A DNA stretch of 49,820 nucleotides, taken from contig JACAEQ010000099.1 of NCBI GenBank assembly GCA_013388755.1, positions 1 to 49,820 on the forward strand. Direction: 5' to 3'. Source of the DNA: Chloroflexota bacterium. GTDB taxonomy: Bacteria > Chloroflexota > Chloroflexia > Chloroflexales > Roseiflexaceae. Positions 1-49,820 of the stretch are shown here, one piece after another (position 1 is the stretch's first letter; each line of letters starts with the position of its first letter). The translations under genes were made by a program, and so were the position numbers. A model generated the notes under the pieces. That model had not been told where the DNA came from and searched no databases. It worked only from the letters and a program-made list of their open reading frames with translations.

Positions 1-61
1 CAGGGGGTGCAAAGCCCACCTTCGTGGGCTCAACAGGCCACGGAGGTGGCCTTCGCAAGCG
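1..61 (-). repeat. Interspersed repeat with two adjacent perfect hairpins (copy A)
   Basis: Two back-to-back perfect 7-bp stem-loops are visible: AGCCCAC/GTGGGCT at 13-19/24-30 (loop CTTC) and AGGCCAC/GTGGCCT at 35-41/46-52 (loop GGAG). Read on the minus strand, the order 'GCGAAGGCCACCT' then 'GAGCC..GGCTTxGC' matches a second copy at 46973-47045, so this is an interspersed repeat family and not a local hairpin. No gene is visible in bases 1-129. The element may act as a terminator or RNA stabiliser for whatever lies to the left; that is inference. Confidence 0.6.
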
Positions 62-129
62 CTAGCCGAGGCGTTTACGCCGACGGAAACGGATCATCTG
101 CCGAAATACAACTGTAGTAATAGTTGGAT

Positions 130-230
130 GTCATTGCGCGCGAAGCGAAGCAATCTACCAGCGCGCGAGGAGCTTGCTTCGCTCGCGCTCGCCATGACAG
201 TGACCATCTGGTGTTCGGAGAGGCACTAAC
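130..230. repeat. MITE/REP-like palindromic element ending at a stop codon
   Basis: GTCATTGCGCGCGAAGCGAAGC at 130-151 and its imperfect inverse ending GCCATGAC at 191-198 form a long stem. The adjoining segment 199-230 (TGACCATCTGGTGTTCGGAGAGGC..CTAAC region) is nearly identical to the right end of the element at 23673-23840. The terminal CTAAC at 226-230 supplies the TAG stop codon of the minus-strand regulator gene. The other end is diverged. Confidence 0.65.
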
Positions 231-1176
231 TGGTGCGGATCCGGTCGTAGAGGGCGGTGGTGGCTGGCATAGGGGCGACGCCGAGCTCACGCTCGAGCGT
301 CTCGCAGCAGAGCCTGTACTGGCGCAGCGCCAGCACACGCTGGCCGAGGGCCAGGTAGCTTGTCATGACCTGGCGATGACCTTCTTCACTGCAACTATCG
401 AACTCGAGCAGCTTACGGCCACACTCAAGCGCTGCGGTGTGCCGCCCGGTATCGCCATAGGATTGACCCAGATCCACCAGCAACTCGAGATAGCTGTTGC
501 GCAACCGCTCACGCGGGCCGGTGGTCCACTCCTCGTAGCGGTCATCCATGAGAAAGTCGCCGCGATACAGCGCGGCAGCCACTTCAAAATGCCCGAGTGC
601 CTGCCCATGATCGGCGCGTGCCAGGGCCGCGTGCCCATTCGCAAGCGCGTCATTGAACGCATCAACGTCGGTCCAGATCTCGACGACCGGCATGACGCGA
701 TAGCGTTCGGCAGCAAAGGCGATGAACTGGTCAGCCGCGCCCAGCCCGGCCTCACCCAGGCTGCGGCGCAGAGCATGCAACGTGACGTTCAGGCAATTGC
801 GCGCCGCTTCGGGCGTTGAGTCGCGCCAGAAGAGATCGAGGAGCTGATCGCGATGGACCGGTGCAGCCCGGTGGTACACGAGATACTTGAACAATGCTTC
901 GCTCTTCTTGCGCCAGCCACCAAGCGACACACCACCATAGAACGCCTCGCATGCGCCGAAGAAATGCACCCGTAAGGCATCAGCAGCCGACGGCGCTTCA
1001 TGCGTCGCGACCTCGATCCCGGCGCGTGCCCGGTACACGCGTTCCAGCGTATCAATCAGCGTCGCCGAGGCTCTGTCGCCCAGGTGGTCGAAAAGCACGT
1101 GCGCCTGTTCGAGATACGCGAGCACCTGGAGGCAACTCGCGACAGTGCCCGGCTCGAGACGTTGGAGCTGAGACAT
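226..1176 (-). CDS. BTAD-domain (AfsR/SARP-like) transcriptional regulator
   Basis: A 316-residue soluble protein, probably a DNA-binding regulator. Roughly residues 85-165 form an OmpR-type winged helix: it begins with LRVHFFGACEAFYGG, followed by WRKKSEALFKYLVYH, RDQLLDLFW and an ARNCLNVTLHALRRSLG recognition-helix region. Residues about 180-316 fit the bacterial transcriptional activator domain, an all-helical TPR-like module (VDAFNDAL, YRGDFLMDDRYEEW, SYGDTGRHTAAL, ALRQYRLCCETLERELG). The start at 1176 (MSQLQRLEP) is chosen because the longer 353-residue form adds a compositionally odd 37-residue leader, and AGGAG lies about 16 nt upstream of 1176. The first 80 residues match no family I can name. 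There is no ATPase or TPR extension, unlike large AfsR proteins. The stop codon lies in the end of a MITE-like element. Target genes are unknown. Confidence 0.85.
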   Translation of the reverse strand: MSQLQRLEPGTVASCLQVLAYLEQAHVLFDHLGDRASATLIDTLERVYRARAGIEVATHEAPSAADALRVHFFGACEAFYGGVSLGGWRKKSEALFKYLVYHRAAPVHRDQLLDLFWRDSTPEAARNCLNVTLHALRRSLGEAGLGAADQFIAFAAERYRVMPVVEIWTDVDAFNDALANGHAALARADHGQALGHFEVAAALYRGDFLMDDRYEEWTTGPRERLRNSYLELLVDLGQSYGDTGRHTAALECGRKLLEFDSCSEEGHRQVMTSYLALGQRVLALRQYRLCCETLERELGVAPMPATTALYDRIRTS

Positions 1177-1723
1177 CAACGATTGTCTTCTACTCCTGGT
1201 ATGCAGGCCAATAGCCGATATCAGCTTCGCTGGATGGAGCGCTACGGACGGGCAGGATGTGCAACACAACAGGCCGGGCATACCCACCTGTCAGCCGCGT
1301 GGAGTAACCGGCGCGTCGTGCTGTCACGTAATGCCGGGAAACGACTCAGGCGGGCGATGTGTACTCGATCACCAATTCGCCGCTCTGCGCAACACATTGC
1401 TCCCGGATGGCCCTGGCTGCCGCCACTGTTTCATCCACCGCTATGCATCTGTAGGCGAGATTGGCTTCTGCGTTGTGGTCGCGATGATGAGGAGGGTAGA
1501 CAACCCATGCTGAGATGAGGCGCAATATTGATTTGAGACACGAGCTGTGCGAAGAGACCCTCGGGTGTAGTATAGCACCGCTGTCAACGGCGGGGGAGCA
1601 TGGCAGATTGCAGATTACCACAATAAGAAATAGACGGCATTCCAGAGGCGTGTGAACAATGACCGATAGAACCCGGTGAGAGCAACGAATCGCTCCGCGC
1701 GGTATGCGCTGGTTCCAGAACGT
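1177..1723. other. Intergenic stretch, possible small minus-strand ORF at 1346-1621
   Basis: 547 bases lie between two minus-strand genes. A minus-strand ORF at 1346-1621 (91 codons) has a gene-like C-terminal half (VDETVAAARAIREQ, GELVIEYTSPA), but no family is recognised and its N-terminal half looks random, so it may be a remnant. A GCAGATT heptamer is present twice in tandem at 1603-1616. TTGACA occurs at 1587-1582 (minus) and TGCTATACT around 1577-1569, but they are too close together to be one promoter. Nothing else was seen. Confidence 0.3.
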
Positions 1724-2332
1724 TTACGCCGGACGCGGCAACGTAAAGACCTCGCCGAGTCGCGCATACTCATCGCCGCTCAGGCGCGCCACCGGTCGCA
1801 GACGCTGTGGATCGATGCTACCATCGGCGCGCAGCAGATCACGGCGAACATGGAAGCGCACCACGCGCCCGATAATCATTGTGTAGCTCGTTTCCTCGAC
1901 CGGCACGATCTGGGTCACCCTGACTTCCATCGCAACCGGCGCGGCTGTAACACGCGGCGGGCGAACGTCGACCGATGGCGACGCTGCGAGGCCGGCACGC
2001 TCGAACTCACTATCGCCGTATGCCCAGTCCCCTGAGGTGATATTCATCTGCTGGACCAGATCTTCATCAACAACGTTCAACACCATTTCGGCGACTTCCT
2101 GAACGTTGCGCAGCGTGTCTTTGATGGCGCCAGCGCGACGGCTGACGGAAATCATGACGAAGGGTATCGGCCCACCCACCGCATTGAAAAACGAAAATGG
2201 CGCCAGGTTGACCGAACCGTCAGCGCCAATGGTCGAGGCCCAGCCAATCGGGCGCGGCACGACGCTGCTGACCAGCAGCCGGTATGCATCGCGCGGTGTC
2301 ATCGCTTCAGTGACGAACGTTAGCATGTCCAT
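1724..2332 (-). CDS. Flavin reductase-like (flavoredoxin-type) FMN-binding protein
   Basis: A 202-residue cytoplasmic protein of the flavin reductase-like/flavoredoxin family, which binds FMN in a split-barrel fold and passes electrons from NAD(P)H or a partner. Visible hallmarks are the N-terminal PRPIGWASTIGADGSVNLAPFSFFN segment (residues about 27-51), typical of the family's FMN-binding strand, followed by FVMISVSR and TLRNVQEVAEMVLN. The start at 2332 has AGGA 7 nt upstream (CCAGGAACTCGCC); a second Met two codons in is possible. Family members often serve as 'conserved protein/domain typically associated with flavoprotein oxygenases', but no oxygenase gene is adjacent, so the partner is unknown. 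It is separated from the next minus-strand gene upstream (yceI-like) by 328 bases. Confidence 0.88.
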   Translation of the reverse strand: MDMLTFVTEAMTPRDAYRLLVSSVVPRPIGWASTIGADGSVNLAPFSFFNAVGGPIPFVMISVSRRAGAIKDTLRNVQEVAEMVLNVVDEDLVQQMNITSGDWAYGDSEFERAGLAASPSVDVRPPRVTAAPVAMEVRVTQIVPVEETSYTMIIGRVVRFHVRRDLLRADGSIDPQRLRPVARLSGDEYARLGEVFTLPRPA

Positions 2333-2660
2333 GGCGAGTTCCTGGATGTCGCAGGCTTACAAGACGGGGGCCGCGCCACCGCGCACATCCCGTTCGTTCC
2401 ACAATGGACGCGGTGGCGTACCAGCAGGGTGGCCTGGCGGGCGGCACGCCCTCCAGCGTCAAGCATCCGGCGGTGGGAAGGCGGTCGCAACGCGGAAATG
2501 AACGCCGTCCCGCCGGCGGGCGGGCACTGGCATGCGCCCGGCTGGCCGATTGCGCGCGTAACCACGCTACCCCAGTTACTGACATGAGGTACGCAATGGC
2601 GCAGATGGTACATCTGTAGAGCCCGCGACAGCGTTAATGAACAGGCACCGTCCCGTTCGC
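2333..2660. other. Intergenic stretch, no gene seen
   Basis: 328 bases between two minus-strand genes. Short ORFs occur in several frames but none has a recognisable motif or a good ribosome binding site. A GC-rich partial palindrome (CCGCCGGCGGGCGGGC) lies near 2509-2525. No tRNA or riboswitch was recognised. Confidence 0.4.
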
Positions 2661-3215
2661 TCAGGCAACCGCCTCGGCTGTGGCAGGCTGCTCGACCTGT
2701 TTGACCAGTTCAAGCTCGATATTGATGGTAATTTCCTCGCCAACCAGCACGCCGCCGGTCTCAAGCGCCACGTTCCAGGTCAACCCCCAATCCTTACGGT
2801 TGATCGTTGTTGTAGCGCTGAAGCCCGCGCTGATCGTCCCCCACGGGCTCTTCGCCTGGCCATGATACTCGACATCCAGCACAACCTCGCGGGTCACATC
2901 GCGAATGGTGAGATCACCAGTCAGGCGGGCGCGGTCACTGCTGATCATATCAATGCGCCGGCTGGTAAACGTGAGATAGGGGTACTGATCGGCATTCAGG
3001 AAATCGGGCGAGCGTAGATGCGTATCGCGGCTCGCATCTCGGGTATTGATGCTCGCGGCCTCGATCTTCACCGACACGGCCGAGAATTCGGGATGCGCTT
3101 CATTGCCGTCAATCGTGCCTTCGAATCGCTCGAAGCGCCCACGCACCTTTGACAACATCATGTGGCGCGCGCTGAACGTAATCTCCGAGTGGGACAGGTC
3201 GATCTGCCAGGTCAT
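2661..3215 (-). CDS. YceI-family (lipocalin-like) polyisoprenoid-binding protein
   Basis: A 184-residue protein of the YceI family, a lipocalin-like beta barrel that binds isoprenoid chains in characterised members. Key features are TWQIDLSHSEITFSARHMMLSKVRGRF at the N-terminus, then EFSAVSVKIEAASINTRDASRD, HLRSPDFLNADQYPYLTFTS and LTGDLTIRDVTREVVLDVEY, which are the standard YceI signatures in the standard order. The start is 3215 because GAGGAG lies just upstream (GAGGAGAATGAAGCA). The longer frame adds 35 residues with no signal peptide character. No signal peptide is present, so unlike E. coli YceI this is predicted cytoplasmic. Function here is unproven; it is the first of three minus-strand genes running toward position 226. 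Confidence 0.93.
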   Translation of the reverse strand: MTWQIDLSHSEITFSARHMMLSKVRGRFERFEGTIDGNEAHPEFSAVSVKIEAASINTRDASRDTHLRSPDFLNADQYPYLTFTSRRIDMISSDRARLTGDLTIRDVTREVVLDVEYHGQAKSPWGTISAGFSATTTINRKDWGLTWNVALETGGVLVGEEITINIELELVKQVEQPATAEAVA

Positions 3216-3315
3216 TGCTTCATTCTCCTCGTGAACCATGTACTCACACCGACAGGGTAATCCACTGGCGTAAGCACTAGCGTGAACAGGCGCGTAAACA
3301 CCGGCACGCCTGTGA

Positions 3316-3321
3316 TACAAT
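3316..3321 (+). promoter_or_regulatory. Candidate -10 element for the FHA-EVE gene pair
   Basis: TGATACAAT gives an extended -10 (TGn + TACAAT at 3316-3321) 28 nt upstream of the ATG at 3349, with the ribosome site GAGGGAG in between. No good -35 is seen. Confidence 0.4.
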
Positions 3322-3348
3322 CAACCGGTACCTCGAGGGAGTGCAGCA

Positions 3349-4341
3349 ATGCAGCCACGGATCTACCTGGGGCAAACGCCGGATACGGTGCGCGAACGTG
3401 TCGATCTGCGCGAGCAGGCGCTGGCGCTGGCGCAGCGGGTGCGCCAGTCGCATGCCGACGGGTTGTGCGCGGCATTGTTCGGCTTCACAGCGGGCGCACA
3501 GCCGCCACTGGCGCGTATTGACCTGCTGATCGTGCGCGCCGAGGCCGTGATCGTTGGCGCGCTACGCGCCTATGCTGGCCCGATCGATGCGCCTCCCGAA
3601 GGCGCCTGGCGTGAACGGACGAGTGGCCAGTTGATCGTGGAAGCGGACGGCGCGCATCCATTGCACCGGTTGCGCGCGCAACGCGAGGCGGTTCAACTCA
3701 GCCTCAATGCAGCGGCTGAACGCCTTGGTGTGGCTGGACACGATCCTCGCCCCTTCAAGCGCGTCATCGGCGCACTGATCTGCGTCCCGGCGCTCCATCC
3801 CGAGTCGCGCATCTCGCTCGACGTTGACGATCACCGCGATGGGCTGAAGGTCTGCGGCTTCGATGAACTCGCCGGCGTGGCGGCCATGGCCCACAGCGGT
3901 GTTTCGCTTTCAGACGAGGCGATTCACACGATCGCCGCTGGCCTGTTTGGCGGGCGACTCTGGCACGATGGAGCGCGCCTGCTGTTCGATCTGGCGCCAC
4001 CGCGGTTGCAGCTACGGATCATGCTGCCCGCCGGCGGCCATACGATCGTCCCACTACCGGAAGGTGGCGCCATCATCGGGCGGCGGCGATCAGCACGGCG
4101 TTTTGAGCGCCGCGTTGTGATCAGTGGCGACGACCTGGTGTCGATTGATCATCTGCAGCTGAGCTACGATGACGATCCGGCCATCGTGACCATACGCGAC
4201 ATGAGCAAGAACGGTACCTGGCTGACGTCGCCCGGCGGGCCGGTCGAACACATCCGCGGCGAGACGCGTACGATCGCCGTGGGCGCACGATTACGCCTGG
4301 GGATGACCGAGGTACTGCTGGAAGAGGCGCGCAATGAGTAA
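3349..4341 (+). CDS. FHA-domain protein with N-terminal NERD-like (nuclease-related) region
   Basis: A 330-residue cytoplasmic protein. The C-terminal 100 residues are a forkhead-associated phosphothreonine-binding domain: AIIGRRRSARR, the serine/histidine block SIDHLQLSYDD, then IRDMSKNGTWL, all classic FHA positions. The N-terminal half (residues about 50-130: ARIDLLIVRAEAVIVGALRAY, then ..W....SGQLIVEADGAHPLHRLRAQREAV) resembles the NERD nuclease-related fold. However, the expected E-x-K of a PD-(D/E)XK active site is replaced by A-L-R, so it may be non-catalytic. This assignment is a pattern-level inference. The start is supported by CTCGAGGGAGTGCAGCA. The last 8 bases overlap the start of the EVE gene, so the two are probably translated together. 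Confidence 0.8.
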   Translation: MQPRIYLGQTPDTVRERVDLREQALALAQRVRQSHADGLCAALFGFTAGAQPPLARIDLLIVRAEAVIVGALRAYAGPIDAPPEGAWRERTSGQLIVEADGAHPLHRLRAQREAVQLSLNAAAERLGVAGHDPRPFKRVIGALICVPALHPESRISLDVDDHRDGLKVCGFDELAGVAAMAHSGVSLSDEAIHTIAAGLFGGRLWHDGARLLFDLAPPRLQLRIMLPAGGHTIVPLPEGGAIIGRRRSARRFERRVVISGDDLVSIDHLQLSYDDDPAIVTIRDMSKNGTWLTSPGGPVEHIRGETRTIAVGARLRLGMTEVLLEEARNE

Positions 4342-4756
4342 ACGATACTGGCTGCTAAAAACCGAGCCTGACTGTTATAACTGGACCGACCTGGAGCGCG
4401 AGGGCCAGACGATCTGGGATGGGGTGGCAAACAATGTGGCGCTGAAGCACCTGCGCGAGATGCGGCCGGGCGATACGGCGTTGATCTACCATACTGGCAA
4501 TGAGCGTCAGGCCGTCGGGCTGGCGGAGATCGTCAGTATGCCCTACCCCGATCCGCAGGGCGGCGACGCAAAACTCGTCGTGGTTGACGTGCGCCCACTG
4601 GCGCCGCTGCCGCGCCCGATCACCCTCGCGGATATCAAGGCTGACCCTGCCTTCGCCGACTTCGCGCTGGTGCGCCAGTCGCGCCTCTCGGTCGTGCCGG
4701 TCACGGAGGAACAGTGGCAGCGATTGCTGGCGATGGCGGGGACCGCTGTACCATGA
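4334..4756 (+). CDS. EVE-domain protein (THYN1-like)
   Basis: A 140-residue single-domain EVE protein, a PUA-like fold whose relatives bind modified bases or RNA. Diagnostic segments: YWLLKTEPDCYNWTDLEREG at the N-terminus, WDGVANNVALKHLREMRPGDTALIYHTGNERQAVGLAEIV, and the C-terminal DFALVRQSRLSVVPVTEEQWQRL. The length is normal for bacterial THYN1-like proteins. The start ATG overlaps the FHA gene by 8 bases, with GGAAGAGG as ribosome site. EVE domains are often encoded next to restriction or modification-sensing genes; here the only partner is the FHA/NERD-like protein. Nothing in the sequence shows the ligand. Confidence 0.93.
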   Translation: MSKRYWLLKTEPDCYNWTDLEREGQTIWDGVANNVALKHLREMRPGDTALIYHTGNERQAVGLAEIVSMPYPDPQGGDAKLVVVDVRPLAPLPRPITLADIKADPAFADFALVRQSRLSVVPVTEEQWQRLLAMAGTAVP

Positions 4757-4861
4757 ACACCATCACCCGTGCCATCAGCCGCCGGTATGGCTCCCGCTGA
4801 CCTGTCGGGGCATCAGCGCAATGGCGACCATGACAGAATCTGCGAGTGAAATCTGCAATCG

Positions 4862-6403
4862 CTATGGCGCCTGTTCGGTTGCGATGCCGACCCGCCCGGC
4901 AAGGCTGGTAAACGTCGCACGCGCCGCTTCTGACGTAAAGCCCCACGCGATCAGTGTGAAATAATTCGATAGCCAGTCGCTACCGAACGTCGGGTTCTGC
5001 ACATAGAGCTCGTTATACCCCGTCCAGCCCCAGAGGGTGATCAGGATCAGAAATTGCGCCAGGCGAAAACCGTTGATCCGTACCCTGGCCCATGGGAAAC
5101 CTGCCTTCGCCCCTACCACCTGTGACGCGTGATCTTCAGCGCGCGTCGCGGCCACCACCGCTGCGCTGGCGTGCTGCGGCGCAACATCTTCAACAACCAT
5201 CGCCGCCCGCGCTGCCGGCTGGCGTGGCGTGCCCAGCAGCGCTGATTCGGGCGCACCTTGCGCCAGATGCGCCTTGAGGGTTGCATTCAGATCCCCGATC
5301 TCCTTCGCCAATTCATCAAATGCCGGGCGACTGTCGCGTGGTTCCGGTAGAAGCGTGGCCACCCGCCGCGCCAGCTGGTCAATCTGTGCCTGATAAACAC
5401 GCTTCGCTTCTGCATTGAGCGTTGTTGCATCAAGGATTTTTCTCAGGTTCCTGTGCCGCGTATCGATCTGGAGAAAGTCGTTGATCTGGGCGATGACGGT
5501 ATTCAGCTTCTCCTGCATGTCATTCAGGCTGGTCACCTGGGGCGCGCCTTCTTCTATCTCGCGCAACCGGCGATGTACTTCGGCCGCATATACCGGCGAA
5601 CCCTGCGCATCAGGTTGCAACATCGCGCGCGCGCGCGCAAACTGCACCGAAAGCGCGCGCCACGACTCGAGCCAGCCGATCCACCGGGCCAGTAACTCGT
5701 CGGCCTCGTCGTACTGCGCGCGCGCCTCAGCGACCTTACCGGTCTGCAGGCGCGCCACCGCGAGGCTCAACTGCTGGCGCAACATGCGCCGCACCGGGTC
5801 AGGAAGATCGGGCGTCGCAGTGACACGCGCCCCCAGGCGCTCCAGCTGGACCGCGAGATCGTCGCGCTGCCGCCCGCCTCCCAGGTAGGTGGATATCAGT
5901 GCCGCGATTGCCACGCCGCCAAGCAACGCAAAGAACGGCGGCCAGGGCGCGTCTTTGATCGTCACCGCCACCGGAATCTGCAACGAGGCGGGAACGCCGT
6001 CGGCATCATAATTGAGCCAGATCGTGCCGTTGTAGCCCCCACTGCGGGCGTTGCCGAAATCAATCGTCACCGTCAGCGTCAGCGGTTTGCCGGCCTCGGC
6101 ACGCTGCGGCAGCGACCCGACGCTGACCAGACCACTGATCGTCGCGGCATTGTCGGCGCGCACGAAATCGGAGATCAAGACACTGGCGCCGGAGATTGCT
6201 GTCGTGGCGCTGATGAAGACGAGCCGTTGCTGCGGCGGATCGCCCAGTGTGCCGGCGACCGTGATGCTGGCCGGGTTGGCGGCGGCGGTCTGGGCGCGAA
6301 TTGTGTCGGGAACGAGAGACAGCAAGAGGAGCACGACAAGCGCCGTAAGCACTATCGTGGCCAGCGCGACCGGCAGTGCGGGAACGCGGAGGAGATGCTT
6401 CAT
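4862..6403 (-). CDS. Unknown multi-domain membrane protein
   Basis: A 513-residue protein I cannot assign to a named family. Residues about 8-35 are a hydrophobic signal/anchor ending near IRAQTAAA. Residues about 40-150 are a likely extracytoplasmic beta-sandwich (SITVAGTLGD, KPLTLTVTIDFGN, YNGTIWLNYDADG), resembling ester-linked or CARDB-type surface modules in rhythm only. A transmembrane helix follows (PFFALLGGVAIAALISTYLGGG, about 153-174). Then comes a long charged helical region (about 180-400, coiled-coil-like), and finally two hydrophobic C-terminal segments (LAQFLILITLWGWTGYNELYV and YFTLIAWGFTSEAARATF). The topology suggests an outer sensing or adhesion part, a cytoplasmic helical part and a returning membrane anchor. 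The start at 6403 has AAGGAG about 9 nt upstream. It is convergent with the EVE gene. Confidence 0.8.
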   Translation of the reverse strand: MKHLLRVPALPVALATIVLTALVVLLLLSLVPDTIRAQTAAANPASITVAGTLGDPPQQRLVFISATTAISGASVLISDFVRADNAATISGLVSVGSLPQRAEAGKPLTLTVTIDFGNARSGGYNGTIWLNYDADGVPASLQIPVAVTIKDAPWPPFFALLGGVAIAALISTYLGGGRQRDDLAVQLERLGARVTATPDLPDPVRRMLRQQLSLAVARLQTGKVAEARAQYDEADELLARWIGWLESWRALSVQFARARAMLQPDAQGSPVYAAEVHRRLREIEEGAPQVTSLNDMQEKLNTVIAQINDFLQIDTRHRNLRKILDATTLNAEAKRVYQAQIDQLARRVATLLPEPRDSRPAFDELAKEIGDLNATLKAHLAQGAPESALLGTPRQPAARAAMVVEDVAPQHASAAVVAATRAEDHASQVVGAKAGFPWARVRINGFRLAQFLILITLWGWTGYNELYVQNPTFGSDWLSNYFTLIAWGFTSEAARATFTSLAGRVGIATEQAP

Positions 6404-6444
6404 GTGTCCGGCTCCTTGCCATGCTGCGGTTGACGACATGCGCA

Positions 6445-6450
6445 ACTATA
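6445..6450 (-). promoter_or_regulatory. Candidate extended -10 for the 513-residue membrane protein gene
   Basis: On the minus strand TGCTATAGT (TGn + TATAGT) lies about 42 nt upstream of the start at 6403. The -35 region is poor, as expected for an extended -10. The same TGCTATA motif appears ahead of other genes in the window. Confidence 0.4.
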
Positions 6451-6476
6451 GCATGGATTATGGGGATCGACGTGGA

Positions 6477-6504
6477 ACGTTCAATGTTCAACGTTGAACG
6501 TTGA
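6477..6504. repeat. Heptameric tandem repeat, also palindromic
   Basis: Four 7-bp units: ACGTTCA, ATGTTCA, ACGTTGA, ACGTTGA. The run is also an imperfect inverted repeat centred on CAACGTTG and could form a hairpin. It lies between the divergent membrane-protein and DUF3048 genes, about 60 nt before the latter's start. Confidence 0.75.
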
Positions 6505-6564
6505 GCGTAGCTATGGTACCATCTGCCGATGCTGGCAGGATCCATTGTTACAAACGAGGAGCGC

Positions 6565-7560
6565 ATGAAGCGATCGTCTGGTATCCGTATTCCGATGATA
6601 CTCATGGGGTTTGCGGTTCTTGTGGCGCTTGCCGTGCCCGTGGCCGCCGCGCCGGAACGCGCACCATACCCGCTGGAGCGTGGCACGGTCACGCGCCGCC
6701 CCTATGTGGTGATGATTGATAACCATCCGCGCGCCTACCCGCAGACCGGTCTCGACAAGGCGGCGCTGGTGTTTGAGGCGCTGGCCGAGTTCGGACTGAC
6801 GCGCTTTATGGCAGTCTACCAGCCCGGGGTTTCGCCCGAAGCCGCATCGATCGGGCCGGTGCGCAGCGCCCGGCTCTACTTCGTGCGCTGGGCAATGGGA
6901 CTGCGTGGGATGTACATCCATGCCGGCGGCGCTCCCGACGCACTGACGCTCGCGCGCCAGGCGCAGGAAATCATTGACGTGGACGCGCTGAGTCGCTCCG
7001 GCGGCGGCTATTTCACCCGTGTACGCACCCGCAGCGCACCACACAATCTCTACACCAGCACGGCACGCCTTGACCAGGCGTCGGCAACATCCGGCACCCC
7101 CGATGTGAACGACCCTGAACTCGGGTTTCTCATCAAAGACGGCATCCCGCCCGAACAGCGCCCCGCCGGCCAGTCCATCACCTATTACTTCCTCTACAAA
7201 CAGGACGATGCCGGCTGGACATATGACCCTGCCAGCAATGGCTATTTGCGGCTGCGGCGCGGCAAGCCGGCCGTTGATGCCGCGACCGGGAAGCAGCTGT
7301 GGGCAAGTAATGTAGTGGTCATCGAAGTGCAGGAGCGCCCGATCCCCGGCGATACCAAGAACCGTATCGAACAGGATGTCATCGGGTCCGGGCCGGGGGT
7401 ACTGTTCCAGGATGGCATGGCGATCGACATCACCTGGCGCAAGGAGACTGCCGCTGCACCATTGCGGTTCTACCTGGCAAGCGGTAGCGAGGCGGCGATG
7501 AACCCGGGGCAGATCTGGATTGCCGCGATTCCGAAGCTGGCCAATCTGACCAGGCGGTAA
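6565..7560 (+). CDS. DUF3048-family exported protein
   Basis: A 331-residue protein of the DUF3048 family (YerB-like), whose biochemical role is not established; family members are usually exported. Residues about 5-27 are a signal/anchor (IPMILMGFAVLVALAVPVAAA). The mature part shows family blocks: RPYVVMIDNHPRAYPQTGLDKA, VFEALAEFGLTRFMAVYQ, IGPVRSARLYFVRWAMGL, YIHAGGAPDAL, then a C-terminal half with YDPASNGYLRLR, NVVVIEVQ, DVIGSGPGVLFQDG and ITWRKE. The start at 6565 is preferred because GAGGAG sits 4 nt upstream; the ORF opens 12 codons earlier without a site. No lipobox cysteine is seen, so it is probably membrane-anchored or secreted. It converges on the osmoprotectant importer genes with a 16-nt gap. 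Confidence 0.88.
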   Translation: MKRSSGIRIPMILMGFAVLVALAVPVAAAPERAPYPLERGTVTRRPYVVMIDNHPRAYPQTGLDKAALVFEALAEFGLTRFMAVYQPGVSPEAASIGPVRSARLYFVRWAMGLRGMYIHAGGAPDALTLARQAQEIIDVDALSRSGGGYFTRVRTRSAPHNLYTSTARLDQASATSGTPDVNDPELGFLIKDGIPPEQRPAGQSITYYFLYKQDDAGWTYDPASNGYLRLRRGKPAVDAATGKQLWASNVVVIEVQERPIPGDTKNRIEQDVIGSGPGVLFQDGMAIDITWRKETAAAPLRFYLASGSEAAMNPGQIWIAAIPKLANLTRR

Positions 7561-7576
7561 TGATCGCGCTGCTGGC

Positions 7577-8209
7577 CTACCCGGTATGCGTCGCCTGCGC
7601 GGCGCGCCGTTCGAGGAGCCAGAAGAGACCGTTGGCGCCGATTGCCAGTGCGCTCACCGCAATCGCGCCGGCGATGATCTTCTCGGGATTACTGCTGCGC
7701 ACGCCGTCGAACAGGAGTAATCCCAGCCCACCGGCATTGATGAAGGCCGCAATCGTGCCGATGGCGATGATCGACAGGGTTGCGACGCGCACACCTGCCA
7801 GCATGATCGGCAATGCCAGCGGCAGTTCGACCTGCCGCAGGATTTGCGCGCCTGTCATTCCCATACCGCGCGCCGCTTCAACAATCGCCGGATCAATGCC
7901 GGTCAACCCGACAACAACGTTCCGCACCAGGACGAGCTGGGCATAAGCGACCAGGGCAATCACCGCCGGGCGCAGCCCCAACCCGGTGAACGGGATAAGC
8001 AGGACAAACAGCGACAGGCTGGGGATGGTGTAAATGATGCCCAGCACTCCCAGCACTATGTTGCGCAACTGCGCCACGCGGGCGCACACTACTCCCAGCG
8101 GCAGCGCAATCGCCAGCGCCACCGCCAGGCTCACCCCCACCATCAGCACATGCTGGCCGAAGAGGCTCGCCACGTAGGGCAGATTGTCAATCAGGTAACG
8201 CACGTTCAC
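7577..8209 (-). CDS. Osmoprotectant (glycine betaine/choline-type) ABC transporter permease
   Basis: A 210-residue inner-membrane permease of the OpuCB/OpuCD/ProW type. It has about six hydrophobic segments and the EAA-loop motif EAARGMGMTGAQILRQVELPLALPIM that contacts the ATPase, plus GTIAAFINAGGLGLLLFDGV near the end. The ORF extends to 8290, but the extra N-terminus is an arginine-rich shadow of the ATPase gene's end. GTG at 8209 (VNVRYLIDNLPYV) gives the usual length and a 23-nt overlap with the ATPase gene; GTG at 8203 is an alternative. It is the last gene of the four-gene operon, and a second permease is the first gene, so the channel is probably a heterodimer. Confidence 0.87.
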   Translation of the reverse strand: MNVRYLIDNLPYVASLFGQHVLMVGVSLAVALAIALPLGVVCARVAQLRNIVLGVLGIIYTIPSLSLFVLLIPFTGLGLRPAVIALVAYAQLVLVRNVVVGLTGIDPAIVEAARGMGMTGAQILRQVELPLALPIMLAGVRVATLSIIAIGTIAAFINAGGLGLLLFDGVRSSNPEKIIAGAIAVSALAIGANGLFWLLERRAAQATHTG

Positions 8210-9161
8210 CCCGCGCAAGCGCGGCAGCAATGGACGCCGGGGTAACACGGCCAACGTTCTGCCCATCGGCGACAACCGGCAGCGATTCACCGCCGGCTTC
8301 CAGCACGCGCCCGAGAGCGATACGCAGATCGTCGGTGGGCGTCAGCGCGCTGCTGCCGTTGCCGTAACCCTCATTCACCGCAGGTGGCCTGAGCGCGTCG
8401 GCGACCCGTAACAGACTGAGGCGGCGCAACACATCATCGGCGCTGAGGAGATCACGGACGAAGTCGTCGGCAGGATGCGACAGGACCGCCAGCGGCGTAT
8501 CGAACTGTACCATGCGCCCGGCACGCATGATGAGGAGCCGATCCGCCAATCGCAGCGCCTCGTCAACATCGTGCGTCACAAACAGGATGGTTTTGTGGAG
8601 GCGCTGCTGGATGCGCAGCAACTCGTCCTGCAGGCGCGCGCGGGTGATGGCGTCAAGCGCGCCGAATGGCTCGTCCATGAGCATCAGGCCGGGATCGGCG
8701 GCGAGCGCGCGCGCCAGGCCAACGCGTTGCTGTTCGCCGCCGGAAAGCTGGCGCGGGTAACGGCGGCGATACGCGCGCGGCAGCTCGACCAGGTCAAGCA
8801 GTTCGTCAATCCGCACCTCGATGCGCCGCCGTTCCCAGCCGAGCAACTGCGGCACAACCGCGATGTTTTGTTCGATACGCAGGTGCGGGAACAGGCCGGT
8901 CTGCTGGATGACATAGCCGATACGGCGGCGCAGTTCCGTCGCCGGGACGGCGCGGGCGTCTGCACCGTCAATCAGCAGACGCCCGGAGGTTGGCTCATAC
9001 AGCCGGTTGATCATCTTGAGCAGCGTCGTCTTGCCGCAGCCTGACGGGCCGAGCAGCACGACAAACTCGCCCGGCTCGATACGGAACGATACGCTGTCAA
9101 CCACCGGGCGCGCCTCGCCCGGAAAGGTCTTGCTGAGTTGCTCGGCAACAATCGAGGACAT
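8187..9161 (-). CDS. Osmoprotectant ABC transporter ATP-binding protein with C-terminal CBS-like region
   Basis: A 324-residue cytoplasmic ATPase that powers uptake of quaternary amines such as glycine betaine. Walker A GPSGCGKTT (about residues 38-46), Q-loop YVIQQTGLFPHL, signature LSGGEQQRVGLARAL, Walker B LMLMDEPFGALD and H-loop LFVTHDVDEAL are all intact. After about residue 240 there is an extension ending TPTDDLRIALGRVLEAGGESLPVVADGQNVGRVTPASIAAAL, which reads as one CBS domain. OpuCA and ProV carry CBS modules that sense ionic strength; here a single half-pair is apparent. The gene lies 8 nt after the binding-protein gene without a good ribosome site, so coupling is likely, and it overlaps the next permease. 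Confidence 0.93.
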   Translation of the reverse strand: MSSIVAEQLSKTFPGEARPVVDSVSFRIEPGEFVVLLGPSGCGKTTLLKMINRLYEPTSGRLLIDGADARAVPATELRRRIGYVIQQTGLFPHLRIEQNIAVVPQLLGWERRRIEVRIDELLDLVELPRAYRRRYPRQLSGGEQQRVGLARALAADPGLMLMDEPFGALDAITRARLQDELLRIQQRLHKTILFVTHDVDEALRLADRLLIMRAGRMVQFDTPLAVLSHPADDFVRDLLSADDVLRRLSLLRVADALRPPAVNEGYGNGSSALTPTDDLRIALGRVLEAGGESLPVVADGQNVGRVTPASIAAALARGERALPD

Positions 9162-9169
9162 GGGCCGCG

Positions 9170-10123
9170 CTACTGAATGATCCCCTGCTGTTGCAGGAAT
9201 GCACGCGCCACGTCGGCGATCTCCTTCTTCTCCGGCCCATCCACCTGCCAGTTCAGGCCCGACATCACATCGTTGGTCAGCAGTGGTGCGAGCCGGTTCA
9301 GCGTATCGGCAATCGCCGAGTTGGCCGCCAGCGTATCCTGCCGGATGACCGGCGCGATCTGGTAGATCGGGTAGTAGTTCTTATCATCCTGCAGGAGCGC
9401 CAGCCCGAGGCCGTTAATCTGGCCGTCGGTACCGAAGGCGACCACGACATCAATATCGCCCTTCGTCAGCGCCTCGTAGCGTAGACCACCGGTGTCAAGC
9501 TGGACGAAGTTATCGCCGGTCAGGGCCGGATCGAACCCGTAGGCTGCGACGAGCCCTTTCGTATCTTCACGCTCCGGGAACTCCGGCGGCCCGCCAAGCT
9601 TCAACTCGCCCGAACGCGCCGCAAGATCCGAGTAGGTCTTGATACCCAGCTCCTCAGCACGCTGCGCCGTCATCGCCAGGGCATTGGTATTGTTGAACGG
9701 CGAGGGAGTAAGCCAGGTCAGCCTGTACTGTTCCTCATACCCTTTGCGCACGGCCTCCAGTATACCGTTGGCATCAGCAATCGGCGCCTGCTTCAATACC
9801 TCGAGCAAACCGGTTGATGTATATTCCGGATAGAGATCGATGTCGCCGTTGACCAGCGCCGTATGCGCCACCGGCGTCGCACCGAGGTTGAACTTACGTT
9901 CGACGGGAATGCCGGCGTTTTCGAGTACCAGGGCGTACATTTCCGCCACCAGAATCGCCTCGGTGAAGTTCTTCGAGCCGATGCGAATCGGAGCTCCGGG
10001 CGGCGCGGCCGCCTGTGGTGCAGCCGTCGGCTGTGGCGGAGCAGCAGGCGCGCCACAGGCGGCCAGGAGCACGCCAAGCAACGCGACCAGCGCAATCAAC
10101 GAACGTTTGTGCAGTATCACCAT
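9170..10123 (-). CDS. Glycine betaine/choline-type substrate-binding lipoprotein (OpuAC/OpuCC-like)
   Basis: A 317-residue periplasmic-type binding protein of the OpuAC family. The N-terminus is a lipoprotein signal (LIALVALLGVLLAACG, Cys about residue 23) followed by an Ala/Pro linker. The binding domain starts IRIGSKNFTEAILVAEMYALVLENAGIPVERKFNLG, the standard opening of this family, and includes DLYPEYTSTGLLEVL and VVAFGTDGQINGLGLALLQDDKNYYPIYQIAPVIR. It captures quaternary amine osmolytes and hands them to the two permeases. AAGGGA precedes the ATG. It lies 33 nt after the first permease. Exact ligand cannot be decided from sequence alone. Confidence 0.93.
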   Translation of the reverse strand: MVILHKRSLIALVALLGVLLAACGAPAAPPQPTAAPQAAAPPGAPIRIGSKNFTEAILVAEMYALVLENAGIPVERKFNLGATPVAHTALVNGDIDLYPEYTSTGLLEVLKQAPIADANGILEAVRKGYEEQYRLTWLTPSPFNNTNALAMTAQRAEELGIKTYSDLAARSGELKLGGPPEFPEREDTKGLVAAYGFDPALTGDNFVQLDTGGLRYEALTKGDIDVVVAFGTDGQINGLGLALLQDDKNYYPIYQIAPVIRQDTLAANSAIADTLNRLAPLLTNDVMSGLNWQVDGPEKKEIADVARAFLQQQGIIQ

Positions 10124-10156
10124 TGTTCCCTTCTACTTTCGCGGTAACGCCAGACG

Positions 10157-10810
10157 TTACGCAGCCATGCCGGCATTGGATGAGAGCCGGCGTTGCACCA
10201 GAGCAAGCGCCAGTTCCACAGTAAGCGCCAGCAGCGCCACAGGAATGGCGCCAACGAGCATGATACGCGTATCGAACAGGGCATAACCGCGCGTGATGAA
10301 GATACCAAGCCCACCACCACCAATAAACGCAGCGAGCGTGGCGCTGGCGATCACCTCGACTGCCGCGCTGCGAACGCCGCCAACGATCGAGGGTAAGGCC
10401 AGCGGTAGTTCAACCCGCCACAGGATCTGCGCGGCCGTCATCCCCATGCCACGCGCTGCCTCACTCACGCCACGGTCGACATTCCGAACGCCGGCGTACG
10501 CGGCGATCAACACCGGCGGCACTGCCAGCAAGGTCAATGCCACCAGCGCCGGTAATGCGCCGATGCCAAGATAGGGTTGTGCAAGGAACAACACCGCAAG
10601 GCTGGGGATCAGGCGCAATGCGCCAAAAGCGTTGATCGCCCATTGCCCGGCATGTGCCCGGCGCGCTGCCCAGATGCCGACCGGCAACCCGATGGCCGTG
10701 CCGATAAGCAATGCGGCAGAACTGATCCAGACGTGCTGTGTTGCGGCGGCCCAGAAACGTGATTGGTTGGCGAGAAAGTACTCGTAGGCCTCAAGCAGAA
10801 GTGCAAGCAT
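10157..10810 (-). CDS. Osmoprotectant ABC transporter permease (first gene of operon)
   Basis: A 217-residue inner-membrane permease paralogous to the one at 7577-8209. EAARGMGMTAAQILWRVELPLALPSIVGGV is the EAA loop; ATLAAFIGGGGLGIFITRGYALFD follows. Hydrophobic helices cover most of the chain. The start at 10810 (MLALLLEAYEYFLANQ) gives family length with GGGA upstream; the longer ORF to 11032 adds 74 residues of non-membrane, cysteine-rich noise. Transcribed first, it is followed by the binding protein, ATPase and second permease, the same four components as OpuC/OsmU importers but in a different order. Confidence 0.88.
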   Translation of the reverse strand: MLALLLEAYEYFLANQSRFWAAATQHVWISSAALLIGTAIGLPVGIWAARRAHAGQWAINAFGALRLIPSLAVLFLAQPYLGIGALPALVALTLLAVPPVLIAAYAGVRNVDRGVSEAARGMGMTAAQILWRVELPLALPSIVGGVRSAAVEVIASATLAAFIGGGGLGIFITRGYALFDTRIMLVGAIPVALLALTVELALALVQRRLSSNAGMAA

Positions 10811-11194
10811 GCTATCCCGGTCCGAGCCAACCGAGCAAGGCGCATCGTAGCGTTTGCCCGATCTATATGGCGCGCCGGCGAGGATGGAGCAAGAGCATGT
10901 GGCGCAAGAACCTGTGTCAGTATAGCACACGTATGCGATATGCGCATGGGTGAGAGGTGGCAAGGTAGGAAGGAGGTGACGAAACAAACTGCGGAATGAA
11001 CAGCTTCCGGGAAGCGTGCGCCACGGCACCACCCCTGCTCACCGGCTCCCGGCGCGTGCATTCGGGCCGGACGCCCATCATTAGCCACCCACACATCCAC
11101 TTCTCGATGAGACACGTATGCAACAGTGCAGGAGCTTGCATATCCCCGATAATAGCGAAACGAAGAACGTGATGAAGAAAGGGAGAACCTGAAC
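10811..11194. other. Divergent intergenic region
   Basis: 384 bases separate the importer operon (minus) from the DUF4397 gene (plus). A candidate minus-strand extended -10 is at 10919-10924. No ORF with a recognisable product and no riboswitch could be identified. Control of both transcripts is expected here. Confidence 0.4.
10919..10924 (-). promoter_or_regulatory. Candidate extended -10 for the osmoprotectant importer operon
   Basis: Minus-strand TGCTATACT (TGn + TATACT), about 110 nt upstream of the first permease start. The -35 is weak. It shares the TGCTATA pattern seen before other genes here. Confidence 0.33.
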
Positions 11195-11935
11195 GTGATT
11201 CGCCGTTCATTGACCATGATCGTGACCGTATTTGCGGTCGTACTGGCGTCGCTGCTGGTGGTCGTTCCGGCACAGGCTGAGGAAGCCGCCAGACCGGCGC
11301 AGGTGTACATCATTCATGGCATTCCTGGCCGCGACCTGGGTCTGAAGCGGAACCGGCTGCCGGTTGATATCGCCGTCAACGACGTATGCACACTGACGAA
11401 CTTCAAGTTCCGCCAGGTCGTTGGCCCCGTCGAACTGCCGGAAGGCACGTACAACATCAAGATCTCGCTCGCGAACAAGGAGCACCCGTGCAGCAATGCG
11501 CCTGTGATCGAGGCCGATGTGCCGTTCGCTGCAGGTGAGAGCGCGACCGTCATTGCGCACCTGAGCGAAGCTGGCGCACCGACCGCCTCGAAGTTCGTTA
11601 ATGACCTGACCCCGGCTGCGTCTGCTGAGAATGGCGTGGTTGTGGCCCGCCACACTGCTGCTGTGCCGACGGTTGACCTGCTGGTGAGCCTCGAAGGTTC
11701 CGACGAGGTGCTTGCGACAATCGCAGGCGTATCGAATGGTGCCCAGGCCCGCGCCGAACTGCCGGTCTACACGAAATTCAGCGTCGGGTTTGCGCCCACT
11801 GGCACGACGACCGTGGTTGCCTCCGCAACCATCGAGGCGTGCGAGGATGAGATCGCGATCTATCACGCCGTCGGTTCGCTGACCAACAACACCTTTACCA
11901 TCATCCCGCTCTACATTCCGATCCCGCAGCACTAG
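11195..11935 (+). CDS. Secreted DUF4397-domain protein
   Basis: A 246-residue exported protein. A clear signal peptide (MIRRSLTMIVTVFAVVLASL.., cleavage after AQA near residue 28) precedes a DUF4397-type beta domain: VYIIHGIPGRDLGL, LPVDIAVND, LPEGTYNIKISLANKEHPCSNAP, FAAGESATVIAHL, with two further beta segments (VDLLVSLEG, YTKFSVGFAPTGTTTVVASAT). The family is found in surface and extracellular proteins and has no assigned activity. Four cysteines remain after cleavage and could pair in disulfides. The GTG start is supported by GGGAG 9 nt upstream. It is monocistronic, followed by a strong hairpin at 11960-11990. Confidence 0.87.
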   Translation: MIRRSLTMIVTVFAVVLASLLVVVPAQAEEAARPAQVYIIHGIPGRDLGLKRNRLPVDIAVNDVCTLTNFKFRQVVGPVELPEGTYNIKISLANKEHPCSNAPVIEADVPFAAGESATVIAHLSEAGAPTASKFVNDLTPAASAENGVVVARHTAAVPTVDLLVSLEGSDEVLATIAGVSNGAQARAELPVYTKFSVGFAPTGTTTVVASATIEACEDEIAIYHAVGSLTNNTFTIIPLYIPIPQH

Positions 11936-11959
11936 GACAAAAAAGGCATCACTCTCAGG

Positions 11960-11990
11960 CACGGTGCGGCGGCACAGCCACCGCACCGTG
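11960..11990. terminator. Hairpin between convergent genes
   Basis: A perfect 10-bp stem CACGGTGCGG/CCGCACCGTG at 11960-11969/11981-11990, extended inside by GGC/GCC. On the minus strand a T-run (TTTTTT from the plus A-run near 11939-11945) follows 14 nt after the stem; on the plus strand there is no T-run. It probably ends transcripts from the minus-strand peptidase gene and may serve both. Confidence 0.6.
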
Positions 11991-12024
11991 TCACAACACA
12001 AGACCCCTACCGAGTCGTGTCCGG

Positions 12025-14079
12025 TTATCCCTCGACGCCGAGCTGATCGAGGATGAACGCATATTCGAATGCCGTCTCGCGCAGCCGATCATAGCGACCG
12101 GACGGCCCTGAATGACCGGCAATCATCTGCGTTTTCAACAACACCGGGCGGTCATCACTCTTCACATCGCGCAACTTCGCCACCCATTTCGCCGGCTCCC
12201 AGTACTGCACACGCGGATCGTACAACCCTGCGGTCGCCAGAATCGCCGGGTATGCTGCCGGTACGGTATTGTCGTACGGTGAGTACGACTTCATATAGGC
12301 ATACTGCTCCGGAATGGCCGGGTTACCCCACTCCTCGAACTCGATCGCCGTCAGCGGGATGGATGGGTCGAGCATGGTATTGATCACATCAACAAACGGC
12401 ACGCCGGCCAGCACACAGCGAACCAGATCCGGGCGCATGGTTGTAACCGCGCCCACCAGCAAACCACCGGCGCTACGCCCGCTGATCGCCAGCTGGCCAG
12501 GCGTCGTGTATCCCAACGCGATCAGGTGCTCGGCGCAGGCGATGAAATCGGTGAACGTATTACGTTTGGCAAGCATCTTGCCATGCTCATACCATGCCCG
12601 GCCCAGTTCCCCTCCGCCACGAATGTGCGCAATCGCAAACGTCACACCGCGATCGAGCAGGCTGACCCGTTCGGCTGAAAACGCCGGGTCGGAGGTCGCG
12701 CCGTAGGAGCCGTAGCCGTGGAGGAGCAGCGGCCCGGGGCGCGCGGCATCAGTGCGATAGACGATTGAGATCGGCACGCGCGCGCCGTCGCTCGCCACAG
12801 CAAACAGGCGTTCGCTCCGATACTGCGATGGATCATACCCCGGAACATCGAAGACCTTCAGTTGTGTCAATGACCGCGTCGCCATGTCGTAGTCATAGAC
12901 GGTGCGTGGTTGCACCAGCGACTGGTAATGCAACCGCAGCGCAGTCGTCTCATATTCCTGGTTCGGCGCCCAGTACGAGTCGTAGCTCCAGGAGTCGAGC
13001 GTGTATACCGGCTCAGGGAACGTCACCAGGTGCGACTCGCCGTTCTGAAGATCCATGATCTCGACACGTTCAAGACCGCCGGCGCGTTCATAGGCCGCCA
13101 GGTGATTGGCAAACAGCGCAATCTCATCAATCTTGACATCGGCGCGGTGTGGAATGACTTCTTCGAGCCGCTCGCGACGCACATCATCAACCGGCGCGCG
13201 CAGAACGCAGAAGTTGAGCGCCGCATCGTTGGTGAGGACGTAGAAGTGATCGCCACGATGCTGCACCGTATATTCGACCCCCTGGCGGCGCGGCAACAGC
13301 ACGACCGGCGTGGTTTCCGGAGCATCAGCGGGAATCGCGCGCACCTCGGAGGTTGTGTTGCTATGGATCGTGATCAGTACATAGGCGCGGCTGCGGCTCT
13401 CGCCGACGGTAAGGTGAAAGATCTGATCCGGCTCCTCATAGACCAGTACATCGGTCGCCGGGTCGCTGCCCACCACATGGCGATAGACCCGATAGGGGCG
13501 CTTTGCATCATCGAGCGTGGTATAGAACAATGTACGGCCGTCGGCGCTCCACGCTGCGCCATAATAGGTGTTGGGAACAGGCCGATCCAGCACGGTTCCG
13601 TTCGTCAGGTCCTTGATATGGAGCGTATAGGTTTCGGAGCCATCGACATCGATCGAATAGGCCAGCAGACGCCCATCATAGGTTGGCAGAAAGATACCGG
13701 GCCGGGTAAATTCGTGGCCGGCGGCAAGGTCGTTGACGTCGAGCAACGTCTCGACGGCATGCTCGCCCTCAATGGAGCGACGGCAGAAGACCGGGTATTG
13801 CCGCCCTTCGAGGTTGCGTGTGAAGTAGGCATAGCTGCCATACCGGTCAGGAACGCTTTCGTCATTCTCGCGTAACCGGCCACGCATCTCCTGGAAGAGT
13901 TGCTCGCGCAGCGCGCCGGTATGCGCCGTCATCGCCTCGGTATAGCGATTTTCGGCTTCAAGATGGGCGATTACTTGCGCATTATCACGTTCGCGCATCC
14001 AGTAATAATCATCGGTCAGGGTATCACCGTGCACGGTGATCGTGCGCGGGCGTTTCGGGGGAATGGGTGGCAACGGCAT
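12025..14079 (-). CDS. Prolyl oligopeptidase-family serine peptidase (oligopeptidase B-like, S9A)
   Basis: A 684-residue cytoplasmic peptidase. The N-terminal part opens PLPPIPPKRPRTITVHGDTLTDDYYWMRERDN, typical of oligopeptidase B, then forms a seven-bladed propeller (about 75-400). The catalytic alpha/beta-hydrolase follows, with LLLHGYGSYGATSDPAF, HIRGGGELGRAWYEHGKM, nucleophile motif GRSAGG (Ser near 535), Asp in LYDPRVQYWEPAKW (about 618) and His in AGHSGPSGRY (about 655). Such enzymes cut short peptides after basic residues, although specificity is not certain here. The start at 14079 is backed by TAAGGAG; the ORF to 14295 adds a 72-residue leader that includes promoter sequence. No signal peptide. 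It appears monocistronic. Confidence 0.93.
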   Translation of the reverse strand: MPLPPIPPKRPRTITVHGDTLTDDYYWMRERDNAQVIAHLEAENRYTEAMTAHTGALREQLFQEMRGRLRENDESVPDRYGSYAYFTRNLEGRQYPVFCRRSIEGEHAVETLLDVNDLAAGHEFTRPGIFLPTYDGRLLAYSIDVDGSETYTLHIKDLTNGTVLDRPVPNTYYGAAWSADGRTLFYTTLDDAKRPYRVYRHVVGSDPATDVLVYEEPDQIFHLTVGESRSRAYVLITIHSNTTSEVRAIPADAPETTPVVLLPRRQGVEYTVQHRGDHFYVLTNDAALNFCVLRAPVDDVRRERLEEVIPHRADVKIDEIALFANHLAAYERAGGLERVEIMDLQNGESHLVTFPEPVYTLDSWSYDSYWAPNQEYETTALRLHYQSLVQPRTVYDYDMATRSLTQLKVFDVPGYDPSQYRSERLFAVASDGARVPISIVYRTDAARPGPLLLHGYGSYGATSDPAFSAERVSLLDRGVTFAIAHIRGGGELGRAWYEHGKMLAKRNTFTDFIACAEHLIALGYTTPGQLAISGRSAGGLLVGAVTTMRPDLVRCVLAGVPFVDVINTMLDPSIPLTAIEFEEWGNPAIPEQYAYMKSYSPYDNTVPAAYPAILATAGLYDPRVQYWEPAKWVAKLRDVKSDDRPVLLKTQMIAGHSGPSGRYDRLRETAFEYAFILDQLGVEG

Positions 14080-14124
14080 GTGGGTCTCCTTAACGGCGGA
14101 TGTCTCCGTCAGCGGCATACGCGA

Positions 14125-14153
14125 ATGATAGCGTACAACGCGATAGAACTCAA
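14125..14153 (-). promoter_or_regulatory. Candidate sigma-70 type promoter of the S9 peptidase gene
   Basis: Minus strand: TTGAGT (14153-14148), 17-nt spacer, TATCAT (14130-14125). The predicted start is about 40 nt before the ATG at 14079. The -35 overlaps a perfect palindrome at 14141-14162. Confidence 0.5.
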
Positions 14154-14162
14154 GTTCTATCG
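14141..14162. promoter_or_regulatory. Perfect 9-bp inverted repeat, candidate operator
   Basis: CGATAGAAC-TCAA-GTTCTATCG is a flawless 9-bp inverted repeat with a 4-bp centre. It covers the -35 hexamer of the candidate peptidase promoter. This spacing suits a dimeric repressor. The cognate regulator is not apparent. Confidence 0.55.
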
Positions 14163-14291
14163 GCGCCTGCCGGCAGGTTGTATTGGCCTTCCAGCACTCC
14201 AGAACACATCGTGATACCCCACCACAGGGATCATGCGCCGGTGGTGGTACGATACGCTGGCACTGACTGAAGGGAACATCCGTCCTGTGGT

Positions 14292-15020
14292 TCACACGCC
14301 TCGCCCTGCGCGCCGCATATGCTCCAGAACACCGGCCGGCCCGATGCGCGCTTCCAACTCTAGCATGCGCTCCAGCAGTGGCCGGTACGGGTGATTCGAC
14401 TCGCGCATTGCCGCGGCTGCCTTGTAGCTACCAAGATAACTGAGGTGATGGTAGGCCACCCACTCGGCAAATCCTTCGGTCAGATCATGATCGTCCAGCA
14501 GTGGGCAGTTCTCGCCCTGCCAGGCATGTGCATACTCGTGGGCGACGACGGTGCGGAACAGGAGTTTTGGCAGGCCATACAGCATATAGATCGCGCGTGT
14601 TCGCCCGTGGCGCTGGTACAGGCCAAGCGCCGGCGCTTCCCCCGGCTCTGGCGGCCCGGCCAGCGCGCGTACTTCTGCCAGTGTCGGCGCATCCACCAGG
14701 CGAAACTCGACGCCGACGCGTAGCGCCAGGCCCAGCTGCACGACAATTGCAGCAACCGTTTCGTCAAAGAGTTGCCGCGCGAGCTGCGGATCATAGATGG
14801 CCGTCGCGTGGCACGTCGCGCACAGCCGGCGCCCATCATGCAACGTCCAGTGGTGGTCGCCGAGTGGCGCCGAGCAGACGTCGCACCGGCCACGTTCACG
14901 GATGCAGCGGGCGCAGTACCGCTCTCGCCGGCCATGGAGAAAATAGTAGCCGTCAACTAATAACGCACCACACGCCGCGCAGCGCAGCGAGTCGGGAATG
15001 TTGGATTGTGCGCTGATCAT
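14292..15020 (-). CDS. DA1-like putative zinc metallopeptidase with N-terminal LIM-like zinc fingers
   Basis: A 242-residue protein. The N-terminal 75 residues hold LIM-like zinc-binding pairs (CAAC at 14-17, CARC at 36-39, CDVC at 46-49, CATC at 67-70, with intervening His). The C-terminal part has the gluzincin motif HEYAH (161-165) and a downstream glutamate in TEGFAEW (Glu182), as in the peptidase domain of plant DA1 and its bacterial relatives; KLLFRTVVAHEYAHAWQG is characteristic. In plants DA1 peptidases cleave regulators of growth; the bacterial role is unknown. No signal peptide is present, so it is probably cytoplasmic. A REP-like repeat lies just upstream of the start. The gene ends about 200 nt before the S9 peptidase start. 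Confidence 0.85.
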   Translation of the reverse strand: MISAQSNIPDSLRCAACGALLVDGYYFLHGRRERYCARCIRERGRCDVCSAPLGDHHWTLHDGRRLCATCHATAIYDPQLARQLFDETVAAIVVQLGLALRVGVEFRLVDAPTLAEVRALAGPPEPGEAPALGLYQRHGRTRAIYMLYGLPKLLFRTVVAHEYAHAWQGENCPLLDDHDLTEGFAEWVAYHHLSYLGSYKAAAAMRESNHPYRPLLERMLELEARIGPAGVLEHMRRAGRGV

Positions 15021-15054
15021 CGGGCAACAGCGTTCACTGAGTGCCTGGCCGAAT

Positions 15055-15094
15055 AACGGATGCTCTGGATGTCATTGCGAGCGAAGCGAAGCAA
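15055..15094. repeat. REP-like half-palindrome, same family as 130-230
   Basis: TAACGGATGCTCTGGATGTC followed by ATTGCGAGCGAAGCGAAGCAA. It matches the left arms of the copies at 124-151 and 28957-28980. Only one arm is well preserved. It sits 35 nt before the DA1-like gene. Confidence 0.6.
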
Positions 15095-15261
15095 ACGACC
15101 GCACCCTGAGGAGCCGTGCAGCGACGTATCGAAGGGTGCATACCGTCTCTCCTGATAGTCGGGATACTGCCGGCAAACCTGGATAGGGCGGCAGATCGGT
15201 GCGACCAGGCTGCCGCAGGCTCCACCGACGCGAAGCCGGCACCACGGCGTCACTCCTGTGC

Positions 15262-15267
15262 ATGATA
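15262..15267 (-). promoter_or_regulatory. Weak candidate extended -10
   Basis: Minus-strand TGCTATCAT between the glycosyltransferase stop and the DA1-like gene start; poor -35. If used, it would give the DA1-like gene a leader of about 240 nt containing the REP-like repeat. Confidence 0.22.
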
Positions 15268-15276
15268 GCATATCCG

Positions 15277-16515
15277 TTACACGCCGCTACCGCTCCCGGA
15301 TGACACTGCCGCCAGCGCTCGCTCCAGCCCGTTTCGCAGCGGTTCTTCGGTGTAGCGTAGCGCATTGGCGCGACCACGGCGTATCAGGTCGGCGCGCAAC
15401 GCGGCATCCTGCTTGATCGCCAGGATGGCGTCGGCGATCGTGCAGGCCCCGACAAAGTGCTGCCACCCGCCCGAGCTGTGTATCGCAGAGTCAATCGGTT
15501 CGAGCAGGTATGCGCCATCGCCAACCACCTCGGCCATGGCGCTACGATCGTTGGTCACCGCTGCAGGCACGTCGCAGAGCGCGGCCTCCAGCGGCGCCAG
15601 TTCGAACGCGCCGCAGTATGGCACATTGACGACCAGATCGCACACGTTCAGCCGTTCAACATAGCTGTACGCTGGCGGAATGGCCGGGTGATCAGGCGGC
15701 ATCGGCACAGCAATGGGCGTCCCTGGATCGTAGGGTACGCCGGTCAGCTGGCGGAAACCACCCTGGGGAAACAGGACGAGCTCGGCGACCCCAAGCTGAT
15801 CGGCAACATCGGGCAGGTTCCAGCTACTCATCCAGGGATCTTCATTCTTTGGCTGGCAATGAAAATAGGCGACGATATCATCAGCCTGGCCACGTGCGCG
15901 CAGACGTTGCAGGGCGAGCATGACACGCGGCTGCTGCTTGCGCTCGGTGTTGCGCCCGAACACCCCGACGACAAAACGCCCATCAAGGCCGGCTGCGCGG
16001 CGTAACTCGGCCCGGTTCGGCAATGGGCGAAATTGAGCCGGATCGACCGGGTGCGGTGCGGCAATAACGTGCCGCATGCCCAGTGAGGCGCAGTATGCCG
16101 CTGCAGCGTATGTCGGCGTCAGCGCGGCGCGAAAGCCATGTAACACATCCATCAGGTCACGGTTGAACGGAATAGAGTCAATCACAAAGTGCGCAATCGC
16201 CGGGCCGGCCCAGCCGCCCTCGCGTGCGGCAGCGGCAAAGCGCGCCACCGAGCCAAGATCGTAGTGAATGAACAGCAGGTCGGGGCATTCATCGGCCAGG
16301 AACACAGGAAGCAGATCGAGCGCATCTTTCTGGTCACGCGGCATCGGCGTAATCCGGCATGGGTAGCGCGCCGGGTCAAACGGCTGTTCTGCGCCGCACA
16401 CACCGAAAACGACCGTCTCATGGCCCATGTCGGCAAGCATGCGCACCAGGTGCAATGCGTGGACGCCAAAACCGGTGGCAACAGAAGGGGATTCGGAAAT
16501 GAGCGCGATTTTCAT
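15277..16515 (-). CDS. Glycosyltransferase (GT4-like, GT-B fold)
   Basis: A 412-residue cytoplasmic enzyme expected to transfer a sugar from a nucleotide-sugar donor; substrate unknown. The N-terminal Rossmann half begins MKIALISESPSVATGFGVHALHLVRMLADMGHETVVFG, the glycine-rich acceptor loop of GT4/GT1 proteins. FVVGVFGRNTERKQQP starts the second Rossmann half, and YCGAFELAPLEAALCDVPAAVT contains the E-x7-E-like donor-binding motif near residue 330. The last helix ends ALRYTEEPLRNGLERALAAV. The start at 16515 has GGAGGAGG directly upstream; the ORF to 16665 has no such site. It is divergent from nuoF, and no polysaccharide cluster surrounds it. Confidence 0.85.
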   Translation of the reverse strand: MKIALISESPSVATGFGVHALHLVRMLADMGHETVVFGVCGAEQPFDPARYPCRITPMPRDQKDALDLLPVFLADECPDLLFIHYDLGSVARFAAAAREGGWAGPAIAHFVIDSIPFNRDLMDVLHGFRAALTPTYAAAAYCASLGMRHVIAAPHPVDPAQFRPLPNRAELRRAAGLDGRFVVGVFGRNTERKQQPRVMLALQRLRARGQADDIVAYFHCQPKNEDPWMSSWNLPDVADQLGVAELVLFPQGGFRQLTGVPYDPGTPIAVPMPPDHPAIPPAYSYVERLNVCDLVVNVPYCGAFELAPLEAALCDVPAAVTNDRSAMAEVVGDGAYLLEPIDSAIHSSGGWQHFVGACTIADAILAIKQDAALRADLIRRGRANALRYTEEPLRNGLERALAAVSSGSGSGV

Positions 16516-16537
16516 GAGGATGGCCTCCTCCACAGCC

Positions 16538-16543
16538 ATTATA
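16538..16543 (-). promoter_or_regulatory. Candidate -10 for the glycosyltransferase gene
   Basis: A perfect TATAAT on the minus strand, 22 nt before the ATG at 16515. The -35 region (near 16561-16566) does not match consensus, so the assignment is tentative. Confidence 0.38.
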
Positions 16544-16711
16544 TGATACGGCGCGGCGCGCCACCGTGGATCTGCGCGCGCCGCGCACATCTCTTTGTGA
16601 GCCTGCGGCAGCAGCGTGCTGTGTCCCCTCTGCACGCGCCATGGCACGTCGCCCCACCAGCGCAAAACCTATGCATGCGAGACCTGTGAACTCGTACGTA
16701 CTTTGTGCCAT

Positions 16712-16740
16712 TTGACACGAATCCCCCATGGTGGTAGAGT
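16712..16740 (+). promoter_or_regulatory. Sigma-70 type promoter of the nuo operon
   Basis: Perfect TTGACA (16712-16717), 17-nt spacer, TAGAGT (16735-16740). The predicted transcript starts near 16747, about 68 nt before nuoF. This is the best -35/-10 pair in the window. Confidence 0.6.
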
Positions 16741-16814
16741 AAGCGCCTGAAACAACATCTCTGCTGGCACTGCCGGCTCTGTGTGACGAGCGCTGGAAAG
16801 CGAGCCTCCTGTCT

Positions 16815-18113
16815 ATGCCTCCGCTCACCGAACACGTCGTCCTCCGCGATCTTGATATTGTGAATATCGCTGATTTCGACGTCTATTTGCAGCATGGCGG
16901 TTACGAGGCGCTCCGCAGCGCAGTGACCGAGCACACACCGGCCGACATCGTCCAGGTGGTGAAGGATGCTGGTCTGCGGGGCCGTGGCGGCGCCGGGTTT
17001 CCCGCCGGCGTGAAGTGGGGATTCCTGCCAAAGGGAGTGTACCCGCGTTACCTGTTGTGCAACTGTGACGAGAGCGAGCCCGGCACCTTCAACAACCACC
17101 AGATTATTGACCGCAATCCGCACCAGTTGATCGAGGGCATTGCGATCTCGGCCTATGCGATCGAGGCGCATACCGCGTTCATCTATGTGCGCGGCGAGTT
17201 TGCCGCCGCTGCACGTGGCCTCGAACGAGCGATCGCCCGGGCCTATGCACACGGCTTCCTCGGCAAGGATATCTTCGGCAGGGGGTACGACCTCGATATC
17301 TTCGTGCACCGCGGCGCAGGCGCCTATATCTGTGGCGAAGAGACGGCGTTGATGGAGTCGCTTGAGGGGAAGATCGGCCAGCCGCGTCTCCGCCCGCCGT
17401 TCCCCGCCGTTGCCGGGCTGTACGGCAAGCCGACGATTATTAATAATGTCGAGACGCTGGCCAATGTGCCGATGATTGTGCGTAACGGCGCAGCCTGGTA
17501 TCGCCAGTTCGGCACCGAAAAGAGCCCCGGCACCAAGGTCTTCTCGATTGCCGGCCACGTGAAACGCCCCGGCAACTATGAAGCTCCGTTCGGCACCCCG
17601 CTGCGTGAGTTGCTCTATTCGCCCGACTATTGCCAGGGGATACGCGGCGACCGCAAAGTCAAAATTGTTGTGCCTGGCGGCGCCTCGGCCGGCTGGCTCA
17701 CCGCGCACGATCTCGATGTGACCATGGATTATGAGGCGCTGGCCGCAAAAGGCAGCATGCTCGGCTCCGGCGGCGTGATTGTGCTCGATGAGACCGTCAG
17801 CGCAGTCGAAGTCGCCTATAAAATGGATGAGTTCTTCAAGCACGAGTCGTGCGGCAAATGCACGCCCTGCCGTGAAGGCACGTACTTCCTGGTCAAGGTA
17901 CTGCATCGCATCAACCATGGCCACGGCCGCAAGGACGATATCCCCTTACTGCACGATGTGTATAACCAGATGGCGGGCAACTGCTTCTGCCTGCTTGGCG
18001 AAAGCGCAGTCGTGCCTATCCGGAGTGCGCTGCGGCTCTTCCCGCATGAGTTCGAACAGGCGATCAGCCGCGCCGGTAATGGCCACGCCATCCCGCTCAT
18101 ACCGGCGCATTGA
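16815..18113 (+). CDS. nuoF: NADH-quinone oxidoreductase subunit F
   Basis: A 432-residue NADH-oxidising subunit of complex I. It binds NADH, FMN and cluster N3 on the cytoplasmic side. FMN/NADH motif GRGGAGFPAG lies at residues about 56-64, with CDESEPGTFNN, GAGAYICGEETALMESLEGK and PTIINNVETLANVP all conserved. The 4Fe-4S ligands are ESCGKCTPCREGT (Cys near 345, 348, 351) plus Cys in NCFCLLGE (about 389). The length is normal. It is the first gene of the nuo cluster; its usual partner nuoE is not in front of it, where a divergent glycosyltransferase lies instead, so the 2Fe-2S subunit must come from elsewhere. A tiny ORF follows 9 nt downstream. Confidence 0.97.
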   Translation: MPPLTEHVVLRDLDIVNIADFDVYLQHGGYEALRSAVTEHTPADIVQVVKDAGLRGRGGAGFPAGVKWGFLPKGVYPRYLLCNCDESEPGTFNNHQIIDRNPHQLIEGIAISAYAIEAHTAFIYVRGEFAAAARGLERAIARAYAHGFLGKDIFGRGYDLDIFVHRGAGAYICGEETALMESLEGKIGQPRLRPPFPAVAGLYGKPTIINNVETLANVPMIVRNGAAWYRQFGTEKSPGTKVFSIAGHVKRPGNYEAPFGTPLRELLYSPDYCQGIRGDRKVKIVVPGGASAGWLTAHDLDVTMDYEALAAKGSMLGSGGVIVLDETVSAVEVAYKMDEFFKHESCGKCTPCREGTYFLVKVLHRINHGHGRKDDIPLLHDVYNQMAGNCFCLLGESAVVPIRSALRLFPHEFEQAISRAGNGHAIPLIPAH

Positions 18114-18122
18114 GGTTCCTTG

Positions 18123-18251
18123 ATGACGATCACCATACGCTCGATCGGTACAATCGTCGAGGCCCTGCCGGACTCGAGCGCGGCCGATGCGCTCGCGCCG
18201 CCGCTGCTCACTGAACTCTCCTGTGACGCCAATCGCTGTGCTGAATTCTGA
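18123..18251 (+). CDS. Small ORF between nuoF and nuoG, unknown
   Basis: A 42-codon ORF starting MTITIRSIGTIVEALP and ending SCDANRCAEF, placed 9 nt after nuoF and 47 nt before nuoG in the same direction, with GAGG 7 nt before the ATG. It has two cysteines near its end. I recognise no family. Its position and ribosome site make translation plausible, but it may equally be a short non-coding spacer. Confidence 0.35.
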   Translation: MTITIRSIGTIVEALPDSSAADALAPPLLTELSCDANRCAEF

Positions 18252-18298
18252 CTCTTCCCGACCGCAACGGAGCGGCGCTAGGCAAGTGAGCGAGAGCT

Positions 18299-21055
18299 AT
18301 GCCTGATGTGACGCTGGTCATTAATGGACAGACAGTGACCGTCCCGGCCGGAACCAATATCGTTGACGCGGCGCGTGCCGCCGGCGTCGCGATACCGGTC
18401 TTCTGTTATCATCCCAGGCTTCCGCCGGTCGGCATGTGCCGTATGTGCCTCGTCGAAGTCTGGACGCCGCGGGTAGACCCGGCGACTCGCCAGGTGGTGA
18501 TCGGCGACGACGGCAAGCCAGTGATGGCGCTGATGATGGGGAAGCTCCAGCCGGGATGCGTGACACCGGTCAGCGACGGTATGGAGGTTCGCACCGCTAC
18601 CGAGAAGGTGCATGTTGCGCAGAAGGGGCAACTTGAGTTTCTACTTACCTCCCACCCGCTCGATTGCCCGGTCTGTGACAAGGGCGGCGAGTGTCCGTTG
18701 CAGAACCTGACCATGCAGTTTGGCCCCAGCACATCGCGCTTCGACTATGGTGACAAGATCCATTTTGAGAAGCCTATCCCGCTCGGCGACCTGATCTACC
18801 TCGACCGCGAACGCTGTATTCTCTGCTCGCGCTGTGTGCGCTTCCAGGACGAACTTGCCGGTGACCCGGTGCTTGGCTTCGATCATCGCGGCCGGGCCTG
18901 GGAGATTATCTCGAAGTCCGATCCGCCGTTCGATTCGAAGTTCTCCGGCAACACGACCGATATCTGCCCGGTGGGCGCATTGACCAGCGCCGACTTTCGC
19001 TTCAAGGCGCGAGTCTGGGAAGTGCGCCCGACGGCCAGCATCTGCCCGCATTGCCCCGTCGGTTGTAATCTCTCGCTCGACATGCGGCACGATAAGTTGA
19101 TGCGAGTGATGCCGCGTGAAAATGATTATGTCAATGAAATCTGGATCTGCGACAAGGGACGGTTCGGCATGCGCTTTATCGAAAGCGCGGACCGGTTGCG
19201 CCACCCGCTGATCCGCAAGGGCGATTCGCTCGTGCCTGCACCATGGGATGAAGCTATCGCGCTGGTGGCGGAGAAGCTGTCGCAGATTCGCGAGCATGCC
19301 GGTGCTGCGTCTCTTGGCGGCCTGGCCGGGCCGGAGTTACCCAACGAGGATCTCTACCTGTTCCAGAAGCTGGTTCGCCAGACGCTTGGCTCGCCCAACC
19401 TCGACTGCTCTACCGGCGCATCCGGGGCACCGGAGGTGGTCGATCTCGCCGCAACGCTCGGCGTGGGTCGGGGAACCAATCTCGCAAAGTCTGGCGCCGG
19501 TACGGCGGTCCTGATCATGGGAGCCGACCCGGAGGAGGAAGCGCCACTGTATGTGCTGCGCCTGCGCGGGATTGTTGCGCGCGGTGGCGATCTGACAGTC
19601 ATCAATCCGTACCCGACCAAGCTGGAACGTTCCGCTGCGCGTAGCATCCGGCCGCACGCCGGCTTCGAGGCATTTGCTGCGCTGGCGCTGGTCAAAGCCG
19701 TACTTGACCAGGGGCTGATAGCGACCGAGTTCGTGACTGCGCGGGTGCAGGGGCTTGATGAACTTACTGCGCGCCTGCGCGAGCAGAGCGTCGAGTCGCT
19801 CTGTGAAACGGCCGGAGTAAGCGAGGCGAGCGTGCGCGCTGCGGCGCAGGCCTTTGCAACTGCGGAGCATGCTATCATCATTTATGGCCGCGCGGCGCTG
19901 GCAGCAGGCGAGGATGTGTTGCGCGCCCTGACCGACCTGGCGCTCCTGACCGGCAAAGCCGGCAGGCCGGGTAGCGGCGTTATTGCGCTCCTCCCTGGAG
20001 GCAATGCGCGCGGCGCGCTCGACATGGGCGTGCATCCCGGCGCCGGCTCCAGGCGCGGCATGGGAGCGCGCGAGATGTGGGCCGCGGCGCGCGATGGCCG
20101 GCTGCGCGGTATGATCATCGCTGGCATGGACCCGGCGCGCGACAATCCCGCGATTGCCGCGGCGCTTGACGCGCTGGAGTTCGTCGTCGTGCAGGATATC
20201 TTTCTGACCGAGACGGCGCAGCGTGCGGATGTGGTGCTACCTACGGCATCTATCGCCGGTCGCGAGGGAACGTTCACGAATGCCGAGCGGCGCGTGCAGC
20301 GCTTTCGCCAGGCGCGCATCCCTGAGTATAACACCCCGGCGGGCTGGGAGGTCATGCAACGAATAGCGCGCGCGCTGCCACCTGGCAGGAGCGAATCGGT
20401 CACGGATGCCCGGCCGGTCGCCGGTCGTCGCGCGCAACGCGCCAGCGGCGCCACCGCTACCGCCACGATGGATGCGCCACCTGCCACGTGGGATTATGCC
20501 GTTGCCAGCGATGTGGCGGATGAAATCGCGGCGACCGTGCGCGGGTATGCCGGGACGACCTATGCCAGCCTGGGATTGACACGCGCGCCGGAGTGGGGTC
20601 GCCAGCCGGATGAGGCGGTCTACTACGATGGTACATCCTATCAGAATGCCGAAGGGATCGGCATCCAGATTGCCGCCACTGCCGATGACCCGAAGACGGT
20701 CTTTGCGCTCAGGGCCCGCGTCCCTGCACCGTTCACCCGCCACGCCACGCGCCCCTATTTGTTACTGGCGGTCACACGTGCGTATGACGGCGGCGAATGG
20801 GGCCGTGAGTCGAAGTTGCGGTCGCGCATGGTTCCACCACACGTTATCCTGAGTGTGGCTGACGCTGCAGCGCACAGTGTGGCGCCGGGCGCGATCGTGC
20901 GGTTAGAGTCTGATGCCGGGAGGATCGAATTGCCGGTTCAGATCGAGGTCACCCTGCCGCAAGGTCTTGTCCTGATCCCTGATGTGTGCGGCACGCCCTT
21001 GAGCACGATCCAGACCGGGCCGCAGACGTGGGTGGCGATCTCGCGTGTGGCGTAG
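18299..21055 (+). CDS. nuoG: NADH-quinone oxidoreductase subunit G
   Basis: A 918-residue iron-sulfur subunit in the peripheral arm of complex I. Ligands in order: 2Fe-2S N1b (Cys36, 47, 50, 87), the His-ligated N5 cluster (His119, Cys123, 126, 132), N4 (Cys173, 176, 179, 223), and the additional N7 site (Cys249, 252, 256, 284), which only some bacterial NuoG proteins keep. A molybdopterin-oxidoreductase-like domain fills the rest, closing with a dinucleotide-binding-like beta domain (ILSVADAAAHSVAPGAIVRLES). A low-complexity Arg/Ala insertion lies near residues 700-725. No molybdenum cofactor role is expected in this family. The start is at MPDVTLVINGQ; the ribosome site (GCGAGAG) is modest. 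It is followed 23 nt later by nuoH. Confidence 0.96.
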   Translation: MPDVTLVINGQTVTVPAGTNIVDAARAAGVAIPVFCYHPRLPPVGMCRMCLVEVWTPRVDPATRQVVIGDDGKPVMALMMGKLQPGCVTPVSDGMEVRTATEKVHVAQKGQLEFLLTSHPLDCPVCDKGGECPLQNLTMQFGPSTSRFDYGDKIHFEKPIPLGDLIYLDRERCILCSRCVRFQDELAGDPVLGFDHRGRAWEIISKSDPPFDSKFSGNTTDICPVGALTSADFRFKARVWEVRPTASICPHCPVGCNLSLDMRHDKLMRVMPRENDYVNEIWICDKGRFGMRFIESADRLRHPLIRKGDSLVPAPWDEAIALVAEKLSQIREHAGAASLGGLAGPELPNEDLYLFQKLVRQTLGSPNLDCSTGASGAPEVVDLAATLGVGRGTNLAKSGAGTAVLIMGADPEEEAPLYVLRLRGIVARGGDLTVINPYPTKLERSAARSIRPHAGFEAFAALALVKAVLDQGLIATEFVTARVQGLDELTARLREQSVESLCETAGVSEASVRAAAQAFATAEHAIIIYGRAALAAGEDVLRALTDLALLTGKAGRPGSGVIALLPGGNARGALDMGVHPGAGSRRGMGAREMWAAARDGRLRGMIIAGMDPARDNPAIAAALDALEFVVVQDIFLTETAQRADVVLPTASIAGREGTFTNAERRVQRFRQARIPEYNTPAGWEVMQRIARALPPGRSESVTDARPVAGRRAQRASGATATATMDAPPATWDYAVASDVADEIAATVRGYAGTTYASLGLTRAPEWGRQPDEAVYYDGTSYQNAEGIGIQIAATADDPKTVFALRARVPAPFTRHATRPYLLLAVTRAYDGGEWGRESKLRSRMVPPHVILSVADAAAHSVAPGAIVRLESDAGRIELPVQIEVTLPQGLVLIPDVCGTPLSTIQTGPQTWVAISRVA

Positions 21056-21078
21056 CGTAACCTTGCAACGAGGCCTGT

Positions 21079-22245
21079 ATGACCCGGGTTGATATTGTTA
21101 TTCTGATCGTCAAGTGCATCGTGCTGGCGCTGGCGGCAACCGGTGTCTTCGCCTATTTCACACTCTTTGAACGGCGATTGCTGGCGCGTATGCAGAATCG
21201 GGTCGGTCCGAATCGCGCGGGTCCCGCCGGCTTCCTGCAACCCATCGCCGACGCACTCAAACTCTTTTTCAAGGAGGATGTGACACCGCTCCTGGCCGAC
21301 CGCCGGGTCTACCTGATCTCGCCGGCATTTGCCATCGTTCCGGCATTGATTATCTGGGCAACGATCCCGCTGGGTATGTGGCCGGACGGGCGCGGTGGCA
21401 ACTGGTTGCAACTGGCCGAGGTCAACGTCGGCATCCTGTACCTCCTGGCAGTGACATCCATTGGTGTCTACGGCATTGCGATTGCGGGCTGGGCATCGAA
21501 TAACAAGTACTCAATGCTGGGCGGTGTCCGTGCTTCGGCGCAGGTCATCTCGTATGAACTGGCGCTCGGCCTGGCGGTGCTGGGCGCAGTGATGCAGGCG
21601 CAGAGTTTCAGTACGGCCGAAATCGTTGAACGGCAGACCCTGATGTGGAACGTCGTGCCGCAGTTTCTTGGCTTTGTGGTCTTTATTATTGCGGCAACCG
21701 CCGAAGTGGTGCGCGCGCCGTTCGACCTGGTCGAGGCCGAGCAGGAACTGGTCGGCGGCTATAACACCGAGTATAGTTCGATGAAATTCGCGCTGTTCTT
21801 CATGTCGGAGTATGTCAAGCTGGTAGCGATGAATGCGATTGCCGTGACACTCTTTCTTGGCGGCTGGCAGTTCCCCGGCCTGCAAACGCTGGCAGCAGCA
21901 GCGACACAGCAATATGGGTTCGTCATCGGTAACGCCGTGCTCGGGCTGGCGTCGCTGGGCGCGTTTCTGCTCAAGGTGATGTTGCTTTCTTTCGTCTCGG
22001 TGTGGGTCCGCGCCACCCTGCCGCGCGTGCGATACGATCAACTGATGGACCTCGGCTGGAAGGTGCTGTTGCCGTTATCACTGGCGAATGTCGTTGTGAC
22101 GGCGGTGCTCAATGTGTTCCTGCCGGATAGCCCGGTGGTGACGGCCATTGCCGGCCTGGTCATTGGCACCGGAATCCTGCTGGCCACCGCGGCAATTGGC
22201 CGCCCGGGCAAAGAGAAACGGCGTGTTACACTGGTGCAGGGGTAG
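21079..22245 (+). CDS. nuoH: NADH-quinone oxidoreductase subunit H
   Basis: A 388-residue membrane subunit that joins the peripheral and membrane arms and lines the quinone site. It has about eight hydrophobic helices and the family's conserved loops: [66 protein letters not shown], and [33 protein letters not shown], carrying acidic residues of the E-channel. The C-terminal helix [17 protein letters not shown] is normal. GAGG precedes the ATG. The length is slightly above E. coli NuoH. Confidence 0.97.
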
Positions 22246-22286
22246 CGGCGGCAGATAGATTCGAAAGAAATGGAGCGCAACACGCG

Positions 22287-22784
22287 ATGATCGGAGCGAT
22301 CTTTAAGGGCCTGGGAACGACGCTCAAATATCTCTTTCGCAAGCCGGTCACGGTCGAGTATCCCGACGTCAAGCGCCCGGTGCGTGAGCGATTCCGCGGT
22401 CGCCACCAGCTCAAGCGCTTCGCCAATGGCCTGGAGCGGTGCATCGGTTGCTCGCTGTGTGCCGCAGCCTGCCCTGCCGACGCCATCCTGGTTGTGCCGG
22501 CGGAAAACGACCCCGCGGCGCCACACTCGCCTGGCGAGCGCTACGCGGCACGCTATGAGATCAATATGCTGCGCTGCATTTATTGCGGTTACTGCGAGGA
22601 TGCCTGCCCGACGAATGCGATCGTCCTCGAACACCAGTATGAGATCTCGTTCTACGACCGCAAGAGTTCGGTGTTGACCAAGACAGAGCTGCTGGTCGCG
22701 CCTGACAGAGGGCATGGCGAGATCCCGCCGATCTTGCAACAACTGAACCGCCGGCCAAGCCCGCCGGCGCAGATCGATCTCTGA
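22287..22784 (+). CDS. nuoI: NADH-quinone oxidoreductase subunit I
   Basis: A 165-residue ferredoxin-like subunit holding clusters N6a and N6b that pass electrons toward N2. Two classic 4Fe-4S motifs are complete: Cys52, 55, 58, 62 (CIGCSLCAAACP) and Cys97, 100, 103, 107 (CIYCGYCEDACP). The N-terminal amphipathic part FKGLGTTLKYLFRKPVTVEYP anchors it to the membrane arm, and RHQLKRFANGLERC is typical. It lies 41 nt after nuoH. Confidence 0.97.
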   Translation: MIGAIFKGLGTTLKYLFRKPVTVEYPDVKRPVRERFRGRHQLKRFANGLERCIGCSLCAAACPADAILVVPAENDPAAPHSPGERYAARYEINMLRCIYCGYCEDACPTNAIVLEHQYEISFYDRKSSVLTKTELLVAPDRGHGEIPPILQQLNRRPSPPAQIDL

Positions 22785-22797
22785 TGGCGAGGCACTG

Positions 22798-23304
22798 ATG
22801 GAGCTCATCCTTTTCTTCATCACCGCAGCAATCGCGGTCGCCGGTGCAGTGGCAATGTTGCTCAGCCCGAACGCCATTCATAGCGCGCTCTTTCTGCTGC
22901 TGAATTTCGTCGCCATCTCGGTGCTGTATCTGTTGCTGCGCGCGCCGTTCCTGTTCGCCGTACAACTGATCGTCTATGCCGGCGCCATCATTGTGCTGTT
23001 TATCTTTGTCGTCATGCTCCTGGGGGCGGAGCACGCCGAGGACGAACGTGAGCGGATCGCCTGGCAGCGCCCGCTGGGCCTGACGCTGGCCGCGATGTTG
23101 CTTGGCCTGATGGGCTATATCGTGTTGCGCGGCGACCAGATGGCGCCGGTGACCGCGCTGAATGAGCAGTTCGCCTCGCCCGAACGTATTGCTGCGGCAT
23201 TGTTCACAACCTATCTCCTGCCGTTCGAGATCACGGCCTTTCTCTTACTGGCAGCAGTGGTTGGCGTGGTGGTGCTGCATCTGTCGGGAGCGAAAAGGAC
23301 CTGA
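22798..23304 (+). CDS. nuoJ: NADH-quinone oxidoreductase subunit J
   Basis: A 168-residue membrane subunit with five predicted helices. The conserved third-helix region [26 protein letters not shown] (about residues 56-81) holds the pi-bulge-type segment important for coupling. [23 protein letters not shown] precedes it, and the last helix ends [15 protein letters not shown]. The gene starts 13 nt after nuoI and ends 2 nt before nuoK, with AAGGA for nuoK inside its tail. Confidence 0.95.
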
Positions 23305-23306
23305 GC

Positions 23307-23609
23307 ATGGTTCCTACCAGTTACTACGTGCTGCTCAGCGCCGTGCTGTTCATCCTTGGCGTTATCGGCGTTGTGACCCGGCGGAATGCGCTGGTGCTGT
23401 TTATGTCGGTTGAATTGATGCTCAACTCGGCCAACCTGGCGCTGGTGGCATTTGCAGCGGCACGGCAGGATGTCGCCGGGCAGATCGTCGTGTTCTTCGT
23501 GATCGTTGTGGCCGCTGCTGAGGTTGCGGTGGGCCTGGCGCTCCTCGTGGCGATCTTTCGCTCGAAACGCACCACGGATGTGGATGAGATCCACGCGCTC
23601 CGGGGGTAG
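23307..23609 (+). CDS. nuoK: NADH-quinone oxidoreductase subunit K
   Basis: A 100-residue, three-helix antiporter-like small subunit. [40 protein letters not shown] contains the conserved membrane glutamate (in SVELML, about residue 36), and [19 protein letters not shown] holds the second (AAAEVAVG, about residue 72). Both are needed for proton coupling in studied enzymes. The length is standard. It is followed by an unusual 331-nt gap holding a MITE-like element before nuoL. Confidence 0.96.
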
Positions 23610-23672
23610 TGCCGGCGCTAACATTGATGCGAGGACGCAGTGTGTCAGCAGGGCGTCTACGTCTGTAACTCG

Positions 23673-23840
23673 TTCTAAGTACCTATCCGAAAACCCATGG
23701 GCATGCGGTCATGGCGAGGAGCGCCAGCGACCGCCTGCAGCGCGCGCAGCGTGGCTGAAGCACTCGAGCGGCGCGAGCGGAGCTTGCTTCGCGCGCGCTC
23801 GCCATGACATGGACCATCGGTGTTCGGACAGGCGCTAACA
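23673..23840. mobile_element. MITE-like element with imperfect terminal inverted repeats, inside the nuo operon
   Basis: The left end CTAAGTACCTATCCGAAAACC (23675-23695) and the right end, inverted, TTAGCGCCTGTCCGAACACC (23839-23820), are imperfect inverted repeats. Inside them the arms GTCATGGCGAG (23708-23718) and its inverse near 23798-23808 continue the pairing. It has no coding capacity. Its right half (23780-23839) is nearly identical to 169-229. The whole could fold into one long hairpin in the nuoK-nuoL leader. No transposase is in the window, so mobilisation would have to be in trans. Flanking bases 23610-23672 and 23841-23940 show nothing else. Confidence 0.65.
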
Positions 23841-23940
23841 GCGGCACGCCTCTCGTATGGCACGCAAGTACGTCAGTCTGCATACCGGGAGACCACTGCC
23901 CCTGCGGTGGGTCGCTTGCCACAAAACAGGATAGATCTCC

Positions 23941-25902
23941 ATGGACTGGATTATCTGGCTGATTCCCGCCTTTCCGCTCCTCGGATTCGTGCTCAACGCC
24001 CTGGTTGTGCGCCAGGAGCGCCAGGCCGGCATCCTGGCGTCGGCCATGGTCGGGCTGTCGTTTGCAACGACGATCGCGGCGATGGCGACACTGGAAGGCA
24101 CACCGGCGGAGGCCAGGCGGCTGACCTGGACATTGTGGGAATGGATCAGCATTGATGACTTTCGGGTGGCCTTCGGCTTGCTGTTCGACCCGTTGACCGC
24201 CGTCATGGCGCTGCTGGTCACCGGCGTCGGCGGGCTCATCCATGTCTACGCGATCGGCTACATGCATGGCGATGCCCGGCCCGTGCGTTTCTTTGCCTAT
24301 ATGAACCTGTTTGTGTTCGCCATGCTGATGCTGGTCATGGCGGACAACCTGCTGCTCCTGTTTCTGGGCTGGGAAGGGGTCGGCCTCTGCTCGTTCCTGC
24401 TGATCGGGCATTATTTCGACCGGCGCACGGTGCAACCGGGGATCAATCCTTCCGACGCGGCAGTCAAAGCCTTTGTCGTGAATCGTATTGGCGACGCGGC
24501 CCTCCTGGCGGCGCTCTTTGCGATCTTCACCAACTTTGGCACGCTGTCGTTCTATCCGAACCCACAACTCGGCCTCACCGGCTACCTCGACCAGGCGATC
24601 ATCGTTGCTGGCCAGAGTATTGATTTCGGCGCATTCGGCCAGTTGCCCCTGATGACCGCCATCACACTGCTCATGCTCGTCGCCGTGGCCGGCAAGTCGG
24701 CACAATTACCATTGTATACCTGGCTGCCCGATGCCATGGCCGGCCCGACCCCCGTGTCGGCGCTGATCCATGCGGCAACCATGGTCACCTCCGGCGTCTA
24801 CCTGATTGTTCGCAATGCCGCCCTCTTCGATCAGCCGGCATCGGCTGCACCCTGGGTGCTGGTGATTGGCGTGGTCACGGCATTCATCGGGGCGACCGCT
24901 GCCGTGGCGCAGCTCGACATCAAGCGGGTGCTGGCGTACTCGACGATCTCACAACTCGGCTTCATGGTCGCGGCCGTCGGCATGGGCGCGTATGTCGCCG
25001 GCATGTTTCACCTGCTGACCCATGGCCTGTTCAAGGCGTTGCTCTTCCTTGCTGCTGGTTCGGTCATTCATGGTATTGGTGACCAGCAGGACATGCGACG
25101 CATGGGGGGGTTGCGCACCACACTGCCAACAACCTTTCGCCTGTATGCCATCGGCGCGCTGGCGCTCGGCGGCATCTTTCCGCTGGCCGGATTCTGGAGC
25201 AAGGATGAGATCATCGCCCATGCCTGGTTCGACGCGCGCAGCCCGCTGGCGGCCATCGTCCTGGTGCTGACTTCGGCGATTACGGCGTTCTATATGGGCC
25301 GCCAGACTGGCATGGTGTTCTACGGCCGGCCACGTGATCCGGCACTGCATCCGCATGAAAGCGGCCCGCTGATGCGCTGGCCGATGATCATCCTGGCCGC
25401 TGGCGCAATCCCTGGTGGTCTGATTAACTTTCCTGGCCTGCACTGGCTCAATAGCTATCTGCGGCCAGTTCTGCAGGAGCCGGAAGTCATCTATACCCTC
25501 GGTATGGGAGTGCTCGCAACCATCACCACGCTTTTGAGCGCCGGCACAGCATACCTCGGCTGGAAAACCTACGCGCACGACCTGGAGTTGCGAATACGTG
25601 TCGGCAAAGACGACCCGGCGTTACGCTATCTTGGCGATCTGTGGCGCGGCATGGAGATCGGCTGGGGTCTCGACTGGCTGTACCAGCGAGCGTTCGTGCG
25701 GCCATACCGCGCCGCAGCAGATTTCTTCAGCGATGCATTCGATCGCCAGGGGATCGACGGCGTTCTGGTCGGAGGGGCAGCGCGCAGCATGAACTGGCTG
25801 GCCGGCGGATTGCGTGCCGCGCAGACCGGATATGTCAGAACTTATGCGCTGGCGTTCCTGCTTGGCGTGATCATGCTCGTGGCATATTTCACATTGCGGT
25901 GA
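23941..25902 (+). CDS. nuoL: NADH-quinone oxidoreductase subunit L
   Basis: A 653-residue antiporter-like proton-translocating subunit at the far end of the membrane arm. Family blocks: NLFVFAMLMLVMADNLLLLFLGWEGVGLCSFLLIGHYF (with the conserved Glu), AVKAFVVNRIGDAALL, AGKSAQLPLYTWLPDAMAGPTPVSALIHAATMVTSGVYL (with its Lys), and DIKRVLAYSTISQLGFMVAAVGMG. The long C-terminal lateral helix region is present (after about residue 510), ending AFLLGVIMLVAYFTLR. AGGA 9 nt upstream supports the start. It may need its own transcript or read-through past the MITE-like element upstream. Confidence 0.97.
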   Translation: MDWIIWLIPAFPLLGFVLNALVVRQERQAGILASAMVGLSFATTIAAMATLEGTPAEARRLTWTLWEWISIDDFRVAFGLLFDPLTAVMALLVTGVGGLIHVYAIGYMHGDARPVRFFAYMNLFVFAMLMLVMADNLLLLFLGWEGVGLCSFLLIGHYFDRRTVQPGINPSDAAVKAFVVNRIGDAALLAALFAIFTNFGTLSFYPNPQLGLTGYLDQAIIVAGQSIDFGAFGQLPLMTAITLLMLVAVAGKSAQLPLYTWLPDAMAGPTPVSALIHAATMVTSGVYLIVRNAALFDQPASAAPWVLVIGVVTAFIGATAAVAQLDIKRVLAYSTISQLGFMVAAVGMGAYVAGMFHLLTHGLFKALLFLAAGSVIHGIGDQQDMRRMGGLRTTLPTTFRLYAIGALALGGIFPLAGFWSKDEIIAHAWFDARSPLAAIVLVLTSAITAFYMGRQTGMVFYGRPRDPALHPHESGPLMRWPMIILAAGAIPGGLINFPGLHWLNSYLRPVLQEPEVIYTLGMGVLATITTLLSAGTAYLGWKTYAHDLELRIRVGKDDPALRYLGDLWRGMEIGWGLDWLYQRAFVRPYRAAADFFSDAFDRQGIDGVLVGGAARSMNWLAGGLRAAQTGYVRTYALAFLLGVIMLVAYFTLR

Positions 25903-25905
25903 TCA

Positions 25906-27429
25906 ATGAATGCGTTTCCGATCCTCTCGTTGATTGTCTGGCTGCCGGCGCTTGGAGCACTCGGTGTACTGGCGTTGCCACGCGCAAACCTTCAGGCGCA
26001 GCGGGCGGTGGCGATGGGCGCCGCACTTCTGGCGCTCGCGGCAGCGATCTTGCTCGTTGTGCTGTTCGACCGTAACCAGGCTGGCTTCCAGTTTGTCGAG
26101 AGCTTCGCCTGGGTGCCTTCCTGGGGAATCAGTTACACCGTTTCGGTTGACGGCATCAGCCTGTGGCTGGTGGCGCTGACCGCGTTTCTCACGCCGATCG
26201 CGCTGGCGGCCAGCCATGGCGCGATCGAACGCCAGGAGCGCGCCTTTCTGGCGCTGGTGCTGATGCTTGCCAGCGGGATGACCGGCGTGTTCGTCGCGCA
26301 AGACATGCTCTTGTTCTATGTGTTCTTTGAGTTTACGCTGGTCCCGACCGCGCTGTTGATCGGTATCTGGGGAGGAGCGGGGCGCCGCCAGGCGGCCATC
26401 AAGTTCTTTGTGTACACCTTCGCCGGTTCGGTCTTTCTGTTGCCTGGTATCATCGGGTTGCACCTGCTACACCGGCAGGCCACCGGCGTCGCCACCTTCG
26501 ATATCGCCACCATCCTGGCGAGCCTGCAACTTGGCGCGTTCCAGCTCGACCCGGCGGCGGAGCGCCTGCTGTTCGGGCTGTTCTTCATCGGCTTTGCCGT
26601 CAAAGCACCGATCTGGCCGTTCCATACCTGGATGACAACGGCGCACGCCGAAGCCCCCTCATCCGGCGCGATCGATATTGCCGGCCTGATCCTGAAAATT
26701 GGCGCGTATGGACTCATCCGCTTCAACGTGCAACTCTTTCCCGCCGCTGCAGCCTGGGCCGCGCCGGCCATCGGCGTACTGGCCGTGATCAGCATTGTGT
26801 ATGCCGCCTGGGTCGCCTATCAGCAGACGGACATGAAACGCCTGCTCGCTTATGCGTCGGTCAGCCACCTGGGATTTATCGTGCTCGGCATGTTCGCGCT
26901 GAATGCCCAGGGAATTGCGGGTGCGGTGGCGCATATGGTGAATAGCGCGCTGACGACCGGCGCACTGTTTCTGGTTGTGGGGATGCTGGCGGCGCGACGC
27001 GACTCGCGCGATCTGCGCGCGTTTGGCGGGATGTGGAAAGCTACACCGGTGCTTGGTAGCCTGACTCTCATTCTGGTCCTTGGCGCGATTGGCCTGCCGG
27101 GCCTGAACGGTTTCGCCAGCGAATTCGCCCTGTTGCAGGGCGCCTGGCGGTCACCAGGTATCGGCTGGCGTTATACGCTACTGGCGGTTCTTGGCGTCGC
27201 GCTGGCGGCTGTTTACCTGTTGCACATGTACCGCGCAACGTTTATGGGGGAGGTGCCGCCGGATCTGGCGCAGACACCTGATGTGCGGCCGCGCGAACTG
27301 GTGCTCCTGACAACCATGGCAACGGTCGTGGTGGTCCTTGGTCTCTACCCTGCGCTGCTGTTCGGGCCAATGCAGCAATCGGTGACGCAAATCGCTCAGG
27401 GGACATTGCAGTACCTGGCAAGCCGATAA
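25906..27429 (+). CDS. nuoM: NADH-quinone oxidoreductase subunit M
   Basis: A 507-residue antiporter-like subunit, about 14 helices. Conserved parts: FVAQDMLLFYVFFEFTLVPTALLIGIWGG (membrane Glu), FAVKAPIWPFHTWMTTAHAEAPSSGAIDIAGLILKIGAYGLIR (Lys), TDMKRLLAYASVSHLGFIVLGMFALN. It starts 3 nt after nuoL with no strong ribosome site, implying coupling. Its end is followed by a 29-nt gap with a short ATGTTGA/ACGGTAC heptamer-like stretch before nuoN. Confidence 0.97.
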   Translation: MNAFPILSLIVWLPALGALGVLALPRANLQAQRAVAMGAALLALAAAILLVVLFDRNQAGFQFVESFAWVPSWGISYTVSVDGISLWLVALTAFLTPIALAASHGAIERQERAFLALVLMLASGMTGVFVAQDMLLFYVFFEFTLVPTALLIGIWGGAGRRQAAIKFFVYTFAGSVFLLPGIIGLHLLHRQATGVATFDIATILASLQLGAFQLDPAAERLLFGLFFIGFAVKAPIWPFHTWMTTAHAEAPSSGAIDIAGLILKIGAYGLIRFNVQLFPAAAAWAAPAIGVLAVISIVYAAWVAYQQTDMKRLLAYASVSHLGFIVLGMFALNAQGIAGAVAHMVNSALTTGALFLVVGMLAARRDSRDLRAFGGMWKATPVLGSLTLILVLGAIGLPGLNGFASEFALLQGAWRSPGIGWRYTLLAVLGVALAAVYLLHMYRATFMGEVPPDLAQTPDVRPRELVLLTTMATVVVVLGLYPALLFGPMQQSVTQIAQGTLQYLASR

Positions 27430-27458
27430 GAGGGCCGGGTGAATGTTGAACGGTACAT

Positions 27459-28949
27459 ATGACAGAGATCACAATCCCTCCGATTGACTGGCGCGTGGCC
27501 ACGCAACTCTGCATCATCTTCGGCTGGGCCTCGGTCCTGCTGATCATTGCCCTGTTCGTGCCGCGGTCGCGTATCCGGGTGGTCGGCTACCTGGCAATCG
27601 CCGGGCTGGTAGTGGCAGCGGGTGCCGGTATACCATTCTGGGGTGGCAGCGCCGAAACATTCGGCGGCATGTTGCGACTGGACACCTACAGCATGATGCT
27701 CAACTGGCTCTTCCTCGCCGCTGCGGCGGTGGTCATTGCCTATTCGCTGAACTATCTGCCGAAACACGGCATTGAGCACGGCGAATACTATGTGCTGGTG
27801 TTGTTCGCCACCGCCGGCATGATGCTGCTGGCGCAGGGCGGCGACCTGATCGTGCTCTTCCTCGGGCTGGAACTCCTGTCACTCACGCTGTACGTACTGA
27901 CAGGCTTTGCCTATCCGCGTGAAACGTCCGAAGAGTCGGGCATGAAATATCTGCTCACCGGTGCCTTTGCCGGTGGGTTCATCGTCTTCGGCATCGCACT
28001 GATTTATGGCGCAACCGGCAGCCTGAACCTGGCGGCAATTGGCGACACGCTGGCGCGCGCGGCGCTGGCGGCGGAAGATCGCACCTATCTGTATGCGGGG
28101 GCAGCGCTGATTGTTACCGGCTTCGGGTATAAGATCGCGATGGCGCCGTTCCATATGTGGGCGCCTGATGTGTATGAGGGCGCGCCGACGCCGGTCGCCG
28201 CGTTCCTCTCCGTTGGCAGCAAGGCTGCCGGTTTCGCCGCGCTGGTACGCTTTCTGGTCGAAGCCATGGGCAGCCAGTGGCCAGTCTGGGCACCGGCGCT
28301 GGCGACACTGGCGATCGCTACCCTGTTGCTGGGCAATATCGGCGCGCTGATCCAGAACAATGTCAAACGCATGCTCGCCTATTCGAGCGTGGGGCATGCC
28401 GGCTATATGCTACTCGGCGTGCTGGCGGCCGGCGCTCCCGGAGGTATGGCGGGGCAGCGCGGCGTCGAGGCGGTGCTGCTCTACCTGCTGGCATACATGC
28501 TAACGAACCTGGGCGCGTTCGGGGTGCTGATCGCGCTTGAGCAACGCGGTGAACTGACGTGGGATATCAACCAGTTCGCCGGCCTGTGGGCACGTCGCCC
28601 GCTGCTGGCGAGCGCGATGGCGATCTGTCTGCTTTCGCTGGCAGGCGTGCCGCCCACCGCCGGCTTCTGGGGCAAGTTTTACGTCTTTACCGCAGCCTGG
28701 CAGGCAGGTTTTGGCTGGTTGACGATAATCGGCATTCTCACCGCCGCGATTGCCGCGTTCTACTATGTGCGCATTGTGGTGCAGATGTTTACGGCCGAAC
28801 CATCGCGTGAGACGCCAGCTGAGACCGACCCGGCGCTACGGGCCGGCCTGGTCATCGCCATCGCCGGCATCCTGGTGCTGGGATTTATGCCCGCGCCAGC
28901 AATCGACCTGGTGCAACGCTCGGTACTGGCCACCGTGGGCGGGCAGTAG
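27459..28949 (+). CDS. nuoN: NADH-quinone oxidoreductase subunit N
   Basis: A 496-residue antiporter-like subunit, last gene of the cluster. DLIVLFLGLELLSLTLYVLTGF carries the conserved Glu, YKIAMAPFHMWAPDVYEGAPTPVAAFLSVGSKAAGFAAL the Lys block, and NVKRMLAYSSVGHAGYMLLGVLA and LSLAGVPPTAGFWGKFYVF are typical. It starts 29 nt after nuoM with a weak ribosome site. The stop lies in the loop of a small GGCGG/CCGCC hairpin (28938-28955), then a REP-like repeat follows, either of which might end the operon transcript. Confidence 0.97.
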   Translation: MTEITIPPIDWRVATQLCIIFGWASVLLIIALFVPRSRIRVVGYLAIAGLVVAAGAGIPFWGGSAETFGGMLRLDTYSMMLNWLFLAAAAVVIAYSLNYLPKHGIEHGEYYVLVLFATAGMMLLAQGGDLIVLFLGLELLSLTLYVLTGFAYPRETSEESGMKYLLTGAFAGGFIVFGIALIYGATGSLNLAAIGDTLARAALAAEDRTYLYAGAALIVTGFGYKIAMAPFHMWAPDVYEGAPTPVAAFLSVGSKAAGFAALVRFLVEAMGSQWPVWAPALATLAIATLLLGNIGALIQNNVKRMLAYSSVGHAGYMLLGVLAAGAPGGMAGQRGVEAVLLYLLAYMLTNLGAFGVLIALEQRGELTWDINQFAGLWARRPLLASAMAICLLSLAGVPPTAGFWGKFYVFTAAWQAGFGWLTIIGILTAAIAAFYYVRIVVQMFTAEPSRETPAETDPALRAGLVIAIAGILVLGFMPAPAIDLVQRSVLATVGGQ

Positions 28950-28956
28950 TCCGCCT

Positions 28957-29062
28957 AACGGATGGTTGGATGGCATTGCGAGTGACGCGACGCGATCGAC
29001 CGGCGCAAGCAGAGGGTGCTTCAGCCCCGCGTCGCTCGCTGTACGCTGCAGTGTTCGCCTAC
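28957..29062. repeat. REP/MITE-like repeat between convergent nuoN and lipoprotein genes
   Basis: TAACGGATGGTTGGATGGC then ATTGCGAGTGACGCGACGCGA matches the arms at 15055 and 124-151; GCGTCGCTCGC and TGTTCGCCTACC near 29030-29062 form the diverged right arm. The right end runs into the stop codon of the lipoprotein gene (29059-29061). A hairpin here could serve as a bidirectional transcript end. Confidence 0.55.
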
Positions 29063-29490
29063 CTGGTGCCCTTCAGGGTATAGACAACGATACCCTGCCC
29101 GCCGAACTTTGATGCGTCAATCGCCCCCACAACGAGCGCCGTCGTGCCATGCTCGTACCCGTCGAGCAGAACATCACCCTGCAGGCCAGGCATGCGCGGC
29201 AGGTGCCACCAGCCCTGATCGGTGAGCGCCGCATAGTGCCTGTGGATATCTTCCAGGGTGCCATCATCAACAATGTAGACTGCCTCGGCCAGGCTCTCCT
29301 CTTTCACGGCGTCCTTGCGCATTTCTTCGAGCGCAACGGTTTTCCAGCCAGCTATGATCGTATCCACCTTTTCACTGCCGCTGCTTTCGAATGGACGGGA
29401 CTGCGGTGGCGGCGGAACCGTTGTATCACCGCCGCCGCATGCTGTAAGCGTGAACAGTGCAAGCGCCACAAGGGCAACCAGTCGCCACAT
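29059..29490 (-). CDS. Small lipoprotein, unknown function
   Basis: A 143-residue predicted lipoprotein. MWRLVALVALALFTLTACGG is a clear signal with lipobox LTAC (Cys18), followed by a short Pro-rich linker. The mature domain (about 35-143) runs GWKTVALEEMRKDAVKEESL, IVDDGTLEDIHRHYAALTDQGW and ends TALVVGAIDASKFGGQGIVVYTLKG. Its pattern suggests a compact alpha/beta domain in which a residue pair (here DIHRHY...GW) recurs, but no family is named. It would be anchored outside the membrane. It stands alone, convergent with nuoN, so no operon context. Confidence 0.82.
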   Translation of the reverse strand: MWRLVALVALALFTLTACGGGDTTVPPPPQSRPFESSGSEKVDTIIAGWKTVALEEMRKDAVKEESLAEAVYIVDDGTLEDIHRHYAALTDQGWWHLPRMPGLQGDVLLDGYEHGTTALVVGAIDASKFGGQGIVVYTLKGTR

Positions 29491-29528
29491 GGTGCCAACC
29501 TCATATGTCGTTGAATCCGCGAGCCGAT

Positions 29529-29534
29529 ATTATA
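29529..29534 (-). promoter_or_regulatory. Extended -10 promoter of the lipoprotein gene
   Basis: TGCTATAAT on the minus strand (TGn + perfect TATAAT), with a predicted start near 29522 and a 32-nt leader to the ATG at 29490. The -35 is weak, as allowed for extended -10 promoters. Confidence 0.5.
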
Positions 29535-29685
29535 GCATTCCAGCGGGTGTTCCGTGTTGAAGATCGACGAGTGTCGCGAAATAGATTGTGAAATGCACAC
29601 CTTCCGAAAAGCATACAACGCGGCGCAATCCGGCTTACCGGCGCTCACGGCGCGTCATCAGGGCCATACGGCACTGTCATCGAAT

Positions 29686-31554
29686 TCAGATCGTTGCGAT
29701 CGCCGGTGCCAGCGCCGCACATAGGTCGCCCCACGTCGGAGGATCGCCCGATACATCGGCAGGCAACCCGGCAACAGCAAGCGCGGCTGCGACCTCGACG
29801 CGACTCAACGGCGCATCCGTGAGCGCCGGATCAAGTGCTGGAACCGCGTCTGACCCGGCGACGCGCAACACGGCCTGGAGAACCGCAGAAGCTTCCGCGC
29901 GAGCGATCGGCTCACCGGGACGCACCGCGAGCGACGCGGCGCGCGGGCCGCCATGCGCAAGCGCCCCGTGTAGCAAGAGAACCTGCGTTGCGACAAACAG
30001 CGGATGGCCGGGCGGCACATCGATCGCCCAGGCCAGTGGCATGCCCCGTTCGAGCAGGCCGCGCTGAAAGCGGCGCATGGCCGCACCTTCCCACACCATG
30101 CGCGGCACAACGCTCCGGGCAACACAATGTGCGGCCAGCGCACCCGCTGCTTCGCCGATGTTCCACTCCACCGGGTGCAGGCGGTACGACCCGTTCGACA
30201 AATGGGTCGTGCCGATGTTCTTGCAGGCCGCCAGCAGATTGGCCGGGCGCTGCGGGATCAGCGCGCCGAGCGGAATCTGAAATGGCAGCGTCGGCTCGAA
30301 CATGCTCCGCGGATTACCCACGGCCGGGTGCAAATCCATGAAGTACCAGCCGACACCGCACGAGTCCGCAACATGGACGGCGCGCGCCATATCGCGCCCG
30401 GCGGCAAGGATGTCGTGCGCGACTACCCGGCGCAGCGCCAGAATACGGCGCGACTCGCGAATATAGGGCGCCTTCGAGAGACCGTCGGCGGTTCCCATCA
30501 CGTGAGGGAGCATGCGCAGACCAGGATAGCCGTTCCCGTGCCCATCATCACGCGGCACCTCGGTCTGCAACCAGTAGAGGAACGCCAGCGAGAGGCGTTT
30601 TGCCTCATCGAGCATTGACGCGCGTTCGGTAGCAGTCGCGCCGATGAGATCGCCGTGGTGGTAGTCGTTTGCGTTCCAGTTGATCATTGCCACGTCGCGC
30701 AGCGCGCCGGAGGGGTCGAGCAACCTGCCGGACACCAGGCGACGGTACGTCCAGAATGGCGGCAGACCGGTCGGCCCACTCTCGAACACACGAAACGGGC
30801 GCGGCATCCCATCACGCGCTGTGAGGGTCAGCGTGAAGGGCTGCCGATTGCGCAACCGTTCGTATCCTTCCGGCTTCGGAATCGTATGATCCTCACCGGG
30901 CCGGTACTCAACGGCGAAGCAGAAGGTGAACCCCTGTACCTCGCCGGGTCGCGCCTCCTCTGGCGCATCGGCCTCGCCGGTATCGGCACGCGCCTCCGCA
31001 CCCGTTACCCACGGCGTGCCGCTCAGCGGCAGCAGATCCCCGAGTTCGGTCGCGTCCAGAAACATACGCGCCGCCACGGTAACGGCCTCGCCACCACGCT
31101 GCACGGTGACGTTGCGGAGCAGATCACCGCTGGTCTCGGCTGCCACTGGCATATGGTTGTGAAGAATCGTCAGGCGCCCGGCAGCGACATGTGGCGCAAG
31201 CATGGACCCGATCACATCCACGGCGACTCGTGGCTCAAAGCAGAGCGCCGAGACCCAGGCATCGCCGGGGTTGAGCGGCGAGCCATCAGGCATGGCAGCG
31301 ACACCATACCGGCGGCGGTAATGATCGCGGATGGCCTCGCGAAACGACGCATAGCTGCGCGTTGCGCCGAACGTTTCGATATAGCGATGCTCATCGAGCG
31401 CACTGACACCCTGACTGGTCGCCTGGCCGCCGAGCCAGTCAGTCGCTTCCGTCAGAACGACCGACGCGCCGGCCTCGCAAGCCGCGAGCGCCGCGGCTAC
31501 CCCGCCGAGGCCGCCGCCAATGATCGCAATATCACACGAAAACCTGGTGTTCAT
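29686..31554 (-). CDS. FAD-dependent oxidoreductase with SLH-like C-terminal segment
   Basis: A 622-residue flavoprotein of the FAD-dependent oxidoreductase group typified by PF12831. Residues 8-40 form the dinucleotide fold (DIAIIGGGLGGVAAALAACEAGASVVLTEA, then DWLGGQATSQGVSALDEH). Later conserved parts are ARMFLDATELGDLLPLSG, KAPYIRESRRILALRRVVAHDI, MEFTLP-type 'SMFEPTLPFQIPLGALIP' and NLLAACKNIGTTHLSNGSYRLHPVEWNIGEAAGALA, which binds the FAD adenine end. After about residue 535, two short units (VRPGEPIARAEASAVLQAV and DAPLSRVEVAAALAVAG) resemble S-layer homology repeats. No signal peptide is evident, which is odd for an SLH protein. AGGG precedes the ATG. Substrate unknown. Confidence 0.88.
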   Translation of the reverse strand: MNTRFSCDIAIIGGGLGGVAAALAACEAGASVVLTEATDWLGGQATSQGVSALDEHRYIETFGATRSYASFREAIRDHYRRRYGVAAMPDGSPLNPGDAWVSALCFEPRVAVDVIGSMLAPHVAAGRLTILHNHMPVAAETSGDLLRNVTVQRGGEAVTVAARMFLDATELGDLLPLSGTPWVTGAEARADTGEADAPEEARPGEVQGFTFCFAVEYRPGEDHTIPKPEGYERLRNRQPFTLTLTARDGMPRPFRVFESGPTGLPPFWTYRRLVSGRLLDPSGALRDVAMINWNANDYHHGDLIGATATERASMLDEAKRLSLAFLYWLQTEVPRDDGHGNGYPGLRMLPHVMGTADGLSKAPYIRESRRILALRRVVAHDILAAGRDMARAVHVADSCGVGWYFMDLHPAVGNPRSMFEPTLPFQIPLGALIPQRPANLLAACKNIGTTHLSNGSYRLHPVEWNIGEAAGALAAHCVARSVVPRMVWEGAAMRRFQRGLLERGMPLAWAIDVPPGHPLFVATQVLLLHGALAHGGPRAASLAVRPGEPIARAEASAVLQAVLRVAGSDAVPALDPALTDAPLSRVEVAAALAVAGLPADVSGDPPTWGDLCAALAPAIATI

Positions 31555-31839
31555 AACCCTGCTTTATCGGGCGGTGGAGCGAATGCGAGCGGGGGATGGA
31601 CCGTGGTCCGGGTCATCAGCGTGACTCCTTGCAGGCAGCTGGTGAACAGAGAGCGATGAACGCTATTGTACCACGCGCATTGATCCGGCGGGTCGGGACG
31701 CCGCAAGCGCCATGTCACGTTACCCCGCCGACGCAGAAAACATTCTTTCGAGCAGTGTGAACACGTGCCGCGAGGGCGCGTTGTGACTGGTGTATAATTG
31801 GCATTGACGATGATGGACTGGCCTTCACGAGTGTCATGA

Positions 31840-32057
31840 GATTGGATGTCAGTGTGCGCGCAGCGACGCAATCTCCCATCTTCCGGGTCAGTGCGCGCGC
31901 AGCGACGCAATCTCCCATCTTCCGGGTCAGTGCGCGCGCAGCGACGCAATCTCCTCATCAAACGCCGAGATTGCTTCAGCCATGCTGCGCTCGCTGCAGT
32001 CGGTCGCTCGTGCTTCGCGCAATGACACGCGGCATAGCGTTGTTCAGATAGGCTCCT
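31840..32057. mobile_element. MITE-like element abutting the MFS gene start
   Basis: Left arm ATTGGATGTCAGTGTGCGCG (31841-31860) and right arm TCGCTCGTGCTTCGCGCAATGACA (about 32004-32027) are inverted; the right edge GTTGTTCAGATAGGC (32039-32053) matches the TIR seen at 23821-23833. The tandem 39-bp repeats expand its left arm. The element ends about 6 nt before the MFS ATG at 32063, so it forms the 5' leader. The rest of 31555-31839 shows no gene. Confidence 0.5.
31848..31952. repeat. 39-bp tandem direct repeat, about 2.7 copies
   Basis: Unit 1 at 31848-31886 and unit 2 at 31887-31925 differ at one base (GTCAGTGTGCG versus GTCAGTGCGCG); a partial third (GTCAGTGCGCGCGCAGCGAC, GCAATCTCC) runs to about 31952. 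Each unit contains a half of the REP-like palindrome (GCGCAGCGACGCAATCTC). Period 39 is a multiple of three, so the minus strand reads as 13-residue repeats, but no real gene is there. Confidence 0.85.
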
Positions 32058-32062
32058 GGCCC

Positions 32063-33358
32063 ATGCAACCTCCCCGTCCAGGCTACCGCTGGTTCGTGAT
32101 CGCAGTATTTTTCTGCTTCATGCTGCTCCACCAGGCAGACAAACTGCTGATCGGGCCGCTGACCCCCGCCATCATGGACGAATTCGGCATCACCATGACC
32201 CGGATGGGCGCGGTGACAACTGGCGCGCTGGTGGTGGCATCGGTGCTCTACCCGATCTGGGGCTACCTGTACGACCGGTTTGCCCGCGCGCGGTTACTGG
32301 CGCTGGCATCGTTCGTCTGGGGAGCGACGACCTGGCTGAGTGCAGTGGCACGCACATACCCGACGTTCCTGGCGGCGCGCGCTTCGACCGGCATTGACGA
32401 CTCATCCTACCCCGGTATGTATGCCCTGGTCGCCGACTATTTTGGTCCCAATCTGCGTGGCAAGGTGTACGGGTTGCTGCAACTGGCGCAACCGATCGGC
32501 TACCTGATCGGCATGGTGCTGGCGCTGATGCTGGCGCCACAGATTGGCTGGCGCAACATTTTCTTCTTCACCGGCGGGCTGGGAATTGTGGTCGCGCTCG
32601 CCATCCTGTTCGGCGTTCGTGAAATGCCGCGTGGCAAAGCGGAGCCGGAGTTCGAGGGGATGGTTGAGATGGCGCGGTTTCAATTCTCGTGGGCCGAGAT
32701 GCGCGCCGTGCTGGGAAAACGCACGATGTGGTTCGTGTTTCTCCAGGGGTTTGCCGGCGTCTTCCCATGGAACGTGATTACCTACTGGTTCTTCACCTAC
32801 CTGGCGCGCGAGCGCGGCTACGACGAGAGTAGCATCCTGCTGACCGTTGCGCCCGTCATTCTCATCCTGGCAAGCGGTAGTTTCATCGGCGGCGTGCTGG
32901 GAGACTGGGCATTCAAACGCACACCACGCGGGCGGATCATCGTGTCGAGCATGGGCGTATTGATGGGTGCGATGTTCCTCTATCTGGCGATGCAAACGCC
33001 GGTTGAGGCGCGCACAACCTTCTTCGTGCTCATGTGCCTGACGGCGCTCTTCATGCCACTCTCGTCGCCCAACGTCATCGCCACGGTGTACGACGTGACG
33101 GTGCCGGAGGTGCGCAGCACGGCACAGGCAGTCGAATATTTCATCGAGAACAGTGGCGCGGCGCTCGCGCCGCTCCTGGCGGGCATCATTGCGGATATGT
33201 ACAACCTGCAAACCGCGATCACCTGGATCTGCGTCACTGCCTGGATGCTCTGCTTTGTGTTCTATCTTGGCGCGCTGCGGTTTATTCCGCACGATCATCA
33301 TGCATTGCGCGACGAGATGGCACGACGGGCCGCAAGGGTACAGCAGGCGGGAGGATAA
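32063..33358 (+). CDS. Major facilitator superfamily transporter
   Basis: A 431-residue inner-membrane transporter with 12 predicted helices. RWFVIAVFFCFMLLHQADKLLIGPLTPAIMDEFGIT starts helix 1; GYLYDRFARARLLALASFVWGATTWLSA is the MFS signature loop between helices 2 and 3; RASTGIDDSSYPGMYALVADYF and GLLQLAQPIGYLIGMVLALML cover helices 4-5; GVLGDWAFKRTPRGR is the second-half loop. The substrate cannot be told; the look is of the anion:cation/hexuronate-type branch or spinster-like group. The start at 32063 (MQPPRPGYRW) is preferred over an upstream ATG at 31982, which lies inside a repeat. The ribosome site is poor (AGG at 32050-32052). Confidence 0.9.
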   Translation: MQPPRPGYRWFVIAVFFCFMLLHQADKLLIGPLTPAIMDEFGITMTRMGAVTTGALVVASVLYPIWGYLYDRFARARLLALASFVWGATTWLSAVARTYPTFLAARASTGIDDSSYPGMYALVADYFGPNLRGKVYGLLQLAQPIGYLIGMVLALMLAPQIGWRNIFFFTGGLGIVVALAILFGVREMPRGKAEPEFEGMVEMARFQFSWAEMRAVLGKRTMWFVFLQGFAGVFPWNVITYWFFTYLARERGYDESSILLTVAPVILILASGSFIGGVLGDWAFKRTPRGRIIVSSMGVLMGAMFLYLAMQTPVEARTTFFVLMCLTALFMPLSSPNVIATVYDVTVPEVRSTAQAVEYFIENSGAALAPLLAGIIADMYNLQTAITWICVTAWMLCFVFYLGALRFIPHDHHALRDEMARRAARVQQAGG

Positions 33359-33663
33359 CGCCACCGTCATCGGGTACGACTGGTCACCCGACAACCGTCA
33401 CCGGCTCGCTCACCTTTGAGATGCTGCCGAATGGCTGATCCACTTCCTCGGTGAGGGCAAGTTGTACGCGCTGTTCTCGTTGCTCTCTGGCCTGCGGCAG
33501 CGTGGGCACTTCCAGTTGCTTCCCAGGCTTAACAGCGATTTCATCGGGATGTTCGGGCTGAGGCCCGCGAGAAACCCGCCTGACCGCACGCCCTCAAGAA
33601 CGGCGGCGTGCGGCGGGTTCCCGAATGTCATGATTCTCCTTCGGACACCATTCGCCTCCCACA
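33359..33663. other. Intergenic stretch between convergent genes
   Basis: 305 bases between the MFS stop and the M3 peptidase stop. Open frames exist on both strands (for instance 33410-33664 minus) but no recognisable motif or ribosome site was found; the sequence may be a decayed gene or repeat. A strong hairpin is at 33573-33619. Confidence 0.35.
33573..33619. terminator. Long hairpin between convergent MFS and M3 peptidase genes
   Basis: CCGCACGCC/GGCGTGCGG (33584-33592/33605-33613) extended by AACCCG/CGGGTT (33573-33578/33614-33619), with a short bulge. No T-run follows on either strand, so it is a candidate terminator or mRNA end stabiliser only. Confidence 0.45.
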
Positions 33664-35466
33664 TCAGCCCACCAGCTGCTCCAGACGATCGACATAGCCC
33701 GCCAGCACGGCAAATGTCTGCTCGACCGGCGCAGATGAGGCCAGGTCAACGCCGGTTTCCCGCAATATCTCCAGCGGCAGACGTGAGCCACCAGCTTTGA
33801 GGAACCGTTCGATATAGCGCTCGGCAGCTCCCGGCACACCGGCCAGGATCGGTGCAGCCAGCGCGTGCGCGCCGGCAATCCCGGTCGCATACTGGTAGAC
33901 ATAGAAGTTGGCGTACATATGGGTCGAGAACTGGGCCCAGGTATTACCGGCGCGCGCCCGGTCCATCACCACCTCGTCACCATACCCTTCGGCAAAGAGA
34001 TCGGCCATCAATGCGTTGAGGATCGGTGCGGTCAGAGCCTCGCCGCGCTCGGCGCGCTGGTGGATAGCCAGCTCGAAACGAGCCAGCGTCGGCATGATAA
34101 AGAAGTAGCGGTGGAAGTTGGACATCGCCTCCTCGATGATTGCGATCTGCGCATTGCGCTCAGGGAGTCGCTCGAAAAGATGAGCACGAACGACTGCCTG
34201 GTTGAAGTTGGAGGCAACCTCGGCCAGGAAGAGACCATAGCCATGGTAGATAATCGGCTGGGTACGGCGAGTGTAGTAGGAGTGCATCGAGTGGCCCAGC
34301 TCGTGGGCCAGCGTGCTCAGGCCGAAGATATCGTCGTTATACGACATCATAATGAACGGGTGCGTGCCCGGCGCGCCGGTAGAGAAGGCGCCGGCACGCT
34401 TGCCGCGGTTAGGGTAGACATCAACCCAGCGCTGCTCACGCAGGCCACGGCGCATGACCTGGACGTATTCCTCACCGAGAAGGGCCATGGCGTCACAGAT
34501 CCATTCCACTGCTTGCTCGTACGGTACGACGAGCGGCGTGGCCAGCGGCGCCTTGCAATCATAGATATGCAGCGCATCCAGACCAGAGGCCTTACGCCGC
34601 ACACGCCAGTAGCGATGCCAGATCGGTAGGTGACGCTCGAAGCTGGCGATCAGGCTGTGAAACACCTCGACCGGAATGAAGCCCGGCTTGAGTGCTGCCT
34701 CCAGCGCTGAGTGATAACGGCGAGCGCGGGCGAGGAAAACATTCTGTCTCACACCGGCGGACAGGCACTGGGCCATGGTGCTCTCGACGGCGATATGCGC
34801 GTCGGCATAGCCCTCCCAGGCGCTTTTGCGCAGCGCACGATCAGGGTGGGTGATCAGCGCGTTGATCGTGCCCTGAGTAATCTCGTGGGAGCGCCCCTGG
34901 CTATCCAGCGCCGGCGGGTAGCGCAGTTCGGCATTGGCCAGCACGCCGTGGATCGCACTTGCGGCAGCGAAGGGGTCACGTACCTGACCGAGCAGTTCCT
35001 CAACCTCGGCCGAGCGCACGTGGGGAGGGCGGGCGGCCAGCCGCTCCAGATAATGGCGGTAGGGGCTCAGGCCGGCATCACTCGCTGCCCAGGCCAGCAG
35101 CGTATCGATGCCGACCGCCAGCAGCTCCGGCTCGCCAAAGGCCAGCGCAGCGGCGGCACGGGCCTGCAACCCTTGCGCCCGGTCGCGCATCGCGCTGGCC
35201 ACCTGGTCGGATGTGTCAACGGCGTAGAACATGGTGGCATAGACGCTGATCTGCCCGACACTGCGCGTGATTGCCTCACCGGCAGCGAGAAACCTGGCAA
35301 CCAGGCCGGGGCCTTCGCCAAGTCGTCCGCGCAGCGCCGTCGCGGCGGCCAGCAACTCCTCAAGCTCGCCGATCGCGGCCTCCCAGGCTGCGTGGTCGGT
35401 GAAAATGCTGTGAGGATCCCAGGTATACTGGACAGGGACGGCGCTGCGTTCTAGAGCCTGCGTCAT
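33664..35466 (-). CDS. M3-family oligoendopeptidase (PepF-like)
   Basis: A 600-residue cytoplasmic zinc peptidase that trims oligopeptides. The catalytic HExxH is in [23 protein letters not shown] (His near residue 388), with the downstream Glu in the [23 protein letters not shown] helix (AEVASN). [15 protein letters not shown] and [13 protein letters not shown] are typical of PepF/M3B. The N-terminal half is the helical lid ([37 protein letters not shown]). The C-terminus [35 protein letters not shown] matches the family. GAGAG about 8 nt upstream supports the start. It is monocistronic with its own -10. Confidence 0.96.
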
Positions 35467-35506
35467 GGATGTGCTCTCTTCGATTACAATCGGTTACGAG
35501 AGAGCC

Positions 35507-35512
35507 ATTATA
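35507..35512 (-). promoter_or_regulatory. Candidate -10 of the M3 peptidase gene
   Basis: Perfect TATAAT on the minus strand, giving a predicted start near 35500 and a 34-nt leader. The -35 is not recognisable. Confidence 0.45.
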
Positions 35513-35544
35513 CTCTCACCTGCCCCGACCACCAGCACCAGCAG

Positions 35545-37017
35545 TCACCTTTCCACTGTGAGCAACGTATCGAGGAGCTGTCTATCCAGCGCAGCCTGCA
35601 CATGATCGGCGAGTCGATCATAATGGTCGATGGCAACGCCACTTCCCTCGCCACACCAGCCAAGCGAGTTCAGCCAGGAACGGCGGAACGCAATGCTGCC
35701 AAATATTCCGTGGAGATAACAACCCCAGACCCGGCCATCAGCGGCAATGTGTCCGTCCGGCTCGTCGACCTGTGCGCTGCCGCGCCGGGTAATGCGTGCC
35801 ACAGGGCACAACTCGCCCCGTGGCCGGGTGCGCCCCGCGTGAATCTCATACCCTGTCACCGGCAGCCCCTGCGCCCAAGGGAGAAGCGATTCACCGACCA
35901 CCTGAACAGTGCGCTTTTCTGTCATAAATACCGTCGTTACCGGCAATAATCCCAGCCCTGGTTCCGCGCCGCCCGTGCCCTCCACACCCTGTGGGTCGCT
36001 GATATGTTCGCCAAGCAGCTGGTAACCGCCGCAGATGCCGACCACCGCGCCGGGGAAGGATTGCAGCGCCGCATCAAAGCCACGCTCACGGAGCCAGCGC
36101 CGCGCCGCCAGCGTATACTTGACCCCAGGCAGGATCACTGCAGCTGCGCCCGTCAGTTGCTCCGGTCGATCGACATAGTGCACGCTCACCCCCGACTCAG
36201 CGGCCAGCGGATCAAAGTCGTCGAAATTGGCGATCGTCGGCAGCTTGACGACAGCAATCGTCAATCCTCCAGCACGCGGCATTGCGCCACGTTCAAGCGC
36301 CACCGCATCTTCCTCTGCCAGGCCCAGATCGTCGATCCAGGGCACCACCCCCAGCACCGGAACGCCAGCGCGCTGCTCCAGAATCGTGATCCCGCTCGCA
36401 AACAGCGCAGGATCGCCGCGAAAGCGATTGACAATCAATCCCTGCACCAGCGCGCGCTCCTCAGGATCGAGTAAGATGAGGGTACCGAGCAACTGAGCAA
36501 AGATCCCACCAGTATCAATATCGCCGACCAGCAACGTCCGTGCCTGCGCATAGGTGGCCACCCGGCCATTGACGATGTCACGCGACTTGAGGTTAAGTTC
36601 GACCGGGCTACCGGCACCCTCAGCAATGACCAGATCATACCGCGCACGCAGGTCATCAAGATTACGTGTGACCACGCTCCACAGCACATCCTTGCGCTGC
36701 CAGTACTCAAGCGCGTCGAGAGTACGCCAGGGCCAGCCCTCGACAATAATCTGGCTGCGGCGCTGACCTTCCGGCTTGATCAGGATCGGGTTCATCTGCA
36801 CGATCGGCGCAATCCTGGCTGCGGCCGCCTGCACCGCGGTGCTGCGCCCAATCTCGCCGCCATCGGCGGTGACGGCGGCGTTGTTGCTAATATTCTGGGC
36901 CTTGAATGGCGCAACCCGTATTCCCCGCCGCGACGCAATCCGGCAGAGCGCCGTCACCAGCGTGCTCTTGCCAACCGACGAGGCGCTACCAAGCACCATA
37001 ACGACGGGGGCTGTCAT
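35545..37017 (-). CDS. cobQ: Cobyric acid synthase
   Basis: A 490-residue ATP- and glutamine-dependent amidotransferase that amidates side chains b, d, e and g of adenosyl-cobyrinate diamide. The N-terminal ATPase-like domain begins [20 protein letters not shown] with a P-loop, then [27 protein letters not shown] and NPILIKPEG. The C-terminal class I-type glutaminase domain holds the Cys in [15 protein letters not shown] and the His in [17 protein letters not shown]. The length matches the family. It overlaps the stop of cobD by 4 nt (ATGA). It is the last gene of the cobalamin cluster on this strand. Confidence 0.97.
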
Positions 37018-38078
37018 AGCGATTCTTTCCAGGCGGTAAGCAACCGCTCATTGTCGTCGAGCCGACGAGGTGCCACCCGCACCCACTCCGGCAACCCGAA
37101 GGATGCGCAGTCACGCACCACGCAACCGCTACGCAATAGCGCTGCTCGTGTCGCTGCACCATCACCGGTCTGTACCAGCAGAAAGGGTAATGCAGCGCGC
37201 CAGACCCGCAGGCCAAGTTCGCTGATACCGGTGTACAGCATATCGCTGGCCGTCCAGAGCTGTGGTATGGTTGCCTGGAGAAACGCCGGATCAGCAAGGG
37301 CCGCCAGCCCGGCGACCTGGGCAGCGCTACTCACGCTCCAGGCCGGCTGATAGGCGCCGATCCGCTCTGCGAGATCTGGTGTAGCCAGCAGGTAGCCCAG
37401 GCGCAGCCCGGCCAGCGCATGGCCCTTCGTCAGCGAGTGGAGCTCGATCAGGCCTGGTGGTGCCTCACCGGGCACCATGGCAGAGTCTGACCGCTGGAAA
37501 TCGCGGTAGGCGCGATCGAGCACCAGATATCCGCCATGCACCGCACAGGCTTCCACAAGCGCCAGAATACATGTCGGCGATACTACCACTCCAGTCGGGT
37601 TGTTCGGTGTACACAACCAGGTGAGCCGCGGGCGAAGCCGCCGCACCAGCGCTACGATGGCTTCAGCGTCGGGCTGAAAGGCGGCTTCCGCATGCGCCTG
37701 CGCCACAACGACCCGTGCTCCCATCAGCCGGCTTACGTGAGCGTACTCGCCATAGGTGGGGCCGATGATCAGAACACCATCACCGGGTTGTAGCAGGGCA
37801 TAGGCAATCAGATGGATCAACTCGTTGGCTCCATTGCCCGGCAGGATCGATCCCGGCGCACGGTCGTGGCAACGGGCCAGAGCCCTTCGTAGCTGCAGAC
37901 AACTGCGATCCGGGTAGGGCGCCGGGTCAATCATGGCCAGTGCTGCGCGTACACCAGGCGGCGGGCCAAATGGATTGATATTGCTACTAAAATCGAGCAG
38001 CGTGTCGGGGAAGAGACCGAGCCCTGTAAGTTCAGCATGGTCAAGCGCGCCATGCGTTACTCCAGCGATTGTGCCCAT
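37014..38078 (-). CDS. cobD: PLP-dependent L-threonine-O-3-phosphate decarboxylase (CobD/CobC type)
   Basis: A 354-residue fold-type I aminotransferase-like enzyme that makes (R)-1-amino-2-propanol phosphate, the linker of the nucleotide loop. [19 protein letters not shown] is the CobD hallmark opening. [38 protein letters not shown] and [11 protein letters not shown] line the cofactor pocket, and the PLP lysine is in [19 protein letters not shown]. The start at 38078 ([12 protein letters not shown]) has GGAGG just upstream and lies in the end of cobU (22-nt overlap). Note that 'CobD' follows Salmonella naming; the histidinol-phosphate aminotransferase family is the nearest alternative, but the gene context supports CobD. 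Confidence 0.93.
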
Positions 38079-38611
38079 GCCGCCTCCAGCGCTTTCACTC
38101 CAACCGGGATACCACAGACCACCAGGTAGACCTCGTCGGTTACGGCGGCGATCTGCTGATTTGCCCACCCGAGCAGATCGCGATATACCCGGCCCAGCGG
38201 ATACTCCGGCACAATTCCCATCCCGACCTCATTCGTCACCGCGATCAGCGTCAGATCCCGTTCCCGGGCCACATGCACAATCGCAGAAACCTCGCGTTCG
38301 ATGGCCGGCTGCGGATCGTGCTCATGCGCCAGCAGCAGGTTACTCACCAGGAGCGAGAGGCAATCAAGCAGAACCACATTTCCTGGCGTCATCGTGCTGA
38401 GAGTCGCTGCCACGTACATCGGTTCTTCGCAGGTCATCCAGTGTGGCGGGCGGCGCGCTCGATGGCACGCGATCCGGACACGCATCTCGTCATCGCGGGC
38501 CTCGGCCGTCGCCAGATAGGTTACCGGGCGGTTCAGACGGGCAGCATATTGTTCGGCACGACGGCTTTTGCCACTGCGCGCCCCGCCAGTAAACAGAACG
38601 ATGGAACTCAT
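38057..38611 (-). CDS. cobU: Adenosylcobinamide kinase / adenosylcobinamide-phosphate guanylyltransferase
   Basis: A 184-residue bifunctional enzyme that phosphorylates adenosylcobinamide and then attaches GMP. The P-loop is FTGGARSGKSRRAEQYA (about residues 6-22). PVTYLATAEARDDEMRVRIACHRARRPPHW contains the guanylylated-His region, VVLLDCLSLLVSNLL the Walker B-like strand, and TLIAVTNEVGMGIVPEYPLGRVYRDLLGWANQQIA the family's C-terminal block. It overlaps cobS by 4 nt upstream and cobD downstream. Confidence 0.96.
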   Translation of the reverse strand: MSSIVLFTGGARSGKSRRAEQYAARLNRPVTYLATAEARDDEMRVRIACHRARRPPHWMTCEEPMYVAATLSTMTPGNVVLLDCLSLLVSNLLLAHEHDPQPAIEREVSAIVHVARERDLTLIAVTNEVGMGIVPEYPLGRVYRDLLGWANQQIAAVTDEVYLVVCGIPVGVKALEAAWAQSLE

Positions 38612-39387
38612 ACCGAGATCCTTATCATGGCAGTGACTGCGGCGAGAGCAATCACTTCGATGATTTCACAGATGGCACCATAGGTATCGCCTGTCAGCCC
38701 ACCGAGCTCATGTGTCCACCAGCGCCCAAGGATGTGCGCACCGGTTCCGGCAAGCAGAAACCCACACATCCCCGAGACGCCGGCGATTCCGATAACTGGC
38801 AGGGCAACAACGGCACTGATACCTGCCAGGTGCGCCAGGCGCAACCGGCCCTGCACACTGCTGCCGAGGCCTTCCGTGCGGGCTGCGGGAAAACGTGTGA
38901 TGGCATAGATCATCGCCCAGCGCCCAAGGATAGGCGCCACCAGGGTGGCGCGCCACCAGCTCGGCCCGGCGTCGGCAAGCAACGATAGCTTCAGGAGTAG
39001 AATACTGCTCAGTGCCAGCGCACCCATCACACCAATGCGACTGTCTTTCATGATCTCAAGTTTGCGCTCACGCGGACGCCAGCTCATCACCGCGTCGAAT
39101 GTATCACTCAAACCATCAAGATGTAAGCCACCAGTGACTATGCCCCAGGCAACCACAATCAATGCTGCCTGAACCAGTGGGGACCAGAACAGTGCCGCGA
39201 CCCGGCCGACTCCGACCAGCGTTATACCGATCACGCCCCCAACGAGTGGGAAATAGGGGAGCGCTCCGCCAATCCCCTGACCTGTGACCTGTCCGCGCCA
39301 TGGAAACGGGAAGGTTGTCAAAAACCGCAGGGCCACGTCCATATGCCTGTAAGGCTTCTCTTCTGATGTATGATCGTGCCTGCTCAT
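38608..39387 (-). CDS. cobS: Adenosylcobinamide-GDP ribazoletransferase (cobalamin synthase)
   Basis: A 259-residue integral membrane enzyme that joins the activated ring (AdoCbi-GDP) to alpha-ribazole (phosphate). ALRFLTTFPFPWRG, ALPYFPLVGGVIGITLVGVG and the catalytic loop GGLHLDGLSDTFDAVMSWRPRERKLEIMKDSRIGVMGALAL, with its acidic D-x-x-D residues, are characteristic; several hydrophobic helices follow. The ATG at 39387 overlaps the cobT stop (ATGA), suggesting coupling; an internal Met at 39342 (MDVALRFLTT) is an alternative start. Confidence 0.95.
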   Translation of the reverse strand: MSRHDHTSEEKPYRHMDVALRFLTTFPFPWRGQVTGQGIGGALPYFPLVGGVIGITLVGVGRVAALFWSPLVQAALIVVAWGIVTGGLHLDGLSDTFDAVMSWRPRERKLEIMKDSRIGVMGALALSSILLLKLSLLADAGPSWWRATLVAPILGRWAMIYAITRFPAARTEGLGSSVQGRLRLAHLAGISAVVALPVIGIAGVSGMCGFLLAGTGAHILGRWWTHELGGLTGDTYGAICEIIEVIALAAVTAMIRISV

Positions 39388-40439
39388 GAGCCGGTTGCCA
39401 CCCCGGCTTCGGCAAAGGTCATCATTTCATCCAGTATTTTGCATGCGGCCTGGCACAGCGAGATGCCGAGAACCGCACCGGTTCCTTCCCCGAGACGCAT
39501 GCCGAGATCAAACAACGGTTCCAGGTCAAGGTGTGCGAAGACGGCCTGGTGACCTCGTTCGACCGAGCGGTGGGCGGCGATCAGATAAGGTTGGAGGGAG
39601 GGTGCCAGGGTACACGCGATCAAGGCCGCCGCTCCCGAGATGAAGCCATCAACTACCACCGGTACACGGCGGGCGGCCGCGCCGAGCATCACCCCCGCCA
39701 GGCCACCAATCTCGAAGCCGCCGACCTTTGCCAGGACATCCAGCCCATCGGTAGAATCGGGCCTATGCCGTGCCAGTGCCTGCGCAATCAGGGCGATCTT
39801 GCGTTCCAGTCCGGCATCGTCCACACCGGTGCCGCGTCCGGTTACCTCTGCAACGGTTCGCCCGGTGATGGCCGCAACGATCGCGCTTGAGGCGCTGGTA
39901 TTACCGATCCCCATGTCACCGGTCGCGATGACATCCACGCCAACATCGATAAGATCGCTGGCAACCGCAATCCCGGTCTCGAGTGCCAGCTGAGCAGTGG
40001 TACGGCTCATCGCCGGTTCGTGGGTGAAATCGGCGGTGCCGGGGGCCAGTTTGTGGATCCGCAGGCCAGGATGGGGCGGCATGTCCACCGCTACACCCAT
40101 GTCGACCGTCACCACTCTGGCACCAACATGGCGGGCCAGGACATTGATCGCCGCGCCGCCTGCCAGGAAGTTCAGTACCATCTGCGATGTGACCTCGGCA
40201 GGGTAGGCGCTCACCTTCTGGCGCGCAATGCCATGATCGGCGGCCATAACCACCACGGCAGGTGCTCGCAGGCAAGGCCGGGGCGTGCCCGTGATCCCCG
40301 CGATCTGGATCGACAGGGCTTCCAGGCGCCCAAGGGAGCCCTGCGGTTTGGTCAACTGATCCTGGCGGGCGCGCGCAGCGGCCATCGCGGTCCGATCCAA
40401 TGGACGAATCGCAGCGGTGGTGATAGCGAGCAGGCTCAT
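39384..40439 (-). CDS. cobT: Nicotinate-nucleotide--dimethylbenzimidazole phosphoribosyltransferase
   Basis: A 351-residue cytoplasmic enzyme that makes alpha-ribazole phosphate, activating the lower ligand base. TKPQGSLGRLEALSIQIAGI, VVVMAADHGIARQKVSAYPAEVT, GGAAINVLARHVGARVVTVDMGV, IATGDMGIGNTSASSAIVAAI and the catalytic-base region LFDLGMRLGEGTGAVLGI are all present in order. The start at 40439 (MSLLAITT) is supported by AAAGGA 6 nt before it. It is the first of the cobT-S-U-D-Q run, 94 nt after cobB. The name follows Salmonella usage, not the cobaltochelatase CobT. Confidence 0.97.
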   Translation of the reverse strand: MSLLAITTAAIRPLDRTAMAAARARQDQLTKPQGSLGRLEALSIQIAGITGTPRPCLRAPAVVVMAADHGIARQKVSAYPAEVTSQMVLNFLAGGAAINVLARHVGARVVTVDMGVAVDMPPHPGLRIHKLAPGTADFTHEPAMSRTTAQLALETGIAVASDLIDVGVDVIATGDMGIGNTSASSAIVAAITGRTVAEVTGRGTGVDDAGLERKIALIAQALARHRPDSTDGLDVLAKVGGFEIGGLAGVMLGAAARRVPVVVDGFISGAAALIACTLAPSLQPYLIAAHRSVERGHQAVFAHLDLEPLFDLGMRLGEGTGAVLGISLCQAACKILDEMMTFAEAGVATGS

Positions 40440-40533
40440 AGGTTTCCTTTCTATTGCAACATGCAACAACCTTACGCCTCGCCGGGGCGCGTGGCGAGCA
40501 GGAACGGCGACGCGTCAGCTTTGGACCTCTGTC

Positions 40534-41955
40534 TCATTGCGTGGCACCGGAGTGCTGGCCGGCGCGAAACGCACGCGCCGCCGCAACAAAGCGACTGGCC
40601 ACATACGGGCAGGCAAGCCAGTGAATGTGAATGTAGGATGCCAGGATGTTCGCGCACTGCGCACCCTCGGGTCGCTCATCAGAGCGAAAGGCATCAGGCA
40701 GGCAGGTGTAGGCGTATGCAAGCCACTCCGGACGATCCTGCCACACGGAATAATGAAACTCATGGCCACGTACCGTCTCGCCGGCACGCCAGAGCCAGTT
40801 ATCGGCGACGGGGCGCACGGTACGGTAGCCCAGTGTCAGGCGCGAGGTCATTACCGAGCAACCCGGCAGCAGCCCGAGCATCGGGTAGCGTGCGCCTGCT
40901 GCATCCACAACCTCCTCGGTCAGGTACATCAGCCCACCACACTCGGCATAGATCGGCAGGCCACGGCCCGCAGCAGCACGAATCGCATCGCGTACAGCCG
41001 TGTTCGAGCTCAACCCGGCGGCGTACAGTTCAGGGAAGCCACCGCCAAGGTAGAGTGCGCCTGTGCCGACGGGCAGATGAGAGTCGTGCAGAGGGCTGAA
41101 ACACACCACCTCGGCCCCGGCTGCGCGCAACAGGTCAAGGTTCTCTTCATAGAAGAAACTGAACGCCTCGTCGCGGGCAACGGCGATGATCGATCGATCC
41201 ATGCCGTGTGACTCGTGGCGTACCGGCGGTATGGTCAGATCGGGCCCGTGAAGGGCCGGGGCGGTATGTGCCAGGGCAACGAGCCGATCCAGATCAATGC
41301 CGGCCTCAACACGGGCACGCACCTCGGCGAGCCAGTTCTGCCAGCGCCCGGTCTCGGCAGTGGGAACGAGGCCAAGGTGGCGTTCCGGCAATGCAATTGC
41401 GTCGTCACGCTGGAGAAATCCAAGAACCGGCAGACCTGCGCCATGCTCGATCGCCTGCGTCACCATACGGGCGTGACGCGGGCTGCCCACCCGGTTGAGG
41501 ATCACACCGGCGACCTGCACGCGCGGGTCAAAGTCGCGTAGTCCGGCCACCACAGCCGCAGCGGTCCGAGCCATTGCCCGCACATCAAGAACGAGCACCA
41601 CCGGTGTACCCGTAAGCCGCGCAACCTGGGCGCTGCTGCCAGCATCATCTTCGCCCGCATAGCCATCAAACAGGCCCATCACTCCCTCAATCAGCGCCAG
41701 GCTGGCCCCGCTTCCACGGCGCGCAAGCATGCCCGATAGCTGTTCCGGAGGGATGAGCCAGGGATCAAGGTTGTAACACGGGCGCCCCGCGGCCATGGCA
41801 TGGTAGCCTGGATCAATATAATCCGGCCCACACTTGAAGGGCGCGATGGTCAGGCCGCGAGCCGCCAGGGCAGCGATCAACCCGGCGGTGATGGTCGTTT
41901 TACCGCTGCCACTCATCGGCGCGGCCAGGAGCAGGCGGGGTAGCAACCCGTGCAT
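40534..41955 (-). CDS. cobB: Cobyrinate a,c-diamide synthase (CobB/CbiA)
   Basis: A 473-residue ATP- and glutamine-dependent amidotransferase acting on ring side chains a and c. P-loop PMSGSGKTTITAGLIAALA is at the N-terminus; FKCGPDYIDPGYHAMAAGRPCYNLDPWL and LIEGVMGLFDGYAG are CobB/CbiA hallmarks. The glutaminase half has LYLGGGFPELYA and the Cys in PIYAECGGLMYLTEEV, with a His in the HEFHYS block. Given CbiD/CbiG in the cluster, the natural substrate is likely cobalt-cobyrinate (CbiA role). GGGGAG lies just before the ATG; cobA ends 34 nt upstream. Confidence 0.96.
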   Translation of the reverse strand: MHGLLPRLLLAAPMSGSGKTTITAGLIAALAARGLTIAPFKCGPDYIDPGYHAMAAGRPCYNLDPWLIPPEQLSGMLARRGSGASLALIEGVMGLFDGYAGEDDAGSSAQVARLTGTPVVLVLDVRAMARTAAAVVAGLRDFDPRVQVAGVILNRVGSPRHARMVTQAIEHGAGLPVLGFLQRDDAIALPERHLGLVPTAETGRWQNWLAEVRARVEAGIDLDRLVALAHTAPALHGPDLTIPPVRHESHGMDRSIIAVARDEAFSFFYEENLDLLRAAGAEVVCFSPLHDSHLPVGTGALYLGGGFPELYAAGLSSNTAVRDAIRAAAGRGLPIYAECGGLMYLTEEVVDAAGARYPMLGLLPGCSVMTSRLTLGYRTVRPVADNWLWRAGETVRGHEFHYSVWQDRPEWLAYAYTCLPDAFRSDERPEGAQCANILASYIHIHWLACPYVASRFVAAARAFRAGQHSGATQ

Positions 41956-41989
41956 GATTCTCCCCTATGGTTCTGCCGGCAGGTCAGGA

Positions 41990-42784
41990 TCACCGCATAT
42001 AATCTTGCAGTATGTCAAACGGCGCAAAACTATCCGAAACCATTGCCGGCGTGAACCAGGCAAGCTGTTCGGCCAGCGTAACCACCTCACCAATCACCAG
42101 CACGGCGGGTGTCGCGAGCGCGCACTGGCACAGGGTTGCGGGCAGAGTCGCCAGAGTCGCTCGCAGTACCACTTGCTCACTCGTGGTCGCGCGGCTCACC
42201 ACCGCCACCGGCGTCTCCGGCGCGCGCCCGGCGGCCAGCAGCGCCGCGCAGACCGCGTCGGCACGGTGGAGGCCCATGAGCACCACCAGGGTATGAATGC
42301 GCGCCAGGGCTGCCCAGTCGGTGGGCTGATGTGCACCGGAGACCTCGTGGCCGGTCACAACGGCAACACTGGCGGCAAGCCCGCGATAGGTCAACGGGAT
42401 GCCGGCGTAAGCCGGGGCGGCCAGGGCCGAAGAGACGCCTGGTACGATCTCAAAGGGCAACCCGGCCCGCGCCAGTGCGAGCGCCTCTTCACCAACGTGG
42501 CCGAAGATACCAGGATCGCCGCCTTTGAGCCGGACCACCTGGTGCCCGGCGCGCACGTGCTCGACGATCAGCGCTGTTAGCACATCCTGCTCGAGTGCAT
42601 GATGGTTATGGGCCTTGCCGACAAAGATCCGTTCGGCGCCCGGCGAAGTCTGCTCCAGCAACTGCGGCGCGACCAGCCAGTCGTAGAGCACGACGTCGGC
42701 CTGCCGCAACAGGGGCAACCCGCGAACGGTGATCAGGTCGGCACGCCCGGGCCCGGCGCCGACAAGGTAGGCTTTACCGCTCAT
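41990..42784 (-). CDS. cobA: Uroporphyrinogen-III C-methyltransferase (SUMT)
   Basis: A 264-residue SAM-dependent methyltransferase that makes precorrin-2, the branch point to siroheme and cobalamin. GKAYLVGAGPGRADLITVRGLPLLRQADVVLYDWL starts it, then VRLKGGDPGIFGHVGEEALAL (SAM loop) and VPGVSSALAAPAYAGIPLTYRGLAASVAVVTGH, VLMGLHRAD and TPVAVVSRATTSEQ. The start at 42784 has GAGGAG upstream and overlaps the fusion gene by 11 nt. A precorrin-2 dehydrogenase domain, often fused to SUMT as CysG, is here instead at the end of the preceding fusion protein. Not to be confused with CobA adenosyltransferase. Confidence 0.95.
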   Translation of the reverse strand: MSGKAYLVGAGPGRADLITVRGLPLLRQADVVLYDWLVAPQLLEQTSPGAERIFVGKAHNHHALEQDVLTALIVEHVRAGHQVVRLKGGDPGIFGHVGEEALALARAGLPFEIVPGVSSALAAPAYAGIPLTYRGLAASVAVVTGHEVSGAHQPTDWAALARIHTLVVLMGLHRADAVCAALLAAGRAPETPVAVVSRATTSEQVVLRATLATLPATLCQCALATPAVLVIGEVVTLAEQLAWFTPAMVSDSFAPFDILQDYMR

Positions 42785-45700
42785 TGTGCTCCTCAGTTGC
42801 GCTGGTCTGTAGCCAGCGCGCAATCGCATCGCGGAGGGTTGCTGCCCGCACGGGCATGGCGCCGCCACTACTCACGGCTACCGTTAGATCAGGCCCACGA
42901 TACAGCGCCGGCAGGTGAAAGTTTCCCTCGGCCGGCATATCGGCGATGTTACAGAGCACGCCGGTGGCAGCTGCCTCACGGGCTACCCCGGCATTCACCG
43001 CGCGCTGGTTGGTCGCTGCAAAGGCCAGGCGGGCACCGGCGAGATCGCCTGTGACATAACCGCGCCGCACCCAGCTCATACGCCCCTCGTGCGCCCAGCT
43101 TTGCAACTGTGGCGTGGCCTCGGGGCTGACCAGACGCACCTCGGCACCTACGGCCAGCAGACCACGGACCTTGCGTTCACCCACCACTCCGCCGCCAACC
43201 ACTACCGCCAGCCTGCCCTCAAGATCGGTCAGAACGATGGGATAATCGCGCGCTGTGGCGGTGGCAGGCTGCGACGCCGAGGTGACGATCTTCTCGAGCT
43301 GCGCACGCTGGCCGTCGAGTGCGCTCCCCGCCACAGCGTAGCCACGCGGCGTCACCAGCCATTCGCCGGACCGGTAGCTACGGCTGTTGCCAACCAGCAC
43401 CACGGTAAACATATCGGCCTGCGCCGGATCGGCCTCTGCAAGCGTGGTTAGAATAATGCGCTCGTCCGGGCGCATCACATGACGGCCAAAGGCCAGCGGT
43501 GTGGTGGGGGAACGCCAGGCGCGCAGGATGTTGAGGGCAGCGCCAAGCTGCCAGTGGCGATCACGCGAGCGCGGGTTGTAGAGCGCAACAACGAAATCGC
43601 CTGCCGCCGCGACGGCAAGGCGCCGTTCAATGTGCTCCCAGGGTGTCAGCAAGTCGCTCAGGCTGATGACACAGAAGTCGTGGTTGATCGCCGCACCAAG
43701 TCGTGCTGCCAGGGCCTGCACGGCGCTGACTCCGGGTAACACGGTCACCGCCGGGTTCGCGCCGATCCGGTCACGAGCCGTGAGCAGCTCAAAAACCGGT
43801 CCAGCCATCGCGTAGACACCAATATCGCCGCTGCTGACAAGGACCACCCGGCGCCCGGCGGCTGCCTGTTCCAGAGCCTGTCGTGCGCGATCCAGTTCGG
43901 TCTGCATACCCGACGCGATCACCTGCTGGCCCGGGGTGATCTGGTCGCGAATGGCATCAATGTAGCCCTGGTAGCCAACAACGACCTCAGCCGCGCGCAG
44001 GGCGGCAGAAGCGGCAAGTGTCAACTGCGCGGGATCGCCAGGGCCGAGACTGACCAGCGTGAGGTGACCACCGGACAGCTGCGACCCGGGAGGAGCGCTA
44101 CGGTCCGGTGCGGAAGGTGCAGCGGCGGCGGCCGGAAGGCTCTGCCGGCGTTCTGCCTTCTGCGCTCTGCGTTCTCCGTTCGCTGTGAGCGCCACGGCAA
44201 CGGTACAGCGGGCAAAGACGCGTTTGAACACCAGCAACGGCCCGCCAGCGACACGCAGCGCGCAAGGCTCGGCGACACCCGGTACATCGAAGTATGCGCG
44301 GGCGGCGCTAGGGCTAAAGCTCGCCGGGTCAAGAGCGGAAAGCTCGGCTGCGGGCACGACCTCCAGAGGAACACCAAGCATCCTGGCCAGGTTCTCCATA
44401 CCCGGTTCCGCCGCCTTCAGATCGATGGTGGCCAGCGCCGCGATGCACGCGCCATCGAGTCCAGCAGCATCCAGGGTTTGACTGATGGCCGCGTGTAGTT
44501 CTTCGGCCGGCACGCCGCGCCGGCAGCCCAGGCCAACCACCAGCAGCGGCGGGGCGTAGCGCACCGTTTTCGCGCGCAGCGCGGGCCAGAGGTCTATCAG
44601 CGTCCGGTGGGTGACGAGCAGCGCGGCGTGGTATCGCTCTGCCAGCAGTTCCTCGGGCTGCTCAACGAAGGTAAGATCAGGGCAGGCAGCAAGCCATTCC
44701 TCCATCTCGCGTCGCCGGGCGGGTAGCACCGGGTCGACGTAGCAGCCGATGGGTTCGCCGTTGACCAGGCAGCCCATGGCGTGGGTCAGGGCCGAGTGCG
44801 GGTCGATCTGCCAGCCAGTGTCACGCCCCAGCAGATCGAGGGCCGGCAGGCCCTGCGCATCACTGGCCGTGGTCACCGCAGCGTAACCGCCAGTCTGCGT
44901 CGCGATGCGGCGGGCCAGTTCGTTGGCACCGGCTCGATGGCCGCCAAGTAGCGGGATGATCGAGCGTCCTGCTTCATCCAGGCAAACGACGGCCGGATCA
45001 CTGGTTTTATGGTCAAGCAGTGGCGCAATCGCGCGCACAGCGACGCCGGCCGCCATGATCAGAACCAGCTGGCGGCTCGTGGTCCAGTGCTGCCGGATCG
45101 CCTCCGCAACTGGCCCCTGATAGGTCAGCACACCGGCAATCTCGGGAGCAAAACGCGACGGTAGGAGCGCCATGCCGTCCAGTTCACGGGCCAGCCGGGT
45201 GGCCAGGGCGGCGCCTGTACGGGTCACTGCAATGAACAACCGGTGATGACCCGGCACGCTGAATCCCGCACCATCCGTGGCCTGATCTAGAGCCGGCAAT
45301 GCTGCCTCTGGCCGGGTTGCGTCCCTGCGGCCATGGGCGAAGGTCGGATCGTAGAGCCGGCTCGTGGCAGCCCGCCCGCCCGGGTGGAGGGCCGGACCAA
45401 CCAGGATCAGCGCGTGGCGGGTAAAGCCAGCGGCTCGTACCGCGGTGGCGATGCCAGCCAGGGTACCGCTGATAACCTGTTCGTCGGGCCAGGTCGCCCG
45501 GTAGACCACGGCGACCGGCGTCGCCGGCGTGTAGGTGCCGCCGGCCAGCAATTCGGCCACCACGCGCTCAATCTGATCAATGCTCAGATAGAGGGCAAGC
45601 GAAGCGCCATGGGCGGCGAGCGCGGACAGGGCCTCACGTTCCGGCACCGGCGTGCGCCCTGCCACACGGCCCAGAATCACGGTCTGCGTCAACTCCGGCA

Positions 45701-46100
45701 GTGTCAACTCAATGCCGAGCCGGGCAGCGGCGGCGAAAGCAGCAGTCACCCCTGGCACAATCGCGTAGGAGATGCCACGCTCGTCCAGAGCGGCCATCTG
45801 CTCGTGAATGGCACCATAGAGCGTTGGATCGCCGGTGTGTACCCGGGCCACCACCTGGCCCGCCCGTGCCGCCTCAACCATCAGCGCGACTAGCCGGGCC
45901 AGGTGTAGCTCCGACGAGCCGACGATACGCGCCGTCGGTTTGTGCGCCAGCCCGGCAACACTGGCCTGCACCAGGCTATCGGCATAGAGCACCAGGTCGG
46001 CCTGCTCGATGATCGCCCGCCCACGCACAGTGATGAGATCCGGTGCACCGGGACCAGCGCCAATGAAGTAGACGGTACCAGGCGTCGTGCGATCGTTCAC
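42774..46100 (-). CDS. Four-domain cobalamin fusion: CobM/CbiF - CbiG - CobJ/CbiH - SirC-type precorrin-2 dehydrogenase
   Basis: An 1108-residue chain with four enzymes. (1) About 8-257: precorrin-4 C11-methyltransferase (VYFIGAGPGAPDLITVRG, ARVHTGDPTLYGAIHEQM). (2) About 285-638: CbiG, which opens the C20 lactone ring after cobalt insertion (LIMAAGVAVRAIAPLL, IIPLLGGHRAGANELARRIA, VVGLGCRRGVPAEEL). (3) About 680-922: precorrin-3B C17-methyltransferase (LTLVSLGPGDPAQLTL, VLVSSGDIGVYAMAGPV, YNPRSRDRHWQL). (4) About 953-1100: NAD-binding precorrin-2 dehydrogenase like the CysG N-terminus (RLAVVVGGGVVGERKVRGLLAVGAEV, GVLCNIADMPAEGNFHLPALY). The linker 639-679 is Ala/Pro-rich and begins in a degenerate heptamer repeat. 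GTG start with GAGGAG 7 nt upstream, inside the end of cobI. CbiG marks the early-cobalt route. Confidence 0.94.
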   Translation of the reverse strand: MNDRTTPGTVYFIGAGPGAPDLITVRGRAIIEQADLVLYADSLVQASVAGLAHKPTARIVGSSELHLARLVALMVEAARAGQVVARVHTGDPTLYGAIHEQMAALDERGISYAIVPGVTAAFAAAARLGIELTLPELTQTVILGRVAGRTPVPEREALSALAAHGASLALYLSIDQIERVVAELLAGGTYTPATPVAVVYRATWPDEQVISGTLAGIATAVRAAGFTRHALILVGPALHPGGRAATSRLYDPTFAHGRRDATRPEAALPALDQATDGAGFSVPGHHRLFIAVTRTGAALATRLARELDGMALLPSRFAPEIAGVLTYQGPVAEAIRQHWTTSRQLVLIMAAGVAVRAIAPLLDHKTSDPAVVCLDEAGRSIIPLLGGHRAGANELARRIATQTGGYAAVTTASDAQGLPALDLLGRDTGWQIDPHSALTHAMGCLVNGEPIGCYVDPVLPARRREMEEWLAACPDLTFVEQPEELLAERYHAALLVTHRTLIDLWPALRAKTVRYAPPLLVVGLGCRRGVPAEELHAAISQTLDAAGLDGACIAALATIDLKAAEPGMENLARMLGVPLEVVPAAELSALDPASFSPSAARAYFDVPGVAEPCALRVAGGPLLVFKRVFARCTVAVALTANGERRAQKAERRQSLPAAAAAPSAPDRSAPPGSQLSGGHLTLVSLGPGDPAQLTLAASAALRAAEVVVGYQGYIDAIRDQITPGQQVIASGMQTELDRARQALEQAAAGRRVVLVSSGDIGVYAMAGPVFELLTARDRIGANPAVTVLPGVSAVQALAARLGAAINHDFCVISLSDLLTPWEHIERRLAVAAAGDFVVALYNPRSRDRHWQLGAALNILRAWRSPTTPLAFGRHVMRPDERIILTTLAEADPAQADMFTVVLVGNSRSYRSGEWLVTPRGYAVAGSALDGQRAQLEKIVTSASQPATATARDYPIVLTDLEGRLAVVVGGGVVGERKVRGLLAVGAEVRLVSPEATPQLQSWAHEGRMSWVRRGYVTGDLAGARLAFAATNQRAVNAGVAREAAATGVLCNIADMPAEGNFHLPALYRGPDLTVAVSSGGAMPVRAATLRDAIARWLQTSATEEHNER
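44150..44184. repeat. Degenerate heptamer tandem repeat inside the fusion gene linker
   Basis: Five 7-bp units on the plus strand: GTTCTGC, CTTCTGC, GCTCTGC, GTTCTCC, GTTCGCT. The run encodes the linker residues NGERRAQKAERR between the CbiG and CobJ domains. Reading frame is kept. Confidence 0.75.
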
Positions 46101-46103
46101 AGG

Positions 46104-46850
46104 TCACTCCTCACGCCTCACGATCAGCAGCGATAGATACGGAGCCTGGTAGTCGCGCAGGCTGCCGACCGTGCGCACAATGCGCTCCTCAGGCATACCA
46201 AGGTACTCAGCGTAGACGGCGGCCTCAAGCAAGGCCAGTTCGTCGAGTACCGCGATCATCTGCGGCAGGGCGCGCCCCAGCTTGAGAAGCACCACGGTTT
46301 CGAAGCGCGCCAGCAGCTCACGCAGCACGCCCGGATCGGCGGGGGCGGGCAGAATGGCCACCCGTTCATCGCCCACACTCAATGGCAAACCAGCCCTCGC
46401 CGCCGCTGCCGCAAACGAGGTAACGCCGGGCACAATGGTGACGGCAATCTGAGGATAGCGCGCCACCAGCACCGCCTGCAAAGCGCTGAAGGTGCCATAG
46501 AGCAGCGGATCACCCAGCAGCAGGTAGACCCCACGAGCCGCCACTGCAGCGCGGCCTTCTGTTTGCTCACTCAACCGTGCACCGATCGTCTCGGCAATCA
46601 GGCGATAGGCTGCGTGCGCCCGGACTGGATCACGTTGCATCGGGATGGTTAGCACGACAATCTGCTGGCGCGCCGGGTCGATCCAGGGCCAGGCGATATG
46701 CAACGCCCGGCTCGTCTCATCATCACGACTCCGCGGCGCAAAGATGACATCTGCCCTCTCGATCGCCCGCCGGCCCTTCACCGTCACCAGCTCCGGGTCG
46801 CCCGGGCCGAGACCGACGGCGACCAGTTGCGGCTGTTCTGGCTCCTGCAT
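46104..46850 (-). CDS. cobI: Precorrin-2 C20-methyltransferase (CobI/CbiL)
   Basis: A 248-residue SAM-dependent methyltransferase acting at C20 of the ring (cobalt-factor II in the early-cobalt route). LVAVGLGPGDPELVTVKGRRAIERADVIFAPRS is the CobI/CbiL opening; LLLGDPLLYGTFSALQAVL is the SAM loop, and IVPGVTSFAAAAARAGLPLSVGDERVAILPA and FETVVLLKLGRALPQMIAVLDE follow. The start at 46850 has GGAG about 10 nt upstream. It is separated from cbiT by 347 nt of repeats, so it may begin a second transcript, and it nearly touches the fusion gene (3-nt gap). Confidence 0.95.
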   Translation of the reverse strand: MQEPEQPQLVAVGLGPGDPELVTVKGRRAIERADVIFAPRSRDDETSRALHIAWPWIDPARQQIVVLTIPMQRDPVRAHAAYRLIAETIGARLSEQTEGRAAVAARGVYLLLGDPLLYGTFSALQAVLVARYPQIAVTIVPGVTSFAAAAARAGLPLSVGDERVAILPAPADPGVLRELLARFETVVLLKLGRALPQMIAVLDELALLEAAVYAEYLGMPEERIVRTVGSLRDYQAPYLSLLIVRREE

Positions 46851-46972
46851 GCATCACGTGCTCCGCTCCGCTTCCCATCCACGTTACTTCAGGGGTGCTC
46901 GCCTTATGAACATGCAGTATTACACAACCGGTAGACGCTCCGCCGTGGCCCTGCAGGGCTCGGCTCGCAGGC

Positions 46973-47045
46973 GCGAAGGCCACCTGCGCGACCTGCAGGA
47001 GCCGGCACAGGCCGGCTTCGCCCCAGGTAGCCGAGGGCTTTTAGC
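46973..47045 (+). repeat. Interspersed two-hairpin repeat (copy B)
   Basis: GCGAAGGCCACCTGCGCG, then AGCCGGC/GCCGGCT (47000-47006/47011-47017, perfect 7-bp stem, loop ACAG), then GGTAGCCGAGGGCTTTTAGC. It matches copy A (1-61, opposite strand) in the order and spacing of the two stem-loops. Confidence 0.6.
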
Positions 47046-47088
47046 CCGACGGCGGGCGGGCGGTCTGCCGGATGTAATCCTTAACAAT

Positions 47089-47166
47089 CATCAGCCCGCC
47101 GGCATGGACGTTCGATAGACCGGGTTTCATTGTTCATCTTCATCAGCCCGCCGGCATGGGCGTTCG
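47089..47166. repeat. 26-bp direct repeat pair, 52-bp spacing
   Basis: CATCAGCCCGCCGGCATGGA plus CGTTCG at 47089-47114 and again at 47141-47166, with one base different (GGACG versus GGGCG). Each contains GCCCGCCGGC, a partial palindrome. Confidence 0.8.
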
Positions 47167-47197
47167 CGCGAGGTTTCTAGAGATCACGCATCGTTGC

Positions 47198-47737
47198 TTA
47201 CCGTGACCGATCGCGAGCCGGGTACCTTGCCTGCCGCCACGTGACCAGAAACACCGGGTTTTGCGCCTGAAAACGCCGCATCCCCTGGATCGGCGCATCA
47301 ACGCTGACCTGGAGTTGCACCACCCGCGCATCGGGCAACACAGCGCATGCCGCTTGCAGATGTTCCAGCGTCACCAGGCTGAGCACCAGGCGCCCCTCAG
47401 GGCGCAGCCGTTGTCGTAGCAACGCGATGATCTGCGCGAGCTGCCCGCCGCTGCCACCGACGAAAACTGCATCAGGATCAGGAAGCGCGGCACAGGCTTC
47501 CGGTGCGGCACCCTCAACCAGATGAAGATTCGGCGCAGCAAAGCGGCCCAGGTTCTCTCGGATATGCGCACACAACTCTGCCCGCCGCTCGATCGCATAG
47601 ACGGTCGCCGCAGGCTGCCAGCGCGCAGCCTCGATACCAACCGCCCCGCTCCCGGCACCAAGATCCCATAGCACTTCGCCAGGCCCTACAGCCAGTTCGG
47701 CCAGACTCAGCAGACGAATCTCGCGCTTGGTAATCAA
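47198..47737 (-). CDS. cbiT: Precorrin-6Y C15-methyltransferase / decarboxylase domain (CbiT), probably the second half of CobL
   Basis: A 179-residue SAM-dependent methyltransferase that methylates C15 and removes the C12 acetate carboxyl. LLSLAELAVGPGEVLWDLGAGSGAVGIEAA is the SAM motif I; YAIERRAELCAHIRENLGRF, VFVGGSGGQLAQII and RLVLSLVTLEHLQA follow. The only in-frame start is TTG at 47737, which overlaps the cbiE stop as TTGA. The codons just upstream in this frame, with no stop back to the C-tract, read GLPDTAF and GGLITKRE, the usual beginning of the CbiT part in fused CobL proteins. So the natural product may be a CbiE-CbiT fusion broken by the C11 tract. Confidence 0.9.
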   Translation of the reverse strand: MITKREIRLLSLAELAVGPGEVLWDLGAGSGAVGIEAARWQPAATVYAIERRAELCAHIRENLGRFAAPNLHLVEGAAPEACAALPDPDAVFVGGSGGQLAQIIALLRQRLRPEGRLVLSLVTLEHLQAACAVLPDARVVQLQVSVDAPIQGMRRFQAQNPVFLVTWRQARYPARDRSR

Positions 47738-48474
47738 GCCGCCGGTCGTGCTAAAGGCAGTGTCAGGCAGGCCGGGGGGGGGGGAGCTGATAGCCGATGG
47801 CCGATAGCCGATGGCCCAACCGCCTGACCGTTCCAGACGACAAAGACATTCAACGCTGCGAAGGTTTGCTCCGCTGCTTCGGCAAGAGTCGTGCGTACGA
47901 TGCGCTGGGCCGGCTCGGCCAGGTGCTCGCAGATGGCGCAGGGGCTGGTGGCACGCAAACCGGATGCCAGCAACGCGCGGGCGATCACCGCCGGAGTGTG
48001 CCGCGCATCGGTGAGGATGGCCGCCCGGCTGGCATGCTGCACACTGCGTACCACCTCGGCAAGCGGGCGGGCATGGGCACTGAGCAATACTGCATCGTGC
48101 CAGGGCTCACCCAGCGCGGCAAAGGCCAGCTGGAAGCTGCTCGGTGCAGGGATGATCTCAAGCTCATCCGCGGAAAACCACTGCCGCAGGCTTGCGCCAA
48201 TCCCGTAGCATAGCGGGTCACCCGAGGCCAGCACCACCGCCTGTTGCCCATGCTTCAATGCCAGGCGCAACCGCCGCGCCACCTCAACCACCTCCCGGCG
48301 CACATTCAACTGCTCGCCGCTGAATTCAGGGAAGCAAGCCAGCTGCCGCTCGCCACCAACGAGTAGATCGGCTGCCAGCACCCGGGCGATCAGCGCCGTG
48401 GGCAGGCCCGCCTGCCCGGCCCCCGTCAGGCCAAGCACCAGGATACGCGAGGCTGTTGCACCTTCAATACTCAT
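47734..48474 (-). CDS. cbiE: Precorrin-6Y C5-methyltransferase domain (CbiE), probably the first half of CobL
   Basis: A 246-residue SAM-dependent methyltransferase for ring carbon C5. ILVLGLTGAGQAGLPTALIARVLAADLLVGGERQLACFPE is the CbiE opening; VVLASGDPLCYGIGASLRQWF the SAM loop; IIPAPSSFQLAFAALGEPWHDAVLLSAHARPL the middle; the domain ends near ALNVFVVWNG. The last 30 residues are abnormal: a heptamer repeat encodes PSAIGHRL, the C11 tract encodes PPPP, and ACLTLPLARPAA is out-of-frame reading of the CbiT linker. The start at 48474 has GGGAG upstream and overlaps the stop of the cbiD C-terminal ORF (ATGA); the ORF to 48633 is a shadow. Confidence 0.88.
   Translation of the reverse strand: MSIEGATASRILVLGLTGAGQAGLPTALIARVLAADLLVGGERQLACFPEFSGEQLNVRREVVEVARRLRLALKHGQQAVVLASGDPLCYGIGASLRQWFSADELEIIPAPSSFQLAFAALGEPWHDAVLLSAHARPLAEVVRSVQHASRAAILTDARHTPAVIARALLASGLRATSPCAICEHLAEPAQRIVRTTLAEAAEQTFAALNVFVVWNGQAVGPSAIGHRLSAPPPPACLTLPLARPAA
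47774..47784. repeat. G11/C11 homopolymer at the cbiE-cbiT frame junction
   Basis: Eleven consecutive Gs on the plus strand (Cs in the mRNA). The cbiE frame passes through it as three CCC codons plus CCG; one extra C (or two fewer) would put translation into the cbiT frame with no stop in between. Confidence 0.9.
47789..47816. repeat. Heptamer tandem repeat at the end of cbiE
   Basis: GATAGCC, GATGGCC, GATAGCC, GATGGCC: four 7-bp units forming a perfect 14-bp duplication. It is located just 5' of the C11 tract in the cbiE coding strand, in what should be the CbiE-CbiT linker. Confidence 0.85.
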
Positions 48475-48800
48475 CGGTTCTCCCGTGCGTGTGCCAGCAC
48501 CGCGCCGTCGAAATCCACCAGGATGACCTCCAGGGCCAGCGTGCCACCCAGGCGGCGCACGAAGCGCTGGCTCTGAGCCAGTGCCATGGCAGTCAGGTAG
48601 GTAAGCGGAGCCAGCTCGCCGTGAGCCTGGCACAGCTCCAGAAAATGGCGTGCAGTATTCGCTGCGGCAGCCGCATCACACAGCTCAGGCGAGGCGCCGG
48701 CCTCGCAGCACATCCGGGCAAGAAAGGGAATATCAACCGGGTTACCAGCCACATGCGTAACCATGCGGCCCTGGGCGGTCTTGATAATCCGGCTGATCAT
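48471..48800 (-). CDS. cbiD: C-terminal part of CbiD (frame-split)
   Basis: A 109-residue ORF (ATG at 48800; GTG at 48806 also possible) that matches only the C-terminal third of cobalt-precorrin-5B C1-methyltransferase: MISRIIKTAQGRMVTHVAGN, then AANTARHFLELCQAH and the closing LALEVILVDFDGAVL. In intact CbiD these residues follow directly after the chain ending ..GVREATL of the upstream ORF. The ATG overlaps that ORF's stop as ATGA, so coupled re-initiation could make it as a separate chain, though CbiD is normally one polypeptide. Its own stop overlaps the cbiE start (ATGA). Confidence 0.85.
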   Translation of the reverse strand: MISRIIKTAQGRMVTHVAGNPVDIPFLARMCCEAGASPELCDAAAAANTARHFLELCQAHGELAPLTYLTAMALAQSQRFVRRLGGTLALEVILVDFDGAVLAHARENR

Positions 48801-49606
48801 CGCCACAGCGTGGCCTCGCGCACACCCTGGATCACACAGGCGCGCAATGCCGCTCCGGTGAAGATGCTTATCTCGACGAAGGCCAGCTCAGGCAACTCAG
48901 GGAACAGACGCATCGCATACTGCTCGGATCGAGCGCCAGTGGCCAGCACCACCCGCGTGGGGCTATGATAGGCGGCCAGTTGTACCGCCTGAACGACGCT
49001 GGCCCGCCAGGCCGCCGTACTGTACGGGTAAACCTTGCCCGATGTGCCCAGGATGCTGATGCCACCAATGATCCCCAGGCGCGGGTTAAGCGTGAGCCGG
49101 GCCAGCTGTTCACCCTGCGGTACGCTGATGACCACCGCAAGCCCGTGGCGCTCCAGGTAGCCCACGCCAGCAGGCATCACTTCCGCCACGGCCGCAGCGA
49201 CGTTTGTGTAGATCTGCTGGCGTGGCACGGGGTTGATCGCCGCTTCTCCGACCGGCAACCCCAGGCCGGGTAACGTTACCCGTCCGACACCGCTGCCCCC
49301 GTCAATTGTGATACCCGGCAGCTCGGCATGGCGCACAGTGGCACAGATCAACGCGCCATGGGTCACATCGGGGTCATCACCACCATCCTTGACCATGCAG
49401 CAATGAGCAGCCTCGCCATCCATACGGCATTCGACCGGGCGCATGATAGTGGTCTCACCCGTGGGCAGGTTGACCGTCACCGTCTCGGGCCACTCCCCGG
49501 TCAGCAATGCCAGCGTGGCGGCTCGCGCTGCTGCTGCCGCGTTCGTGCCGGTGGTAAAACCAGTACGCATGCCACGCCGATCGCGTGGAGGAACGGGTGG
49601 TTCCAT
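48797..49606 (-). CDS. cbiD: N-terminal part of cobalt-precorrin-5B C1-methyltransferase CbiD (frame-split)
   Basis: A 269-residue ORF covering about the first 70% of CbiD, which methylates C1 of the ring in the early-cobalt route. MRTGFTTGTNAAAAARAATLALL, NLPTGETTIMRPVE, KDGGDDPDVTHGALICATV, GGSGVGRVTLPGLGLPVGEAAINPVPRQ and LGIIGGISILGTSGKVYPYS are all diagnostic. The chain ends prematurely ..IQGVREATLWR. Comparing with the family pattern TLVAMI, the minus strand CTGTGGCGATGATC looks like CTGGTGGCGATGATC with one G missing between 48806 and 48805. The start at 49606 (MEPPVPPRDRRG) has GAGGG 9 nt upstream and is typical for CbiD; a longer form from 49651 is possible. Confidence 0.85.
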   Translation of the reverse strand: MEPPVPPRDRRGMRTGFTTGTNAAAAARAATLALLTGEWPETVTVNLPTGETTIMRPVECRMDGEAAHCCMVKDGGDDPDVTHGALICATVRHAELPGITIDGGSGVGRVTLPGLGLPVGEAAINPVPRQQIYTNVAAAVAEVMPAGVGYLERHGLAVVISVPQGEQLARLTLNPRLGIIGGISILGTSGKVYPYSTAAWRASVVQAVQLAAYHSPTRVVLATGARSEQYAMRLFPELPELAFVEISIFTGAALRACVIQGVREATLWR

Positions 49607-49676
49607 CTCATTGCACCCTCGGAGCAGAGCCATGGCCGCTGGGAGTGCCATCGTTCAGCATCATACGTAGCAGCCC

Positions 49677-49820
49677 TCACACCTCATCATTGCTCGCACC
49701 AACGGCCAGGCGCAGCAGGGCGTTGATCGTTGCTGCCGCGATGGTCGAGCCACCCTTGTGGCCCCTGATCACCAGCCACGGAACATCTGTGACCCGGGTG
49801 AGCGCCGCCTTGCTCTCGGC
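49677..49820 (-). CDS. cobH: Precorrin-8X methylmutase, C-terminal end (partial)
   Basis: The last 47 codons of a gene that continues beyond the window. The chain ESKAALTRVTDVPWLVIRGHKGG then STIAAATINALLRLA fits the C-terminus of CobH/CbiC, which moves the C11 methyl to C12 to give (cobalt-)hydrogenobyrinate. KAAL, DVPWLVIRGHKGGS and AAATINALL are the typical end blocks. The stop TGA at 49679-49677 lies about 70 nt before the cbiD start. Its position upstream of cbiD in the same direction matches cobalamin operon logic. Confidence 0.8.
   Translation of the reverse strand, partial: AESKAALTRVTDVPWLVIRGHKGGSTIAAATINALLRLAVGASNDEV

Follow-up and report, generated by a model that had tools for sequence, protein, structure and literature searches.

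An FHA protein with a NERD-derived, predicted inactive N-terminal domain, encoded beside an EVE protein in one family of Chloroflexota

The stretch of DNA analysed here, hereafter the window, is 49,820 nucleotides long (contig C21 of a 5.08 Mb genome in 145 contigs) and carries two overlapping genes on its forward strand. The first encodes a protein that joins a domain derived from NERD (nuclease-related domain) proteins to a forkhead-associated domain, and which we call the FHA protein; the second encodes a small EVE protein, of a family whose members bind modified bases in DNA or RNA. Their features, and what supports each, are the following:

3349..4341, forward strand: 330-aa pseudo-NERD/FHA protein (open reading frame, Pfam FHA, 12 full-length relatives, AlphaFold2 model)
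3349..3978, forward strand: NERD-derived domain, residues 1-210, predicted to be catalytically dead (hhalign to intact NERD proteins, model of residues 1-215, weak nuclease fold matches)
3520..3522, forward strand: codon of D58, the retained acid of D...ExK (D in 13/13 FHA proteins and 32/32 intact NERD relatives)
3559..3567, forward strand: codons of A71-L72-R73, at the E-x-K site of intact relatives (E in 0/13 and K in 0/13 FHA proteins, both in 32/32 intact relatives)
4075..4302, forward strand: FHA domain, residues 243-318 (Pfam PF00498, 24.5 bits against a cut-off of 20.7)
4320..4327, forward strand: GGAAGAGG, Shine-Dalgarno-like, a possible ribosome-binding site of the EVE gene lying within the FHA gene (from the sequence)
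4334..4341, forward strand: ATGAGTAA, the 8-nt overlap of the two frames (open reading frames and sequence)
4334..4756, forward strand: 140-aa EVE protein (Pfam PF01878, structural relative 2gbs)

The anatomy of this pair is solid. A preliminary description of the window had reported an 8-nt overlap between an FHA and an EVE gene, and both the overlap and the two domain assignments are borne out by the frames at 3349-4341 and 4334-4756 and by Pfam (24.5 against 20.7 bits for FHA, 150.7 against 23 bits for EVE). Judged by comparison with homologues, both genes are real: the FHA protein has 12 full-length relatives, at 36-66% identity to the window protein, and dN/dS values of 0.09-0.35 among 7 of the 13 FHA proteins, rough figures in which many dS values exceed 1 or approach saturation. 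The 8-nt overlap is unique to the window; in six relatives the frames overlap there by 4 nt (ATGA), and four others have gaps of at least 11 nt, measuring 11 nt (L009), 57 nt, 17 or 80 nt, and up to 219 nt, with start choice uncertain. From the overlap we infer that the two genes are translationally coupled, and they would constitute a two-gene operon.

The N-terminal 210 residues of the FHA protein are homologous to NERD proteins, a common descent that we base on profile comparison. The window protein has no match to Pfam NERD (PF08378) at E<=1 and no NERD match in NCBIfam, so profile comparison was needed to show the homology. At BLAST level, these residues resemble longer proteins in related genomes, two of which were scanned and match Pfam NERD at 56 and 37.5 bits; all three longer relatives in alignment A2 keep the D, the E-L-K and NPxxQ. 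Profile-profile comparison with three intact NERD proteins of the same order covers residues 1-218 at 98.3% (E 1.4e-14), and comparison of 11 FHA proteins with 32 intact NERD proteins gives 98.5% and a score of 103, where none of 50 column-shuffled decoys exceeded 21.7, and the reversed profile and the FHA half gave 12.5 and 13.1. Neither the FHA protein nor the alignments of the intact NERD proteins and of the N-terminal domain drew anything useful from sequence searches of the PDB; three PDB matches of the FHA protein, at E 0.53-0.55, look like chance.

What has become of the catalytic site? In a joint alignment of the 13 FHA proteins (window included) and 32 intact NERD relatives, the D is kept throughout, whereas the E, present in every intact relative, is replaced in all FHA proteins (A 6, M 2, L 2, V 1, I 1, T 1), as is the K (R 8, H 2, L 2, Q 1), and the Q survives in only 2/13 against 32/32. 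In the window protein, D58 is retained and the residues of E-x-K are replaced by A71 and R73. The intact relatives were chosen through an N-terminal motif and not through E-x-K; the window genome's own copy (L105), together with L100, L104, L106, L107 and L113, does not carry that selection motif and yet keeps E-x-K. The proposal that the N-terminus resembles a NERD with a degraded E-x-K was right in substance, with a profile score of 103 against 21.7 or less, and E and K in none of the 13 proteins. Among seven close FHA proteins, dN/dS is 0.09-0.28 for residues 1-120 and 0.09-0.26 for residues 121-215, compared with 0.12-0.35 for the FHA part; given this purifying selection, the domain looks like a maintained pseudo-nuclease, constrained rather than decaying.

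AlphaFold2 models both the whole FHA protein (mean pLDDT 90.1, pTM 0.85) and residues 1-215 alone (pLDDT 90.9, pTM 0.89) with high scores. Fold matches of the N-terminal model are weak (Foldseek E 0.019 or worse, VIA Z 7.5 or lower), with none at E<=0.001 and none with Z >=8, and are mostly nucleases; many are entries for MspJI, Can2, Hjc, McrC, SfsA and EndoMS, which we take to be PD-(D/E)XK proteins, and Schlafen proteins, Upx and a phage-nucleus protein are also among them. By the preliminary description's own criterion, a predicted N-terminal fold of an unrelated kind would have spoken against it; this did not come about, the weak matches of the model being mainly nucleases. In a tree of the N-terminal domain (55 rows), for which 13 loci were examined for other NERD proteins and L088, L091, L094 and L103 gave no sequence, the 13 FHA proteins form one clade; branches of 7.7 and 9.9 changes per column are too long for this tree to tell where the FHA protein came from.

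The C-terminal domain is of a more familiar kind. For the whole model, Foldseek ranks solved FHA domains highest (2lc1, E 1.6e-7; 3gqs_B, E 3.0e-7, TMt 0.79), those of Rv0020c, CT664 and MDC1 among them. Residues R245, R246, S265, H268, N288 and G289 are invariant in 13/13 FHA proteins; they fall in the GR, SxxH and NG motifs that we take to contact phosphothreonine, and the domain would be expected to bind it. The window genome has 23 kinase matches, of which 22 exceed the cut-off, as well as 25 FHA matches, which makes phosphothreonine signalling plausible in this cell; among the seven scanned neighbours between 226 and 9161, Pfam finds no kinase. The modification sensor linked to Ser/Thr kinases that the preliminary description suggested is thus possible.

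As for the EVE protein, it matches the Pfam profile from 1 to 145 of its 145 positions, a complete domain. Its closest solved relatives, 2gbs (E 1.1e-33) and 1zce, are single-domain proteins; these are Rpa0253 and Atu2648, presumably of alpha-proteobacterial origin to judge from their names. W28 of the window EVE aligns with W26 of 2eve, and Y82 of 2eve sits in a loop to which no residue of the window EVE aligns; W26 and Y82 are the aromatics of the 2eve base pocket named in PMC7897488. The window EVE could be a housekeeping-type reader, with a modified base as its putative target. EVE occurs in 35 of the 40 relatives and the full FHA protein in 13, leaving 22 in which EVE stands without its FHA partner; one genome (G013) has EVE solely as part of an 824-residue frame. 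EVE is the more widespread partner and probably the older of the two. An EVE tree (31 rows) has 8 of its 28 inner branches well supported and neither unites nor separates paired and unpaired EVE proteins; with such weak support and no such grouping, we draw nothing from it. At one locus (L043, G032:C25:41457-41849) the EVE frame contains a single in-frame TGA, a broken gene or an assembly error.

The preliminary description had asked whether the pair is conserved across Chloroflexota, and the answer is divided: the pair recurs and is adjacent in 11 of its 13 carriers, but the full FHA protein was found in one family only. With all candidates scored, full-length FHA proteins occur in 13 of 26 genomes examined from the window's family, the window included, and none was found outside it in the samples searched. 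In a survey of 400 genomes of the phylum, with at most five first-look candidates scored per genome, all seven full-length matches belonged to the window's family, and the other matches covered the NERD-like part alone or the FHA part alone. A scan of contigs for two peptide patterns, which missed the known carriers G001 and G003 and may omit records near the window genome, returned 10 loci, in records titled Roseiflexus, Roseiflexaceae, Chloroflexi or Chloroflexota; the closest counterparts of the FHA protein in named records come from metagenome assemblies of Roseiflexus, at 61-66% identity.

Within the family, 11 of the 13 FHA carriers, spanning five genera, have the EVE gene immediately downstream in the same orientation, and 7 of these 11 adjacent pairs overlap by 4 or 8 nt. 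In one of the two exceptions (G004) the genes share contig, order and strand and are about 3.8 kb apart, with two opposite-strand frames between them; in the other (G006) they are on different contigs. Flanking genes were compared between positions 1-12000 of the window and 10 other stretches, a comparison in which longer spurious frames displaced the EVE genes of the window and L127 as well as the FHA gene of L124; the positions of the window's EVE gene and of L124's FHA gene come from separate searches. Flanking genes in common with the window appeared in the two g4 stretches examined, and none appeared in one stretch each of g2, g3 and g6. All 13 FHA carriers have EVE, a co-presence that is not significant (chance 0.12). 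Overall, a link between the FHA protein and EVE is likely.

How might such a pair work? Our best explanation, which we favour with a little less than even confidence, is a family-restricted operon in which a pseudo-NERD/FHA adaptor acts together with a housekeeping-type EVE reader. The NERD domain, of PD-(D/E)XK type, would have lost two catalytic residues and been kept for binding or dimerisation, joined to a working FHA domain. A cellular Ser/Thr kinase would phosphorylate a partner on threonine, and the FHA domain would dock on that phosphorylated partner, whilst the dead nuclease domain would hold nucleic acid or pair with another subunit. EVE, made in step with the FHA protein through the gene overlap that would keep the amounts of the two proteins matched, would read a modified base, probably in RNA or in the cell's own DNA. 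This mechanism, which we infer from the parts, presupposes that the proteins are soluble, that nucleic acid is bound and that the FHA protein and EVE interact physically. We could speculate further that a phosphorylation signal gates the reading of base modifications, the dead-nuclease/FHA adaptor placing EVE under Ser/Thr-kinase control whilst its NERD-derived pseudo-nuclease holds nucleic acid; in this stronger form we consider the idea unlikely.

Joint function has its difficulties. EVE is non-adjacent in 2 of 13 carriers, the overlap has been lost in four genomes and EVE is found alone in 22 of 40. These points lend themselves to the chief rival, in which the two genes have a promoter in common and no function in common: the FHA adaptor and EVE would act separately, and their adjacency would be an old arrangement that has not yet been broken. 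In keeping with it, the genes are adjacent in one family only and not in two of its carriers, up to 219 nt can separate them, and EVE usually occurs without the FHA protein; the same order and strand in sampled g2, g3 and g6 loci, where no flanking gene is common with the window, speak against it. We regard such separate functions as possible, if on the doubtful side.

The intact NERD proteins could offer another partner. These are mostly 410-471 residues long, are spread through the order with intact D, E-x-K and Q, and have a membrane-like segment (recognised by eye) and an unannotated C-terminal part. The window genome has one such paralogue (G000:C97:35048-35356, locus L105). Perhaps, then, the pseudo-NERD/FHA protein regulates this intact paralogue, with its membrane-like segment, by forming mixed dimers under phosphothreonine control, with EVE incidental. 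The similarity spans the first 210 residues, beyond the stretch covered by Pfam NERD, and a NERD match is found in 12 of the 13 carriers, the window genome's paralogue among them, as this reading would have it; however, the remaining carrier (G019, 82% complete) has none, and 38 of 40 relatives have a NERD match of some kind, which makes the co-presence of NERD and FHA proteins uninformative. Regulation of the paralogue strikes us as distinctly unlikely. Two further loci with NERD genes deserve mention in their own right. At L128, a 300-aa frame on the minus strand lies in the same 15-kb stretch as an intact NERD gene, with membrane-like N-terminal stretches and a C-terminus that looks, by eye, like restriction-endonuclease-like (Mrr-type) domains. 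The other locus is on contig C134 of G027, a genome that belongs to another family and has no FHA-protein match; there, EVE lies at 1159 and a NERD protein at 11400, about 10 kb apart, which may be chance.

The pair had also been described as the most defence-like in the window. This finds no support: against PADLOC, neither the FHA protein nor the EVE protein matches any family at E<=1, and most of the neighbours are ordinary. Those scanned in the window are a BTAD regulator, a flavin reductase, YceI, a Pfam-less protein, DUF3048, a transporter permease and an ABC ATPase, and those scanned elsewhere include a hexapeptide-repeat protein, a glycosyl hydrolase-like protein, a phytochrome histidine kinase and an NAD-binding protein. 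In PADLOC searches with nine neighbours, only the ABC ATPase and one weak match (E 0.0018) came up. The ATPase (8190-9161) matches nine PADLOC models, the best being mad3 at 1.5e-32; we set these matches aside because Pfam identifies the protein as an ABC transporter (129.7 bits) and it lies beside a transporter permease. We take the neighbours' PADLOC matches for shared ATPase parts and chance, and a scan within about 11 kb revealed nothing like a defence island around the two genes. A gene on the minus strand (4862-6445), convergent with that of EVE, encodes a 527-aa protein with membrane-like ends and adjoins EVE in two g4 stretches too; this protein has no Pfam match and accounts for the one weak PADLOC match (4865-6445, E 0.0018).

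An anti-phage sensor, in which EVE would detect modified phage DNA and the FHA protein relay the signal, could appeal to the EVE domain of the restriction enzyme VcaM4I, which senses modified DNA according to PMC7897488, to the use of the term NERD, or nuclease-related domain, in phage-defence papers, and to the likeness of the neighbouring ABC-type ATPase to PADLOC ATPase models such as mad3. Against this stand the lack of PADLOC matches for either protein, the assignment of that ATPase as a transporter component by Pfam, the single weak match among the eight other scanned neighbours, the presence of EVE in 35 of 40 relatives with closest similarity to single-domain EVE proteins, and the loss of two of the three D...ExK residues. 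We hold such a sensor to be very improbable; the pair looks like a signalling arrangement rather than a defence system. Least credible of all is an N-terminal domain that is still a nuclease, R73 and other acids replacing E-x-K, for although D58 is invariant and R occupies the K site in 8 of 13 proteins, the E site is A, M, L, V, I or T in all 13 and the K site is L, H or Q in the other five.

The domains themselves are known; a NERD-FHA fusion with EVE as its operon partner, here in one family, was not found described in open PubMed Central. There, the EVE domain and the FHA domain were not found together, nor did any paper there combine three or more of NERD, FHA, EVE domain and Roseiflexus. 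The one paper naming both EVE domain and forkhead-associated, on CoCoNuTs (PMC11090510), is unrelated to the pair, and neither FHA, NERD nor Chloroflex- occurs in the main text of a survey of EVE contexts (PMC7641849). According to this survey, what single-domain EVE proteins do has for the most part been deduced from the genes around them (PMC7641849), and a conserved FHA partner for EVE would be a new kind of lead. If our preferred reading of a joint adaptor and reader is true, base-modification reading would be linked to bacterial phosphothreonine signalling, a connection not found in print in open PubMed Central, and the FHA protein would show how, in nature, a NERD nuclease can become a binding domain, the same genome still offering an intact relative to set beside it.

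How, then, does the pair compare with known systems? Nearest at hand are the Chloroflexales NERD proteins of the L105 type, with which the first 210 residues align along their whole length; unlike the window protein, these keep D, E, K and Q, and they carry a membrane-like stretch (seen by eye) and another C-terminal part in place of the FHA domain. With phosphothreonine adaptors of the FHA type, such as Rv0020c/FhaA, GarA and OdhI, the window protein has the FHA fold and motif residues in common, whereas its own FHA domain is joined to a dead nuclease domain and adjoined by an EVE gene. A precedent for the N-terminal half is SmdA of Staphylococcus aureus, a NERD-like protein that is still functional with several of the most conserved NERD residues missing, as set out in the accessible text of PMC9040797; the likeness lies in a NERD-like domain that has lost conserved residues, and the difference in that SmdA is membrane-anchored and concerned with cell morphology and division, with an FHA domain not mentioned in that text (PMC9040797). 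For EVE, PMC7641849 describes slow-evolving proteins of Proteobacteria that sit in conserved operons, a likeness to the window EVE, whose closest solved relatives are themselves proteobacterial; there, the partners are cytochrome c-related or ZapA/ZapB-6S RNA genes, in contrast to an FHA protein here (PMC7641849). As EVE genes of beta- and gamma-proteobacteria adjoin cell-division genes (PMC7641849), SmdA and the proteobacterial EVE neighbours together draw a parallel with cell division that is suggestive only.
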